A DNA stretch of 62,205 nucleotides from Armatimonadota bacterium. GTDB lineage: Bacteria; Armatimonadota; UBA5829; DTLH01. Of the stretch, positions 1 to 62,205 are shown piece by piece. A model generated the notes under the pieces. That model searched no databases. It saw only the letters and a program-made list of their open reading frames with translations, and was not told the origin of the DNA. Position 1 is the stretch's first letter. The number at the start of each line of letters is the position of its first letter. The stretch lies in NCBI GenBank assembly GCA_029551395.1, contig JAKPFN010000047.1:1-62205 (forward strand), in the 5' to 3' direction. A program made the translations under genes and the position numbers.

Positions 1-802
1 TGAGCTTCTCTGTTCTTGTGTAGTGGCCTCTGGGGACAAATTGAGTAAAATCAACTCCATAACCTAAAACACTGGATTGGTCTCGCTTTAGATGGTTCTT
101 AATCTTCTTTAGATCCGCTTCAGCAATATCTGCAACACTTGCAGGAGGAGGCGTACCTACCAGAAGCGCCCTGGCTACAGCAAAATAAGCCACATTCCGC
201 CGCGCTGCATCCTTTACCAGTTCGTCCTTTGCTTCAGCAAGGTCTTTTTCAGATGCTTTCAGCATCAGGTCAGTCAACTCGACAGCAGCATCGTATAGCT
301 TTTCAGACTCGACTATCCTCAAGCTGAAGTTATAGAACACATGGTACGCATGGAGCATGGAATCAGTCGTGATAAACGATGGAAATTTATCCGGCCTTTG
401 ATACTCGTTGTTCTCATACAAGTAGAACATCTGGATGTAGTCGGTAGGAGTCACCACGAATCCGTTTTTGGCGATTTTATCTATCATCTGCGGCTCAAGG
501 ATAGGCTCGAATACCTTCAGATTGACCACATTGGAAAGGTCCGGCTTGATTGTGTATGGCTGAATAACCGGCTTGACCTTGGCATCTTCCGCCAGAAGCT
601 TGTCATAGTCCTCAAGAGACGCAAATCTGTTCGCTGGCTCAAGAGACAGAACTGAAGCAGGAGTTGCAGTTACCTCCGGCACAGGGCCACGCTTATCAAC
701 TTCTCTGCCAGGGCCGCGCGTAAGCATAAACGTTACAACTACCGCCAAAACAGCGACAGCTAGAAACGGAGCGGCTGTTACAGCTTTTTTCTTAAAACTC
801 AT
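1..802 (-). CDS. DUF3160 family protein, N-terminal part (runs off the window)
   Basis: The reading frame opens with ATG at 802 and stays open to the window edge, giving about 267 residues with no stop. Residues 1-30 form a short basic start and one hydrophobic segment (AVLAVVVTFML), a signal anchor or signal peptide, so the product is probably exported or membrane-tethered. The segment around VTPTDYIQMFYLYE, SFITTDSMLHAYHVFY and NFSLRIVE is typical of DUF3160 proteins as I recall them; their biochemical role is unknown. The start lies inside the end of the upstream FG-GAP lipoprotein gene (11-base overlap), with AGGATGTAGGAG just upstream as ribosome binding site, so the two are probably translationally coupled. 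The C-terminus lies outside the window. Confidence 0.8.
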   Translation of the reverse strand, partial: MSFKKKAVTAAPFLAVAVLAVVVTFMLTRGPGREVDKRGPVPEVTATPASVLSLEPANRFASLEDYDKLLAEDAKVKPVIQPYTIKPDLSNVVNLKVFEPILEPQMIDKIAKNGFVVTPTDYIQMFYLYENNEYQRPDKFPSFITTDSMLHAYHVFYNFSLRIVESEKLYDAAVELTDLMLKASEKDLAEAKDELVKDAARRNVAYFAVARALLVGTPPPASVADIAEADLKKIKNHLKRDQSSVLGYGVDFTQFVPRGHYTRTEKL

Positions 803-1514
803 CTCCTACATCCTCCCGAGATATTAGCTCGATGCCATCCTTCTTGTAATGAACTTTCAGAATATGGCCAGTTCTTTTTACCGCGAAAACATCGTTTTTC
901 TCTGTTCTCAGCGCTTTCAGACCTGCAGTGTCCGAGCTGCAGCCAAGCCAGTCGAATCCAAAGGATCTCCACCGGTATACAGCCACGCGATGACTTCCTT
1001 TTGAGGCTGCTTCAAGTGCAACGATCTCATCCCAGCCATCACGGTTGATATCGGCAAGGGTAAAGTCATCAAATCTACGGCTGAGCCTTGATCCGAGCCA
1101 CTTGGGCATCATCCGCTCACCATTCCAGGAATAAACAAACGGCCTTTTTGCCATAACGGGGTCTTTAGGGCTTTTTTTCCAGACACCTGCGACGATTTCA
1201 CGCTTGCCATCACCGTCAACATCAGCAATACACAACTTCCAGGGGTTCAAATTCTCCTGCCGCCACACTTCCTGCTGACCATTTTCCCCAGGTTGAAACA
1301 CCAGGATAGCTCCACCCATCGGATGCCCATTTTTCCAGGTCTTAGCTGTGATAGAGACCGTTTCAACAACGCCGTCGCTGTCGAGATCAGCCTGATGCGA
1401 CTCTATGACCTGTTCGCTGGTAGTTGCTTTGATCGCAGGATTCTCAACAGATTGCCTGCATCCAGGTATAAGACACAGGCATAGAATTGGAAGTAATATT
1501 AACGCTTGGCGCAT
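792..1514 (-). CDS. FG-GAP/VCBS repeat lipoprotein
   Basis: 240 residues. The N-terminus (MRQALILLPILCLCLIPGC) is a lipoprotein signal peptide with a plausible lipobox ending at Cys19. Three aspartate-rich loops of the FG-GAP/VCBS type follow: DLDSDGVVETV near 45, DVDGDGKREIV near 100 and DINRDGWDEIV near 154. In known families these loops bind calcium within beta-propeller blades. Three visible blades are too few for a closed propeller alone, so partner or cryptic blades are likely. An AGGAAA box precedes the ATG. It overlaps the DUF3160 gene downstream, suggesting a two-gene cell-envelope operon. No enzyme motif is visible. Confidence 0.8.
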   Translation of the reverse strand: MRQALILLPILCLCLIPGCRQSVENPAIKATTSEQVIESHQADLDSDGVVETVSITAKTWKNGHPMGGAILVFQPGENGQQEVWRQENLNPWKLCIADVDGDGKREIVAGVWKKSPKDPVMAKRPFVYSWNGERMMPKWLGSRLSRRFDDFTLADINRDGWDEIVALEAASKGSHRVAVYRWRSFGFDWLGCSSDTAGLKALRTEKNDVFAVKRTGHILKVHYKKDGIELISREDVGDEF

Positions 1515-1611
1515 ATTTGTTTCCTGAATGGCTGTTACTAACTATGTAAACGAAGCTGGAAGTAAAAAGTTGACACTGTGGGGAAGAAAACTTAATTGCC
1601 GGAAATATAGG

Positions 1612-1641
1612 AAAAGCCCGGGAGCCGGCTCCCGGGCTTTT
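1612..1641 (-). terminator. Terminator after the tandem selenoprotein-like genes
   Basis: A perfect 30-base palindrome: four A, then GCCCGGGAGCC/GGCTCCCGGGC, then four T. It lies 7 bases beyond the extended TAG stop at 1649-1651. This placement supports the longer reading frame, since it sits much closer to the TAG than to the TGA at 1784-1786. Being symmetric it could work in both directions. Confidence 0.8.
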
Positions 1642-1648
1642 GATGGTG

Positions 1649-3025
1649 CTATTCAACAATCTTCAACTTCTTCTCAGCCGTCAGCGTATCCTGATAAGGT
1701 GAAGCATCGAAGGTGGCGACTATCGTGTAATCGCCAGGTTTCCAATCTTTCGGTATTCTCACGGAATACCCACAGGAGCCACCTCACCCAAACGGGGCTT
1801 TACCGCTATCCACAATGCTGCCATCCGGAGCTTTGATCTCTACTTCAACAGCAGAAGCTCCGCTGATGCTCATTACTTGTGCGCCCGGAATAGTGAACTC
1901 CAGATCGATACGCAGTTCTTCATCCTGTTTTGCCACAATCCCATCTGGTTCGACTTTGATGGACATTGAAAGCGGCCCGCCGATGGTCAGCTCGACTACT
2001 TCATCCTTGCCTACCGAAATAGTCTCTATACTGTTCATCGAAAGCATAAAAGTAGACCTCTGTGACTCATCTTTTGTTATGGAAAGGGTAGCGCCAATCT
2101 TGTAACTGTCATCAGGCACTACTATTTCCTGACCTGGAGTGACATTAAAACCGCCTCCGGTACCATAGATCATTGAGGTAAATGCGCTGATGCTTTCACC
2201 AGTTCCATCCTTTGCTAAAACCTTTATTCTGCCGGTGTCTCCCGTATATGGAGATACGGTGATTGTTTCTCCACTCGGGCTGGCAGTGATGGAATACAGC
2301 TTGTCTTCATACTGTACTGCTTTACCGAAGAATTTCGCTGTGCTTATGTCTTCCCTGCTGTCTGAGGTCTGTTCTTTGAACTCGATCATGTCAGCTATGG
2401 GCCTGTCGGGAAACTCAAAAGGCTCACCAAAAACACCGTTACCATTCCGGTCTACAAGAATGACAGGCACTTCGCCTTCATCAGTTTTAATCGCTCCACT
2501 CCAGGCTCCGGCCATCTCCACTAAAACTCTGGAAACTTCACTCTCTGGCTTGGCCAGATACACACTCAGGTTCACTGCGTACTTTTTAACTGGACTTGAG
2601 CTTTCTGTGCCTGTGTGAAGGTTGACTTCATAGAGCTTAGACCTGTCTGTAACTATCAGGCTGTTTACTCGTGCTAACTCTATTGCAGTAGCGTTTTTTA
2701 GGTCAAGGTTACTGACTGATGGAATCATGTAAGCGGTGTCGTAGCCTTTACCGCTGCCTTTGGATTCATCGAGGATGATAGTAAACTGAACGCCTCTAGC
2801 TTTGATGCACTTGGAGGATTTAAGACCTTCGCAGCTTTTAATCTCCTCAGCCGTCATGTTCTCAAGTCTGAGCATAACGTTCGTTGTACCGTAGCGCGAC
2901 CAGGATAAGACGCCGGGTTGCCACTGCATCTGGTATGTGCCAGGCTGAAGGATGGCAGCAGCCGCAGGTGTTATGCCTGCGGCTGCGATTATTGCTATGA
3001 GGAGGTATGTTACAACGATTCTCAT
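1649..3025 (-). CDS. Secreted protein with predicted selenocysteine (in-frame TGA), paralogue 2
   Basis: Read through the TGA at 1784-1786, the gene encodes 458 residues and ends at TAG 1649-1651. I chose the ATG at 3025 because GGGGG lies 8 bases upstream; the ATG at 3031 sits right against that box. Residues 1-25 form a signal peptide (hydrophobic core, then TPAAAA). A Ca-loop-like DRNGNGVF segment occurs mid-protein. The C-terminal domain continues past the TGA as GGSCGYSVRIPKDW...PGDYTIVATFD, matching the neighbouring paralogue over exactly 45 codons. The motif is FG-U-GGSCG, with a Cys four residues after Sec, a plausible redox pair. A small hairpin follows the TGA. Function is unknown. 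The alternative is a real stop at TGA, giving a protein 45 residues shorter. Confidence 0.75.
1752..1786 (-). promoter_or_regulatory. Candidate bacterial SECIS hairpin after TGA, copy 2
   Basis: TGA (1786-1784) is followed after 13 bases by a perfect 7-bp stem GGTATTC/GAATACC closing the loop CGTGA. The loop starts 20 bases after the TGA and has G as its second base. Known bacterial SECIS elements have a G in the first two loop positions and a UGA-to-loop spacing of about 16-37 bases, so the fit is good. I did not see an obvious bulged U. Confidence 0.65.
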
Positions 3026-3035
3026 TGTCATCCCC

Positions 3036-4508
3036 CTACTCGACTACTTTAAGCGATTTCTTTGTTGTGATCTTGCCCTGGTAAGGGGTTGGATCGAAGC
3101 TAACAACTATTTCGTATGTTCCTGGCTCCCAATCTTCTGGTATACTCACGGCATACCCACAGGAACCGCCTCAGCCAAAGCTCGATTCGCCGCTTACAAG
3201 CTCATTGCCTTTAGCATCTAAGATGACCACCTGAGCGTTGCGGTCAATGCCGATATTGCTGACAGTGTTTTCACCCACTGTGAAGACTAGACTAATATAA
3301 AGATCTTCTCCACGCCTGGCTTCGATAACGTCAGATTCGGAGTCTATCCCAACAGTCATCGGGCCGCCGATTTTCAGAACAACCGTTTTATCTTTCTCGA
3401 TTACGACTGGATTATCAATAGTAACATCCAGACTGAATTGCCTCTCAACAGGGCCTTCCTGTTTGGGTCTTAGTGTTGCGAATTCACACTTATACTTGCC
3501 TGGAAGCAGGACAATCTCTCCTCCGCCTTCTGTAAAGACGGCAGTGTTGTCGCTGTATACTACGATAAACGGACAATCGACCGGCTTGTTGTTTCCATCC
3601 ACCGTTTCGATTTTAAGTTTGCCTGTATCGCCTGAATATGGTTTTATGGTCAGAGAATCCCCCGTTTTGCTTGTTTCGATCTCGTAAAGCTTGCCATCAT
3701 ATGATGCAGCCTTTCCCAGATAGATCAGATGGGTGTATTCATCCGGCTTCGGCATGTCTGGTACTGCTGTGCCAAGATAAAGTGCATCGCCAGGCTGAGG
3801 ATAGCCTCCGTATTCCTCATCCTCTACTACACTAAACTTGTCGTTAAAGGTGCCATTCTCGTTCATATCGACGAGGATAACATCCATATCACCTTCGCTG
3901 GTCTTTATCTTCCCAGTCCACGCACCTTTGATGTTGATGCTTGCGAAGTTGATATCAGGTATATCAGGCTCATCAGATTCCATAATATTGATTGAGACGT
4001 CAACCTCGGCCTTCTTAGTGATCTGCGAGCCTTCTTCACCGAATGTCAGGTCGATGGCATAGGTTTGCTTCGGGTCTGAGACCAGCATCTGGAAGCCTTC
4101 CCACATCTCAGCACCCTCTTCCTTCATACGCGGATCAAGCATCAGAGGTATGTTGACGACAGTGCTCAGGTCAAGAGGCTCATCACCACCATCAATATCA
4201 CTGGAGAAGAGGTAGGCAACATCGTAACCTTTTCCGTCACCTTTGGACTCATCAAGGATAATCCGCAGGTTGCCTACCTTGCCTGATAGGCACTTACTAG
4301 AAACCAGCCCCACATAGCCTTGCTTCTCTCTGGCTTCCATCACATCCAGTAATGCAGATATTTCCGAAGTGGCTTCATAACCAGTTTTTGTCTGTGGGAT
4401 TTTCCACTCCAGCTTGTAGGTTCCTGGATGGAAAGTGACTGCACACAACGGTACGGCTGCAGTAGTTAGAAACACTACAGCCAGAAGGATCCTGCAAAGA
4501 GATCTCAT
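3036..4508 (-). CDS. Secreted protein with predicted selenocysteine (in-frame TGA), paralogue 1
   Basis: Read through the TGA at 3171-3173, the gene encodes 490 residues with Sec at 446 and ends at TAG 3036-3038. An AGGAGGATG box precedes the ATG. Residues 1-23 are a signal peptide (CRILLAVVFLTTAAVPLCA). Like paralogue 2 it has FHPGTYKLEW at the mature N-terminus, an ILDESKGDGKGYD segment, a DMNENGTF Ca-loop-like segment and KPYSGDTGKLK. The C-terminal domain is FG-U-GGSCGYAVSIPEDW...PGTYEIVVSFD. The next gene starts 10 bases after the TAG, close enough for one operon. The two proteins are clearly homologous yet well diverged, so the shared TGA is unlikely to be a recent copied error. Family and function are unknown; an extracytoplasmic redox role is inference only. 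Confidence 0.75.
3139..3173 (-). promoter_or_regulatory. Candidate bacterial SECIS hairpin after TGA, copy 1
   Basis: After the TGA (3173-3171) and 13 bases, GGTATGC pairs with GTATACC around the same CGTGA loop. Compared with copy 2, stem pair 6 changes from T-A to G-T, so pairing is kept while sequence changes. Loop and spacing are identical in both copies. Confidence 0.65.
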
Positions 4509-4698
4509 TTAGGTCATCCTCCTTTTTGGGATGCAGGAACAAACGTTGATATACCGACTATTTATAATTTACCAGCCTTTTACTCTTTTCCTCCTATGAT
4601 TTCATTATTTTCTTACTGACAGCCCGCTGGTTTTATATCCAATTTACCACATAAATTCATCCGGTGAGAATTTCCTCATGTTAGTTTATCTGAAATGC

Positions 4699-4751
4699 TT
4701 GACGCGGTATATCTAGTGTGTTATATTGATGGCCTCCACAATATGTAGTAG
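4699..4751 (+). promoter_or_regulatory. nrdR-nrdJ promoter with two NrdR-box-like sites
   Basis: A -35 box TTGACG (4699-4704) and -10 box TATATT (4722-4727) are 17 bases apart. Two 16-base sites resemble the NrdR consensus acaCwAtATaTwGtgt: GCGGTATATCTAGTGT (4704-4719, between -35 and -10) and CCACAATATGTAGTAG (4736-4751, just after the start site). Each matches at about 12 of 16 positions. Their centres are 32 bp apart, three helical turns, the usual NrdR arrangement. This predicts repression of the operon by NrdR. Confidence 0.75.
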
Positions 4752-4772
4752 TCTTAGAAAGCTGAACTGGAA

Positions 4773-5255
4773 ATGAAATGCCCATACTGCGGACACCAGG
4801 AAGATAAAGTCCTTGATTCCAGGAGCATACGAGAAGGCGAGGCTGTAAAACGCCGACGAGAGTGCCTCGAGTGCGGCCGCAGGTTCACAACCTACGAGCA
4901 TATAGAGGAAATGCAGGTCATGGTCATAAAAAAAGACCAGCGGCGCGAGCCGTTCGACCGCTCCAAAGTACTGAAAGGTATGATAACCGCCTGCGAAAAA
5001 CGGCCTGTGAGCATAGACAGGCTTGAATCTGCCGTAGATGACATCGAACGGACTATCTATGACAGCGGCCGCAGGGAAATCAACTCTGATGAAATAGGAG
5101 AGATGGTCATTGACAAGCTCAGGCAGATAGACCAGGTTGCCTATGTCCGTTTTGCGTCCGTTTATCGTCAGTTCCAGGACGTGACGCAGTTTAAGGAGAT
5201 CGTGGATATACTCGGCGGCAGAAGAAGAAAACCACCGGTCCGCAAATCGAAATAA
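4773..5255 (+). CDS. nrdR: Transcriptional repressor NrdR
   Basis: 160 residues, normal length for NrdR. The N-terminal zinc ribbon has Cys3/Cys6 (CPYC) and Cys31/Cys34 (CLEC), followed by GRRFTTYE. An ATP-cone domain follows from about residue 49 to 139 ([20 protein letters not shown] onward). NrdR senses ATP/dATP through the cone and represses ribonucleotide reductase genes. It starts right after two NrdR-box-like sites and lies 57 bases upstream of nrdJ, so it probably controls its own operon. The start at MKCPYCG is the family start; no strong ribosome binding site precedes it. Confidence 0.96.
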
Positions 5256-5312
5256 TTATTTTATTAATCTGCGCTTACGAAGAAGTAGTATCGCCATGGA
5301 GGGAAGGTTGCA

Positions 5313-8300
5313 ATGTTGACACAGAACGCACTAACAGTGCTGGAAAAGAGATACCTCAGAAGAGATGAAGAGGGCAAAACCGTAGAAACTCCCGATGGGA
5401 TGTTTCAGCGGGTCGCATCTGCCATAGCAGAAGCGGAACGGGTCTACGGCAAGAAAAACTCAGAAGTAAAGGCTATTAAAGATCGGTTCTACGAGATGAT
5501 ATCCAATCTTGAGTTCCTTCCGAACAGCCCGACTCTTATGAATGCCGGACGTGAACTGGGACAGCTTTCTGCCTGCTTTGTCCTGCCTATCGGTGACTCG
5601 ATGGACAGCATATTCGAGACTATTAAACACACTGCACTCATTCATAAAAGCGGCGGCGGCACGGGGTTTGCGTTCTCTCGTCTGCGCCCGGCAAACGATG
5701 TAGTCCAATCAACAAATGGTGTCTCAAGCGGCCCCATTACCTTTATGGATGTATTCAACTCGGCTACGGAAGCTATAAAGCAGGGCGGAACCAGGCGCGG
5801 CGCGAATATGGGATGTCTGCGTGTGGATCATCCTGATATTCTGGACTTTATCACCTGCAAAAAAGACAACGACCGGCTGACCAACTTCAACATCTCCGTT
5901 CTTCTGACCGAGAAGTTCATGGAAGCCGTTGAACACAACAAAGACTACGACCTGGTGAATCCCCGCACAGGAGCAGTGGTCAAGACTCTGTCCGCACGCA
6001 AAGTATTCGACCTGATTGTCAACATGGCATGGTCCAACGGCGAACCGGGGATCATATTCATCGACCGGATAAACAGAGATAACCCTACACCTCACATCGG
6101 CGAGATAGAATCCACAAATCCGTGCATTACGGGAGACACTCTTATCTCTACAATGAGTGGCCTGCGCCGGATGGAAGATATTTACAAAGAACAGCTACTG
6201 CCTGAACTGGTGCTGGATAGCAGGGAGTGCGGTGAGTGCATCAGCAAAGCATCGCAAGTAGTTGCAACCGGTGTGAAGCAGGTTTATAAGCTGAAAACCA
6301 TCGAAGGGTACGAGGTTCGCCTTACGGCTGATCATAAGTTGAAGACAACCCGTGGATGGATCCCCGCTTGCGAACTCAAAAAGGGAGACCATATCCATAT
6401 ACTGGACCGCAAAGGCGGCTTCGGAACGGAAGGCTCGGAACGCCTGGGAATGCTGCTCGGTTGGCTGGTTGGCGATGGCACAATGAAGGCAACTGAGGCG
6501 GTGCTATCATTCTTTGGCGAGGAGAAGCAGGAACTGGCTCCGATGTTTGCCAGGATGATGTCTGAGGAGGTTGAAGGAACCCAGAGCTTGGACCGGGCTT
6601 ATACTTTGACCGGCTATAATGTTACAGACCGTGATGAGTATCGGATAAAGTCCCAAAGGTTCTGGAGAATTGCCAAAGAGCATGGAATCCTGCATGGAGA
6701 CAAGCACCGGGTGCCTGAAAGCGTGATTTGCGGCAGTGAATCTATGCAAAAAGGCTTCCTCCGGGCCATATTTACAGCGGACGGACATGTATCCGGCACG
6801 CGAAGCAAGGGAGTCAGCGTCAGGCTTACTTCAATCAATCGTGGTCTGCTGCTTGATATACAAAGAGTGCTGTTGAACTTTGGTATCTACTCCAAGTTGT
6901 ATCGCAACCGGCGGCCGGAAGGACTGCGAGAAATGCCTGATGCTTCCGGCGGATCCGCGCTTTACATTTGTAAGGGGTACGATGAGCTGGTGATTTCAAA
7001 ACGCTCGCTTGTAGCGTTTGCTGTGGAGATAGGTTTCTTATCACAGGCAAAACAGGCCAAGCTTCTTGCAGCAATCGAAGGCTACGATAGAGGCCCTTAC
7101 AGCGAATCATTCACAGCACGGTTTATGTCACTCGAACCTGATGGAGAAGAGATGGTCTACGACATCACGGAACCCATCAGCCATTCATTTGCTGCCAACG
7201 GATTAGTAGTCCACAACTGCGGGGAGCAGCCATTGCTGCCGTACGAAAGCTGCAACCTTGGTTCAATCAACCTGGCGAAGATGATAACTATAGACGACGG
7301 GCGGCCTGTGGTAGATTATGACAGGCTGCAGCAGGTGGTCCGGCAGTCGGTCAGGTTCCTGGATAACGTGATAGATGTCAACCGCTATCCCATAGAGCAG
7401 ATAGCAGAGATGACGCGCGGAAACAGAAAAATCGGGCTTGGGGTTATGGGGTTTGCTGATATGCTGATCCAGCTTGGTATTCCCTACGACAGCGAGGAAG
7501 GCATCCAGACGGCAGAAAACGTGATGAGCTTTATCTCTGAAGAAGCCCGAAAGATGTCATGCGAGCTGGCCGAGGAGCGCGGAGTGTTCCCGAACTTTGC
7601 AGGCAGCGTATTCGATACCCGCGATGCACTGAAAGTGCGAAATGCTACCGTGACGACTATTGCGCCAACCGGAACGCTTTCGATAATCGCAGGATGTTCC
7701 AGCGGAATCGAACCGCTCTTTGCCATAAGCTACGTCAGGAGAGTGCTCGACGGCGCGGAGCTTCTTGAAGTCAATCCTTACTTCGAAAAAATCGCCCGTG
7801 AGCGCGAGTTTTACAGCGAAAAGCTTATGAGAGAGATAGCCGAACGGGGCAGTGTTCGCGGGTTGGATGGTGTTCCGTCCGATGTCCAGCGGGTATTTGC
7901 CACAGCGCTGGATATTGCTCCGGTATGGCATATCAGGATGCAAGCGGCGTTTCAGCGGTTTACGGACAATGCAGTTTCGAAGACCGTCAACTTCCCCGAG
8001 GACGCGACTCCTGACGATGTTCGCGAAGTGTATACGCTCGCTTATCGTGAAGGATGCAAAGGATGTACAATCTATCGTTACGGAAGCCGCGAGTCCCAGG
8101 TGCTCTCCTTCTCAGGTTCAGGCTCTGGCACTAAGGCCGCTGACGCCGCCGCTACAGCAGAAATCAGCAGGGCACCAAGGCCAAGACCTGCCAGAACATT
8201 CGGAGCTACAGAGCGGATCAACACTGGCTGCGGGAATATGTACGTCACTATCAACGAGGACGAATCCGGCTTGTGCGAGCTTTTTGCAGCGATGGGCAAG

Positions 8301-8648
8301 GCCGGAGGCTGCGCTGCAAGTCAGTTGGAGGCTATCGGAAGGCTGGTCTCGCTTTCACTTCGCACTGGAGTCAACCCAAGGTCGCTGGTCAAGCACTTGA
8401 GAGGAATCCGCTGCCCATCTCCTGCATGGGGACCTGGAGGATCTGTGCTGTCCTGCGCTGACGCGATAGGAATCGCACTGGAACGGTATCTGAACGCAAA
8501 GGATACAGGTGAAATCAGCGAAGGGATCAGCAAGATGAGCGATAAACTCGACAACCTGATGGGAGCCTGCCCTGAATGCGGCGGCGCTATAGAACACGAA
8601 AGCGGCTGTATAGTCTGCAGGCTGTGCGGATTCAGCAAGTGCGGTTAG
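5313..8648 (+). CDS. nrdJ: Vitamin B12-dependent (class II) ribonucleotide reductase with intein
   Basis: 1111 residues including a 365-residue intein (271-635); the spliced enzyme is 746 residues. Extein motifs are [12 protein letters not shown] near 70, [14 protein letters not shown] near 112 and, after splicing, [21 protein letters not shown]. The last carries the Asn/Cys/Glu active-site set of ribonucleotide reductases. The C-terminal part has the small-domain motif [13 protein letters not shown] and ends in a four-Cys zinc-like region (CPECGG...[10 protein letters not shown]). Class II enzymes use adenosylcobalamin to reduce ribonucleotides and work with or without oxygen. GGAGGG precedes the ATG. 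It is co-transcribed with nrdR and followed by a terminator. No B12 riboswitch fits in the 57-base gap. Confidence 0.95.
6123..7217 (+). other. Intein with LAGLIDADG endonuclease domain inside nrdJ
   Basis: Residues 271-635 of NrdJ. The first intein residue is Cys271 in [13 protein letters not shown] (block A). Block B is seen as [14 protein letters not shown]. Two LAGLIDADG helices appear near 379-390 ([11 protein letters not shown]) and 481-493 ([12 protein letters not shown]). The C-terminal block is [12 protein letters not shown]...ANGLVVHN, ending in His-Asn, followed by Cys+1. It interrupts the reductase directly before its catalytic cysteine, leaving NP|CGEQ on splicing. Both splice-junction residues look intact, and so does the endonuclease core. 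Confidence 0.95.
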
Positions 8649-8672
8649 TATAGCCGGCTGATCGATTAGCTT

Positions 8673-8708
8673 AAAAGGTCCGGGATTGTCGATTATCTCG
8701 GGCCTTTT
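8673..8708 (+). terminator. Terminator of the nrdR-nrdJ operon
   Basis: AAAAGGTCCGGGA and TCTCGGGCCTTTT form a strong stem around a short AT-rich loop, ending in a T run, 25 bases after the nrdJ stop. Confidence 0.75.
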
Positions 8709-8795
8709 CTGTTTCCAAGCTAAAGCATTTTCCATGCTATATTCTAAAAGTAGAAGGTCAAGCGTAAGCCTGCCATTTATTATCTAACTGATAGG

Positions 8796-8801
8796 TATAA
8801 T
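8796..8801 (+). promoter_or_regulatory. Possible -10 box for msrA
   Basis: A perfect TATAAT lies 31 bases before the msrA ATG, within AT-rich DNA. No good -35 hexamer is found at 17 bases, so this is only a candidate. Confidence 0.35.
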
Positions 8802-8832
8802 ATATAGTAACGTAAAACAGGAGTATCGAAAA

Positions 8833-9303
8833 ATGGAAAAAGCAACGTTTGCTGCGGGGTGCTTTTGGGGCGTTGAAGCAGCGTTTCGAAATGTATCTGG
8901 TGTGAAATCGACCTCTGTTGGGTTTATGGGCGGAACTACGAAAAATCCCTCTTATAAAGAGGTCTGCACGGACAAAACCGGACATGCTGAAGTAGTTATG
9001 GTAGAGTACGATTCGGCTGAAGTGTCTTACGAACAACTGCTGGAAGTATTCTGGAATATCCACGACCCTACACAGGTCAATCGCCAGGGCGTAGATGTCG
9101 GCTCACAGTACCGGTCGGCTATTTTTTACCACACTCCAGAACAAAAAGCTGCAGCCGAAGCTTCCAAAGAACAACTCCAGTCCAGCGGTAAGTTCAAAGC
9201 TCCGATTGCAACAGAAATCGTGTCTGCAACGGACTACTACCTGGCTGAGGAGTATCATCAGCAATACCTGGAGAAAAAAGGACTGCCTTCATGCCATTGT
9301 TAG
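8833..9303 (+). CDS. msrA: Peptide methionine-(S)-sulfoxide reductase MsrA
   Basis: 156 residues, typical for MsrA. The catalytic Cys10 sits in GCFWGVE near the N-terminus. Further family signatures are TSVGFMGG, YKEVCTDKTGHAEVV and DPTQVNRQGVDVGSQYRS. The C-terminus ends CHC and gives two candidate resolving cysteines (154 and 156). The enzyme repairs oxidised methionine in the cytoplasm using thioredoxin. AGGAG lies upstream of the ATG. It is monocistronic, set between two terminators. The active-site codon is TGC, not TGA, so this is the Cys form. Confidence 0.96.
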   Translation: MEKATFAAGCFWGVEAAFRNVSGVKSTSVGFMGGTTKNPSYKEVCTDKTGHAEVVMVEYDSAEVSYEQLLEVFWNIHDPTQVNRQGVDVGSQYRSAIFYHTPEQKAAAEASKEQLQSSGKFKAPIATEIVSATDYYLAEEYHQQYLEKKGLPSCHC

Positions 9304-9337
9304 GTGAAAATCGGAAGCGAAGGTGCAGATTACATTG

Positions 9338-9370
9338 AAGGCCCGGCTATAATTGACTCAGCCGGGCCTT
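9338..9370. terminator. Bidirectional terminator between msrA and the DUF2795 gene
   Basis: A perfect 11-bp stem (AAGGCCCGGCT/AGCCGGGCCTT) with an 11-base loop lies between two convergent genes and can end transcription from both sides. Confidence 0.8.
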
Positions 9371-9378
9371 TGAAGTCA

Positions 9379-9576
9379 TCAAAATCTACTACTCACATTG
9401 CTGACTATATCATCAATACTGTTATATGCTTTATCCGGAATCTTTTCCGCAATGGATAATATGTTGTCCGGTGCGTTTTTCTCCTCTAAATGATTGATGA
9501 TCTCAGACTTGCTTGCAGGGAAACTCAGCCCTTCCAAATACTTCTTGACATCACCTATCGAGCCTAAAAAGTCCAT
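9379..9576 (-). CDS. DUF2795 family small protein
   Basis: 65 residues. The segment YLEGLSFPASKSEIINHLEE, then NAPDNILSIAEKIPDKAYNSIDDI, fits DUF2795, a small helical family often found next to stress or housekeeping genes and of unknown function. AGGAGGT lies 9 bases before the ATG, which supports real expression. No signal peptide, membrane segment or cysteine is present. It stands alone between msrA (convergent) and the M60-like gene. Confidence 0.75.
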   Translation of the reverse strand: MDFLGSIGDVKKYLEGLSFPASKSEIINHLEEKNAPDNILSIAEKIPDKAYNSIDDIVSNVSSRF

Positions 9577-9652
9577 AACTTCAACTACCTCCTGTATGGT
9601 CGATTACCTGACCTTGTCTTACCCGGAGGCAGCTTGATATATGGCAGCCAGG

Positions 9653-11884
9653 CTACTGAGGCGGGAAGTTTTCAGGCATCCATACCGGCAAATCAGCTAC
9701 CTGCTCCCGAGCTTTCTCGGATGTAGGCACACCCCATGCCTGGAAAAATGGCCCAAGATTTCTCCCGACGGTCTTCGATAACCTGATAAGCCATTGATCC
9801 CGCTTCTCATCATCAGTTTTTGGCCGCTCTCCGGCAGGTAAGTCCCGATATTCAACAAACACCTTCTTGTAAGCATCCCAACCAAATGCTTCTTGTATTT
9901 GGATATACATGAGAAGCGCAAGGAACGGATCGCTTTTCCATTTTTCGAAGTCCGGGTTGGACAGGTAAGGTTTCATCATCTTGATTCGGCCTTCAGGAGA
10001 AAAATCCCGCAGCTCAACAGGCTTTTTGCCGAGCACTGTGTCATAGACATACAGGGTAAACAGGTTGACGGTCACCTCTCCAGTGCCTTCGAATGTCCAA
10101 TCCGGTAACTGGTGGTTGTGCCCCATCTCATGGAAAAGCCCCCAGACTCCTCCGTGGCTGTTTGAGAGGATTGCGTCTTTGTTTACCATCGTATCAACAA
10201 TGTCCAGATGAGTCATCATTGGGTAGCCTGAATGCATGTAACCTGCGCTGATTTGGACATCTGCAACGTAGCGTTCAGGCCGCTGCCGATCACGCGGCCA
10301 GCCTGCAAGGTCGGCAATTGCATCAGAAATCTGGTCCCAAAGCCTCATAACCGGTTCCGGGTCTTCCAGTTCCCTGATTGCAGACGATGGAACAGTAATT
10401 ATGACCTTGTCGGTTGCCAGTTCAGCCCAGGGTGCAGGATTTTTACGGTTCTGCTGCCATTGGGATTGAGTGGTCTCGCCCAGTTTGAAGTATGGCGCTT
10501 TGACTCCGTTGTGGATTCCGAACGTAAGCTCTCCTAAATCACAGTTTTCCGGCACTTCTATGTAGACCAGTCCTCCAAAAGCATTTGCGGCTTCCTGTAA
10601 GAGACTTTCCATCACAAATGTTCTGGTGATTTCAGGCACACGTTTCCAAGTATCCAGGTGCCAGATTGTATCGCTGTGGCAGCCGATTCTGACTCGGAAG
10701 TTCTTATCCATTACCAAGGGTGATGCATAAACTGTTATGCGTTCTCCGGGTGCTGCGTAGATACCCGTGCTGTGCCATCCTGGGATGCTGGTGTTGATTT
10801 TAACTCGCTCTCCAAGTCCGGCAGCTTCACCTCGGTTCGGAGACGCTCCGGGGAAATCATCTGCTGCAGGATGGGCGCGCACTTCTGTGATTGGACTTCT
10901 GTTAATCTCGTTTACCTGCAGTGTGAGGAGCAGTCTGGCAAGCGGGTCTTTGGCAGTAAGCGGTTTTTCGCTGGTTGGAATCAATTCAGACTGGTGTTCT
11001 GCCTGAAGAGCACGCAGTTCAGGCAGGATTTCTTTATCAGTGCTCGGTAGAGACATTGCTGCACGAGTCACAATCCAGCCAGCCTGAGCTACTTCATCTT
11101 CGGTAAATACGTCTTTGTCTTGTGAATAAGTCTTTATTACATTGAGCGCATGTTTGGCATTGGTAAGTTCTCCAGGCGTATCCTTTACAGAAAAACCATT
11201 TTTGGTAGTCCGGTCGAGCATACCATCAGCCCACATGATGCCCAGTGGAGCAAGCAACTTGTTACCGGGAAGTTCAATAAGGCTTTTTCCTGGATTGAGT
11301 TGAAGCCATCCCCAACCTAGTCCGGCTGTGATGAACCCTCCTCCAGCCTTGATGAACGCCATGACTGCATCCATATCCGCATCAGAGAACGCCGCAGGGA
11401 CGGCACACAGTACATCATAATTCGCCAGCTCGGTAGCCTGCAGGGGAAGCGATATATCATCCGCCTGCACCGAATGTTTTCTCAGAAATTCGAGCATTCC
11501 CGGTGAGTTCACAACGGCAACACGCTGCTTGGCTAGCTCGTCTTTTCCGGCAGACCAGGAGACTGCATTCAGCATCAATCTGCCTGTATCCATTGTGTTC
11601 AACGTTTCTTTATCGAAGTAGCCATCGTGCCCAAATACGACAATCCTGCCGCTTGCTACACGGCCTGCAGCGACGACCGGTTCATCAATCTTCCCAACCT
11701 TACCGGTTACAACAGCAAAAGCGTTATCGCCAGACACACAAAGCGGCCCTGGCACACCAGGCGCGGCGATTTCGTTTACGCCATCAAGTAAAAACTCCAA
11801 ATCCTCTTTAGGAACATCTGCTCTTACTGCCACAAAAGATAAAGTGACAAAAAAGAGGGCTGCAACAAATAATCTTACTCCCAT
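9653..11884 (-). CDS. Secreted M60-like (enhancin-type) metallopeptidase
   Basis: 743 residues. An N-terminal signal peptide (VRLFVAALFFVTLSFVAVRA) is followed by about 300 residues that look like a GATase1/ThuA-type fold (repeated AFIKAGGGFITAGLGWGW, LLAPLGIMW). A middle beta-rich region contains GWHSTGIYAAPGERITVY, seen in M60 proteins. The catalytic zinc motif HEMGHNHQ lies at 585-589, with a downstream Glu in FEGTGEVTVNLF. M60-like enzymes cut heavily glycosylated proteins such as mucins, so this one may act on extracellular glycoproteins. The gene is alone on its strand. The substrate is unknown. Confidence 0.85.
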   Translation of the reverse strand: MGVRLFVAALFFVTLSFVAVRADVPKEDLEFLLDGVNEIAAPGVPGPLCVSGDNAFAVVTGKVGKIDEPVVAAGRVASGRIVVFGHDGYFDKETLNTMDTGRLMLNAVSWSAGKDELAKQRVAVVNSPGMLEFLRKHSVQADDISLPLQATELANYDVLCAVPAAFSDADMDAVMAFIKAGGGFITAGLGWGWLQLNPGKSLIELPGNKLLAPLGIMWADGMLDRTTKNGFSVKDTPGELTNAKHALNVIKTYSQDKDVFTEDEVAQAGWIVTRAAMSLPSTDKEILPELRALQAEHQSELIPTSEKPLTAKDPLARLLLTLQVNEINRSPITEVRAHPAADDFPGASPNRGEAAGLGERVKINTSIPGWHSTGIYAAPGERITVYASPLVMDKNFRVRIGCHSDTIWHLDTWKRVPEITRTFVMESLLQEAANAFGGLVYIEVPENCDLGELTFGIHNGVKAPYFKLGETTQSQWQQNRKNPAPWAELATDKVIITVPSSAIRELEDPEPVMRLWDQISDAIADLAGWPRDRQRPERYVADVQISAGYMHSGYPMMTHLDIVDTMVNKDAILSNSHGGVWGLFHEMGHNHQLPDWTFEGTGEVTVNLFTLYVYDTVLGKKPVELRDFSPEGRIKMMKPYLSNPDFEKWKSDPFLALLMYIQIQEAFGWDAYKKVFVEYRDLPAGERPKTDDEKRDQWLIRLSKTVGRNLGPFFQAWGVPTSEKAREQVADLPVWMPENFPPQ

Positions 11885-12062
11885 CCTTCTCCTCCAGGTA
11901 GAGTTGACTCAGGTAGACCGTAATACCCGCACTTCCTGCTTTCAGTATAGCTTACCTGGCAGGCTTGCGTGAACATTTTATAGAGCAAATTATTTGTGAC
12001 AAAGCTGTTACATGAAGGAGATGTGCGGTTCAGTCTCAACATGCAGTTACGGAAGAACATCC

Positions 12063-12083
12063 GGGGGCTAAAAAGCAGCCCCC
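12063..12083. terminator. Stem-loop downstream of osmC-like gene
   Basis: GGGGGCT and AGCCCCC form a 7-bp stem with loop AAAAAGC, 27 bases beyond the stop of the OsmC gene. There is no clear T run on the minus strand, so termination may be weak. Confidence 0.45.
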
Positions 12084-12109
12084 AAACTCAGATAGAGGAT
12101 TCAACTCCG

Positions 12110-12529
12110 TTAAATCAACTTTACATCCATAGTGATGTCCACTCCAGCCAATGCTTTTGAAACAGGGCAGCCTTCTTTGGCCGAGGTAGCATGAACTTTG
12201 AAAGTATCTTCGTCAATGCCATCAACCTCAGCTTCTGTCTGAAGGTGACTTTTCGTAATTGTAAACTCGTCACCTGTTTTTTCGACCGTGACTTTGGCTG
12301 TAGTGCTGATGCGTTTTGGATTGTAACCAGCTCCGGCAAGAACCGCAGCAAGCGCCATACTGAAACATCCCGCATGAGCTGCAGCAATCAACTCCTCGGG
12401 ATTTGTACCTGGACCTTCTTCAAAACGAGAAGCAACCGAGTAAGGTCCTTCAAATCCGCTGAAGCTGATTTTTCCATTACCTTCTCTCAGATTGCCTCTC
12501 CACTCGGCGTTAGCTTTACGTGTTGGCAT
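12110..12529 (-). CDS. OsmC family peroxiredoxin-like protein
   Basis: 139 residues, normal for OsmC. Both family cysteines are present: Cys55 in AAHAGCFSMAL and Cys121 in AKEGCPVSKAL. Other matches are GPGTNPEELIAAAHAG and AEVDGIDEDTF. OsmC/Ohr enzymes reduce organic hydroperoxides; this sequence fits the OsmC branch more than Ohr. An A-G rich box precedes the ATG (GGGGGGAATC). It stands as a single gene between the M60-like gene and a small membrane protein gene. It complements MsrA and the peroxiredoxin at the window end in oxidative stress defence. Confidence 0.92.
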   Translation of the reverse strand: MPTRKANAEWRGNLREGNGKISFSGFEGPYSVASRFEEGPGTNPEELIAAAHAGCFSMALAAVLAGAGYNPKRISTTAKVTVEKTGDEFTITKSHLQTEAEVDGIDEDTFKVHATSAKEGCPVSKALAGVDITMDVKLI

Positions 12530-12690
12530 GATTCCCCCCTATCTCATGATAAGTATGAAGCAATATTTATGTTTTATACCAACATACCCTGATAGCCCTA
12601 TCATCTATGATGAAATATATAAAAGAATATTGCAAGCTGGGTAAGAACTTTATAAGCAATAAGCGTAAACAGTTGAATGGAGAGAGTACG

Positions 12691-12906
12691 ATGGGAATTG
12701 CATCGTTAATTATAGGAATCGCAGCGATAATACTTTATCTGATAAGCCTACTTCCACTTATTGGTTTTATCAATGTAGTAGCTATTGCAATTGCAGTGAT
12801 TGGCGCAATATTGGGATTGATTGGGCTTGCTGGATTCACTAAAAGAATAGCTACAATTGGATTAGTAATAAATATCCTGGTAATTATCCTGGGGATAATA
12901 AGATAA
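12691..12906 (+). CDS. Small two- to three-helix membrane protein
   Basis: 71 residues, almost wholly hydrophobic: IASLIIGIAAIILYLISLLPLIGFI, VVAIAIAVIGAILGLIGLAGF, then after the basic loop TKRIATIG a last segment LVINILVIILGIIR. I chose the ATG at 12691 because GGAGAG lies 6 bases upstream; an earlier ATG at 12607 has no such box. The pattern resembles DUF4190-type small membrane proteins, but I cannot name a function. The AT-rich composition differs from the flanking genes. Confidence 0.65.
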   Translation: MGIASLIIGIAAIILYLISLLPLIGFINVVAIAIAVIGAILGLIGLAGFTKRIATIGLVINILVIILGIIR

Positions 12907-12959
12907 TCCAACAGCAAGTTTATGGTGGCGGTCATTGATTAACAACCGCCACCTTTTAT

Positions 12960-14177
12960 CTATTTTCTCCGCCGGTAAGCGAAAAGAACTCCGGCACACG
13001 GCACCAGCAGCGCAAAGAGCGATGAAGGCTCTGGTACTGCAGGGGTATAGTTGGCATAAATAAACGGATTGCCTATCAGGTTGTGGCCCCACATCTGCCT
13101 GTATATATCTACCTGATCCTGATATGACAGATGCAGATATTCCGGGCTGTTCACAAGCTTCTGGAGTGCAAACCACCCCTGGCCTACGTAGCCTCCGTTT
13201 GCAAGTACATCGTAGATGGCATACTTCTCACCCATTCCATAAGACCACGAAGTGCCTGCTGAGACCTGGCCGATGCTATTGCCAAAGCAGTACATCTGGG
13301 CGATGTTATAGTTTGGAGATTCATTGAACGCCGCACTGTGACAGCCATAGATGAATGTCATAATCGCTCCGCCGGTCATACGGTCGATATCATTTGAAGT
13401 CACGCCACCAACATCAAATTGCTGACCTTCGCACCAGGCATGACTCATCGGATCGCATATCTCATACCGGTTCTGTTGAAGCAGATTAAGGTAATCCTCT
13501 CGGTCAAGATAAGCATCTCCCTCACCAAGGACATCTATATTATTACCGTATAGTTTCGACAAATTGCCGTACTGGTCGAAACTGTTGTGAATACAGTCGT
13601 CGTAGTCCTGGTGATCTGCGATTAGGGCGCTGTGGTTGAACTGGACTTGTCCGGTATAGTAAGCATGGGTCTTATCCAGAAAACTGGCAAGAGATGCCTC
13701 TGATGTACTTGCCGGAGGGCGCATCCATGAACACCAGACCTCTGGGCCTATATTCGTTCCCCAATCATGATAATCATACATCCCGTTGCCATCCGTGTCC
13801 GTGAATGTACAGTCGAGGTCTTCATAGAAGTTACTGTTGATACCTGAGTTGTACCAGGGCCATGTCTGCTCCCAAAGAGCATATTGGATTTGTCCGGCCA
13901 ATATAACGCCATCAACACCATTGTTGTTGTGAAGTATTTTGATGTAGTTTCGCATTTGCTCTGGAGTAAACGACTCGAAGCTGGCGCTGTTACAGATATG
14001 GAGCCTGACATCGAACCTGGCCTCCACATCAGCTTTGTATTGGAGGACTTTATCCATGCATGAAGCGTACTTCTTGTCGATGATAAACGCAACATCGTCT
14101 ACAGCTATGGCTGATTGGCCAACCATCAACAAAAGTACCACGAGTACTGCAGCCAGCAGCAGTTTTGAATCAAACAT
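12960..14177 (-). CDS. PEP-CTERM anchored secreted protein, C25-like caspase fold suspected
   Basis: 405 residues from the ATG at 14177, which has AAAGGAG upstream. Residues 2-24 are a signal peptide (LLLAAVLVVLLLMVGQSAIA). The C-terminus VPEPSSLFALLVPCAGVLFAYRRRK is a standard PEP-CTERM sorting signal, cut by exosortase and linked to export through the envelope and to exopolysaccharide. A His in PMSHAWCEG and a Cys in FIYGCHSAAF are arranged like the His-Cys dyad of gingipain/caspase-like (C25) peptidases, and the end GHNLIGNPFIYAN also resembles that group. Peptidase activity is inference. Asp-rich DTDGNGMYDYHDW may bind calcium. Confidence 0.8.
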   Translation of the reverse strand: MFDSKLLLAAVLVVLLLMVGQSAIAVDDVAFIIDKKYASCMDKVLQYKADVEARFDVRLHICNSASFESFTPEQMRNYIKILHNNNGVDGVILAGQIQYALWEQTWPWYNSGINSNFYEDLDCTFTDTDGNGMYDYHDWGTNIGPEVWCSWMRPPASTSEASLASFLDKTHAYYTGQVQFNHSALIADHQDYDDCIHNSFDQYGNLSKLYGNNIDVLGEGDAYLDREDYLNLLQQNRYEICDPMSHAWCEGQQFDVGGVTSNDIDRMTGGAIMTFIYGCHSAAFNESPNYNIAQMYCFGNSIGQVSAGTSWSYGMGEKYAIYDVLANGGYVGQGWFALQKLVNSPEYLHLSYQDQVDIYRQMWGHNLIGNPFIYANYTPAVPEPSSLFALLVPCAGVLFAYRRRK

Positions 14178-14344
14178 ACAATTCTCCTTTCCGCTCTCAA
14201 AGCGAATCGGACATCCCAAATCTCTCCCGCTACCGTGTCGGTTAGTCCAATACAATAATCGTGCCAACCAGCGCATTATTTCGCATTGGGCAGTTTATTT
14301 TATGCTGGGCTGCTGGTTTGAATCAACTTTGTTCTCATTCGAGG

Positions 14345-14782
14345 TCAAAATGCAGCAATTTCTTGGAGTTTGTCCCAGTCGATATACATCAGGACTATCT
14401 CCAGCATCGGATACTGGGACTTTATAATCTGATACGCTTCATGCAGCCGCTCCGTATGGAAAGCCATCTCCTCAACCTGACCGGGAAACCGGCTGCTTCC
14501 TCCGTAAGTCCCGCAATCTATGTGGTCCACCATAATCAAACGTCTAATACCATGCAAACTGACGGCTATTTTGAGGGCATTAAGAACAATTTGCCGGTGG
14601 GAATCGTCAATTATAGCTTTTGATGCACCTGGAACCGCCAGGATGTCAAAATCTCGGTATCCAGCCTGAGAAAGCAGCTCATTTATCTTCTTTCTGAACC
14701 GAAAGTCCATGCAGACGAGAGCAAGGTTCTCACACTCAACACCTTTGTTCCGATAGGGATTGACATATCCAAATGTTGGCAT
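14345..14782 (-). CDS. Beta-carbonic anhydrase-like zinc protein
   Basis: 145 residues, shorter than classic beta-carbonic anhydrases. Zinc ligand candidates are Cys24 in VCMDFRF and His87/Cys90 in VDHIDCGTYGG, matching the C...HxxC pattern of the family; Asp26 and Arg28 fit the CxDxR dyad. The middle segment ILAVPGASKAI also fits. The active-site surroundings differ from true enzymes (CMDFRF instead of CxDSR), so it may be a carbonic-anhydrase-related protein of another function. It lies upstream of the PEP-CTERM gene on the same strand, with a 167-base gap. Confidence 0.7.
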   Translation of the reverse strand: MPTFGYVNPYRNKGVECENLALVCMDFRFRKKINELLSQAGYRDFDILAVPGASKAIIDDSHRQIVLNALKIAVSLHGIRRLIMVDHIDCGTYGGSSRFPGQVEEMAFHTERLHEAYQIIKSQYPMLEIVLMYIDWDKLQEIAAF

Positions 14783-15021
14783 CAGATACTCCGTTTATAT
14801 GTGTTTACCAAAAGCAGCAAGAGATGTCAATGATCATCAAACCGCACCAGTATTCTTAAAATCTCATAGTCAAACATTTAGATCCTCTCGAACTAGTTTC
14901 TACAATATGATAGAATGGTTTGTTGCTAATATGGGGTATACCCGTTAGGAACTCGACAGCTCAAGGTTGAGTCCTTAAAATAGTGACTTCAAAGATGAAT
15001 CACTTGGAGGCAGTGAATTCG

Positions 15022-17199
15022 ATGCTGAATCACTTGGAAGCAAAAGACCTATTCGCCAAATATGGCATTACACTCGAAGGAACGGAATACACCAGCCTTG
15101 ATGATGCAGCCAAAGCCATCAGAGAAGGTGGAACATATTTCCTTAAGCTGGTTTCTGACAGTGAAGAAGCCACACATAAGACAGAGTTCGGCTATGTAGC
15201 CAAAATAACAAACACATCAGACCTAGAAGAAGCCTGGGAGAAGATGACTTCTACAGCCAACTCCCACGGCCACACCAACATCAGATTTGTTCTTCAGGAA
15301 GCACGCTCAGGGCACGAAGTGATGATTGGAGCCAAAAGAGACCCAATCTTCGGCTTCCAGATTATCTTCACTCCTGAAGGCGGTAAATATGCTGAGGTTT
15401 ATGCTAAAGGTACCCCGCCGTCTGTAAGGGTCGGACGGATTGATATCGAAGAATCAAAGCAAATGATTACCGAGCACGTGCTTTCACCTAAGATTATGGG
15501 AGTCCGTGGGGAAGCACCTTCGGATATCGATGCACTTGCCAGATTAATCTCCAAACTTTCTATTTTGATGGAAGAAAACCCTCAAGTGCTGGCGTTCGAC
15601 TTAAACCCGGTTTTCGTTCATCCTGATGGAATCAATCTGGTGGATGCTCGGGTAGAGGTTACAGACAGTCCCCAGGTTCTGCCGGAAATCGAGACCAACA
15701 GAAGCCTGTGGGTATTCATCAGGCCGCAGTGCGCATTAGTGGTTCTGGCTTCAGCCAAACCGAACTCCGTCGGGATGAAGCTTCTGCAGAATGTCATCAA
15801 GAGCGTAGGTAAGGCTTACGTGATGCTTCCAACAGGAAAAGGTCGGGAGCATTTAGAGGAACTGGGAATACGTGTAGTAGATGATGTCCCAAGCGGTTGT
15901 GATTTGCTGGTCTATGCAGGAATGCCTGCCGATGCGCCTGCAATTATGTCAAAATTCCGGGAAAAAGGCGGCCAGGGCGCAGTCATCATCTCAAGCGACT
16001 TCTCAGAAACAGGCAATAATGAGCTTGAAATCGAGCTTCATAAAGCTGCAGGACGGATACCTTATTTTGGGCCGAACTGCTTAGGCGTCTACAGTGCCAG
16101 ACATAATACGTTTTTCATCGATGAGAAGCGGACTACATATCCGGCAACCAATGGAGGGTTCGCTTTCTTCACTCAAAGCGGATCTTTAGCGGCTGAGTCT
16201 TTCTGTGAATACACAAGCACGCATGGAATTCCGGTAAATGCCATAATCTCTCTTGGAAATGGCTCAGGGATTACATTTGCTGAGATTCTTAACCGTGTTG
16301 CTGACGAGCCTACCGTCAACGCTATGGTCATCCACCTGGAAGGAGGTCTGAAAGAAGGCGAAGGCCCGCATTTTGTCGAAGCACTAAAGAAGGCAACCAG
16401 CATTAAACCAGTGTTGATTCTTCCCGCAGGACTCAGCGAGAAAGGCAGAAAGAGCGCAGCTTCTCATACCGGTAGAATGACTGGAGGGGCTGATGCACTG
16501 AAGGCAGCGCTCAAACAGGGCGGAGCTATAGTGGCTGAAAGTGAGGAGCAGCTTCGGTTGGCAGTCTGGATGCTTCATGTCATGCCAAGAGCCGTCGAGA
16601 AAGCCGTTATCTTTACAGGCGGCGGTGGTAAAGGCGTTCTTGCCACTGATGCAGCAGAACGCGTAGGCTTAGAGTTAAGGGAAAACCTGCCGGCTGAGTT
16701 CAGCGATACGGTAAGACCGCTTATCCCAACTTTTGCAGACCCAACCAAGAACCCGTTTGACTTCACTGGCTCGGTTACATTGGATGGATTTGTGGAAACG
16801 CTCAAGCACTCGAAAATGCTGGGCAGTCCCGGCGTGTTTTACTACGGGTATCATGTTCCTGGAGCAACTGTAACATTCAGGGACGGCAAGCCAGTAGGCG
16901 TAGATGCACTGCAGGCTATAGACAGGATTGCTTCTACAATTAAGGAGTATGAGCTGCCGTTCGTGCTGCATATTATTGGGGCTACAGGTCTGTCCAAAGC
17001 TGTAGAAAGTAAAGCTGAGGAACACGGGATTGTCGTCACCAGGACATCCAGCGCAGATCTGGTCCTTAGCGCGTTGAAACTGACAATGGAAGTGTGGAAA
17101 CGCTATCCCGATATCGATCTGAGAGCTGAATGGAACAGGGTGCCAGATACCAGCCTTAACTGCCTGTTACCTGATCCTCCTACTCCTGTCAATGCGTGA
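15022..17199 (+). CDS. Acyl-CoA synthetase (NDP-forming)-like protein, copy 1
   Basis: 725 residues from ATG 15022, aligned with the start of the paralogue; GGAGG lies 11 bases upstream. Residues 1-220 are an ATP-grasp domain of the succinyl-CoA/acetyl-CoA synthetase beta type (LFAKYGI, KLVSDSEEATHKTE, QEARSGHEVMIGAKRD, FDLNPVFVHPDGINLVDARV). The rest is alpha-like: GPNCLG, FFTQSGSLAAE, SLGNGSGITF and AASHTGRMTGGADA, where His482 is in the place of a family histidine; the family phosphorylates a His during catalysis. These enzymes interconvert acyl-CoA and acid with ATP formation. An in-frame ATG at 14995 within a short duplicated start is an alternative. The acyl substrate is unknown. Confidence 0.85.
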   Translation: MLNHLEAKDLFAKYGITLEGTEYTSLDDAAKAIREGGTYFLKLVSDSEEATHKTEFGYVAKITNTSDLEEAWEKMTSTANSHGHTNIRFVLQEARSGHEVMIGAKRDPIFGFQIIFTPEGGKYAEVYAKGTPPSVRVGRIDIEESKQMITEHVLSPKIMGVRGEAPSDIDALARLISKLSILMEENPQVLAFDLNPVFVHPDGINLVDARVEVTDSPQVLPEIETNRSLWVFIRPQCALVVLASAKPNSVGMKLLQNVIKSVGKAYVMLPTGKGREHLEELGIRVVDDVPSGCDLLVYAGMPADAPAIMSKFREKGGQGAVIISSDFSETGNNELEIELHKAAGRIPYFGPNCLGVYSARHNTFFIDEKRTTYPATNGGFAFFTQSGSLAAESFCEYTSTHGIPVNAIISLGNGSGITFAEILNRVADEPTVNAMVIHLEGGLKEGEGPHFVEALKKATSIKPVLILPAGLSEKGRKSAASHTGRMTGGADALKAALKQGGAIVAESEEQLRLAVWMLHVMPRAVEKAVIFTGGGGKGVLATDAAERVGLELRENLPAEFSDTVRPLIPTFADPTKNPFDFTGSVTLDGFVETLKHSKMLGSPGVFYYGYHVPGATVTFRDGKPVGVDALQAIDRIASTIKEYELPFVLHIIGATGLSKAVESKAEEHGIVVTRTSSADLVLSALKLTMEVWKRYPDIDLRAEWNRVPDTSLNCLLPDPPTPVNA
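15106..15396 (+). repeat. Near-identical tract shared with 17373-17663, copy A
   Basis: 291 bases match the second paralogue with only five differences, all silent (Leu, His, His, Pro, Gly codons). On both sides the two genes differ in sequence and protein. It spans ATP-grasp residues of the AAKAIREGGTYFLK...GGKYAE region. Confidence 0.95.
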
Positions 17200-17235
17200 T
17201 ACTTTAACGTTGTAAGACATAATACAATTGAATAC

Positions 17236-17255
17236 GGGCTGGGCAAAACCAGCCC
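17236..17255 (+). terminator. Hairpin between the two synthetase-like genes
   Basis: GGGCTGG and CCAGCCC form a 7-bp stem with a GCAAAA loop, followed by a T-poor stretch ATACTTATTC. It is a weak terminator or attenuator that may lower expression of the second gene. Confidence 0.4.
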
Positions 17256-17288
17256 ATACTTATTCTAGAATCATAGAGGGTGAATTCG

Positions 17289-19448
17289 ATGTTGAATCAC
17301 TTACAGGCAACGGAGCTTTTTTCAAAATACGGAATCCAGCTCGAAGGAAAAGAGTATGCAAGCCTCGATGAGGCAGCCAAAGCCATCAGAGAAGGTGGAA
17401 CATATTTCCTGAAGCTGGTTTCTGACAGTGAAGAAGCCACACACAAGACAGAGTTCGGCTATGTAGCCAAAATAACAAACACATCAGACCTAGAAGAAGC
17501 CTGGGAGAAGATGACTTCTACAGCCAACTCCCACGGCCACACCAACATCAGATTTGTTCTTCAGGAAGCACGCTCAGGGCATGAAGTGATGATTGGAGCC
17601 AAAAGAGACCCTATCTTCGGCTTCCAGATTATCTTCACTCCTGAAGGCGGCAAATATGCTGAGATTTTTGCCAAAGTAGCCCACCCGTCGGTCCGAGTTG
17701 GCAGGCTCGATGCTGAAGAAGCGCTCGCAATGATTACAGAGCACCCGCTGTCTCCAAAGATAACAGGAGCAAGAGGAGAAGCGTCAGTAGACCTTGCGGT
17801 GCTTGCAGACCTTCTGGTTAAAATCTCTCGATTGATGGAAGAAAACACCGAAGTCTGGGCCATAGACTTGAACCCAGTATTTGCACATCCTCAGGGAATC
17901 AACCTGGTTGATGCAAGAATCGAGACCGGACCGGTAAGTCCTGTTCCTAAAAAATTCCATACAAACCGGAATCTGTCTGTGTTCAGGCATCCGAAGCGTG
18001 TGTTAGCCGTCCTTGCATCCGCTAAGAGCGGGGCCGTAGGAGATATTTTACTCAAGAACATGGCAAGAAAAGTCAAGGACATCTGCGTTATGCTTCCGAC
18101 AGGCAAAGGCCGAGATAATCTCGAAGAAATGGGTGTACCAATTTTCGATGAAGTGCCGGATGGATGCGACCTGTTAGTTTATGCCGGAATTCCAGCAGAT
18201 GCACCAGAGATAGTGAGCAAGTTCCGGGAAAAGGGTGGTAAAGGGGCTGCGATAATATCCTCAGATTTTTCCGAGACCGGAAATGTGGAACTGGAAGAAA
18301 GACTGAGAGAGGCCGCTGGCGATATGCCCTACACCGGCCCGAATGGACTTGGTATATACTCCGGGTCGCTCAACACGTTCTTTATTGCAGATACCATTGC
18401 AGCCTATCCAGACACCGGAGGCTCTGTTGGGCTGTTCTCACAAAGTGGTGGGCTTTGTCTTGAATCATTCTGTGAGTTTCTTTTTGCTCACCGAGTCCCG
18501 GTAAATGAGGTATTATCGCTCGGAAATGGCTCTGGAATGAGCTTTACTGAAATCCTCAACAGCGTTGCAGATAACGAAGATGTCAAGCTGACTGTAATTC
18601 ACCTGGAAGGCGGACTCAAGGAAGGAGAAGGGCTTGAGTTCATAAAAGCGATGAAAAAAGCAACAAAAGTAAAGCCTGTTATCGTTCTTCCAGCGGGACT
18701 CAGCGAGAAAGGAAGGAAAACAGCAGCTTCTCATACCGGCAGGATGACCGGAGGTGCCGACGCACTTATGGCGGCGCTTAAACAGGGCGGCGCTATAGTG
18801 GCAGACAGCGAAGAACAGACAAGGCTGGCACTGTGGATGATTTGCACGATGCCAAGAGCAACCGGAAAGGCCGTTATTCTGACTACAGGAGGCGGAAAAG
18901 GAGTCTTAGCTACAGATTTAGCTGAACGAGTCGGCCTTGAACTCCGTGAAAAGATGCCGCCGGAGTTCAGCGAAGCCGTACGGCCTTCTATGCCGTCGTT
19001 TGCAGACCCAACTCAGAACCCGTTCGACTTTACAGGTTCTGTAACGCTCGATGGTATGCTGGCAATCCTGGAACACGCAAAGGTTCTGAACAGTCCAGGG
19101 ATATTCCATGTAGTTTATCAGGTTCCTGGAACAACCTTGCTAAGAGACAACGGCAATCTGAACCGGTTGGATGTAACCGAAGCAGTTGAAAGGCTGGCTG
19201 CTAAGATAGAAGAGAAGGACCTGCCTCTTATACTCAATATCTGCGCGCACTCAGACCTTGCCAGGGAGATAGAAACAAAGTTGGAAAAATACAGCATTGT
19301 TGTCACCAGACCTTCCCCTGCTGATTTGATTCTGAGGTCATTGAAGCTCACAATGGAGGTATGGAAGCGGTATCCCGAGGCAGATTTGAGAGTCAAGAAG
19401 CTTCCTAAATCGATAGAATCAGATTTATTGACTGCCAGCCGAACGTAA
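17289..19448 (+). CDS. Acyl-CoA synthetase (NDP-forming)-like protein, copy 2
   Basis: 719 residues from ATG 17289 (AGAGGG 8 bases upstream). Same layout as copy 1: an ATP-grasp domain first, then the CoA-binding and ligase-like alpha part with GPNGLG (the Cys of GPNCLG in copy 1 is Gly here), FSQSGGLCLE, LGNGSGMSFTE and AASHTGRMTGGADA. It probably uses a related acid or works as a variant of copy 1; whether the two form one complex is not visible. The gene ends before a terminator at 19478-19510. Both are clearly homologous throughout and share a 291-base converted tract. Confidence 0.85.
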   Translation: MLNHLQATELFSKYGIQLEGKEYASLDEAAKAIREGGTYFLKLVSDSEEATHKTEFGYVAKITNTSDLEEAWEKMTSTANSHGHTNIRFVLQEARSGHEVMIGAKRDPIFGFQIIFTPEGGKYAEIFAKVAHPSVRVGRLDAEEALAMITEHPLSPKITGARGEASVDLAVLADLLVKISRLMEENTEVWAIDLNPVFAHPQGINLVDARIETGPVSPVPKKFHTNRNLSVFRHPKRVLAVLASAKSGAVGDILLKNMARKVKDICVMLPTGKGRDNLEEMGVPIFDEVPDGCDLLVYAGIPADAPEIVSKFREKGGKGAAIISSDFSETGNVELEERLREAAGDMPYTGPNGLGIYSGSLNTFFIADTIAAYPDTGGSVGLFSQSGGLCLESFCEFLFAHRVPVNEVLSLGNGSGMSFTEILNSVADNEDVKLTVIHLEGGLKEGEGLEFIKAMKKATKVKPVIVLPAGLSEKGRKTAASHTGRMTGGADALMAALKQGGAIVADSEEQTRLALWMICTMPRATGKAVILTTGGGKGVLATDLAERVGLELREKMPPEFSEAVRPSMPSFADPTQNPFDFTGSVTLDGMLAILEHAKVLNSPGIFHVVYQVPGTTLLRDNGNLNRLDVTEAVERLAAKIEEKDLPLILNICAHSDLAREIETKLEKYSIVVTRPSPADLILRSLKLTMEVWKRYPEADLRVKKLPKSIESDLLTASRT
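17373..17663 (+). repeat. Near-identical tract shared with 15106-15396, copy B
   Basis: Second copy of the 291-base tract; 286 of 291 bases are identical and the five changes are silent. Offset to copy A is constant, with no gaps. Confidence 0.95.
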
Positions 19449-19477
19449 AAAATCGGCTGATTGGATGAATATAGAGC

Positions 19478-19510
19478 AAAAAGCCCGGTTAACAAACAGC
19501 CGGGCTTTTT
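19478..19510 (+). terminator. Terminator after the second synthetase-like gene
   Basis: AAAAAGCCCGG and CCGGGCTTTTT form a perfect 11-bp stem with an 11-base loop and a T run, 30 bases after the stop. Confidence 0.85.
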
Positions 19511-19554
19511 AATTCCTAATCCCCTCGAAACTAGAGGCCGCTCGTTCTACGTTC

Positions 19555-19683
19555 GGGCGGATTTATAATCCAGCCCGGAAGTGCAAAAGAGGGATTTGAA
19601 ATCCCAGATAATTATCTAAATACCAGCAATCGGGATTATAAATCCCTTGGCTATTTTCCGGGCTAAATTGCAAATTTAGCCCG
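19555..19683. repeat. Cluster of small palindromic repeats (GGGATT-AATCCC family)
   Basis: This stretch of the 303-base gap 19449-19751 holds no gene. Units seen: GGATTTATAATCC near 19559, GGGATTTGAAATCCC (19591-19605), GGGATTATAAATCCC (19632-19646), and a long palindrome CGGGCTAAATT...AATTTAGCCCG (19659-19683). The same kinds of units recur at 58499-58700. They look like REP-type elements. Confidence 0.75.
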
Positions 19684-19699
19684 AGTGTGCATACATACA

Positions 19700-19728
19700 A
19701 AAGGGGCAGGTGTTTAGTCTGCCCCTTT
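19700..19728. terminator. Terminator of the nuo genes
   Basis: AAAGGGGCAG/CTGCCCCTTT, a 10-bp stem with a 9-base loop, flanked by T runs on both strands. It lies 24 bases after the nuoCD stop on the minus strand. Confidence 0.75.
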
Positions 19729-19751
19729 GTTTTTTATATAATCCTAATCGT

Positions 19752-21410
19752 CTACCGATCTATTTCACCAAGTACCACATCAAGAGTGCCGAGTATGGCA
19801 ACCACATCTGCAACTTTCCATCCACGAACCATATTAGCAAACGCTTGAAGGGTGATGTATGACGGCGCCCGCCATTTTAGCCGGTAAGGTTTTGGCGAAC
19901 CATCGCTTACAATATACACGCCAAGATCGCCTCGAGAAGACTCGATGTGATGATATACCTCGCCAGCAGGCACTTTGAATGTCGGAGGCAGTTTGTAGTT
20001 CAATTTGCCTTCTGGAAGCCCATCCAAAGCCTGTTCGATAATCTTCAAACTCTCTCTAATCTCCTGCAATCTTACTTCATAACGGGCAAGGTTGTCACCC
20101 TCAGTGCGAACGGCTACATCAAAATCAAAACGGTCGTAGATAGAGTATGGGTCGGATTTTCGGACATCATAAGCAACACCTGAACCTCTGAGGGTTGGGC
20201 CGCTAACACCGAAATCGATTGCCTCTTTAGTGCTCAATTTACCAACATCGCGCATTCTGATGAGAAAAATCTGGTTGCCGGACAGCAGGTCATCATACTC
20301 TACCAGCATATCACGCTGTTTTTTGATATACTCGCGGCATTTGGCTTCGAAACCTTCAGGAAGGTCTTTGCTGACTCCACCTGGACGGAAGTAGTTATAA
20401 GTCAGCCTCGCGCCGCAGACCATCTCGAACAAGTTTAAGATATCTTCCCGTTCCCGGAAGGCATAAATGAACGGAGTAGTAGCGCCCAAATCTAGTCCCA
20501 ATGTGCCGAAGAACACCAGATGGCTTGCTATCCTCTGCAGTTCCATCATAATGATTCGGATGTATTCGGCTCGTTCAGGGACTTCAATTCCACCCAGTTT
20601 CTCTATCGCCTGAACATAGACCGCGTTGTTCAGCATACTGGAGAGATAATCAAACCGGTCAGTCAGCGGGATAAACTGGATGTAGGAGCGCATCTCAGCC
20701 AGCTTTTCTATTCCACGATGAAGGTAGCCGACATCCGGCTTGCAGTCTACGACGATTTCGCCGTCCAGAACAAGCTCGAGCCGCAAGACGCCGTGCGTGC
20801 TTGGGTGCTGAGGCCCCATGCTGATCTGGATTTCTTCAGTCCGAAGCCTACCAGGCTCCTCGCAGACCAGTTGACCGCCTGGTGTAGTGTAGCACACCTG
20901 GTTTAGAGCAGACGGGTCAGATGCTTCTGCCAGCTCAGACCAGTCATCAGGCAGCCAATGCCGGTCATCCTTAGGAATCTCGTAGTCTTTTCGCAGAGGA
21001 TGACCTTCCCAACCTTCCGGCAGTAAAATCCTTTTCAAGTTTGGATGACCTGCGAAACGGACACCCAGCAGGTCGTAAATCTCCCTCTCCTGCCAGTCTG
21101 CACCTTTCCAAATGGACACAACCGACTCTATCTCAGGGTCATCCCGGTCAATATCAGTCCTCAGAGTGACTTTTTTGTTGCTTGAGAGCGCGGTCAGATG
21201 GTAAAGAAGCTCTATTCTGTCAGTACGGTCGATGCCAGTGATGCTTGCAGGATAATCGAAGCCCAAATCCGGCGTTTCTTTTAGAAACTTGCAGATAGGT
21301 AGAAGCGACTCAGGTTTTATGGTAAGAACAAGTGCACCGTCAGCTTCTTTCGATTCGATTACCGCATCCGAAAAGTTCTGCCGAACGATGGATTCTATTA
21401 TTTTGCTCAC
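19752..21410 (-). CDS. nuoCD: NADH-quinone oxidoreductase subunit C/D fusion
   Basis: 552 residues. Residues 1-165 are NuoC-like ([47 protein letters not shown]). From about 190 the NuoD part follows: [47 protein letters not shown], RADGxx-type end [14 protein letters not shown] and [11 protein letters not shown]. It belongs to the peripheral arm of complex I at the quinone site. It starts by a 4-base ATGA overlap with nuoB. NuoCD fusions are known from other bacteria. The remaining nuo genes are not in this window. Confidence 0.96.
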
Positions 21411-21952
21411 GGCTGTCTCACCTCCTGGCGCTTCTGCCTCTTGGCGCGTGCCTCAGCCTTAATCTTCTCACGGATCTGAAGACAACCATGAATCAATGCT
21501 TCCGGTCTGGGCGGACAGCCTGGGACATAAACATCTACAGGAATGATAAGGTCAACGCCTCTAACTACAGAATATGAGTCGTGGAACGGTCCTCCTGCGT
21601 TCGCGCAGCCTCCCATTGCCAAAACATAACGAGGCTCTGCCATCTGCTCATAGAGTCTGCGGACGCGAGGGGCCATTTTTTTAGTAACGGTTCCAGCCAC
21701 TATCATCAAGTCCGCCTGACGAGGACTGGAGCGGAACATCATTCCAAACCGGTCAAAATCATATCTTGCAGCGCCTGTAGCCATTAGCTCGATGGCGCAG
21801 CAGGCCAAACCAAACAGCATATACCAAAGTGAACCTTCACGCGCCCAGCTTAGTATTGTTTCGGTCGTGCCAATAGCAATGCCACCGTCTGGAAGCGGCT
21901 CAAAAATCGCATCGATTGGCCGCTTTATAGGTTCAACTTTCTTAATGTCCAT
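21407..21952 (-). CDS. nuoB: NADH-quinone oxidoreductase subunit B
   Basis: 181 residues. The four cysteines that bind the terminal N2 [4Fe-4S] cluster are all present: Cys51 and Cys52 (GLACCAIE), Cys116 (MGGCANAGG) and Cys146 ([10 protein letters not shown]). The N2 cluster passes electrons to quinone. It lies between nuoA and nuoCD in the usual A-B-C-D order, with a 123-base gap to nuoA that contains two hairpins and a 4-base overlap with nuoCD. The C-terminus is a basic tail ([13 protein letters not shown]). Confidence 0.96.
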
Positions 21953-21967
21953 ATAAGTCTCCCTGCA

Positions 21968-22042
21968 ATCGTGTATGGTAGTTCACACGATGCTGCAATA
22001 GAAGCATACTAAGGCTGCACTACATCTCTGCAGACAGCCTTA
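21968..22042 (-). other. Two stem-loops between nuoA and nuoB
   Basis: ATCGTGT/ACACGAT (21968-21974 with 21985-21991) and TAAGGCTG/CAGCCTTA (22010-22017 with 22035-22042) form two hairpins in the 123-base intercistronic gap. They may be RNA processing or stability elements; no T run follows, so they are not clear terminators. Confidence 0.4.
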
Positions 22043-22075
22043 ATCAAAGAATTTCAAATCAACGGTAAATTGCCT

Positions 22076-22447
22076 TTACTCCCACTTCAGGACGCCTTTT
22101 CTCCATGCATAAATCAGTCCTAAAGCCAGGATGCCGGCAAATATTACCATATCCACAATCGCAAATACGGCTAGACTCGTGCCTCGAAGATGCTTGAGAG
22201 CCATCGCCCACGGGAAAACGAACAGCACTTCCACATCGAAGATGACAAAAACCAGCATATAAATATAGTAGCCTGGGCGAAGCTGCACCCACGCGCTGCC
22301 TTTTGGTTTCTCACCGCACTCATAGGTCGAAAGTTTCTCACCTCTCGGATTATAAGGCCTGATTGCCCACGACAAAAGAAGTGCAACAACGGAAAACCCA
22401 ATACCAATCACAGCGAACAGCGCTACATATATATAATCACTTGCCAT
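22076..22447 (-). CDS. nuoA: NADH-quinone oxidoreductase subunit A
   Basis: 123 residues with three membrane helices (about 6-28, 64-84, 93-115). Family signatures are NPRGEKLSTYECGEKPKGSAW and FVIFDVEVLFVFPWA, including the conserved Cys of the TM1-TM2 loop. It is a membrane subunit next to the quinone site of complex I. It follows the transglutaminase-like gene by 45 bases on the same strand, so the atp operon, that gene and nuo may be read through in part. Confidence 0.95.
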   Translation of the reverse strand: MASDYIYVALFAVIGIGFSVVALLLSWAIRPYNPRGEKLSTYECGEKPKGSAWVQLRPGYYIYMLVFVIFDVEVLFVFPWAMALKHLRGTSLAVFAIVDMVIFAGILALGLIYAWRKGVLKWE

Positions 22448-22492
22448 AACAGCTTCCTCTTATTAAATACGACAGCCAAAGGCCATCATTAG

Positions 22493-23962
22493 CTATTCAT
22501 ATTTTACTATCTCTGCCTTCAAAGTGCCAAATACTGGCGCCATCTCGAACATATTGGTGGCATCGCCTTCAGCCAGCTTGACGTGAGTAGCATCGACAAA
22601 ATCCGACGGATAAGTGGCATCAAACGCTACCCATTCGCCAACATAACACTCCGCCCATGCATGATAGTAGAAGTGTCCGTTCATATATACGATGCCTGCA
22701 ACGACCTTGGTAGGAATCCCCACGGCTCTTGCGAGCGAAGCAAACAACACAGAATAGTCCCGGCAGACGCCAACCCGGTTATTAAGCACATCTACAGCCG
22801 GACGCGGTATGCCCATATCTGCCTGAGGCTTCATATTCTTCGTGACCCAGGCCCGTATTGTCTTTGCAGCCTTATAGGCCGATTTTTCGTCTCCAACTAT
22901 TTCAGCGGCCTTAGCTTTGATAGCTGGCGCATCGCTCTGGAGATACGGAGAAGGCTCAAGGTATGAAGCGAATTTTTCATCCTTTATCGGGAGATTAACC
23001 GATTGCTTCTCATCAAACTGCGTACATTCTATCACAAACTCGGCCTTCCGGTCTTCACCTTCAGTAGTAAGCCACGTTACTTTCTGGTGGTTATCAGAGA
23101 TGCCCATCTTTTCATCCAGGTTGCCGGAGAGCCTGATAATCAGCTTTTTGACCTGTCTGGGGTTCTTGATATCTATGTTTGCTCTGACAGAAGTCAGAAG
23201 AGCGAAGTCCTCTGGTGGAACATAATCCGAGTCGACACCAGAAACAGCCTGTTCAGCTGTCTCGAGGATCATAGTCAGCCCCATAGCGGTAGTAGTTTTG
23301 ATGATAGACCCTTCAGCCGTCTGCCAAGTGGTCACATTCCCAACGGTTTTCATTGTATTCTTGATGACGAAGGTATCGTATGTCTTGCCATTTACTTCAA
23401 GCTGCTCCTGCCGGAGAACTTCCAGGTCCATTGGGTCTATGGAAATGGTCATCGGGTTGAAATAATGCAGTTTAGCCTTCTGACCGACTTCGATTTTATC
23501 TGCGCCGAGAGCATACATGGAGTCACCGATTAGGCTAACACCTTCAGGTATGGGAATGACTTTTTCCGTTGTACTGCCGGCAGATGTGACCTTGCACTTT
23601 ACTTCTTTCTCGGCAAATTTTGCCTCTACAGTCGTCCTGCCGCCTCCAGATGTCATGTCGAAGACTTGAAATAGAGGGGCAAAGCGTTCGCCAGCATAAA
23701 CTACAGTCCGCACATCCTGCTGCATGGACTGACCCAGGATGACGGTCTTCATCCTGAAGAAACTGTCTACTTTGGTGCATTTCTGGCCTTCGTATGTTAC
23801 AGGTTCGGTTGTGATGTGCATGTAACCCATTTTCTGGCCCATCATGTATACGCCCATCCAAAAATCGGACGCGGTTGGAGCAGATTCCTCAGCACATGCG
23901 GGGTATGCAAAAATTACGGCCACTGCAATTAAAATCAGCAGCAAGCGGACTGTATGCTTCAT
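22493..23962 (-). CDS. Secreted transglutaminase-like superfamily protein
   Basis: 489 residues. Residues 1-24 are a signal peptide (LLLILIAVAVIFAYPACA). Residues 25-300 are beta-rich with no named domain. The C-terminal third is a transglutaminase-core domain with the full triad: Cys400 in GVCRDYSVLF, His434 in YYHAWAE and Asp448 in FDATYP. Most bacterial members of this superfamily are thought to be cysteine proteases or amidases rather than true cross-linking enzymes. The gene sits between atpC and nuoA, which is unusual. An export role in the envelope is likely; the substrate is unknown. Confidence 0.85.
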   Translation of the reverse strand: MKHTVRLLLILIAVAVIFAYPACAEESAPTASDFWMGVYMMGQKMGYMHITTEPVTYEGQKCTKVDSFFRMKTVILGQSMQQDVRTVVYAGERFAPLFQVFDMTSGGGRTTVEAKFAEKEVKCKVTSAGSTTEKVIPIPEGVSLIGDSMYALGADKIEVGQKAKLHYFNPMTISIDPMDLEVLRQEQLEVNGKTYDTFVIKNTMKTVGNVTTWQTAEGSIIKTTTAMGLTMILETAEQAVSGVDSDYVPPEDFALLTSVRANIDIKNPRQVKKLIIRLSGNLDEKMGISDNHQKVTWLTTEGEDRKAEFVIECTQFDEKQSVNLPIKDEKFASYLEPSPYLQSDAPAIKAKAAEIVGDEKSAYKAAKTIRAWVTKNMKPQADMGIPRPAVDVLNNRVGVCRDYSVLFASLARAVGIPTKVVAGIVYMNGHFYYHAWAECYVGEWVAFDATYPSDFVDATHVKLAEGDATNMFEMAPVFGTLKAEIVKYE

Positions 23963-23995
23963 TTGAGCCTCCTGTTAGAACAGTTGCGGGGACGT

Positions 23996-24415
23996 TTACA
24001 TACGTCGTTCAGCTACTCTAATCCTGTTTATGGCACGTTTCAGTGCAGCTTCGACACGAGCAAAATCGACAGTGTCTTTTTCAATCTGTGCCAGACGCTC
24101 AGCAGCTCGTTGTTGTGCTTCGCGGGCACGTTCTATATCGATTTCCTCTGCTTTTTCCGCCGAACTGACCAGAATAGTAGCCTTATTACCTGATACTTCC
24201 ATAAATCCTGGAGACGCAGCTATATGTAATTCCTCACCATTAGCTCGCCTAACGGTAATTTCACCAATCTGAAGCTCTGTCATTAGCGGGGCGTGGTCGG
24301 CCATGACGCCGAGGTAGCCACTAACGCCCGGTACTATGAGCGAGACTACCTCGTCGTCAGATGTAACCACCCTGTCAGGTGTAACAATTTCAAGAGTGAA
24401 CGTTCTATCCGGCAT
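23996..24415 (-). CDS. atpC: ATP synthase epsilon subunit
   Basis: 139 residues, full length. The N-terminal beta-sandwich (FTLEIVTPDRVVTSDDEVVSLIVPG, GYLGVMADHAPLMTEL) is followed by a C-terminal helical hairpin (EKAEEIDIERAREAQQRAAERL) that can inhibit ATP hydrolysis in other bacteria. It is the last gene of the operon and starts 2 bases after the atpD stop. Confidence 0.97.
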   Translation of the reverse strand: MPDRTFTLEIVTPDRVVTSDDEVVSLIVPGVSGYLGVMADHAPLMTELQIGEITVRRANGEELHIAASPGFMEVSGNKATILVSSAEKAEEIDIERAREAQQRAAERLAQIEKDTVDFARVEAALKRAINRIRVAERRM

Positions 24416-24417
24416 AT

Positions 24418-25875
<1,458 letters not shown>

Positions 25876-26736
25876 TTATCTCAGCGCTTCAGCGCCTCCT
25901 ACTATCTCCAAAAGTTCTTTCGTAATCGCAGCCTGTCGGGCTTTGTTGTAAGAGAGTGTCAATTCGTCTATGACCTCGCCTGCATTTTTAGTAGCAGAAG
26001 TCATAGCGGTCATTCTGGCGCCATGCTCGCTTGCAACAGCCTCTACTGCGGCTCGAAACACCTGTGTATCTACATAACTGGGCAAGAGCCTGCCGAACAG
26101 GTGGGAAGGATCAGGCTCGAATATGTAATCGACCGATTTCTCTTCTTCTTTTCCACCTGTAGGAGGCTCAATAGGCAGCAGTTTCAACACCGTAGGACGC
26201 TGTATTGCCGCATTTATGAACTTCGCATAGACCACGTAGACCGCATCGACTTCTTTAGCCGAGAAGAGGTCTCGAACTGTAACAGCAGCTTCTCGAACAT
26301 CCGCAAACTGGATGTTTGTAGCTGGAAGGCTGCTGCTAAAGACTATTGGATATGGCCTTCGGCGGAAGAATGTGCATGCCTTGCGTCCAAGCAGGAGAAG
26401 CTTCACTGTCTCAGGGTCTCTATCTTTGAGCATATCTAAAACAGCGCGCATCAGGTTTACATTGTAGCTGCCAGCTAATCCACGCTCCGCACCGATAACG
26501 ATTACGGCGATTTTTTCCTCAGGTCTAACCTCAAGCAGCGGATGCTCGACCTGTGTGGCAGCACGAGACAGTTTTTCCAGCATGAAGAACATCTTGTCCG
26601 CATACGGACGAGCCGTTTCAGCACGTTCCTGCGCCCTGCGGAGTCTGGCTGCCGCAACCATCTTCATCGCGTTAGTAATCTGTTGAATGTTTTTAACGAC
26701 GCGAATCCTGCGCCGTATATCTCTCATACTGGCCAT
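25876..26736 (-). CDS. atpG: ATP synthase gamma subunit
   Basis: 286 residues. The N-terminal coiled-coil helix (MRDIRRRIRVVKNIQQITNAMKMVA) and C-terminal helix (MTSATKNAGEVIDELTLSYNKARQAAITKELLEIVGGAEAL) are the rotor shaft signatures. The start may be at the second Met (26727), which is the usual family start. It lies between atpA and atpD with a 3-base gap to atpA. Confidence 0.97.
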   Translation of the reverse strand: MASMRDIRRRIRVVKNIQQITNAMKMVAAARLRRAQERAETARPYADKMFFMLEKLSRAATQVEHPLLEVRPEEKIAVIVIGAERGLAGSYNVNLMRAVLDMLKDRDPETVKLLLLGRKACTFFRRRPYPIVFSSSLPATNIQFADVREAAVTVRDLFSAKEVDAVYVVYAKFINAAIQRPTVLKLLPIEPPTGGKEEEKSVDYIFEPDPSHLFGRLLPSYVDTQVFRAAVEAVASEHGARMTAMTSATKNAGEVIDELTLSYNKARQAAITKELLEIVGGAEALR

Positions 26737-26739
26737 AAG

Positions 26740-28266
26740 CTATTGTCTCGCCTGAAACTCCGCTTTGTATTCTGCAGCAGCCCTGTTAAGCGTCTTTTCG
26801 GTCTCTTCGTCAAACTCACCGGTCTTTGCGATCTTATGTCCGACTACTGCGTACTTTTCATGCATAAACTTGTAGAAACCAAGCTCGAATTCTCTAACCT
26901 TGTTAAGCGGCACATCGTCCAGATAACCATTAGTTGCTATATAAATAATCATAACCTGATCCTGGACGGGCATTGGCTGATACTGCGGCTGCTTCAGGAT
27001 TTCGACTATCTTGGAACCCCGGTTCAACTGTGCCTGTGTGTATTTATCGAGGTCAGTAGCAAACTGGGCAAAAGCCTGAAGCTCCCAATATCGCGCAAGG
27101 TCGAGCTTGAGCCTGCCTGCAACCTTTTTCATAGCCTTGGTCTGCGCTTTGGAACCAACGCGGGAGACCGACACACCAACATTAATAGCCGGCCGGATAC
27201 CGGAATAGAACAAGTCGCCTTCAAGGTAGATCTGACCGTCTGTAATAGAGATAACATTGGTCGGGATGTAGGCAGAAACGTCTCCGGCCTGCGTTTCGAT
27301 TACCGGAAGCGCCGTAAGGCTGCCAGCACCAAGGTCATCAGACAGCTTGGCAGCACGTTCCAGCAATCTTGCGTGAAGATAGAAGATATCTCCCGGATAA
27401 GCTTCTCGACCAGGCGGCCTTCTAAGCAGAAGCGAGACCTGCCTGTAAGCCTGAGCGTGCTTGGAAAGGTCATCATAGATGACCAGCGCGTGCTTGCCGT
27501 TATCCCGGAACTCCTCTCCCATTGCACAGCCTGCATAAGGCGCTATGTACTGGAGCGGAGCAGGATCGCTCGCTGTGGCAGAAACGACCGTAGTGTATTC
27601 CATAGCACCGGACTTTGTGAGTATATCCACAATTTCGGCTACGGTAGAAAGTTTCTGACCGATGGCAACATAGATGCAGTAGACATCCGAGTCCTTCTGG
27701 TTGAGGATAGTATCGACTGCGATAGCCGTCTTGCCTGTCTGCCGGTCGCCAATGATAAGCTCTCTTTGCCCTCGGCCAATAGGAATCATCGAGTCTATGG
27801 CCTTCAATCCAGTTGCAAGCGACTGATTTACCGGCTGGCGCTCAACTACACCCGGAGCGCGGGACTCTATCTGACGCCTGCTCTTGGCAACTACCGGCCC
27901 TTTACCGTCTATAGGCTCGCCAAGCGCGTTCACGACTCGGCCAAGAAGGGCATCACCTACCGGGACGTCGATAATACGTCCGGTTCTCTTAACGATGTCG
28001 CCTTCCTTGATCTCCTCGTCCGGCCCCATAACGACCACACCGACATTGTCCTCTTCCAGATTGAGGACCATGCCCATAACCCCATTGGGAAACTCGATCA
28101 ACTCGCTGGCCATAACGTCCTCAAGGCCGTAGACGCGGGCAATACCGTCTCCTACCTGGAGAACCGTGCCCACACCGACCTCGCGGACTTCCTTTTTATA
28201 GGAAGCCAACTGCTTTTCGAGTATATCAGTTACCTCTTCAGGTCTTATATTAACAGCCATTTTCAC
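26740..28266 (-). CDS. atpA: ATP synthase alpha subunit
   Basis: 508 residues. The non-catalytic nucleotide-binding subunit: P-loop [15 protein letters not shown] near 170, [16 protein letters not shown], and the SPDxx region [34 protein letters not shown]. The end QARQ is normal. A 70-base gap to atpH contains a copy of the TTTACACTTTTCAC repeat. Confidence 0.98.
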
Positions 28267-28304
28267 TCCTCAGAAGAGAGCGCAAAGCAAGAAATGCAAG
28301 CTTT

Positions 28305-28333
28305 GACACTTTACACTTTTCACTTTACACTTA
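28305..28333. repeat. ACTTTACAC-type repeat between atpH and atpA, copy 1
   Basis: GACACTTTACACTTTTCACTTTACACTTA is a run of ACTTTTCAC-like 9- to 10-mers. The same motif recurs, in either orientation, at 36928-36949 and 37631-37668. It fills much of the only sizeable gap between atpH and atpA. Confidence 0.7.
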
Positions 28334-28336
28334 TCT

Positions 28337-28876
28337 TCATCTTTCCAGGAAGTCTTCTTTGAGTCTCCTTAGATGACCGGCGATACTACCGTCCATGACA
28401 GTGTCACCGATTTTTACAACAAGTCCGCCAATAATCGATTTATCTATGTTAACTTGAATATCTACACGTTTTCCTGTATATTCGGATAGTTTAGCCTTGA
28501 GCAGGGATATCTCTTTGTCAGTCAGTTCTACTGCTGATGTTACTTCTGCCGAGACAATGCCGCGAGCTTCATTTGCAAGCCGAATATATTCCGGTTCAGT
28601 CTCTTTAATAATCTCTTCGCGGCGGTTATCTATCAGTAGGTACAGGTAAAAGAGCGTGATTTCGTGAATCTTCCCCTGGAAGATGCGCGTTATCACTTCG
28701 CGCTTTTTAGAATCTGGAATAAGCGGCGATACCATTGCATCTTCCAAGTTAGGAACGGTCTCAAATGAATAAGTTATAAGTCCGAGATCGCTTTCGACGA
28801 GATCCACTACTCCCGCATCCTGAGCCTGTCTGAAAAGTGCCGATGCATACCGTCTTACTATACTGGTTTCGATCAC
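28337..28876 (-). CDS. atpH: ATP synthase delta subunit
   Basis: 179 residues. Family pattern: an N-terminal helical domain (VRRYASALFRQAQDAG, LVESDLGLITYSFE) and a C-terminal part with EVTSAVELTDKEISLLKAKLSEYTGK and DKSIIGGLVVKIGDTVMDGSIAGHLRRLKE, the classic signature. It connects F1 to the b-stalk. It overlaps atpF by 4 bases (ATGA). Confidence 0.96.
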   Translation of the reverse strand: MIETSIVRRYASALFRQAQDAGVVDLVESDLGLITYSFETVPNLEDAMVSPLIPDSKKREVITRIFQGKIHEITLFYLYLLIDNRREEIIKETEPEYIRLANEARGIVSAEVTSAVELTDKEISLLKAKLSEYTGKRVDIQVNIDKSIIGGLVVKIGDTVMDGSIAGHLRRLKEDFLER

Positions 28877-29379
28877 TTCTTCTCACCCACGCCGGAAATA
28901 AATTCGTCAATAAGCCTGCGGTGAGACTGATCGTCCAGAGACCGTTCAAGAAGCTTTGATGACGCTGATATGATGAGGTTAGCGACCTCTTCGCGGAGTT
29001 CAACTATAGCCTTCTCACGTTCTCTGGCCAGTTCTTCCTCGCCGCGCAGGATTATAGCATCAGATTTTTCTCTGGCATCCGCGATAATATCGTCCCTTAT
29101 GCTATGAGCTTCTTTTATGGCTGCCTGAATTCGTTCATGGGCTTCAGCTTCGATATCAGCGAGCCGTTTTTCGTAGTCCCTGCGAAGCTCTTCCATCGCC
29201 GCCTTTTCAGTTTCAGCAGCCGCGTAGGTGGAACGAATATCTTCCGCACGCTGATCCATCATCTGAGTAATTGGCCTGTAAAGGAACCTTTTCAGAAGCC
29301 ATACAAGAAGAATAAATCCGATTATATTTACGACTATAATAGTGGGATCGATACCCAGTTCTTCAAAAAGTGTTTCCAA
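28873..29379 (-). CDS. atpF: ATP synthase subunit b
   Basis: 168 residues: one N-terminal membrane helix (IIVVNIIGFILLVWLLKRFLYRPI) and a long charged coiled coil (about 35-150) forming the peripheral stalk. One b gene is present, with no second b' gene. The 74-base gap to atpE is longer than usual within the operon. Confidence 0.95.
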   Translation of the reverse strand: METLFEELGIDPTIIVVNIIGFILLVWLLKRFLYRPITQMMDQRAEDIRSTYAAAETEKAAMEELRRDYEKRLADIEAEAHERIQAAIKEAHSIRDDIIADAREKSDAIILRGEEELAREREKAIVELREEVANLIISASSKLLERSLDDQSHRRLIDEFISGVGEKK

Positions 29380-29452
29380 CCAAAAACCTCCAGCCGTCCT
29401 GACGAAGGATCTTCATACTTGCTTATGAAGATCCCTCGAAATCAGCCACTAG

Positions 29453-29722
29453 CTAGCCACCTGCCAAACGTTCCAATACATCCGCGGTTGCGGGCAGCTT
29501 TCCTTGGAGCAGGAAGAAGATCAAAAGCGCATAGATGACCAAAGACTCGATAAATGCAAGAGCAATGATCATGGCCAACTGGATTCTTCCGGCTGCTTCT
29601 GGCTGCCGGGCGATGCCTTCCATTGCAGATGCGCCAACCTTCCCCTGCGCAATTGCGGCAGAAAGAACTGCTATAGGCAGTCCAAGTCCAACCGCAAATG
29701 CCAGCATCACAAGATAAATCAT
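29453..29722 (-). CDS. atpE: ATP synthase subunit c
   Basis: 89 residues with two membrane helices and the RQPEA loop (39-43). The ion-binding carboxylate is Glu59 (ALAFIESLVIY). Gln26 (AAIAQGK), Ser60 and Tyr64 stand at the spacing of the Na+ ligands Gln32, Ser66 and Tyr70 of the Ilyobacter tartaricus c-ring, but the Thr67 equivalent is Leu61. This makes sodium coupling possible but not assured; proton coupling is the simpler reading. Confidence 0.95.
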   Translation of the reverse strand: MIYLVMLAFAVGLGLPIAVLSAAIAQGKVGASAMEGIARQPEAAGRIQLAMIIALAFIESLVIYALLIFFLLQGKLPATADVLERLAGG

Positions 29723-29743
29723 TCCAAATAACCTCCTATCAGA

Positions 29744-30475
29744 CTATTGGGGTCCCGCACTAACAGGTGCTTCCCTGACTTCCTCTTCTTGTTCATGGCT
29801 TATCAGAACTGTTATGTAGCCAGCAGTGAGGATAGTAAAGATCAATGCTTGAATTACACTTGTAAAGACTGCAAACACTACCATTGGAAAATGAATAGGC
29901 ACCACTTTCAACCAGGGCTGGATGATAAACGGAGACAACCCGGCTAGTATCACGATGATCTTCTCTTCTCCAAAAACGTTGCCGAAAAGACGAAGCGAGA
30001 GTGAAAGCGGTTTAGCCAGCTCTCCAATAACGTGTATTGGGAACATCAAGGGAGCCAACCATAACGGCTCTCCCATGAAGTGCTTTATGTAGCCCCAGAA
30101 CCCGTTTGCTCTTATGGCCTGCAGTTGCACGTATCCAAATGCAGTCAGAGCAAGGGCAATGGTCATGTTGAGTCCGCTTGTAGGAGCTCTAAGAAAAGGG
30201 ATAAGCCCCATGATGTTCATAATTGAAATGTAGAAAAAGAGAGTAGCAAGAAACGGGGCGTATTTCCTACCCTCAGGTCCAATAACACCTTCAACAAAGT
30301 TATACAGGCTCGATACAGCCATCTCCAGCAGGTTCTGTAGCGGGCCTGGAACTTTTTTTAGCTTTCTGGTGCCTAGATATGCAATAAGAGTTAGGGCGAT
30401 AATAACAGCCCAGGACATGTAAACCAGTACAAACGGGCTGCCCTCTACCAGGGCTGAACCTTCATGATGCTCCAA
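29744..30475 (-). CDS. atpB: ATP synthase subunit a
   Basis: 243 residues with about five to six membrane helices. The essential Arg lies in GELAKPLSLSLRLFGNVFGEEKI, a strict family signature. Other hits are the LLEMAVSSLYNFVEGVIGPEG segment and FPMVVFAVFTSVIQALIFTILTAGYI. It forms the ion channel against the c-ring. It directly follows the atpI-like gene. Confidence 0.97.
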   Translation of the reverse strand: MEHHEGSALVEGSPFVLVYMSWAVIIALTLIAYLGTRKLKKVPGPLQNLLEMAVSSLYNFVEGVIGPEGRKYAPFLATLFFYISIMNIMGLIPFLRAPTSGLNMTIALALTAFGYVQLQAIRANGFWGYIKHFMGEPLWLAPLMFPIHVIGELAKPLSLSLRLFGNVFGEEKIIVILAGLSPFIIQPWLKVVPIHFPMVVFAVFTSVIQALIFTILTAGYITVLISHEQEEEVREAPVSAGPQ

Positions 30476-30877
30476 TTAGGATCTCCTATCCAATTCCGGA
30501 CCAAATGTAAGTGCTATCCCTAAAGCTTTAAGAGAGATAACTGCCATTGGAAGGCCAAGGCCTATTGCTAGTCCAATGGGATTAACCCAGGCAGTCTTGA
30601 GCACCAACCACAGCGTTAGTGCAATCACTCCATATTTAATTACAGCCAGTATAACCAGCTTTCTGAGAACGCGCTTTGTCTCACTTGTCCATTCCGGGAC
30701 CATCAACATGGTCACGAGCCGCTCAAGCAGGACAAGCGAACTAAAAGATATAATAAAACCCACCGAAATGCCAATAGCACCGGACAACGTCATGAACACA
30801 GAGCACAAGAGAAGTGCAAACAGCCAGACGAACACAGAAGTCCGGTATACTCTCTTTAAAAATCCGGAGTCTATCAA
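30476..30877 (-). CDS. atpI: ATP synthase subunit I (AtpI)
   Basis: 133 residues from a TTG at 30877, chosen because AAGGAAG lies 6 bases upstream; a longer frame from TTG at 30901 has no ribosome binding site. Four hydrophobic segments and the general pattern (LKRVYRTSVFVWLFALLLCSV) fit the I subunit, which helps assemble the c-ring in other bacteria. It lies just upstream of atpB, as expected. Confidence 0.75.
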   Translation of the reverse strand: MIDSGFLKRVYRTSVFVWLFALLLCSVFMTLSGAIGISVGFIISFSSLVLLERLVTMLMVPEWTSETKRVLRKLVILAVIKYGVIALTLWLVLKTAWVNPIGLAIGLGLPMAVISLKALGIALTFGPELDRRS

Positions 30878-30878
30878 A

Positions 30879-31100
30879 CTAGTCTTCCTTAGACAACACA
30901 ATCGCTATCCGGATCATCTCAATAAACCCGGCAGCAATACCCATAAGAGTAAAGATGAGCATCATCCACGGCGCAGTTCCAAGTTTAGAATCCAACCAGG
31001 ACCCAAACAGCCAGCCGATGACTACCGACACCACCATCATAATGCCGATGCTGGATGCTAAACCTGCTTTCCTCATCCAGTTGTAGTCTCTGTTGGCCAA
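30879..31100 (-). CDS. atpZ: AtpZ/AtpI-like small membrane subunit
   Basis: 73 residues: two membrane helices (AGLASSIGIMMVVSVVIGWLFGSWLD and WMMLIFTLMGIAAGFIEMIRIAIVL). GSWLDSKLG and AAGFxEM are signatures of the AtpZ/F0F1-ATPase_gene1 family. It is the first gene of the operon, about 124 bases after the predicted transcription start. It ends with TAG at 30879, 1 base before the proposed atpI start. Confidence 0.8.
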   Translation of the reverse strand: MANRDYNWMRKAGLASSIGIMMVVSVVIGWLFGSWLDSKLGTAPWMMLIFTLMGIAAGFIEMIRIAIVLSKED

Positions 31101-31230
31101 CTCGCCGACCTCATCTCAAAAAGCTCGTCAGTTGTTTTACCACTACATTAGCTCAGTGCAAACACTCCTACCGGCAGCTTTTTGAGCGTTAATTGAGGTT
31201 TCGATACTCAATCAAACCTTTTCCTCAGCG

Positions 31231-31261
31231 ATTATAACACAGTCGTGCCCATTAGGGGCAA
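31231..31261 (-). promoter_or_regulatory. Promoter of the atp operon
   Basis: Minus strand: TATAAT (31236-31231) preceded by TTGCCC (31261-31256) with a spacing of 19 bases. The -10 box is perfect and the spacing is slightly long. The gap 31101-31511 (411 bases) holds nothing else clear; promoter signals for the glycosyltransferase gene on the other side are weak. Confidence 0.6.
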
Positions 31262-31511
31262 GGGCTTATTCCAAAAAATCTACAAAAACTTTGGAGACTG
31301 AACTGTTACCAGCGAAACACTTATTGATCAGCTATCAAAAGCCTTAAGACACTAGCATATAGCTTTAATCTTCGTCAAATCTATGCCAAAAGATATATAT
31401 CTGCTCGGTTAAGTATATGACTTTAGTTATTTCGGTTGTAGTGACAGTATATTTTAAATTGGCTCTACAATTACTGAGCCTGCTGATAGCAAAGCATGGT
31501 ATTATCTTTTT

Positions 31512-33134
31512 ATGAAAACCCGCGAAGATAAGCATAAGGATGCAACTGAATACACGCATAAAGCAGAAAAACAGCATTACTGGTCCTGGTTTGTGGTAGC
31601 GATAACCGCTGCAGTGTGCAGGATACCGGACTTCTACTTTCCAATGAACAGGGACAGCGGGCTGTTTGCTTATGGAGGCTGGCGGATACTTCACGGCGCT
31701 CTTCCATACACGGATTTTTTCGATAACAAGCTCCCTGGCGTGTTTTACATCAATGCACTGGCTATCCAATTGTTTGGCCCGACGATTCAAGGGTTGGTCA
31801 TATTCCAAATGATCTACGTTGCAATCACTGCGTGTGTTTTCTTCGCAATAGCCAGACGGCTTTGCAGTTTCAGGGCATCCCTTGTCATCTCGCTTCTCTT
31901 CGCTTTCTATCACGGCAGCTACGGACTGAGTGACGGGGGCAACTACACAGAAACCTACATAGCACTGCCTGCACTGTTGGGTCTTCTGCTGCTCTTAAAG
32001 TGGTCAGACCATCGAACGGGACTGTTGGCTCCATTTGCTGCAGGAGCGCTAGTGGCAGTTTCTGCGCTGATCAAACAACCTGCAGCTTCGCTTGCTGGAG
32101 CTATGGTGCTGTTTTTGCTTCTTGGCGACCACCGCAAGCGGGGCTATGCGCCTGCATTGGCTGTTATCGCAGGTGCGGCGGCTGTAGCAGGGCTGACAGT
32201 TGTTTGGATGGCCTTGTCTGGGATACTCAAAGATGCCATCGATGCCAATTTAGTCTTCAACCGGCTGTACTTCGACGATTCCTATACCTACGGCATAAAA
32301 CGTATGCCCTGGAACGTGCTTAGAGGGTTGAACATGGTTGCACTACCTGTGTTTGGAGCGATAGGCGGGATTATCTCGCTCAGACTCCGAAGAACATCTG
32401 CAGCCGGTGCAGCCTGGCTATTAATACCGTGGTTTATATTGGATCTATTCGGTCTGGCAATGGGCGGACGGTTCTATACTCATTACTTTATCGCAATTCT
32501 GCCTTCTGCCTTCCTGTTGACCGGAGTTTTAATCGATGCCGCTGTTCGCTCTACCAAGTCAGCACTTATTGTTGCTGCAGCAGGTTTGATTCTTTTTTGC
32601 GGGCCTATCTGGAAGATGGAAAACACCTCAGACCTTGTTTTGGCTGGTTCACCTATGTGTTCGATAGCAGAGCGGCAGTATTACGCGCTGTACTGGATCA
32701 TGACCCGGCGGATACCAAAACCTCATGAAGCAATGCTGCCTGCAGAGATGATTGCTGACTGGATCGAGCAAAACACCAGCGAATCTGACATGATCTACGT
32801 TTGGGGATGGGATACGAGGATCGCATTCCTCTCGCAGAGGGCGCTTCCTTCCCGCTACCTGCACACACATCCGCTTGGCGCAACAGGATTCAACCGCGAC
32901 AAACGAATCCAAGAACTTGCAGACAGCATTGAGAAACATCGACCGGCCTATATAGTTGATACAAGCCCGCTTATGCCGACTACAGCTCCGCCGCTCGACC
33001 CGACGGCTCCGAAAGCTCCTCAGTTCAGCCCGTTTTTCAGGCTGGATGGATATGAGCCGGTGCAGGACGTTGTTGCCAGACACTACCGGTTGGTAACAGT
33101 CATCAGCGGCTGCCCAATATATGAGGCAAAGTAG
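31512..33134 (+). CDS. GT-C glycosyltransferase, membrane-bound (PMT/ArnT-like)
   Basis: 540 residues with about nine to eleven membrane helices. The early acidic motif NRDSGLFAYGGWRILHG followed by LPYTDFFDNKLPG is characteristic of polyprenyl-phosphate-dependent GT-C enzymes (Asp as catalytic base), and DGGNYTETYIALPALLG follows. A soluble domain closes the C-terminus (about 390-540). Such enzymes transfer a sugar from a lipid carrier on the periplasmic face. It is the only sugar transfer gene in the window and lies convergent with mfd. The acceptor is unknown. Confidence 0.8.
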   Translation: MKTREDKHKDATEYTHKAEKQHYWSWFVVAITAAVCRIPDFYFPMNRDSGLFAYGGWRILHGALPYTDFFDNKLPGVFYINALAIQLFGPTIQGLVIFQMIYVAITACVFFAIARRLCSFRASLVISLLFAFYHGSYGLSDGGNYTETYIALPALLGLLLLLKWSDHRTGLLAPFAAGALVAVSALIKQPAASLAGAMVLFLLLGDHRKRGYAPALAVIAGAAAVAGLTVVWMALSGILKDAIDANLVFNRLYFDDSYTYGIKRMPWNVLRGLNMVALPVFGAIGGIISLRLRRTSAAGAAWLLIPWFILDLFGLAMGGRFYTHYFIAILPSAFLLTGVLIDAAVRSTKSALIVAAAGLILFCGPIWKMENTSDLVLAGSPMCSIAERQYYALYWIMTRRIPKPHEAMLPAEMIADWIEQNTSESDMIYVWGWDTRIAFLSQRALPSRYLHTHPLGATGFNRDKRIQELADSIEKHRPAYIVDTSPLMPTTAPPLDPTAPKAPQFSPFFRLDGYEPVQDVVARHYRLVTVISGCPIYEAK

Positions 33135-33178
33135 GAAAGGTTTGCCAGACTGACTAAGCAATCCAACGGGCTGACAGA

Positions 33179-36100
33179 TTACGCGACCTGCATCTTCCTC
33201 GCGCTTTTCTTGAGCGCTTTTCCGACTACCTCTACCATATCTTCTACCAGGCCGATGATCCTCGGGTTCTCAGGATTTAGAACAACTTTATCCGGCTGGA
33301 ACCAGTGGCGTTTGTAAGTCCGCTGGAGTTCCTTTGCGATATCCGGCAGAATCCTGAAGCCATTGGACATTTTGATAATAATCTGCCGTTTTTCCGTTGC
33401 TATCGAACCTATTCCAAACTCCGCTGCCCGTATTCTCAGCCGCAGCACAGCAAGCATGTTCCACACTGCCCTTGGAGGATCGCCAAACCGGTCATCCATT
33501 TCTTCCTGGACCTGCTGAACATCTTTCATCGATTTTGCCGCGGCCATCTTCTTGTAGAAGAATATCCGCTGGGCTTCAGACGTGATGTAATCGTTCGGTA
33601 TGTAAGCGTCAAACGGCAGATCAACCGGCGGAAGCGTGACTTCTTCCACTTCTTCGCCCTTCAGTTCAGAAATAGCCTGAGATAGAAGCTGACAATACAG
33701 ATCGAACCCGACCTGCGCTATCTGACCATGCTGTTCAGCGCCCAAGAGGTTACCTGCTCCCCGGATTTCCAGGTCACGGAGCGCTACTCTGAACCCAGAG
33801 CCGAGATCAGTAAACTCCTTGATGGCATCCAGCCGCTTTTCGGCAACTTCACTGAGCGATTTTTCCCGTTTGAACATCAGGTAAGCATAAGCCTGCTTGT
33901 CCGACCGTCCAACACGTCCTCGAAGCTGGTAAAGCTGTGCTAAACCCATCTTATCGGCATCGTTGATGATGATGGTGTTGACATTCGGGATGTCCAAACC
34001 GCTTTCGATGATTGTAGTGCATACCAGAACATCGAATTTTCTGTCGTAAAAATCAACCATGACCCGTTCGAGATCATCTTCATCCATCTGACCGTGACCG
34101 ATGTCCACGCGCGCATACGGCACGAGCTTGGCTATATGCGAAGCTACATGAGCGATGTTTTCGACACGGTTATGCACGAAGTACACCTGCCCGCCTCGGT
34201 CCAGTTCTCGGATAATCGCTTCCCTGACTATCTCATCTTCGTATTCACGGACAAACGTCTTGATAGGCGTCCGGCCCTGAGGCGGATCGTTGATAACGCT
34301 CATATCCCGGATACCTGCAAGCGACATATGCAGTGTTCTAGGGATAGGAGTTGCCGTCATAGTCAGCGCATCGACAGTTTTCTTGAGCTGCTTCAACCGT
34401 TCTTTATGCCCGACACCAAAACGCTGCTCCTCATCGACGATCAACAGGCCAAGGTCCTTGAACTGAACATCCTTGGACAACATCCTGTGCGTTCCTATGA
34501 CGATATCAACCGTTCCAATCTTGAGTCCTTCCAAGACTTCCTTTATCTCCTTGCGGGTGCGGAAGCGTGAAAGCATCTCAATAGAAATGGGAAATGCTCC
34601 GAGCCGTTCTTTGAACGTGTTCCAATGCTGCTGTGCAAGGACTGTAGTCGGTGCGAGCACGGCAACCTGCTTGCCGTCGTTTACCACTTTGAACGCAGCA
34701 CGGACTGCAACCTCTGTCTTACCAAAGCCAACGTCACCGCAGATGAGCCGATCCATCGGTTTAGGCTCTTCCAAGTCTCGCTTGACGTCGTTTATGGCTT
34801 CTAACTGGTCAGGAGTCTCCTCAAACGGGAAGGCAGACTCCATTTCCTGCTGCCAGGGGCTATCAGGGCTGAATGAGAACCCTCCAAGCGCCTGCCTCCA
34901 GGCATAAAGCTCTATCAATTCCTTCGCCATCTCCCGGACAGCCTGTTTGACGCGCTTTGTGGCTCTTGCCCACTCACTTCCGCCAAGCCTGTGGACTATG
35001 GGAGCGTTGCCCTCGCCGCCGATATACTTCTGAACCCTGTCTATCTGCTCAGTAGGGACATACAGCCTGTCATCACCTGCATACTCAAGAAGAAGGTAGT
35101 CACGAGATACTCCACCAGACTCCAACCGTTCGATTCCACGATAGATTCCTATGCCATGAGAGATGTGAACGACGTAATCCCCTTCTTTAAGGTCCAGAAT
35201 CGTAGAGATGGGAATACCTTCTTTAGATATCCGCCTGGGCCGTCTTGTTCTGGTGATGCCGAACACCTCAGCATCTGAGAGCACCGTCAGCTTCAGGTCA
35301 GGGATTTTGAACCCGGTACGAAGCGGTTCAGCGCTCATGTAGACACCAGACGCAGAAGACGAATTAAGGTCTTCAGCAGAACCAGTGCCGATATCACGCT
35401 CATTCAGCAGTTCTATTGTCCTATCATGTTGGCTTGTTGCTATAACTACTCTAAGGCCGTTGCTTGTCCAGGTGCGAATCTGGTCAGCAAGCATATCGAA
35501 TTGGCCTGCAAAGGTCTCCATCGGAGAAGACTCCACATGGAATTTCCGGTCAGGTGCAAAAAACGGCACAGCCCTGTCCAGCATCGAAAGGAGCAGAACA
35601 GGCCAGCCGGATACCTTTTGCATAGCTGACTCAAGAGTTACATGCTGTCCGCGTGTAGAAGCAAGAAGCAGACCTCTTCCAGCACGGTTGATAAGGACTT
35701 CCAGCATCTCCTGCTCGAGCTGGTCCCAATGAGAAGCTATCTGGTTTAGTTCGTCCAGCACTACCACTGCTGACGGCAGCAGGTAGTCCAGAATACTGCA
35801 CTCCTCTGGATGGATGTATGGAAGATACTCCTCTATGCCGTCGAAAAAGGCAAGGTTGGTGATTCTTGTGATATCGTCTTCTATCTTTTCAGAGATTCGT
35901 GCAGCTTCGTCATGTTGTCCGGCTTCCTGGAGCCTGCGGATTTGGTCTTCCATCTCGCTTCGGATGACTTGAGCTGCTGCCTCGGTGTTCTCTGGAGTAA
36001 GGACCATTTCTCTGGCAGGCAGCACTGTGACATGCTTTCTATGGCCGTGAGACCTCTGAGAAGACGGATCGAACATGCGGATGCTTTCTACCTCGTCCCC

Positions 36101-36700
36101 AAAGAGTTCTATCCGCACCGGCTCATCTTCGTTGGAAGGATAGATGTCTATAATCCCGCCGCGCTGGCTGAACTCACCGTGAGTCTCACAGATTTCAGTC
36201 CGCTCGTAGCCCAGATCGACGAGTCTTCGCACGAATTCGTCGATTATCAACGTTTCGCCGACCCTGGTTGTTATTCTGGAATCCTGAAGCACGTGTCTTG
36301 GCATCGTCCGGCGGAGCGCGCCGTTAATCGGAGCGATAACAACGGCAAATTTCCCGTTTGACAGCGCATCCATTGCTGAGAGCCGCTGGCCTATGACCCT
36401 GTAATCAGGCGCTCCTTCTTCGTAGATCAGCGCATCAGACGGTGGAAGCACGTAGATCTCATCGTTGGAGTAGCCAAACTGAGTAAGGTCGTCGGCAAGC
36501 CTCTCTGCTTGTTCGCTAGAGTAGGTGATGACAAGCGCAGACCGGCCCAGTTCCCGGAACAATCCTCCAAGGAAGAACCCCTTGGCTGCTCCGGTCAGTC
36601 CTTCCAACTGATTGACGCCAGAGGCGTACGAAAGCGCATCCCGAACCTCCCGGAACTCTTTTAAATCGTTATTCAGCTTCAGAACAGGTGCCAGCGACAT
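33179..36700 (-). CDS. mfd: Transcription-repair coupling factor Mfd
   Basis: 1173 residues, full size. N-terminal UvrB-like modules (about 1-480), then the RNA polymerase interaction domain (GDYVVHISHGIGIYRGIERL, near 510). The translocase follows: P-loop GDVGFGKTEVAVRAAFK near 650, DEEQRFGVGHKERLK (Walker B region), TATPIPRTL, and TTIIESGLDIPNVNTIII/QLYQLRGRVGRS. The C-terminal domain is complete. Mfd removes RNA polymerase stalled at DNA damage and recruits UvrA. It is transcribed alone, with hairpins in its upstream region. Confidence 0.98.
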   Translation of the reverse strand: MSLAPVLKLNNDLKEFREVRDALSYASGVNQLEGLTGAAKGFFLGGLFRELGRSALVITYSSEQAERLADDLTQFGYSNDEIYVLPPSDALIYEEGAPDYRVIGQRLSAMDALSNGKFAVVIAPINGALRRTMPRHVLQDSRITTRVGETLIIDEFVRRLVDLGYERTEICETHGEFSQRGGIIDIYPSNEDEPVRIELFGDEVESIRMFDPSSQRSHGHRKHVTVLPAREMVLTPENTEAAAQVIRSEMEDQIRRLQEAGQHDEAARISEKIEDDITRITNLAFFDGIEEYLPYIHPEECSILDYLLPSAVVVLDELNQIASHWDQLEQEMLEVLINRAGRGLLLASTRGQHVTLESAMQKVSGWPVLLLSMLDRAVPFFAPDRKFHVESSPMETFAGQFDMLADQIRTWTSNGLRVVIATSQHDRTIELLNERDIGTGSAEDLNSSSASGVYMSAEPLRTGFKIPDLKLTVLSDAEVFGITRTRRPRRISKEGIPISTILDLKEGDYVVHISHGIGIYRGIERLESGGVSRDYLLLEYAGDDRLYVPTEQIDRVQKYIGGEGNAPIVHRLGGSEWARATKRVKQAVREMAKELIELYAWRQALGGFSFSPDSPWQQEMESAFPFEETPDQLEAINDVKRDLEEPKPMDRLICGDVGFGKTEVAVRAAFKVVNDGKQVAVLAPTTVLAQQHWNTFKERLGAFPISIEMLSRFRTRKEIKEVLEGLKIGTVDIVIGTHRMLSKDVQFKDLGLLIVDEEQRFGVGHKERLKQLKKTVDALTMTATPIPRTLHMSLAGIRDMSVINDPPQGRTPIKTFVREYEDEIVREAIIRELDRGGQVYFVHNRVENIAHVASHIAKLVPYARVDIGHGQMDEDDLERVMVDFYDRKFDVLVCTTIIESGLDIPNVNTIIINDADKMGLAQLYQLRGRVGRSDKQAYAYLMFKREKSLSEVAEKRLDAIKEFTDLGSGFRVALRDLEIRGAGNLLGAEQHGQIAQVGFDLYCQLLSQAISELKGEEVEEVTLPPVDLPFDAYIPNDYITSEAQRIFFYKKMAAAKSMKDVQQVQEEMDDRFGDPPRAVWNMLAVLRLRIRAAEFGIGSIATEKRQIIIKMSNGFRILPDIAKELQRTYKRHWFQPDKVVLNPENPRIIGLVEDMVEVVGKALKKSARKMQVA

Positions 36701-36727
36701 TCTCCGCGCTCCATTTTAAAACAACAT

Positions 36728-36766
36728 CCGCCATACGGCGTACAACGCCGAAAAGGGCTTTGGCGG
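36728..36766. repeat. Nested hairpin upstream of mfd
   Basis: Inner stem CGGCGT/ACGCCG (36736-36750, loop ACA) lies inside an outer stem CCGCCA/TGGCGG (36728-36733 with 36761-36766). It lies in the mfd leader and may be a regulatory hairpin or repeat. Confidence 0.45.
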
Positions 36767-36927
36767 GATATAGGGGTAGTGCCAAAACCCTGGGTAAATC
36801 CATCAACTGATGACAAAACGAACTATCAGTTGCTATGAGTATTATCGGCAGACAGGTGTCTACCGCGACACATTAGTTTACCACCGGAAGACCCCTGCGT
36901 CAACCGAGCGGACGAAGGGGGAAGGGG

Positions 36928-36949
36928 AAAGTGTAAAGTGTAAAGTTGC
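36928..36949. repeat. AAGTGTAAAGTGTAAAG repeat, copy 2
   Basis: Inverse orientation of the ACTTTACAC repeats at 28305-28333 and 37631-37668. Confidence 0.65.
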
Positions 36950-36998
36950 GAGTATCGAGTGATGAGTGACGAGGATCTCGTCATTCTGAGATGCACAA

Positions 36999-37060
36999 CC
37001 GTCATTCTGAACTTGTTTCAGAATCTGAAAACAGATGCCGAATCAAGTTCGGCATGACGG
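36999..37060. repeat. Imperfect palindrome (CATTCTGAACTTG type)
   Basis: CCGTCATTCTGAACTTG (36999-37015) pairs with CAAGTTCGGCATGACGG (37044-37060), 15 of 17 positions, with an inner TTTCAGAATCTG/ACAGATG pairing. A partial extra copy (CGTCATTCTGAGATG) lies just upstream at 36979. This kind of palindrome is widespread in intergenic DNA of many unrelated bacteria. Confidence 0.65.
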
Positions 37061-37147
37061 AAAGACATTATTCTCGCTTGTCCGAGAAATCCGTTCTCGG
37101 ACGGAATCTCTACGGAAATCTATTCTGTTATCCGGCTTACGCTTTCT

Positions 37148-37195
37148 TGAGTTCGTTCCGGCTTGTTTTTTTGGCTGTTTTCTGGAACGAACTCA
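37148..37195. repeat. 12-bp inverted repeat TGAGTTCGTTCC
   Basis: TGAGTTCGTTCC (37148-37159) and GGAACGAACTCA (37184-37195) are perfect arms with a T-rich 24-base spacer. A third degenerate copy (TTGAGTTTGTTCCGG) follows near 37221. Confidence 0.6.
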
Positions 37196-37311
37196 GGATT
37201 TTGAGCTTAAAAATGGCTGATTGAGTTTGTTCCGGCGTTTTTCTGCACTGGCCTAACAGTGAAAACATCTGGTTTTGCTGCATAAAGGTATTTGCATAAT
37301 TACATCGCTTT

Positions 37312-37361
37312 CCGCACGGGACGTGCGGCAAAACTCTGCCCGGCGCGAGACGGGCCGGGCA
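37312..37361. repeat. Two tandem GC-rich hairpins
   Basis: CCGCACG/CGTGCGG (37312-37328, loop GGA) followed by TGCCCGG/CCGGGCA (37337-37361). Strong stems in an AT-rich setting; possibly a small RNA or part of a repeat. Confidence 0.5.
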
Positions 37362-37491
37362 ATCGGGTATTTACTGTTCATAATTATAAGACAACAACTT
37401 GAACAAAAAGTACAGAAAAAACGGGGATGTTTTTAGGATATTTATGTGAACTGATGTTTGGGTGGTTTGATTGTCTTTTTCCTTTTGTATT

Positions 37492-37539
37492 TGAAACACG
37501 AAGGGCACGAAATCTGGCGAAGGACACGAAAGGCTATGG
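37492..37539. repeat. TGAAACACGAAG repeat, solo copy
   Basis: The sequence opens TGAAACACGAAGGGCACGAA and continues GGCGAAGGACACGAAAGGC. It closely matches the left end of the GxxExxY element at 48481, but no GxxExxY gene follows here. Confidence 0.7.
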
Positions 37540-37630
37540 GTAAACTGCTGAGTAAAGATTCTGTGTAATGCTATTAGCTTGAGAATGGTGGTTGTTATAT
37601 GCGTCGGTACATGCTTTTTGGCGCCGACGC

Positions 37631-37668
37631 TAACTTTACACTTTTCACTTTTCACTTTACTCTTTCCA
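37631..37668. repeat. TTTACACTTTTCACTT repeat, copy 3
   Basis: Run of ACTTT(A/T)CAC units (TAACTTTACACTTTTCACTT...), same family as the copies at 28305 and 36928. Confidence 0.65.
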
Positions 37669-37841
37669 CTCATCCTGCGTTTTCTTGACAGGCGCTGATG
37701 GCGGTGTGATAATTGAAGTAATAAAATGAGGCCTGGCTTGAGTGAAACTGCGGAATCGACCTTGCTGGTTCTCGTCAGCACAGTCGAGGAATGCAGATAT
37801 AATTTGGAGAAGGTTGCAGCTACCGTGCTTGCTGCTGTAAA

Positions 37842-38468
37842 GTGAGTGTCGTGATCTCTCTTGAGCTTCGGGACATATCAAAAAGCTTTGGTGCGCGCGA
37901 TATCTTCTCCGGGATTAATGCTAAAACAGGCCCCGGATGTCTTGTCGTCACCGGCCGAAACGGCTCTGGTAAATCCACTCTCCTTAGAATCATCGCCGGA
38001 CTGATTGCCCCAACAACAGGTGAAGTAGTGCTCTCATTGGATGGACAGCAAGTGCCGTCTGAACGCAGGAGAGATGTAATCGGGATGGTATCGCCTGACC
38101 TCGCGCTCTACGATGAATTGTCAGCACTTGAAAATCTGAGGTTCTTTGCAAGAGTCCGGGGCATCTGTAGAACAGATGACCAGCTTCGGTCTTCTCTTGC
38201 ACAGCTTGGGCTGGAAGGCAGAGAGGATGACAGGATCGCTTCCTACTCCTCTGGAATGAAGCAAAGAGTGAAATATGCCTTTGCACTGATGCACCAACCG
38301 CCAGTCTTGCTTTTTGATGAGCCAAGCACAAACCTCGATGAAGAGGGAATCAGGGCTGCGGACTCGATTATCACAGAGCACCGCAGGCAAGGCATAGTAG
38401 TCCTGGCAACAAATGACCAGTCCGAACTGCGTTACGGCGATAATGTGCTTGAGTTAGGAGGATCATAG
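37842..38468 (+). CDS. ccmA: Heme exporter ATP-binding protein CcmA
   Basis: 208 residues, normal for CcmA. ABC motifs: Walker A VTGRNGSGKSTLL (near 37), signature SYSSGMKQRVKYAF and Walker B PVLLFDEPSTNLDE. CcmAB, with C and D, drives release of heme-loaded CcmE in system I cytochrome c maturation. GTG start; a second GTG three codons on is an alternative. It starts the ccm operon and lies 3 bases before ccmB. Confidence 0.93.
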   Translation: MSVVISLELRDISKSFGARDIFSGINAKTGPGCLVVTGRNGSGKSTLLRIIAGLIAPTTGEVVLSLDGQQVPSERRRDVIGMVSPDLALYDELSALENLRFFARVRGICRTDDQLRSSLAQLGLEGREDDRIASYSSGMKQRVKYAFALMHQPPVLLFDEPSTNLDEEGIRAADSIITEHRRQGIVVLATNDQSELRYGDNVLELGGS

Positions 38469-38471
38469 GCA

Positions 38472-39173
38472 ATGAAAGCTAAAACATCCTCCGAACCAGG
38501 CATAATCGAGATGCTGGCCCGTTCCATAGCAGTGCTTAGAAAAGACCTGGTCTGCGAATTCCGCACTCGTTATGCAATAAATGCCATAGTCCTTTTTGCT
38601 GTGACGACACTTATAGCGGTAAGTTTTTCTGTTGGCGGTGCAGGGATAAGCCAGCCGATACAGGCCACTCTGCTTTGGATAATCATCTACTTTTCCGCGT
38701 TATCAGGGCTTTCCAGAGCGTTTGTGAAAGAAGAAGAATCGCGCACAGCTACAGCGTTAAAACTGGCTGCATCTCCTGGAGCAGTCTTCGGCGGCAAGTT
38801 ATTATTCAATATTCTACTTCTTTTTATGCTTGAGGTAGTTATTGTCCCGCTGTTTGTGGGTATGATGAGCTTACAGGTCAAAGGCTGGCTGCTATTTGTT
38901 ATGGTTTTGGTAACGGGGAGCATCGGACTTGCAGTTGCGGCGACTATCGTTGCTGCAATTGTTTCCAAAGCCAATGCAAAAGGGGCGCTATTTGCTGTGC
39001 TTTCATTCCCGTTGCTTCTTCCTGTGTTAATAACGGGGATTCACGGCACCCAGGCTGCAATATCAAGCTCTGTTTTTATGTCAGGAATAGATGACCTTAA
39101 GCTGCTCGTATCTTATACTGGAGTGATGTTCGTCGTTTCACTCCTGGTATTTCGGTTTATCTGGGAAGATTGA
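38472..39173 (+). CDS. ccmB: Heme exporter permease CcmB
   Basis: 233 residues, six membrane helices (from about 38 on). The opening LRKDLVCEFRTRYAINAIVLFAVTTLIAVSF and RAFVKEEESRTATALKLAASPGAVFGGKLLFN are typical of CcmB. It works with CcmA, C and D. The stop TGA overlaps the ccmC start by 4 bases (GATGG/ATTGATG). Confidence 0.93.
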   Translation: MKAKTSSEPGIIEMLARSIAVLRKDLVCEFRTRYAINAIVLFAVTTLIAVSFSVGGAGISQPIQATLLWIIIYFSALSGLSRAFVKEEESRTATALKLAASPGAVFGGKLLFNILLLFMLEVVIVPLFVGMMSLQVKGWLLFVMVLVTGSIGLAVAATIVAAIVSKANAKGALFAVLSFPLLLPVLITGIHGTQAAISSSVFMSGIDDLKLLVSYTGVMFVVSLLVFRFIWED

Positions 39174-39820
39174 TGGTTTTTAAGCTATTACTTGGAATCT
39201 GGATGTCGGCTGTTATCGTCGTGGCGTTTTTGTATGCTCCGGCTGCCGAGGGATTTGCACAGCCAGATGCTGCACGCATCATTTTCTTCCATGTGCCAAA
39301 TGCAATAGTTGCTGCCATAGCTTTTATTGTGGCTGCTGTGTATGCTGTGATGCATCTGCACAGCCGAAGTCTGATGGATGATGCCAAGTCAGCAGCTTCA
39401 GCAGAACTTGGATTGGTATTTACAGCGCTGGCAACCATCACAGGCTCGATTTTTGCCCACATTCAGTGGAACAGTTGGTGGAACTGGGACCCCAGAGAGA
39501 CCGCAATCATAATTCTACTTCTTGTCTATCTGGCCTACTTTGCCTTGCGAACTGCAGTAGACGCGCCGGATAAACGCGCTTCGCTTTCCGCAGTCTACGC
39601 CATTCTGGCGCTGCCTGCGATGGTCTTTTTGATGTTCATAATGCCCCGTGTGATGTTCTCACTTCATCCACAGGACACACTAATATCCGAAGGCAAGCTC
39701 GATATAACTTACCGTCTGGTGCTTTATCCTGCCATACTTGGTTTTATCGGTCTTTATGTATGGCTTTTCAGAATCAGGACCGCACTGGCAGAGATAAAGC
39801 TCAAAATGAGGAGGAACTGA
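39170..39820 (+). CDS. ccmC: Heme-handling protein CcmC
   Basis: 216 residues with six membrane helices. The tryptophan-rich WWD motif HIQWNSWWNWDPRETAI sits in the periplasmic loop near 100-115 and FFHVPNAI gives a His near 42; both are heme-binding features of CcmC. It delivers heme to CcmE. It lies between ccmB and a short ccmD-like gene. Confidence 0.95.
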   Translation: MMVFKLLLGIWMSAVIVVAFLYAPAAEGFAQPDAARIIFFHVPNAIVAAIAFIVAAVYAVMHLHSRSLMDDAKSAASAELGLVFTALATITGSIFAHIQWNSWWNWDPRETAIIILLLVYLAYFALRTAVDAPDKRASLSAVYAILALPAMVFLMFIMPRVMFSLHPQDTLISEGKLDITYRLVLYPAILGFIGLYVWLFRIRTALAEIKLKMRRN

Positions 39821-39821
39821 T

Positions 39822-39926
39822 ATGTCCGCACTCGCTGCGTTTATGATAACTCCGCTTTTAGTATGGATAGGGCTGTTTCTATACCTGCTGTACATAGACA
39901 AACAGATAAAAGAACTGAAGAAATGA
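39822..39926 (+). CDS. ccmD: CcmD-like small membrane protein
   Basis: 34 residues (MSALAAFMITPLLVWIGLFLYL...), one membrane helix followed by a charged tail (DKQIKELKK). GAGGAACTGAT precedes the ATG. Length, position between ccmC and ccmE and topology fit CcmD, which helps release heme-CcmE. The TGA overlaps the ccmE ATG (ATGA). Confidence 0.8.
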   Translation: MSALAAFMITPLLVWIGLFLYLLYIDKQIKELKK

Positions 39927-40291
39927 AAAGTTACTATATAATTGCTGGTGTAGTCATTGTAGCGTTTGTTGCGCTTGGAGCTTCGTCTTTTATCAGTTCC
40001 ATGACTCCTTACGTCGAGACTTTCGACAAGGTGCGGGTATCTGAACTGGATAAAATCCAGGTTCCGGGTGATTTGGTCAAGGACAAAGTAACCTACGATA
40101 TGAAACAGCCTGCGCTCGTCTTTTTCATCCGGGATACAAAGGGTGAAGAGATGAAAGTGATCTACAAGGGAGTCAAACCGAGCAATTTTGAGCATGCAGA
40201 CAGAGTCGTGGCAGTCGGCAAATATCATAATGGCGCGTTCCAGGCAGAAAAACTGCTTGTAAAATGCCCTTCAAAGTATCAGAAGAAGTAA
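39923..40291 (+). CDS. ccmE: Heme chaperone CcmE, Cys type (CxxxY)
   Basis: 122 residues. N-terminal membrane anchor (YYIIAGVVIVAFVALGASSFI) and a beta-barrel OB domain (KIQVPGDLVKDKVTYD, FFIRDTKGEEMKVIYKGVKP, VVAVGKYHNGAFQAEKLL). The usual heme-binding His (HxxxY) is replaced by Cys115 in KCPSKY, giving CxxxY. Such Cys-type CcmE proteins are known from systems that lack CcmG and CcmH (for example in Desulfovibrio), and this cluster also lacks ccmG/H/I. I chose the ATG that overlaps the ccmD stop; a frame extension to 39863 is inside ccmD. Confidence 0.93.
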   Translation: MKSYYIIAGVVIVAFVALGASSFISSMTPYVETFDKVRVSELDKIQVPGDLVKDKVTYDMKQPALVFFIRDTKGEEMKVIYKGVKPSNFEHADRVVAVGKYHNGAFQAEKLLVKCPSKYQKK

Positions 40292-40300
40292 GGACGATTT

Positions 40301-42922
40301 ATGCATATAGGTGATTTCCTGCTGATAGCTGCGCTTTTTACCACAGCAGTTTCCATAGCAGCATACATATACTCAACAATAGTAAAAAACCGTTACGTGA
40401 ACCTTGGGCGTTCTGCATATCTGGCTGCTACCGCGCTTGTTATTGGCATCTCAGCCTTTTTCATGTGGTTGATACTTGACAACCACTTTGAGGTTCAATA
40501 CATAGCTATGAACAGCTCTACGGATCTGCCTCTGTATTATAAAATCTCGGTTTTCTGGGCAGGACAGCAGGGGTCGTTTCTTTTCTGGGCGTTTGTAAGC
40601 GGGATTGTCGGGCTTTTCGTGATGCGAAGGGCTAGAGAGTTCGAGCCTGGGCTGATGGCATTCTGGGGAACTGTTCAGTCTCTGCTTATCGTTCTGCTTC
40701 TGATAGACAGCCCGTTCATGCTGCTTCCTGAAGAAACCAGGATGCAGGTTATGGACGGCATAGGGTTGAGGGAGCTTCTGCAAAACCCCTGGATGGTCGT
40801 GCATCCGCCGGTAACATTCCTTGGCTATACAGCCATGTGCGTGCCTGCGGCATTTGCTATCGCTGCGCTGTTAAAAGGTGACTTCAGTAAATGGGCCAAA
40901 GCGACTCTTCCCTGGGCAGTATTTGGGTGGCTGACTCTTGGCGCTGGGATAATCCTTGGCGCTTACTGGTCTTACGGAGTGCTTGGATGGGGCGGCTACT
41001 GGGCATGGGATCCGGTGGAGAACGCTTCTCTTGTTCCGTGGCTAACAGGGACAGCACTACTGCATGGGCTGATTGCAGAACGGTACCGGGGAAGTTTCAG
41101 CCGAGCGAATATTGTGCTTGCACTGCTTACATTCCTTTTTGTATTTTACTCTACATTCCTTACCAGGAGCAGTGTGCTTGCCGATGCATCCGTTCATACC
41201 TTTGGTGACAGCAAAGCAGGCGTTCCACTGCTTGTTTTTATGTCCGTGTTCCTGGCTTTCTCTGCTATCTCGCTTATAGCTGGATGGCGGAAGATGGCAA
41301 GCATTCCAAGCTATACCGTGATGAAATCAAAGGACTTTATGTTCTTCCTTGGCGTCATCGCGCTGGTTGGTTCGGCGGCGTTCGTGCTTATCGGAACATC
41401 TGCCCCTATCATTGGAAAAGCTCTTCCTGCGAGTGTGGTAGAGAGAATATCTCCTGCGCCACAAATCGAACAGATGGCTCAGACTGCGGACGGTGAGACA
41501 GAGAAGAAACCGACAATCCAGGTAGACCAGTCTTTTTACAATAAAACCAATGCGCCTGTTGCTGCAATTGCCGTCCTTCTGATGGCGCTGGCTCCAGTGG
41601 CAGCCTGGAGAAGAGAGAAAACCGAAAAAGCTGAGATTATTCCTGCGCTTTTGGTAGGCATCGGGATAGCGGCAGTGGGATTTGTTGCGTTCAAGCTGCA
41701 CATCACTTACATTGCTCTCGTACTGGGTTTAGTCTCTATTCCTGCACTTTTACTGAACCTTTACAGCCTGGTTCGGATGAGAAAATCCGGCATCCGCGCT
41801 CTGGGAGGCTTCATTACCCATATTGGGATGGCTGTTTTCTTTCTTGGGGTAGTGCTTTCTGCCAATCAGAGTAAAACTATCCCTGTCAATCTGCCGGAAG
41901 GCGAGCCTCAGACCGTTGAACTGTCTTCATTCGGCAAACCGATTGCAATGCGCGAGTACAAGTTCACGTATGAAGGCACGGAGCCGATAAATGAACGAAA
42001 AACCGCGCTCAAGATAAAGGTGGAGCATGACGGCAAGGTGGACCATGCTGTGGTGTCGATGCCTTCGAAGCCTGAGTATCAAAGAGAGGTTCCGGGAGTT
42101 CCTTACATTATAAGTTCATTTACCAAAGACCTGTATATCGCACCCAAGTTCCTGCCTACTACCATTGAAGGTCTCGTTGATAAGGGAGAACCAGTGCCGA
42201 TATCGGATTTTAAGCTGACTTTTACGGATTTCGTACTGCCGGAAGACTTCAACAGCAGCAATATCGTCGTTGGCGCGACTCTTCTAATCGAGTCGGACGG
42301 CAAAAAGCAGAGCGTTACGCCGGAATTGGTCACCCGAAGGACTGCTGATACAAAAACTGCCGTTGATGTACCTGGCATGCCTGCAAAGATAAGCATCGAC
42401 CGGATAAGTGTCGAGGAAAAGACTATATATGTCACGTTCACACCTACAGATGATGAGCCTCAGATGCTCAGTCTGCCCAGGGATGAAGAGGTGACTGCCG
42501 GTAAGTATGCGCTTACGTTCAAAGAGTGGTTCTTTCCATCAGGCAGTCATGGCAGCGGAGTTGGGGCTAAGATAGAAGTAACGTCAGACACGAAGACTGC
42601 AACTGTAAGCCCGATTTTCGAGCCGGGAAATGCGCCCAAGATAGAAACCGAAAGCAAGCCTGTTATCATACCAGGAACCGGCACAGAAGTGGCGCTGCTT
42701 GGCGTAGATATCGAAAATGAGCAGGCAGCCCTTTCAATTACACCGACTTCTGCAGTGATAGATGTCAGCGTGAAACCGTTTATAAGCCTGCTTTGGATTG
42801 GATCGGTTCTGGCGCTTATTGGAGGATGTATAGCAGTGTGGCGCAGGATGGCCGAAAGCTCCGAGAGCGATGAAAAGCCTAAAACGAAGAAGGTTTCCCC
42901 AAGGAAGCCTGTGCATACATAA
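40301..42922 (+). CDS. ccmF: Cytochrome c heme lyase subunit CcmF, extended
   Basis: 873 residues, longer than typical CcmF (about 650). The WWD signature is WGGYWAWDPVENASLVPWL (near 228-247), with the usual set of membrane helices. HPPVTFLGYTAMCVP gives a conserved His. After about residue 560 a large beta-rich periplasmic region precedes a last membrane helix (FISLLWIGSVLALIGGCIAVW) and basic tail. That region shows two related segments (about 635-725 and 733-825), each starting KLTFTDFVLP / ALTFKEWFFP. CcmF attaches heme to apocytochrome. No CcmH partner is in the window. Confidence 0.93.
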   Translation: MHIGDFLLIAALFTTAVSIAAYIYSTIVKNRYVNLGRSAYLAATALVIGISAFFMWLILDNHFEVQYIAMNSSTDLPLYYKISVFWAGQQGSFLFWAFVSGIVGLFVMRRAREFEPGLMAFWGTVQSLLIVLLLIDSPFMLLPEETRMQVMDGIGLRELLQNPWMVVHPPVTFLGYTAMCVPAAFAIAALLKGDFSKWAKATLPWAVFGWLTLGAGIILGAYWSYGVLGWGGYWAWDPVENASLVPWLTGTALLHGLIAERYRGSFSRANIVLALLTFLFVFYSTFLTRSSVLADASVHTFGDSKAGVPLLVFMSVFLAFSAISLIAGWRKMASIPSYTVMKSKDFMFFLGVIALVGSAAFVLIGTSAPIIGKALPASVVERISPAPQIEQMAQTADGETEKKPTIQVDQSFYNKTNAPVAAIAVLLMALAPVAAWRREKTEKAEIIPALLVGIGIAAVGFVAFKLHITYIALVLGLVSIPALLLNLYSLVRMRKSGIRALGGFITHIGMAVFFLGVVLSANQSKTIPVNLPEGEPQTVELSSFGKPIAMREYKFTYEGTEPINERKTALKIKVEHDGKVDHAVVSMPSKPEYQREVPGVPYIISSFTKDLYIAPKFLPTTIEGLVDKGEPVPISDFKLTFTDFVLPEDFNSSNIVVGATLLIESDGKKQSVTPELVTRRTADTKTAVDVPGMPAKISIDRISVEEKTIYVTFTPTDDEPQMLSLPRDEEVTAGKYALTFKEWFFPSGSHGSGVGAKIEVTSDTKTATVSPIFEPGNAPKIETESKPVIIPGTGTEVALLGVDIENEQAALSITPTSAVIDVSVKPFISLLWIGSVLALIGGCIAVWRRMAESSESDEKPKTKKVSPRKPVHT

Positions 42923-42951
42923 AAGTGGGCAAGGTTTATTGATAACCAATC

Positions 42952-43596
42952 ATGGCTTATTATCCTATCAACATAGATTTATCAGGTAAAAAGGCACTTG
43001 TAGTTGGCGGCGGTCAAGTAGCGCTCAGAAAAATCAAGACACTGCTTGAGGCAGGTGCGCTGGTGACTGTCGTATCGCCTGAAGTTGTGCCGGATATTTT
43101 AGAGTTTGCAAATTCAGGTAAGATAGAGCTGATACTTAGAGGCTATGAAACCGGAGACCTGACAGGTTCAGCCATTGCCATTGCTGCTACCGACGACCAG
43201 GAAGTAAACGCGAGAATCTCGCGGGATTGCCAGGCTGCTAATATTCTGATTAATGTGGTAGATAGTCCGGAATTGTGCAGTTTTATCGTGCCGGCAGTGA
43301 TAAAGCGCGGGGATTTGACGATAAGCATCAGTTCAGCAGGTAAGAGTCCGGCGCTGGTGAAAAGAATCCGGGAAAAGATTGAGGAAGTAATCGGCCCGGA
43401 ATATAAAGAGTTGGCAGAGCTGATGGGAGAGATCCGCCAGCTTGCCAAAGAGCAATTGAACAGCCAGGCTGAACGGGAGAAATTGTTCAAGCAAATGTTG
43501 GATTCGGACATTCTGAAGCTCATTCAATCCGGCCAATATGCCGAAGCCCGTAATCTGGCGCTTAAAATGCTGGATGAAGCAAAGAACAGAAAATAA
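42952..43596 (+). CDS. Precorrin-2 dehydrogenase (CysG N-terminal/SirC/Met8 type)
   Basis: 214 residues. Rossmann motif LVVGGGQVALRKIKTLLEAGA near 16-36, then VTVVSPEV, AIAATDDQEVNARISRDC and NVVDSPELCSFIVPAVIKRGDLTISISSAGKSPALVKRIREKIE, all typical. It oxidises precorrin-2 to sirohydrochlorin with NAD and may also insert iron, as in Met8. It opens the tetrapyrrole part of the block right after ccmF. It provides siroheme for assimilation and for the Ahb heme route. Confidence 0.92.
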   Translation: MAYYPINIDLSGKKALVVGGGQVALRKIKTLLEAGALVTVVSPEVVPDILEFANSGKIELILRGYETGDLTGSAIAIAATDDQEVNARISRDCQAANILINVVDSPELCSFIVPAVIKRGDLTISISSAGKSPALVKRIREKIEEVIGPEYKELAELMGEIRQLAKEQLNSQAEREKLFKQMLDSDILKLIQSGQYAEARNLALKMLDEAKNRK

Positions 43597-43617
43597 GTAT
43601 TGCGTGATTAGATAGAT

Positions 43618-44934
43618 ATGCATCTGGTTGTAGTAGGATTGAACCACAAAACGGCTCAGGTAGAAGTGAGGGAGAAGCTCGCGGTTTCGGAAGCGGATCT
43701 GCCGAAAGCGATTGAGACGCTCCAAGCCTGCCAGTGCGTCGCTGAGTGTTGCATTCTATCCACCTGTAACCGGACTGAGATTTATGCTTTAATTGACAGC
43801 CGCGAGAATGAAGAAGTCCTGTTGGATTTTATAAGCAGCTACCACGGCATCCCTAAAATGAGTTTTCAAGACCATATCTATCGGCACAGGGGCCATAAAG
43901 CAGTGGAGCACCTTTTTTCGGTAACTGCAGGGCTGGACTCGATGATGATCGGGGAATATCAGATACTAGGGCAGGTCAAAGACGCTTTCTGCATTGCCGG
44001 AGAGTGCGATTCCACAAAAACCGTCCTCAACAACCTGTTCCAGCAGGCGCTTTCGGTAGGTAAACGAGCTAGAAGTGAGACGGATATCTCCAAAGGAGCG
44101 TTTTCCATCGGTTATGCGGCAGTTGAGCTTGCCAGATCTATCTTCGGCAGTCTGCAGGAACTCTCCATACTTATCCTTGGCGCGGGAAAGATGGGCGAAC
44201 TCACTGCAAAACACCTGATTTCCGCAGGCGCGAAGTCAATCTCGGTTGCCAACAGGACTCCAGCACGCGCAGAAGAGCTTGCAGTAAAACTTGGCGGCTG
44301 TGCAGTGCCGTTTGAGTCGTTTACTGATGCTATGACACAGGCTGACGTAGTAATCGGCTCAACAGGCGCTCCCGAACCAATCGTCACAAAAGACCAGATG
44401 GCAAAGATTATGCGTATCCGCAGGGAAAAACCGATTTTTATGATAGATATAGCAGTGCCAAGAGATATTGAAGCAGACGCAGGCGATCTGGATAACGTAT
44501 TTCTTTATGATATCGATGATCTGCAGGCGCTGGTGCAGGAATCCGTTGCAGAACGGCATAAGGAAATCGAAAAGGTCAGAGAAATAATTGCTGAAGAGAC
44601 GAGAAAGTTCAATTCATGGTTCAGAACGCTTGAGGTAGTGCCGCTTATCAAGACTCTCAGGCAGCAGTTCGATGATCTTCGAGAAGCAGAATGGCAGCGC
44701 AATGCCGGCAAACTCGGGCATCTTTCTGAGAAAGACCAGCAGACAGTCCAGATTATGATGCAATCACTCATCAACCGTATCTCGCATAACCCGATGATAA
44801 AGATAAAGGAGTATGCATCCAGTCCTGATGGTTACAGCAAGCTGGATACAGCCAGGGAGTTGTTTGGCATAATTGCTGAAGAGGTCGAGGATGCGGAGAA
44901 GCCAGAACAGAATGACCCGGAGGCCGCTATATGA
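43618..44934 (+). CDS. hemA: Glutamyl-tRNA reductase
   Basis: 438 residues. Catalytic Cys50 in ILSTCNRTEIYAL, N-terminal VGLNHKTAQVEVREKLA, the Rossmann motif LILGAGKMGELTAKHL and the C-terminal dimerisation helix. It reduces glutamyl-tRNA to glutamate semialdehyde, first step of 5-aminolevulinate synthesis by the C5 route. hemL is not in the window. The TGA stop overlaps the next ATG by 4 bases. Confidence 0.97.
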   Translation: MHLVVVGLNHKTAQVEVREKLAVSEADLPKAIETLQACQCVAECCILSTCNRTEIYALIDSRENEEVLLDFISSYHGIPKMSFQDHIYRHRGHKAVEHLFSVTAGLDSMMIGEYQILGQVKDAFCIAGECDSTKTVLNNLFQQALSVGKRARSETDISKGAFSIGYAAVELARSIFGSLQELSILILGAGKMGELTAKHLISAGAKSISVANRTPARAEELAVKLGGCAVPFESFTDAMTQADVVIGSTGAPEPIVTKDQMAKIMRIRREKPIFMIDIAVPRDIEADAGDLDNVFLYDIDDLQALVQESVAERHKEIEKVREIIAEETRKFNSWFRTLEVVPLIKTLRQQFDDLREAEWQRNAGKLGHLSEKDQQTVQIMMQSLINRISHNPMIKIKEYASSPDGYSKLDTARELFGIIAEEVEDAEKPEQNDPEAAI

Positions 44935-45713
44935 GCGAGTTTCTTCTAGGGGCAAGTCTGGTGGCTTATTTCATTGCGTCTGCGCTCTACCTTGCCAACC
45001 TGCATTTGAAGCACAAACAGCTTGCCGCATATGGTACAGTTGCTGCAATTGCCGGATTTTCGCTGCAGACCTTACGGCTGATACTTCAGACACTGAACCA
45101 ATCCACACCGTTTGCCAACGCATCGGAAGCTATTTTTTTCCTTTCATGGGCAATAGCAGGATTGTATCTTGCAATTCTGGCATGGTACAGGCTGCCGTCT
45201 GTTGGTTCGCTCGCTATGCCGCTTGCTGTAGTCGCGCTTGCTTTGGTCTACAGGTTCCCTACCCCCGCGGGAGGACCGCTTGCAGGCGATGGTTGGATGC
45301 GGATACACGTTGTTGCAATCATCACAAGCTTTGCCTTGTTCACCCTGGCATTCTGCTGCGCGGTATTCTACCTGATCCAAAATAAGCTGTTGAAATCAAA
45401 ACGGATGACAGGGATGTTCCGCAGGCTACCGCCGCTCAAAACGATAGACTCCCTGGGCTACCATCTGGCTTCAATCGGATTCCCGCTGCTTACTCTAGGA
45501 ATCATCACAGGGATAGTTGGTGTAGAAATGGCGCGGATGCGGGATACGGGCGCTGAAATAAAGCTGGTGACTTCGGCAATTACCTGGTTTGCCTATGCAG
45601 CTTACATGGTAGCTCACAGCAGCCCAGGATGGAGAGGGAAAAAGGCTAATTGGATATTGATTGTCGGAGCATTATTGACTGCGCTGACTACTGCGCTTCA
45701 TAAGTTCTCCTGA
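44931..45713 (+). CDS. CcsA/HemX-like membrane protein
   Basis: 260 residues, eight or so membrane helices. The sequence resembles the CcsA/HemX family of cytochrome c assembly proteins: NASEAIFFLSWAIAGLYLA, HVVAIITSFALFTLAFCCAVFYLIQNKLLK, GITGIVGVEMARM and ITWFAYAAYMVAHSSPGWRG. It starts by ATGA overlap with hemA, the typical HemX place. HemX is thought to affect GluTR levels or to handle heme. The WWD motif itself is not complete here, which favours HemX over a heme lyase. Confidence 0.8.
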   Translation: MSEFLLGASLVAYFIASALYLANLHLKHKQLAAYGTVAAIAGFSLQTLRLILQTLNQSTPFANASEAIFFLSWAIAGLYLAILAWYRLPSVGSLAMPLAVVALALVYRFPTPAGGPLAGDGWMRIHVVAIITSFALFTLAFCCAVFYLIQNKLLKSKRMTGMFRRLPPLKTIDSLGYHLASIGFPLLTLGIITGIVGVEMARMRDTGAEIKLVTSAITWFAYAAYMVAHSSPGWRGKKANWILIVGALLTALTTALHKFS

Positions 45714-45722
45714 TCGATTCCG

Positions 45723-45731
45723 TGGTATAAT
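45723..45731 (+). promoter_or_regulatory. Extended -10 element before hemC
   Basis: TGGTATAAT, an extended -10 element, lies 98 bases upstream of the hemC ATG in a 115-base gap. No clear -35. It could start a separate hemC transcript. Confidence 0.4.
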
Positions 45732-45828
45732 GTTAGGTCGAATCAATTAAAGAACACCTAAACTGAATATTTTGATGGTTGAAGAGAGGGAACGGGAGAC
45801 ATTTGCTGTCTGAACTCCTACTCCTTAC

Positions 45829-46809
45829 ATGTTAAATGAGTTGGTAATCGGCTCCAGAGGCAGTAAGCTTGCGCTTACACAGACCCAATGGATAGCTGAC
45901 AGGATAAAACTGCATAATCCGGGCATAGAAACCCGAGTCGAGATAATCAAGACCAAGGGAGACAAGATTCTCGATACTCCGCTTGCCAAGATTGGCGACA
46001 AGGGGCTTTTCGTGAAAGAGATCGAGGCCGCGCTTATAGACAGCCGGATCGATCTTGCAGTCCACAGCATGAAGGATCTTCCATCGGAAATGACGGAAGG
46101 TTTGATTATTGGCGCAATACCACCGCGTGTTGACCCCAGTGACGTGCTGCTGTCCTATAAGGGCAAGCTTTCCGAGTTGCCAGCAGGTTCGAAGGTCGGT
46201 TCATCCAGCCTGCGCCGGAGAGCGCAGCTATTACACATTCGTCCCGATCTCCAGTTCGAAGACCTGCGAGGTAATCTCGACACCAGGATCAATAAGCTGC
46301 AGGCTGGAGAGTATGATGCCATAGTAGTAGCTTATGCAGGGCTTCACAGGTTAAAATGGAACAGGGACAAAGCCGGAGAAGGTCTCAGCGAGCAGCCTGT
46401 AATGGAGAAACTGCCGTTCGATATCTGCCTGCCTGCCGTTGGCCAGGGCGCACTTGCAGTGCAGATTAGAGAAAACGACCATCGGATAATTGATATTGTC
46501 TCAAAACTGGATGATTACTTGACACGAGCCGCAGTAGACGCAGAAAGATCGCTATTAGCAGCACTTGGCGGAGGCTGTCAGACACCTGTAGCTGCCTTGG
46601 CGATTCCCAAAGGCAGCAATCTGGTCCTTAGCGCAATGGTTGCAGACTTAAATGGTCAGACTATTGTAAGAGCGACCGAAATGGATCGGCAGACAAACGC
46701 AGAGGTATTAGGTAGGCGCACTGCTCAAGTCCTTTTGGATTCAGGTGCAAAGGAGATTCTGCAAAAAGTTGCGGAACAACCTAAGCCTGATAACATAGGT
46801 GCGGCCTGA
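45829..46809 (+). CDS. hemC: Porphobilinogen deaminase
   Basis: 326 residues. N-terminal IGSRGSKLALTQTQWIAD, the catalytic segment FVKEIEAALIDSRIDLAVHSMKDLP, GSSSLRRRAQLL, DLRGNLDTRINKL and the cofactor Cys250 in LGGGCQTPVAA. It links four porphobilinogens into hydroxymethylbilane, which the downstream HemD domain closes. No strong ribosome binding site is seen. Confidence 0.97.
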   Translation: MLNELVIGSRGSKLALTQTQWIADRIKLHNPGIETRVEIIKTKGDKILDTPLAKIGDKGLFVKEIEAALIDSRIDLAVHSMKDLPSEMTEGLIIGAIPPRVDPSDVLLSYKGKLSELPAGSKVGSSSLRRRAQLLHIRPDLQFEDLRGNLDTRINKLQAGEYDAIVVAYAGLHRLKWNRDKAGEGLSEQPVMEKLPFDICLPAVGQGALAVQIRENDHRIIDIVSKLDDYLTRAAVDAERSLLAALGGGCQTPVAALAIPKGSNLVLSAMVADLNGQTIVRATEMDRQTNAEVLGRRTAQVLLDSGAKEILQKVAEQPKPDNIGAA

Positions 46810-46893
46810 GAAAGAGGAAATGGTAAGTAAAGGTAGGACATGAAGGTTGTTTGATTTCTGTCCACTCCATACTTCCACAATAAAAAGGTTTCA

Positions 46894-48483
46894 ATGAGCA
46901 TTGATGTAGATGTACTTGTATTAGGGAGCGGAATCGCCGGGCTGTCGTTTGCGCTTAAAGCAAGCGCGCATGGAAAGGTTGCGCTCGTCACCAAGAAGAG
47001 CGATACGGAATCGAACACGAACTATGCCCAGGGGGGAATAGCCAGTGTAACAGCCCAGGATGATTCGTTCGACCTGCATATCCACGACACAAACGTCGCA
47101 GGAGGATGGCTCTGCCATAAAGATGCAGTCGAAATCCTGGTCAAGGAAGGCCCGAAGCGGATCCGCGAACTGATTGACCTGGGAGTCCGGTTTTCAAAAG
47201 AAAAAGACCCGAACGGAAAGGTTCATCTTGCCCTGGGACGTGAAGGCGGACATTCCAGGCGGCGGATACTCTACTCAGCCGACCTTACAGGCCGGGAAAT
47301 AGAACGCGCACTGGTTTCCAACATCAAACAAAAGGAAAACATCCGCATATTTGAGCACCACATAGCCATCGACCTAATCTCAGACGAAAAGACCTGCTAC
47401 GGCGCTTATGTTTTGGACCCTGATACGGGCGAAGTAATGACCATCCATGCAAAGGTAACGATGCTTGCAACCGGCGGTGTTGGTCATGTTTATCTGTATA
47501 CCACCAACCCGCTGATAGCCACAGGAGACGGTGTGGCAATGAGCTACCGGGCCGGAGCCAGAATTGCCAACATGGAGTTCATCCAGTTCCATCCGACAAC
47601 GCTTTATCATCCCGGCGCGAGGTCGTTTCTTATCAGCGAGGCTGTGCGCGGCGAGGGCGGCATCCTGCGTTTGAGTGACGGCAGCACTTTTATGGAGAAT
47701 TACCATGAGCAGGGCTGCCTTGCGCCAAGGGATGTTGTGGCTCGGGCAATAGATGCTGAACTGAAGAAAAACGGTGATGAATGCGTTTATCTGGACATAA
47801 CGCATCTGTCTCCTGAGAAGATAAAAGCCCGGTTCCCGAACATATACGAGAAGTGCAAATCTGTCGGGATAGACATAACCAAAGATTGGATTCCGATAGT
47901 TCCTGCTGCACACTATTCCTGCGGCGGCGTGTTGACCGATGTAGACGGCAGGACCAGCCTGGACCGGCTGTATGCCTGCGGTGAAGCAGCATGTACCGGA
48001 GTACATGGGGCCAACAGGCTTGCTTCTAATTCGCTTCTCGAGGCTGTCGTTTTTGCGCATCGGGCTGCTGAGGACGCAGGCAAAGTATTGAGCGAGTATA
48101 AGTCATGGGCATCAGACCAAGAATGCCCGGAATATGCTATCGGCAACCATACCGAACCGATAGACCTGGAACTCGTAAAAGAGCTTACCGTCAAGCTTCA
48201 AACAGTAATGTGGAAGTATGTAGGCATCGTGCGGACAGATGAAAGGCTCGCCAAAGCACTGACGCATGTTCAGTCTATCCTGAATACGGCTGAAGATATG
48301 TATAAGCATGGGCAGCTTACTCCCGAGTTGATAGAGCTTCGTAATCTGGCACAGGTAGCAGAACTGATCGTTCTTTCTGCTATGGAACGCAAGGAAAGCC
48401 GTGGTTTGAACTACAACCTTGACCATCCTGATATTGATGACAAGTTGTGCAAGAAGGATACGGTGATTGTTAAGCCCTTTTGA
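46894..48483 (+). CDS. nadB: L-aspartate oxidase
   Basis: 529 residues. FAD-binding LVLGSGIAGLSFALKA, NYAQGGIASV, HTTxxxG-like GREGGHSRRRILYSADLTG, FIQFHPTTLYHPGARSFLISEAVRGEGG and the ending YSCGGVLTDVDGRTSLDRLYACGEAACTGVHGANRLASNSLLEA, all family motifs. It makes iminoaspartate for NAD synthesis. A nadA/nadC pair is not nearby, so its place among heme genes is unusual. Its TGA stop lies within the left end of a GxxExxY insertion. Confidence 0.96.
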   Translation: MSIDVDVLVLGSGIAGLSFALKASAHGKVALVTKKSDTESNTNYAQGGIASVTAQDDSFDLHIHDTNVAGGWLCHKDAVEILVKEGPKRIRELIDLGVRFSKEKDPNGKVHLALGREGGHSRRRILYSADLTGREIERALVSNIKQKENIRIFEHHIAIDLISDEKTCYGAYVLDPDTGEVMTIHAKVTMLATGGVGHVYLYTTNPLIATGDGVAMSYRAGARIANMEFIQFHPTTLYHPGARSFLISEAVRGEGGILRLSDGSTFMENYHEQGCLAPRDVVARAIDAELKKNGDECVYLDITHLSPEKIKARFPNIYEKCKSVGIDITKDWIPIVPAAHYSCGGVLTDVDGRTSLDRLYACGEAACTGVHGANRLASNSLLEAVVFAHRAAEDAGKVLSEYKSWASDQECPEYAIGNHTEPIDLELVKELTVKLQTVMWKYVGIVRTDERLAKALTHVQSILNTAEDMYKHGQLTPELIELRNLAQVAELIVLSAMERKESRGLNYNLDHPDIDDKLCKKDTVIVKPF

Positions 48484-49021
48484 AACACGAAGAGCGCGAA
48501 AGTGACGAAAGACACGAAAGACTAGAGATGGAAGTTGAGGCGTGTAAAACAAAAGGTTCGATAAAAGGTTACGACTTCGACGATGTGACTGGAAAAATCA
48601 TTGGCGCTGCAATTGAAGTCCACAAGAATCTCGGGCCTGGATTTCAAGAAATCGTTTATCAACGCGCTCTTGGAATGGAATTACAAACAACTGGCTTATT
48701 ATTTACGAGGGAAGAAAAAATCCCAGTGTATTATAAGGGCAAGCAAATCGATACTCGAAGAGTGGATTTTGTTGTAGAAGACTACATAGTTGAAATAAAA
48801 GCACGCAGCGAGTTACAGAAGGAAGATTTTATTCAAGCTCTTTCTTACCTTAAGGCATCTGATTATCCAATTGGGTTGTTAATCAACTTTGGCAGAGAAA
48901 AAGTCGAGACAAGGCGTTTTGTCGGACCCAAGTTTCGTGAAAAGAAATCGGATAATCAAAAATAGTGAGTAATATTATATTTCGTGTATTTCGCAGTTTT
49001 CGAGACCTTCGTGTTTCAAAA
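48478..49021. mobile_element. GxxExxY element with perfect 15-bp inverted ends
   Basis: TTTTGAAACACGAAG (48478-48492) and CTTCGTGTTTCAAAA (49007-49021) are perfect inverted copies framing one small gene, between nadB and cobA-hemD. A solo copy of the left-end sequence occurs at 37492. GxxExxY genes are commonly found next to such CACGAAG repeats in other bacteria. No transposase is present; a non-autonomous or passively moved unit is inferred. Confidence 0.65.
48528..48965 (+). CDS. GxxExxY family protein
   Basis: 145 residues from ATG 48528 (an upstream TTG at 48480 would add 16 residues translated from the repeat). The name-giving motif is GPGFQEIVYQRAL, and IGAAIEVHKNLG, RVDFVVEDYIVEIKARSEL and IQALSYLKASDYPIGLLINFGREKVETRR follow. 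The pattern (GxxExxY, later D...EIKA) looks like a PD-(D/E)xK nuclease-type fold, but the function of the family is unknown. Inserted in a heme operon, it has no visible link to its neighbours. Confidence 0.9.
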   Translation: MEVEACKTKGSIKGYDFDDVTGKIIGAAIEVHKNLGPGFQEIVYQRALGMELQTTGLLFTREEKIPVYYKGKQIDTRRVDFVVEDYIVEIKARSELQKEDFIQALSYLKASDYPIGLLINFGREKVETRRFVGPKFREKKSDNQK

Positions 49022-49048
49022 TGCATACGCTAAACTTGATAAAAGCAA

Positions 49049-50563
49049 ATGAGTAATAAGACAAACGATAAAATTGTATATCTGATTGGAGCCGGGCCGG
49101 GTGAACCTAAGCTTCTGACCATAAAAGGGGCCGAAGCACTTGCTCGTGCGGATGTTGTAGTCTATGACAGGCTTGTCCATCCGGCTGTTCTCAAACTTGC
49201 AAAGGCCGGAGCGGAGATAATCTACGTCGGCAAGGAAGCTTCAAACCACACGATGAAGCAAGAGGATATCAACCGGCTGCTCGTTGAGAAAGCAAAGGAA
49301 GGCAAGACAGTCGCACGGCTGAAAGGCGGAGACCCGTTTGTATTTGGCAGGGGCGGAGAAGAGGTTGAAGAACTCGTAAAAGAAGGTATTCCGTTTGAAA
49401 TAATCCCAGGGATAACATCAGCCATCGCTGTACCAGCCTATGCAGGCATTCCGGTAACTCATCGGAAGCTCAGTTCTACTCTTGGCATTTTCACAGGGCA
49501 TGAAGACCCTGCCAAAGGTGAGTCATCTATCAAGTGGGACAAGATATCGACAGGCATAGACACGTTGGTCTTCCTGATGGGTGTCGAGAACCTGCCGAAC
49601 ATCGTTTCTCAGCTTGTAGAAAACGGCAGGCCGAAAGAAACACCCGTTGCGCTTATCAGATGGGGCACGCGGGTTCAGCAGAAAACGATTGTTGGGACGC
49701 TTGAGACCATAGTTGAGCAGGTCGAGAAAGCCGGATTCAAATCTCCAGCCATAACAATCGTCGGTGACATAGTAGGACTCAGGGATAATCTTCGGTGGTT
49801 TGATAATAAACCGCTTTTTGGCAAAAAGATAATCGTTACCAGAAGCAGAGAGCAAGCCAGCGTGCTTACGGAGAAGCTGGAAGCACTTGGCGCAGAAGTC
49901 ATCGAGTTCCCGGTGATCAAAATCGTTCCTCCTGAGGATACTTCCAGCATAGATATGGCTATCCGCATCCTTGGGGCTTATAAGTGGATTGTTTTCACCA
50001 GCGCAAACGGAGTTGAGTGGTTCATCAGGCACTTGAAGCGGCATGGATTGGATGTCAGAGCGATGGGTGGAGCAAGGCTTGCGGCTATTGGTCCTGCTAC
50101 GGCGGCTGCGCTGGAACGTTACGGTCTGAAAGTCGATTATATGCCTTCGGAATACATCGCTGAAGCTGTCGCGCGGGATTTCCCTGGTAAAATCGCTCAC
50201 AGAAGAATACTTATAGCACGAGCCAAGGATGCTCGGGAAGTCCTGCCTGAGAAACTGGCAGAAAAAGGCGCTGATGTTGAAGTCGCGGCAGTCTATGAGA
50301 CTGTCATCGAAGATTCAGATGCGGCATCCATCCGTGACATGCTGGCATCAGGTGAGATTGATACCATAACATTCACCAGTTCATCTACTGTGAAGAATTT
50401 CGTCAGCCTGATAGGTGATGCAAAGCTTGCTGAGAGTGTCACAATTGCCTGCATCGGCCCGGTTACTGCCGAAACAGCAACTGAACATGGGCTAAAACCT
50501 GATGTAGTGGCTGATGAGTATACTATAGACGGACTTGTTGAAGCGATTTTAGCCCATCAATAA
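49049..50563 (+). CDS. cobA-hemD: Uroporphyrinogen III methyltransferase/synthase fusion
   Basis: 504 residues in two domains. Residues 1-245: SUMT with VYLIGAGPGEPKLLTIKGAEAL, VVVYDRLV, ARLKGGDPFVFGRGGEE, IIPGITSAIAVPAYAGIPVTHR. Residues 255-504: HemD with VTRSREQASVLTEKLEALGAEVIEFPVIKI, FTSANGVEWF and IGPATAAAL...CIGPVTAETATEHGL. It closes hydroxymethylbilane to uroporphyrinogen III and methylates it to precorrin-2, feeding the dehydrogenase at 42952. It commits flux to siroheme. Confidence 0.97.
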   Translation: MSNKTNDKIVYLIGAGPGEPKLLTIKGAEALARADVVVYDRLVHPAVLKLAKAGAEIIYVGKEASNHTMKQEDINRLLVEKAKEGKTVARLKGGDPFVFGRGGEEVEELVKEGIPFEIIPGITSAIAVPAYAGIPVTHRKLSSTLGIFTGHEDPAKGESSIKWDKISTGIDTLVFLMGVENLPNIVSQLVENGRPKETPVALIRWGTRVQQKTIVGTLETIVEQVEKAGFKSPAITIVGDIVGLRDNLRWFDNKPLFGKKIIVTRSREQASVLTEKLEALGAEVIEFPVIKIVPPEDTSSIDMAIRILGAYKWIVFTSANGVEWFIRHLKRHGLDVRAMGGARLAAIGPATAAALERYGLKVDYMPSEYIAEAVARDFPGKIAHRRILIARAKDAREVLPEKLAEKGADVEVAAVYETVIEDSDAASIRDMLASGEIDTITFTSSSTVKNFVSLIGDAKLAESVTIACIGPVTAETATEHGLKPDVVADEYTIDGLVEAILAHQ

Positions 50564-50591
50564 CTTACGATTTCGGAGGCAGCATCTCGTA

Positions 50592-51779
50592 ATGATAGGA
50601 GTAACCAAACTCTACTGCGGTACCGCCACTACCGGCGATGCGCTCCGCTATGGTAGAGAAAGCGGCAGGATGCCCGCGCATCTCCTGCAGTATTCATCAG
50701 ACAAGAAACCGGTGGTTGTGTGGAATATGAGCAGGCGATGCAACCTCAAATGCGTTCACTGCTACTCTAACTCCGAGAATAAAGACTACGAAGGTGAGCT
50801 TTCTACCCAGGAAGCGCGGGATATGATTGCCGATTTGGGTCAGTTCGGCGCACCGGTCCTTCTTTTTTCAGGCGGCGAGCCTTTGATGAGAGAAGACCTG
50901 TTTGAACTGGCATCGTTTGCCATCGAGTGCGGCATAAGACCTGTTATCTCCACGAACGGCACGCTGATCACCAAATCTGTGGCTAAACGCATCAAAGAGA
51001 CCGGTTTCGGATATGTAGGTATATCTCTCGACGGCATCGGAGACATCAACGACGAGTTTCGCGGGGTAAAAGGCGCGTTCAATGCAGCCATGCGAGGTTT
51101 TGAAGTCTGCGTAGAAGCAGGTCAGAAGGTTGGATTGAGGCTGACGATGACCCGCCGAAACTATCAAGACCTGAATGCTATCTTCGATTTCATAGAAGAA
51201 GAAAAAATCCCTCGCGCGTGTTTCTATCACTTGGTCTACACTGGCCGTGGCAGCGATATCGCAAAGGATGACCTGACCCACGAGGAATCTCGAAAAGCAA
51301 TGGACTTGATAATGGACCGCACGATGGATTTTCACCGCCGGGGCTTGGAAAAGGACATTCTGACGGTTGATAATCACTGTGATGGGCCATACCTGTATAT
51401 GCGGATGCTGCGCGAGAATTCCGAAAGAGCTGAAGAGGTAATGCAGCTTCTAAAATGGAATGGAGGAAATCAGTCCGGAGTAGGCATCGGGTGCATAGAT
51501 AACTGCGGGAATGTTCACGCAGACCAGTTCTGGCAGGAGCACACATTTGGTAATATCCGAGACCGTAAGTTCAGTGAGATATGGATGGATACGTCAGACC
51601 CGATAATGGCAGGGCTGAAATCCCGCAAACCTCTTCTGAAAGGCCGATGCGCTCAAGGTAACTGCAAATGGTTAGATGTCTGCAACGGCAACTTCCGGTC
51701 AAGAGCCATTGCTGTACATGGCGATGTATGGGCTGAGGATCCGGCTTGCTACCTGACGGATGAAGAGATAGCTTTCTAA
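50592..51779 (+). CDS. ahbC: Radical SAM 12,18-didecarboxysiroheme deacetylase AhbC
   Basis: 395 residues. The opening [10 protein letters not shown]...[11 protein letters not shown] and [19 protein letters not shown] (Cys50, 54, 57) fits AhbC. C-terminal cysteines ([38 protein letters not shown]) suit an auxiliary [4Fe-4S] cluster. AhbC removes the two acetyl groups of 12,18-didecarboxysiroheme to give Fe-coproporphyrin III. NirJ- or AhbD-like assignment is the alternative; the start and C-terminus favour AhbC. It lies between cobA-hemD and hemB. Confidence 0.85.
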
Positions 51780-51795
51780 AGAACGGAGGCAGTAT

Positions 51796-52773
51796 ATGGG
51801 ATTTCCGATAACAAGAGGTAGAAGGTTAAGACGAACTGAGAATATACGGAGAATGGTACGGGAGACAAGCATCGATTCTGAAGACCTTATCTATCCGTTG
51901 TTCGTTACCCATGGGCTTGATGTCAAGATGGAAATCCCGTCTATGCCGGGCGTCTATCATTTTTCGGTCGATACGCTGTGCAAGGAGGCTGAGGAGATAT
52001 GGCAGCTAGGTATTCATGCCGTTCTGCTATTCGGCATCCCTGCTGAAAAAGATGAAGAAGGAAGTGAAGCGTATTCTCCAGACGGCATAGTCCAACGAGC
52101 AGTCCGCACTTTGAAGGAATGCAATCCTGGGCTGGTTGTGATTACTGATGTCTGCATGTGCGAGTATACCTCTCATGGCCACTGCGGAATAGTCGTAGAC
52201 GGGCAGGTATCCAATGATGAGACTCTTGAATACCTTGCCCGTATTGCTCTTTCACATGCGGAAGCCGGAGCTGATATAGTTGCGCCATCCGATATGATGG
52301 ATGGACGTGTGATGATTATCCGCGACACTTTGGATGAAAACGGATTTACGGATACAGCGATTATGTCCTACTCGGCTAAATATGCTTCTGCCTTTTATGG
52401 GCCGTTCAGAGATGCCGCAAATAGCGCTCCGCAGTTTGGCGACCGAAAAAGCTACCAGATGGACCCGGCCAACCGAAGAGAAGCAATAACAGAAATGGTG
52501 ATGGACCTGGATGAAGGCGCGGATATAATCATGGTCAAGCCTGCATTGTCGTATCTCGACGTGATAGCCGATGCCAGAATAGAGTTCAACGCACCTATCG
52601 CTGCTTATAACGTATCCGGAGAGTATTCCATGGTCAAAGCAGCCGCGCATAATGGATGGATAGACGAAGAACGGGCTGTTATAGAAATCCTGACATCAAT
52701 AAAACGAGCCGGAGCTGACCTTATCCTGACCTACCACGCTAAAGATGCTGCAAAATGGTTAAAGCGAGGCTGA
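51796..52773 (+). CDS. hemB: Porphobilinogen synthase (ALA dehydratase)
   Basis: 325 residues. Zinc-type active site cysteines in [14 protein letters not shown], first Lys in [19 protein letters not shown] and Schiff-base Lys in [19 protein letters not shown]-like [13 protein letters not shown] is seen. It joins two 5-aminolevulinates to porphobilinogen, the step before HemC. GGAGG precedes the ATG. It ends the tetrapyrrole block; the 293-base gap that follows holds the marR promoter. Confidence 0.97.
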
Positions 52774-52990
52774 CCTATTAGATAACAGCCTATTGTGTAT
52801 TCTTATTACAGTCGGTTTGGGTTCATGGGTATGGCTTTCAATACCTGGTATAATCAATCAGTACCAAATAAATAAACACCGATTTAATCTTCACTTAATA
52901 TTTGCCACATTCATTTAATTCTACTTTTTAACTGATGCTGCTTGCTTCTGGAACCTTACTATATTTTCCATCGTCAAATACTATTGAGCG

Positions 52991-53052
52991 TTGACTGGCT
53001 CATTATAGCGAAATATAGTTGCTAAAGGAAACAATCTACGCAAGCAACTATA
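52991..53052 (+). promoter_or_regulatory. marR-efflux promoter with inverted-repeat operator
   Basis: TTGACT (52991-52996) and TATAGT (53014-53019) with a 17-base spacer. A perfect inverted repeat TATAGTTGC/GCAACTATA (53014-53022 and 53044-53052) overlaps the -10 box and the transcription start, with half-site centres 30 bp apart. This is a plausible autoregulatory MarR operator. The remaining gap 52774-52990 shows nothing else clear. Confidence 0.75.
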
Positions 53053-53066
53053 AAGGGGAGACAACT

Positions 53067-53531
53067 ATGGATAAAGACCGGGTAATGGAGTGTGCTACGA
53101 CAATAATGGACACATTCCATTTAATCATGCGCACAGTCGGGCCGGAATCTCAAAAACGCTCGTCGTTGAGTTTATCTTTTCAGCAGTTCCGCACCATGAA
53201 AATACTGGAACGTCACGAAGGTGCATCTTTATCGTTTGTTGCAGAGCACATGGGGGCTACTCCTTCGGCGATGTCAAAAGTAGTAGATAGCCTGGTTGAG
53301 CAGGGATATATCTACAGACGAACATCTGAGAGTGACCGGAGGAAACTGATTCTGGCAGTAACAGACCCTGGGAAGCAGGCCATGGATGCAATCCATGCTC
53401 AAGTTTTGTCTCGCCTGGCTGAAAGACTGACAGGACTCTCCCCATGCGAATGCGAGATGGTGTACCTCGTAATGGATCTTCTACGGTCAAAAATGGTCAC
53501 CGCTCAGAGTGAGATAACACATCAACTATAA
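53067..53531 (+). CDS. MarR family transcriptional regulator
   Basis: 154 residues from ATG 53067, which has AAAGGGGAG upstream. Winged helix: LSFQQFRTMKILERHEGASLSFVAEHMGATPSAMSKVVDSLVEQGYIYRR then SDRRKLILAVTDPGKQAMD, the classic MarR pattern (recognition helix SAMSKVVDSL). MarR proteins are usually repressors released by phenolic or other small ligands. It is the first gene of an operon with TolC, HlyD and MacB components, so it probably senses compounds exported by that pump. Confidence 0.93.
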   Translation: MDKDRVMECATTIMDTFHLIMRTVGPESQKRSSLSLSFQQFRTMKILERHEGASLSFVAEHMGATPSAMSKVVDSLVEQGYIYRRTSESDRRKLILAVTDPGKQAMDAIHAQVLSRLAERLTGLSPCECEMVYLVMDLLRSKMVTAQSEITHQL

Positions 53532-53552
53532 ACAGAAAGGTAAAGCATAGTC

Positions 53553-54845
53553 GTGAAAGGAATGCTACCGTACCTGTTGTCTGCCGTTTTAATCTTGTCA
53601 TTGACAGGTTATCTGGCAGGCGAAGAACTGCCAACACCAACAGCCACGTTATCTTTAGAAGAGGTTATCAACATCGCACTTGAGAACCAGGTGGATGTTT
53701 TGGTGGGACAGAATAATCTTGATGCAGCACAGAACCGCGTGACACAGTCAAAGTCCCGGTACTTCCCGCAAATCTCGGTCCAGAACAACACATTCACCTC
53801 AAGTTCGGGAGATGCCCTGACTCAGAGAAGGACCGGCACTGCTATTGCGGTTACCCACAACATATACGATGGCGGACTGCGCGAAGCCAACATCGCCCGA
53901 ACCAAACACGGCGTAACTGAAAACGAAGCAGCGCTTGCCCGCACTATTCAAGCCGTGGTATTCGACACAACCAGCGCTTACTACGAAGTGCTTAGGGCAA
54001 AGCAACTCGCTGAAGTAGCCCAGGCAAGCGTAAAGTATAATGAAGCGCTGATTGAAGTGGTGCAATCGAGGGTTGAGCTGGGCGATGCTGCTTCTGTGGA
54101 TATTCTGCCAGTGCAATCTCAGTTGGCTGCTGCCAAAGTGAACCTGATTGCAGCCCAGAACTCAGTCCGCGTAGCGAAAATTCGGCTCCAAAACACAATC
54201 GGGTTGTCTCCGCAGGCGGAATTCGATGTTCAGCCAATCAGCACACCTCCATCAGCTGAGTTGCAAGCGCTTGAGACTTATCTTTCTGAAGCAATGAACA
54301 ACCGTCCAGATATATCTCAAGCACAGGCTGCCATAGGCTCATCTAAAGCATCGGCTAAAGCTGCAAAAATCTCGCTTTACCCGATTCCTCAGGTAACAGC
54401 AGAATACCAAAGAGGTCTAGGCGGACTGAGCGGTAACAGCACTCAGATATTCGGAGGGATTTCTTTCAACTTGTTTGACGGCGGCGCTAACCGCGCTGCA
54501 TACAGGGAAGCGAAAGCCAACCAAGAGAGCGCGGAAAAGCGCCACCAACAACTGATAAAAGACATTGAAGCACAGGTCAGACAGGCACATATAAATGTCA
54601 ATGATTCCATAGAGAGGCTTTCTGCTAGCCAGATAGGACTCGAAACAGCACAAAAGAACTATGAAGTCCAACAGGAAAGATACAAGCAGGGATTGGCAAT
54701 ACCACTGGACCTGCTCAATGCAGAAGTACAGGTCGTAACCGCTCAAACAAATCTCGTTCAGGCACAGTATGACCTATATATAGCAATGGCCCAACTAGAC
54801 TTTGCAGTGGGCAGGAATGGAGTACAGAATGGGAAACAAGACTAA
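53553..54845 (+). CDS. TolC family outer membrane efflux protein
   Basis: 430 residues from a GTG with AGAAAGG upstream. Signal peptide 1-25 (MLPYLLSAVLILSLTGYLAG). Two homologous halves of long helices: LSLEEVINIALENQVDVLVGQNNLDAA near 28 and ETYLSEAMNNRPDISQAQAAIGSSKASAKAAKISLYPIPQV near 245, ending in YEVQQERYKQGLAIPLDLLNAEVQVVTAQ. TolC forms the outer membrane channel, so an outer membrane is implied. It overlaps the HlyD gene by 17 bases. Confidence 0.93.
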   Translation: MKGMLPYLLSAVLILSLTGYLAGEELPTPTATLSLEEVINIALENQVDVLVGQNNLDAAQNRVTQSKSRYFPQISVQNNTFTSSSGDALTQRRTGTAIAVTHNIYDGGLREANIARTKHGVTENEAALARTIQAVVFDTTSAYYEVLRAKQLAEVAQASVKYNEALIEVVQSRVELGDAASVDILPVQSQLAAAKVNLIAAQNSVRVAKIRLQNTIGLSPQAEFDVQPISTPPSAELQALETYLSEAMNNRPDISQAQAAIGSSKASAKAAKISLYPIPQVTAEYQRGLGGLSGNSTQIFGGISFNLFDGGANRAAYREAKANQESAEKRHQQLIKDIEAQVRQAHINVNDSIERLSASQIGLETAQKNYEVQQERYKQGLAIPLDLLNAEVQVVTAQTNLVQAQYDLYIAMAQLDFAVGRNGVQNGKQD

Positions 54846-56544
54846 AAAGAAAAAACGCACCTACTACTGGATTGCCGCGATAGTTGTACTGGCGGCGATA
54901 TTTATAATCCGCCCATTACTAAAACCTGAAGAGAAACCTATTATACGCACTGTAAAAGTAGAGATGGGAACAGTAACAGCTTCTGTGTCCGCAAATGGAG
55001 TGCTTCAACCTCTTACTACAGTTGAAGTTAAATCCAATGTGGGTGGTCAGGTAGTTGAACTGGCAGTAGATGAAGGCGATATTGTCCAGCCAGGCCAGTT
55101 AATTGCAAGAATCGATCCAACGGACACCCAAACAGCCTATGAACAAAGCCAGGCAGACCTGGCTGCAGCACTCTCGAAAGTAGACCAGGCACGTGAACAG
55201 CTATCTATACATAAGGTTCAAAGTTCCTCGCAGGTAATATCTGCCCGGCAAGCACTTGAAGCTGCAAAAGCAAAACTTCAACAAGTTCAGGCACAGGCTG
55301 AAGTGCAGCCCAAGCTGACAAATGCTTCGATTTCTCAGGCTCAAAGTAATCTTAGGGCCGCGGAAGCAGCTTATAACCAGACAAAGAATGCCTTGATACC
55401 GCAGAAGCTGTCCTCTGCACAGGCAGCATACGACCAGGCAAAAGCAAGCTATGACCTGGCTCAAAAAGATGTTGCCCGGCAGAAAGGACTTCTTGAAAAA
55501 GGTTTTGTGGCAAAGAGTGTAGTTGACTCCGCTGAAGAAAGACTCAGTGTGGCAAAAGCACAACTGGATTCAACTAAAAAGAAGCTCGATACAGTAAAAG
55601 ATGAGACAGAACTCGAGCTAAGCACTGCACAAGCTAGAGTAGACCAGGCGAAAGCCGAACTGGAAAACGCCAAAGCAAACAGCGTGCAAAACCAGATCAG
55701 GCAGCAGGAACTGGCTTCCGCCCGTGCGGCTGTAAAACAGGCTGAAGCAGCCCTGCAGTCGGCACTTGCAACAACTAAAGAGACCAGAGTCCGCCAGGGA
55801 GATATCATCCAGGCCAATGCTCAAGTAGAACGATCCAAAGCAGCAGTCGAAAATACGAAAACACAGCTTGGATACACCACAATAACTGCACCACGCGCAG
55901 GTATAGTGACCAAAAAGTATGTAGAAGAAGGGTCTATCGTAACTGCAGGGAGGTCGTCATTCTCAGGGAGCGGTTCAGGAGTTACTATCGTCGATATTGC
56001 CGACACCAGCCGGATGTTTGCGCTTGTGGATGTAGATGAGACAGATATTGCACAGATTAAACTGGGTCAGCGGGTAGAAATTACAGTTGAAGCTTATCCT
56101 GATGAAATCTTTAGAGGTAAGGTAACAAAAATAGCCCCGCAATCAGTAACAGAGCAGAATGTAACTGTAATTCCAGTCAATGTAGAGATAGACGTTTCTG
56201 ATGCACGGCTCAAACCAGGAATGAATGCATCTTGCGAATTTATAACAGCTCGAACGGAAAATGTATTGATAGTGCCTAATGAAGCCATTACAGAATCCGA
56301 TAAAGGCAGCATCGTCACTGTGATAGAAGGTGAAAAGCAGATTATCCGTCCTGTAAAGACCGGTTTAGTAGGAAGTGACCTTACTGAGATTGTCAGCGGT
56401 TTGAGACAGGGCGAAGTGGTTGTAACTGCAACAATCCAACCTATTATTCCAGGCCAGATGCCAAATGGAAATCAGGGTAGATCTGGTGGAATGAGAGGAC
56501 CTAGCGGGCCAGGCGCTCCTGGCGGAATGCGTATGCGCAGGTAA
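54829..56544 (+). CDS. HlyD/MacA-type membrane fusion protein
   Basis: 571 residues from ATG 54829, with GGAG 7 bases upstream. One N-terminal membrane helix after a Lys-rich start (KKKKRTYYWIAAIVVLAAIFII), a biotinyl-lipoyl-like half (VKSNVGGQVVELAVDEGDIVQPGQLIARID), a very long coiled coil of about 270 residues (110-350), the second lipoyl half (ITAPRAGIVTKKYVEEGSIV), a beta-barrel and a MacA-like tail ending in Gly/Met/Arg-rich MRMRR. It bridges MacB in the inner membrane to TolC. The coiled coil is long for this family. Confidence 0.93.
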   Translation: MGNKTKKKKRTYYWIAAIVVLAAIFIIRPLLKPEEKPIIRTVKVEMGTVTASVSANGVLQPLTTVEVKSNVGGQVVELAVDEGDIVQPGQLIARIDPTDTQTAYEQSQADLAAALSKVDQAREQLSIHKVQSSSQVISARQALEAAKAKLQQVQAQAEVQPKLTNASISQAQSNLRAAEAAYNQTKNALIPQKLSSAQAAYDQAKASYDLAQKDVARQKGLLEKGFVAKSVVDSAEERLSVAKAQLDSTKKKLDTVKDETELELSTAQARVDQAKAELENAKANSVQNQIRQQELASARAAVKQAEAALQSALATTKETRVRQGDIIQANAQVERSKAAVENTKTQLGYTTITAPRAGIVTKKYVEEGSIVTAGRSSFSGSGSGVTIVDIADTSRMFALVDVDETDIAQIKLGQRVEITVEAYPDEIFRGKVTKIAPQSVTEQNVTVIPVNVEIDVSDARLKPGMNASCEFITARTENVLIVPNEAITESDKGSIVTVIEGEKQIIRPVKTGLVGSDLTEIVSGLRQGEVVVTATIQPIIPGQMPNGNQGRSGGMRGPSGPGAPGGMRMRR

Positions 56545-56554
56545 GGAAAGAGCA

Positions 56555-57283
56555 ATGATAACAGTCTCAAACTTACATAAGCACTATCAAATGGGCGATA
56601 TATCGGTGCATGCCCTGCGCGGTATATCATTGGATATAAAAGCAGGTGAATTCGTGGCTATCATGGGGCCTTCAGGATCAGGTAAGTCCACGTTCATGAA
56701 CATATTAGGCTGTCTGGACAAGCCCAGCGAAGGATCGTTTACGCTTGATGGAGTATCGGTCGCTGAACTGGATGATGATGAACTGGCTTTCATTCGCAAC
56801 CGTAAAATAGGGTTTGTATTCCAGACATTCAACCTTATACCGCGCCGTCCGGCATATCGCCAGGTAATGCTCCCGCTTATGTATAATCCTGACTTCAACA
56901 ACAATGCCGAAGAGCGGGCAAGATCAGCACTTGAGCGTGTTGGACTTGGCAACAGGGCTGAGCATAAACCTAATGAACTCTCGGGTGGCCAGCAGCAGCG
57001 TGTTGCAATAGCTCGTGCACTTGTAAATAATCCGCCAGTAATTTTAGGGGATGAACCTACAGGTAATCTGGACACTCGGACAAGTGAAGAGATTATGGAG
57101 CTATTTCAAGACCTGCATGCTGAAGGCAAGACTGTGATTATCGTAACGCATGAAGAGGATATTGCCCGGCATACCGAGCGGATAATCCGCTTCAGAGATG
57201 GTCATATAATATCAGACCAGCCGGTTGAGAATCCGGTTGCGGCAAGCAGTATTTTGGCAACTCTGCCGGTGGAGGAAGATTAA
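56555..57283 (+). CDS. MacB-type ABC transporter ATP-binding protein
   Basis: 242 residues. Walker [26 protein letters not shown]-loop [11 protein letters not shown], signature [20 protein letters not shown], Walker [13 protein letters not shown] and H-loop IVTHEEDIA. The LNILGCLD and TFNLIP motifs fit the MacB/LolD branch. It powers the permease encoded next, with a TAATG overlap of one base. In other bacteria such separate ATPase plus permease systems export macrolides, peptides or siderophores. Confidence 0.95.
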
Positions 57284-58497
57284 TGAACCTTAGAGAGAGC
57301 ATAGAAGTAGCAATCGAAGGGCTGCTGGCCAACAAGATGCGTGCAGCGCTGACTATGCTCGGTGTCATCATCGGTGTAGGGGCAGTCATTACAATGCTTG
57401 CAATAGCAAAGGGCGCGCAGGAACAGACTCTGGAGCGTATCCAAAGCATGGGTACCAATGTGCTTATGGTTATGTCTGGACAGACAAGACGAGGTGCGGT
57501 TGTAGGTGGTTTTGGATCTGTGCGGTCGCTGACACTCGATGATGCTGAAGCAATTGAGAAAAAATGTCCGTCAGTTATTGCTGTAGCACCTGAAGTCCGC
57601 GAAAACAAGCAGGTCAAGTATAAGAATATGAATACCAACACCACCATCTTCGGGACATCGGAGGATTATCCATCCGTCCGCAACTACACCATACAAGAAG
57701 GCAGGTTTTTCAATGAGCGGGAAGTTAGAAGTTCTCAAAAGGTTGCGGTAATTGGGGCAACAACAGCAGAAAACCTGTTCGGTAAAGAATCTCCCGTAGA
57801 TAAGTATATCAATATAGGCGGAAGCCGGTTCAAGGTAGTTGGGCTGACAGCACCAAAAGGAACCGGCGGATTCGGTGATCCGGACGATCAGATAATGATT
57901 CCTGTAACTACTGCTATGCGGCGGATGTTCGGCACCCAATATTTACGGTCTGTAAGCGTACAGGCAAAGTCGATGACACTGCTGGCGCAGGCTCAAATAG
58001 AAGTGGAAACACTACTGAGGAAGCGGCACCGCATAAAAGAAGGTGATGATGACGATTTCATAGTCCGCAACCAGGCAGAAGTCATGGAAATGGCCGCAGA
58101 AACAAGCCGAGTGTTCACCCTGCTGCTTGCTGGCATTGCAAGCGTGTCCCTTCTGGTAGGTGGAATCGGGATTATGAACATCATGCTCGTATCAGTCACC
58201 GAACGCACTCGTGAAATAGGAATCAGGAAAGCTCTGGGGGCAACTCGGAGGGATATTCTGCTGCAATTTCTTATCGAGAGCCTTGTGCTTTCCCTGCTTG
58301 GCGGCACAATAGGGATAATTTTTGGGGTTGCCGGATCTGCGATTATTGGGAAAATCACTGGATGGGGAGTATCTGTCTCCATACAATCCATGCTGCTTTC
58401 CTTCTCCTTTGCAGCTATAGTCGGCATATTCTTCGGACTTTATCCGGCCCGCCAGGCATCAGGACTCAACCCGATAGATGCTCTCAGATATGAATAG
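57283..58497 (+). CDS. MacB-type ABC transporter permease
   Basis: 404 residues. N-terminal helix (MRAALTMLGVIIGVGAVITMLAIAKGAQ), a large periplasmic MacB_PCD domain (about 45-270), then FtsX domain with three helices (VFTLLLAGIASVSLLVGGIGIMNIMLVSVTERTREIGIRKALGATRRDILLQFLIESLVLSLLGG, ...GIFFGLYPARQASGLNPIDALRYE). Typical four-helix MacB topology. The operon ends here. Confidence 0.95.
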   Translation: MNLRESIEVAIEGLLANKMRAALTMLGVIIGVGAVITMLAIAKGAQEQTLERIQSMGTNVLMVMSGQTRRGAVVGGFGSVRSLTLDDAEAIEKKCPSVIAVAPEVRENKQVKYKNMNTNTTIFGTSEDYPSVRNYTIQEGRFFNEREVRSSQKVAVIGATTAENLFGKESPVDKYINIGGSRFKVVGLTAPKGTGGFGDPDDQIMIPVTTAMRRMFGTQYLRSVSVQAKSMTLLAQAQIEVETLLRKRHRIKEGDDDDFIVRNQAEVMEMAAETSRVFTLLLAGIASVSLLVGGIGIMNIMLVSVTERTREIGIRKALGATRRDILLQFLIESLVLSLLGGTIGIIFGVAGSAIIGKITGWGVSVSIQSMLLSFSFAAIVGIFFGLYPARQASGLNPIDALRYE

Positions 58498-58498
58498 A

Positions 58499-58700
58499 GG
58501 AATTGCAAATCCCTCCCCCACACTCGGGCTAAATTTGTAATTTAGCCCGGAAGAATAGCTGGGATTTGCAATCCCGGTCATTGATGTCTCAGACCATAAT
58601 CAGGAATCACAGGTTCCTCAGCGATATGTCCGGGAGGGATTGCAAATCCCTCCCGAGAAGATCAACCTGTCTGTGAGGAATTACAAATCCTTCTCGAGAG
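58499..58700. repeat. Cluster of small palindromic repeats, second site
   Basis: The gap 58498-58786 holds no gene. Units: CGGGCTAAATT...AATTTAGCCCG (58525-58549), GGGATTTGCAATCCC (58561-58575), a strong hairpin CGGGAGGGATT/AATCCCTCCCG with loop GCA (58631-58655), and GAGGAATTACAAATCC (58675 on). They match the units at 19555-19683. Confidence 0.75.
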
Positions 58701-58786
58701 GGGTAAATTTAAGGAGGAATATCTTGAGGCTCGGCAAACGATTCTTATGGAAGTCTGCAATGTTTGGTGCTTGAGGTAATTTTTAA

Positions 58787-61096
58787 ATGAAAAATACGGC
58801 GGTACGCTACCAGCCTTCAGAACGTATACAAAAATTATGGGAACATGCTCGGACTCAGCCTGATGAAATGTTCCTGCCGATATTCAGGGACTACTACTAT
58901 CTTGAAGGCTGGATGTCTGCAAGGAACGACGCGCTGCCGATCAGAAATGCTGCCGGACTGTGCAATGTAATCGAAAACATGCCTCTTCTGTTGTTCCCGA
59001 ATGAGGTAATCGTTGGGGAAAGCGGAGATAATCAGCGTTATTCCCAGATTAATTTCATGCCATCGGTTACTCCAGCGTATTATGACAGAGTAAAGGCCAG
59101 CAGGCTTACGGATGAACAAAAGACATGTATGCTGGGCTGGCTGGATGAGCATCCGTTTGCCTATCAGACACTTGCACCTGCTGCTCCGCCACCTTCTGAA
59201 CTCAGGACTGCTGAAGAACGAGGCGTAATCGTAGTCTGGGGAACGGCTCTCAACCACAGCATTCGAGGCTACGAAAAAGTCCTCAGACTTGGGTTCTCCG
59301 GGCTTAAAGCTGAAGTAGAAACCGCACTTTCCAACCTGAATTTGACTGACCCTGACGCTTCACAACGAAGAGCCAACCTGCTTGGGATGAAAATGCTCTG
59401 CGAATCTGCAGAGATGATCGGCAAGCGGCATGCTGAAGCCGCCCGTAAGATGGCTGCCTCTTGTGATGATCCTGAACAAGCGGACGAATGGAACAGGATT
59501 GCTGATATTTGCGAGAGGGTACCTGCACAACCGGCCCGGACTTTCAGAGAAGCAGTTCAGTCTCTCTGGTTTGCCCACATCCTGACAATCTGGGAAGACG
59601 GGATAAATGCTAACGGCATAGGCAGAATAGACCAGTTCCTGTGGCCGTACCTGGAAAAAGACCTGGCTGAAGGCATTATCTCTATGAATGAGGCTGCAGA
59701 AGTCCTCGCTTCCCTCTGGATCAAGCTCTACAGGCCGTATGATGTTCAGCAGATGATGATTGGAGGGCAAAAACAAGACGGCAGTGATGCAACCAACCCT
59801 CTCAGTTACCTGGTGCTGGATGTTACAGAAGGGCTGGGGTTTATTCGCTGCCTGTCCGCCAGATTGCACAAGAAAACTCCACGGGATTTTATCTCACGCT
59901 GTGTTGACCTGGTGGCAAAAGGTGGAGGAATACCGTTCTTTTTCAATGATGAAGCATTAATCCCAGCGCTGGTAAGCAGAGGGATTCCTCTGGAAGATGC
60001 TCGCGGTTATGCTGCTATCGGATGTATCGAGATAACTATCCCCGGTAAAGCAAATCCTCACGCAGTAAGCCATTGGATCAATCTTCCAAAGTGCTTGGAA
60101 CTGGCTATCAATGATGGTTGTGACATACTTGACGGAGCACAGGTTGGCCCTAAAACCAGCACGCTGGCAGATTTCAATTCAGTAGATGATGTTCTTGCAG
60201 CATATACAAAACAACTGGAATATTTCACGGAGCTGGCTGTTTACGGCTCTAATGCCTTCAGTATGGCTCATAGAAGCCAGTTTCGCCTGCCTTATTTGTC
60301 TCTACTTACGGATGACTGTGTTACCCGTGGTTTGGACATAATCGAAGGCGGCGCACGGTATGATTATCATTCCAGCGCTGCAATGGGAATACCGAACGTA
60401 GCCGACAGCCTTGCCGCGCTTCATTCAGCAGTATTTACCGACAAGATCATCAGCCCTGAAGATATGCTTGCAACACTCAGGGATAATTTTAAAGACAAAG
60501 AAGACCTGAGGCTGTTCCTCAAGAACCGGATTCCGAAATATGGCAACGATGAACCTCTGCCTGATGGCTTTGCAGCAGAAATTGCAAGGCAGTATTGCGA
60601 CCTTCTCGCAACTCATAAGACTCTGGGTGGCGGGACGTTTTTCTGCCATCTATTTACATTCACATTGATGTTGAGTTGTGGGAAACTGGTAGGAGCTTCC
60701 CCGGAAGGCAGGCTTGCAGGCGATCCACTGGCTTATAGCGTGTCGCCGGTTCAAGGAAGAGACAGAAAAGGGCTTACCGCAGCTATCAAATCGCTTGCTA
60801 AGATACCGCATCATCTCGCGGCTGCTAGCAGTTCGGCGATACTGGAGGCTGATCCCACGCTTCTTGAGGAACCAAGCAGGGAAGCGTTTGTCGATTTGAT
60901 GATTACGGCTATTGATTTGGGCGTAGGACAGCTACAGTTCAATGTCGTAAATGCGGAAACTCTCAAGGCTGCACAGAATGATCCTGAAGCATACCAGAAC
61001 CTTTGCGTGCGTGTTTCTGGTTTCAGCCAGCAGTTCTGCCTGCTCGACCGGGAGATGCAGGACCACATCATCGCCAGAACGAAACACACCAGATAA
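58787..61096 (+). CDS. Glycyl radical enzyme of unknown substrate
   Basis: 769 residues, normal for the pyruvate formate-lyase/dehydratase-like family. The thiyl Cys413 lies in IGCIEI, with Glu415, the GCxE pattern of dehydratase-like members rather than the Cys-Cys pair of pyruvate formate-lyase. The glycyl radical Gly745 is in CVRVSGFSQQF. Other marks are SPEGRLAGDPLAYSVSP and GIPNVADSLAAL. The enzyme is oxygen-sensitive. Members act on glycerol, choline, hydroxyproline, isethionate and others; I cannot assign the substrate. Its activase follows with no gap (TAA then ATG). Confidence 0.9.
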   Translation: MKNTAVRYQPSERIQKLWEHARTQPDEMFLPIFRDYYYLEGWMSARNDALPIRNAAGLCNVIENMPLLLFPNEVIVGESGDNQRYSQINFMPSVTPAYYDRVKASRLTDEQKTCMLGWLDEHPFAYQTLAPAAPPPSELRTAEERGVIVVWGTALNHSIRGYEKVLRLGFSGLKAEVETALSNLNLTDPDASQRRANLLGMKMLCESAEMIGKRHAEAARKMAASCDDPEQADEWNRIADICERVPAQPARTFREAVQSLWFAHILTIWEDGINANGIGRIDQFLWPYLEKDLAEGIISMNEAAEVLASLWIKLYRPYDVQQMMIGGQKQDGSDATNPLSYLVLDVTEGLGFIRCLSARLHKKTPRDFISRCVDLVAKGGGIPFFFNDEALIPALVSRGIPLEDARGYAAIGCIEITIPGKANPHAVSHWINLPKCLELAINDGCDILDGAQVGPKTSTLADFNSVDDVLAAYTKQLEYFTELAVYGSNAFSMAHRSQFRLPYLSLLTDDCVTRGLDIIEGGARYDYHSSAAMGIPNVADSLAALHSAVFTDKIISPEDMLATLRDNFKDKEDLRLFLKNRIPKYGNDEPLPDGFAAEIARQYCDLLATHKTLGGGTFFCHLFTFTLMLSCGKLVGASPEGRLAGDPLAYSVSPVQGRDRKGLTAAIKSLAKIPHHLAAASSSAILEADPTLLEEPSREAFVDLMITAIDLGVGQLQFNVVNAETLKAAQNDPEAYQNLCVRVSGFSQQFCLLDREMQDHIIARTKHTR

Positions 61097-61990
61097 ATGG
61101 AAAACACCAAAGGGCTGATCTTCGATATCCAGCGGTTCTCGCTCCATGACGGGCCTGGTATCAGGACAACTATCTTTCTTAAAGGCTGCCCTCTCAAGTG
61201 TATGTGGTGTCATAACCCGGAATCAAGGCTCCACAATCCTGAGATTGCGTTCTACAGGACGAAATGCATAGGGTGCGGACGATGCTTGCAGGTTTGCACG
61301 AGTGAATCGATCACACCAGGAGATGAGCGGATCGATAGAATAAAATGCAATGTCTGTGGAGAGTGCGCTGGAGCGTGTCCTGCCGAAGCGCTGCAGATTA
61401 TAGGCCGCACTGCCACCGTTTCTGAGATACTTGATGCAGTATTGCGCGATAAGCCGTTCTATGAGACATCCGGCGGCGGCGTTACACTATCAGGAGGTGA
61501 ACCGCTGTATCAGTCGGAGTTCTCTTACTCCCTGCTCAAAGTGTTCAAAACAAATGACCTTCACACAACGGTCCAGACCAGCGGATTTTGTACCTGGGAC
61601 AAGATCGAAAAGGCGGCAGAGGTTACGGACCTGTTCCACTACGACATAAAGGTGATAGATCCGGTAAAGCACAAGCAGTTTTGCGGTGTAGATAACACGT
61701 TGATTCTCGATAACGCTCGCTGGCTTGCAGAAATCGGTAATGAGGTTATTTATCGCACGCCGATGATCCCCGGATTGAACGATACACTTGAAGATTTGAA
61801 GCATCTTGGAGAGTTCATATTGTCTCTACCAGGCAAGCGGAAGCTCGATCTGATGCTTTATCATCACATAGGAAGCAGCAAGTATGACGCGCTGGGTATA
61901 GAATATCCTCTAACTGATATAAAGCCTGAGAATAACCTTAATGAGCAAAAAGAGGTACTTTTATCGTTAGGTGTAGAGCTGGTTTCATGA
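61097..61990 (+). CDS. Glycyl radical enzyme activating enzyme
   Basis: 297 residues. Radical SAM CxxxCxxC at Cys31/35/38 (GCPLKCMWCHNPES). Two ferredoxin-type [4Fe-4S] motifs follow: Cys57/60/63/67 and Cys84/87/90/94, the insertion seen in activases of dehydratase-like GREs. SGGGVTLSGGEPLYQ and FHYDIKVIDPVKH are family motifs. It uses SAM to place the radical on Gly745 of the upstream enzyme. The ATG directly follows the GRE stop. Confidence 0.95.
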   Translation: MENTKGLIFDIQRFSLHDGPGIRTTIFLKGCPLKCMWCHNPESRLHNPEIAFYRTKCIGCGRCLQVCTSESITPGDERIDRIKCNVCGECAGACPAEALQIIGRTATVSEILDAVLRDKPFYETSGGGVTLSGGEPLYQSEFSYSLLKVFKTNDLHTTVQTSGFCTWDKIEKAAEVTDLFHYDIKVIDPVKHKQFCGVDNTLILDNARWLAEIGNEVIYRTPMIPGLNDTLEDLKHLGEFILSLPGKRKLDLMLYHHIGSSKYDALGIEYPLTDIKPENNLNEQKEVLLSLGVELVS

Positions 61991-61991
61991 G

Positions 61992-62028
61992 ACAAATGGC
62001 CCAGCAAGTCTACCACTGGGCCATTTGT
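61992..62028. terminator. Bidirectional terminator
   Basis: ACAAATGGCCCA and TGGGCCATTTGT form a perfect 12-bp stem with a 13-base loop between the convergent activase and peroxiredoxin genes. Confidence 0.75.
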
Positions 62029-62035
62029 TAGGTAT

Positions 62036-62205
62036 TTACACACCCGATGGCAGCTTTTTGAAGCACATGAACCAATCTACGCACCTGTAGCCGTCTCCAT
62101 CCTTCTCAACTCGTTCTTTGGCATCGGACATAGAAGCCGGCGGCTGGACTATAACTTCTTCTCCCGGTTTCCAGTCTGCAGGAGTGGCAATGCCATGTGC
62201 ATCTG
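62036..62205 (-). CDS. Peroxiredoxin, C-terminal part (runs off the window)
   Basis: The minus strand encodes ...DAHGIATPADWKPGEEVIVQPPAS and ends DWFMCFKKLPSGV before TAA. The ATPADWKPGEEVIVQPP segment and the DWFMCFKKL end are the C-terminal signature of AhpC/Prx6-type (1-Cys-like) peroxiredoxins. The active-site cysteine is outside the window. With MsrA and OsmC it adds to peroxide defence. Confidence 0.8.
   Translation of the reverse strand, partial: DAHGIATPADWKPGEEVIVQPPASMSDAKERVEKDGDGYRCVDWFMCFKKLPSGV

Follow-up and report, generated by a model that had tools for sequence, protein, structure and literature searches.

The window, a 62,205-nt stretch of DNA from an Armatimonadota bacterium, carries on its minus strand two tandem genes, here called A and B, each of which has a single in-frame TGA in an otherwise uninterrupted frame and ends in TAG. 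A preliminary description of this DNA proposed the two as selenoprotein candidates, a proposal that is now strongly supported by sel genes in the genome, a hairpin behind the TGA and homologues with UGA at the same column. The features are as follows, with ‘Sec domain’ denoting the domain that holds the UGA-encoded residue:

1649–3031, minus strand: gene A, encoding UGA member A (460 aa), with its ATG at the 3031 end and its TAG stop at 1649–1651
1784–1786, minus strand: putative selenocysteine (Sec) UGA codon of member A, the sole in-frame TGA of the gene
1753–1769, minus strand: bSECIS-type hairpin of member A (GUAUUC-CGUGA-GAAUAC), with G at loop position 2 and the apical loop ~21 nt past the UGA
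1652–1966, minus strand: C-terminal Sec domain of member A, a predicted Ig/MG2-like beta-sandwich and the part common to the whole family (alignment A2, sub-threshold Pfam MG2 match, structural model)
1612–1641, minus strand: intrinsic terminator directly 3' of the gene A TAG (-23.9 kcal/mol, z -4.2)
3036–4508, minus strand: gene B, encoding UGA member B (490 aa), with its TAG at 3036–3038
3171–3173, minus strand: putative Sec-UGA codon of member B, the sole in-frame TGA of the gene
3140–3156, minus strand: bSECIS-type hairpin of member B (GUAUGC-CGUGA-GUAUAC)
3039–3353, minus strand: C-terminal Sec domain of member B (alignment A2; whole-protein Pfam MG2 match under the cut-off)

In both genes, 44 sense codons separate the TGA from the TAG; the closure by TAG had been recognized before, while the earlier count of exactly 45 codons is reached only if the TGA itself is included. 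Protein identity between A and B is 33% before the TGA and 61% after it. Because pN is lower behind the TGA (pN/pS of 0.22/0.73, against 0.48/0.79 ahead of it) at a pS of 0.73–0.79, the downstream part is under stronger protein selection than the upstream part, in line with the selection that had been suspected from the close match of the two segments. The gene B TAG lies 4 nt from the gene A ATG and the terminator sits right behind the gene A TAG, so the transcription unit is built around the TAGs and not the TGAs. TGA is a normal stop in the window, as first supposed, since it terminates 9 of the 30 larger open reading frames, and a changed genetic code in which TGA is a sense codon throughout was rejected on this count. 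A chance open frame behind a stop was likewise ruled out, by 113 homologues and by the pN/pS values.

By eye, both proteins begin with a hydrophobic, signal-like segment, and they are probably exported. Protein A continues as a chain of beta-sandwich domains, with the presumed Sec at residue 416 and a Cys at residue 420; the corresponding residues of protein B are 446 and 450. The N-terminal parts of both (window 1649–4508) share conserved DESKGxGxGYD and DxNxNG motifs that resemble calcium-binding loops by eye. Nearby genes include a large M60 (enhancin-like) peptidase (9653–11884) and a ribonucleotide reductase (5313–8648) that contains a LAGLIDADG intein and a TSCPD domain; upstream of the reductase gene, 4773–5255 encodes a protein that by eye resembles NrdR.

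The sel genes that a selenoprotein reading calls for elsewhere in the genome are all present: the assembly, 98.7% complete, contains selA (576 bits), selB (363 bits), selD (378 bits) and a tRNA-Sec (68 bits) with anticodon TCA. They lie on other contigs, and the A/B pair is not adjacent to them. The same genome encodes two further UGA members, C41 (GYTUGGSGCAY) and C94 (YGUGGTCTYSGG, directly beside selA), as well as one paralogue without UGA (C133).

Relatives also occur beyond this genome. A contig scan by peptide patterns yielded only three of them because the patterns were taken from the N-terminal part; a profile built from the C-terminal domain (A2) proved the productive query. Searched against whole genomes, it places the family in 29 of the 291 genomes from the window's phylum. 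Within Planctomycetota, the Phycisphaerae genome MAG24 has seven members, all with TGA, and the family occurs in 58 of 397 genomes of MAG24's class, where one genome can hold as many as 12 copies. A sample of 392 genomes from the phylum of MAG24 contains 41 with the family. Nearly all whole-genome matches contain one TGA and no other stop. Among 124 distinct readable domains, the Sec column holds U in 113, Cys in three (one of these rows, L031, being a doubtful alignment) and other residues in eight, the non-UGA homologues having Cys, Ser, Trp, Gly or another residue there. The search for homologues with Cys at the TGA position thus returned few, the clear ones being L065 (FGCGGVC) and L073 (GFGCATC), both from genomes without a selA match, while Sec homologues are abundant. 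The U form predominates in the domain tree; the switches to other residues, no fewer than 10, are scattered among U branches. Furthermore, within the window's phylum 24 of the 25 genomes with a UGA form have selA (Fisher p 1.8e-7), as do 49 of the 58 family genomes in the Planctomycetota class (p 1e-15), although these p-values overstate independence because the genomes are related. Ten family genomes lack a selA match, nine from the Planctomycetota class plus G057, whose member has UGA; gaps in the draft assemblies may account for them. In 27 genomes a family member lies within 5 kb of selA.

The hairpin behind the UGA is best judged across the family. Its stems in A and B differ by changes that preserve pairing, and its position is nearly fixed: in most members the apical loop lies ~21 nt past the UGA. 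In an alignment of 41 rows selected by protein motif, 98% of the pair cells of the stem are standard pairs, 35 stem cells are changed on both sides (6.2 in shuffles), and the covariation score is 0.481 against 0.189 in shuffles; slid registers fail, and RNAalifold recovers the same stem. When codons are shuffled synonymously, which keeps the protein unchanged, the stem scores on average 1.99 sd above the shuffles in 111 UGA members and 0.28 sd below them in 11 non-UGA homologues. Together with the compensatory changes, this rules out the element as a by-product of protein conservation. The two window hairpins taken alone have no significant folding z-score (z -1.1 to +0.5), the evidence being at the level of the family, and Rfam has no match in the window. 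The published bSECIS model describes a 3–9 nt loop with a G among its first two positions, on a 4–16 bp stem, 16–37 nt from the UGA (PMC13188914); the family hairpin fits this description, with minority loops such as AUGGC that have their first G at position 3.

We consider it highly probable that A and B are exported selenoproteins of a large, apparently unrecorded family, in which UGA is decoded as Sec via SelB, tRNA-Sec and the downstream hairpin, and in which Sec lies in an Ig/MG2-like C-terminal domain. That the residue at the UGA is Sec we regard as close to certain on sequence grounds. In the proposed mechanism, SelB and tRNA-Sec would read the UGA as selenocysteine under guidance of the hairpin ~17–33 nt downstream, the step of the model that the sequences support well.

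Two other readings of the codon deserve consideration. The UGA could be a true stop, with the downstream part a relic or a rarely made extension; the frame ahead of it is long, and annotation pipelines would call it a stop. Yet purifying selection is stronger behind the UGA than before it, the last three strands of the domain are encoded there, the TAG and not the UGA adjoins the next gene and the terminator, and the UGA is conserved in 113 domains from two bacterial groups, which leaves this reading with almost no probability. The codon could instead be decoded as Cys, Trp or another residue by a near-cognate or special tRNA, and the variety of residues found in non-UGA homologues indicates that the position would tolerate several. 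This is nevertheless very improbable, given the canonical tRNA-Sec(TCA), selA, selB and selD in the genome, hairpin geometry that equals that of a bSECIS, the co-occurrence and adjacency of family and selA, and the use of TGA as a stop elsewhere in the window; moreover, the two genomes that encode Cys directly are those without selA.

The family motif reads [YF]-G-U-G-G-[TS]-C-x-Y-S-[WV]-R-V-P. The motif originally described, FG-U-GGSCG with a Cys four residues on, therefore holds in its spacing (U-x3-C) and for most members, the Cys at +4 being present in 95 of 113 UGA members (84%) and, where present, one of the best conserved residues; it does not extend to the whole family. Because Cys is absent at +4 in 16% of members and from +4 to +6 in ~10%, a mechanism that strictly needs both residues may not apply to every one of them. 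The model of gene A (pLDDT 90) is a chain of beta-sandwich domains in which U416 and C420 stand on either side of a hairpin turn and the last three strands of the Sec domain come after the UGA. A compact, sel-linked member (pLDDT 89) is modelled as a beta-sandwich chain behind a helix that resembles a membrane anchor. As modelled, the Sec domain is an Ig-like beta-sandwich and not a thioredoxin fold; assignment to the thioredoxin-fold UxxC/CxxU oxidoreductases was rejected on the beta-sandwich models and on a spacer of three residues instead of two. A PDB sequence search with the Sec domain gave nothing significant. The matches listed in a PDB fold search are macroglobulin/complement, pilin, adhesin, S-layer and DUF3823 proteins, all generic beta-sandwiches with low TM-scores.

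In the genome of the window, the sel locus is apparently spread over two contigs, C94 and C66, as the selA match is divided between contig ends. Its order is a NapH/NosR-like Fer4_5 membrane protein, a UGA member, selA, selD with an AhpD-like domain, selB, a methyltransferase and an HGD-D double-cubane reductase, and similar neighbours recur. The NapH/NosR-like gene adjoins the sel-linked family member (L081:2303-3097; L083:7442-8287). The SelD protein carries a Cys-rich extension at its N-terminus and, fused at its C-terminus, a carboxymuconolactone decarboxylase/AhpD-like domain (L082:176-1756; L138:14449-16053). In both groups the sel loci also encode HGD-D/double-cubane-type reductases, and close to these a BadF-type activase or a methyltransferase (L082:4560-5612; L138:11218-14371); the reductases and activase might perhaps contribute an ATP-driven reduction step in selenium supply. 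Additionally, some genomes have arrays of several UGA members within ~20 kb around selA/selB (L137; L138 of G654; L139–L140 of G553; L141 of G681).

What the proteins do is a matter of interpretation. Sec is predicted to lie in a tight beta-hairpin of the C-terminal Ig/MG2-like beta-sandwich, usually with Cys four residues on, and the two could act as a reversible selenenylsulfide/selenol-thiol pair, exchanging electrons with some extracytoplasmic partner in the manner of the N-terminal domain of DsbD (nDsbD) with its two cysteines. We infer that the most likely role is that of an extracytoplasmic selenol/thiol redox site. Motif and neighbouring genes are the grounds for this role and for a candidate electron donor: for the copies in sel operons, electrons may come from the adjoining NapH/NosR-like membrane iron-sulfur protein. 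For the Sec-Cys pair as the working site, we see the case as evenly balanced.

Sec might also act without a UxxxC partner, alone (in peroxide or electrophile reduction or in metal binding) or in selenium handling. The members without Cys at +4 speak for this, as does the strong linkage to the genes for selA, selD, selB, the HGD-D reductase, the activase and the methyltransferase; the strong conservation of this Cys in all others speaks against it, as does the A/B pair, which lies away from the sel genes. We hold this to be a serious possibility, if somewhat short of probable. The proteins might also be mainly structural, with Sec-Cys bonds, or Sec-Sec bonds between copies, cross-linking surface proteins of Ig-like domains, as the pilins, adhesins, S-layer proteins and MG domains among the listed fold matches and the many copies per genome would allow. 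Sec is, however, a costly choice for a static bond, and the compact copies look like single membrane-anchored proteins of sel operons; we consider a structural role unlikely.

A conserved recoding site, the SECIS, the machinery and the sel linkage are established by sequence. Taken as a whole, the data make it probable that this is a large, uncatalogued family of exported selenoproteins with an Ig-like fold, in which Sec is the usual residue but has been replaced or lost repeatedly, and that its compact members with a membrane anchor belong to a conserved sel operon with SelA, SelD (as an AhpD fusion), SelB, a NapH-like membrane iron-sulfur protein, a methyltransferase and double-cubane reductases. 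If so, the selenoproteome counts of two bacterial groups change, by as many as 12 copies per genome, and Sec chemistry outside the cytoplasm gains a new fold; the majority of characterized selenoproteins adopt a thioredoxin-like fold (PMC13188914). The family may also help to explain the upkeep of the Sec trait, and could be a major reason for it in these lineages. One current method for finding selenoproteins uses Cys homologues as a filter, and families lacking them may escape it (PMC12013277); the family may have been overlooked because its Cys homologues are few. In public annotation, such genes are expected to look truncated at the UGA.

The earlier statement that no named family is known to have this motif stands for the resources compared, namely a 2026 catalogue of 119 selenoprotein families, in which none is recognisable as this one (PMC13188914), NCBIfam (June 2026), which has no matching model, and Pfam. 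The main text of a 2016 planctomycete paper reports other selenoproteins (PMC4807772). No description of the family was found in the literature that could be searched, the coverage of which is incomplete, and a prior description is possible. Among named proteins, the UGSC-containing protein (NF041046) likewise has Sec, Gly, Ser and Cys within a short stretch, but its motif is U-G-S-C (UxxC) and that of the family U-G-G-[ST]-C (UxxxC), and its NCBIfam model is not matched by the family. Similarly, the catalogue motif of Hypothetical protein DG (NF049953), GUxG, fits the GUGG of the family, but its model matched none of ten family members at E up to 1.

With bacterial SelB/bSECIS selenoproteins in general, the family shares the in-frame UGA, SelA, SelB, SelD and tRNA-Sec, and a hairpin 16–37 nt downstream that has a G among its first two loop positions; it differs in a motif and fold outside the 119-family catalogue (PMC13188914) and in Sec forms that heavily outnumber Cys forms. 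For the domain itself, MG2 (PF01835) gives a weak profile match (E 5e-5 to 4e-4), and macroglobulin/complement proteins appear in the fold search; the Sec domain, at 24.1 bits, and the whole proteins, at 22.1 and 21.1 bits, nevertheless score under the Pfam gathering score of 32.8. We know of no redox motif in MG2. In nDsbD, by contrast, an Ig-like domain outside the cytoplasm carries a two-cysteine redox pair on a beta-hairpin. Family membership is not claimed, as no sequence match between nDsbD and the family was found and nDsbD is absent from the 50 PDB fold matches listed, and its pair consists of two Cys where the family would have Sec and Cys; the likeness lies in the proposed mode of action, that of an Ig-like redox domain outside the cytoplasm with its reactive pair at a hairpin, the position predicted for Sec and Cys here.
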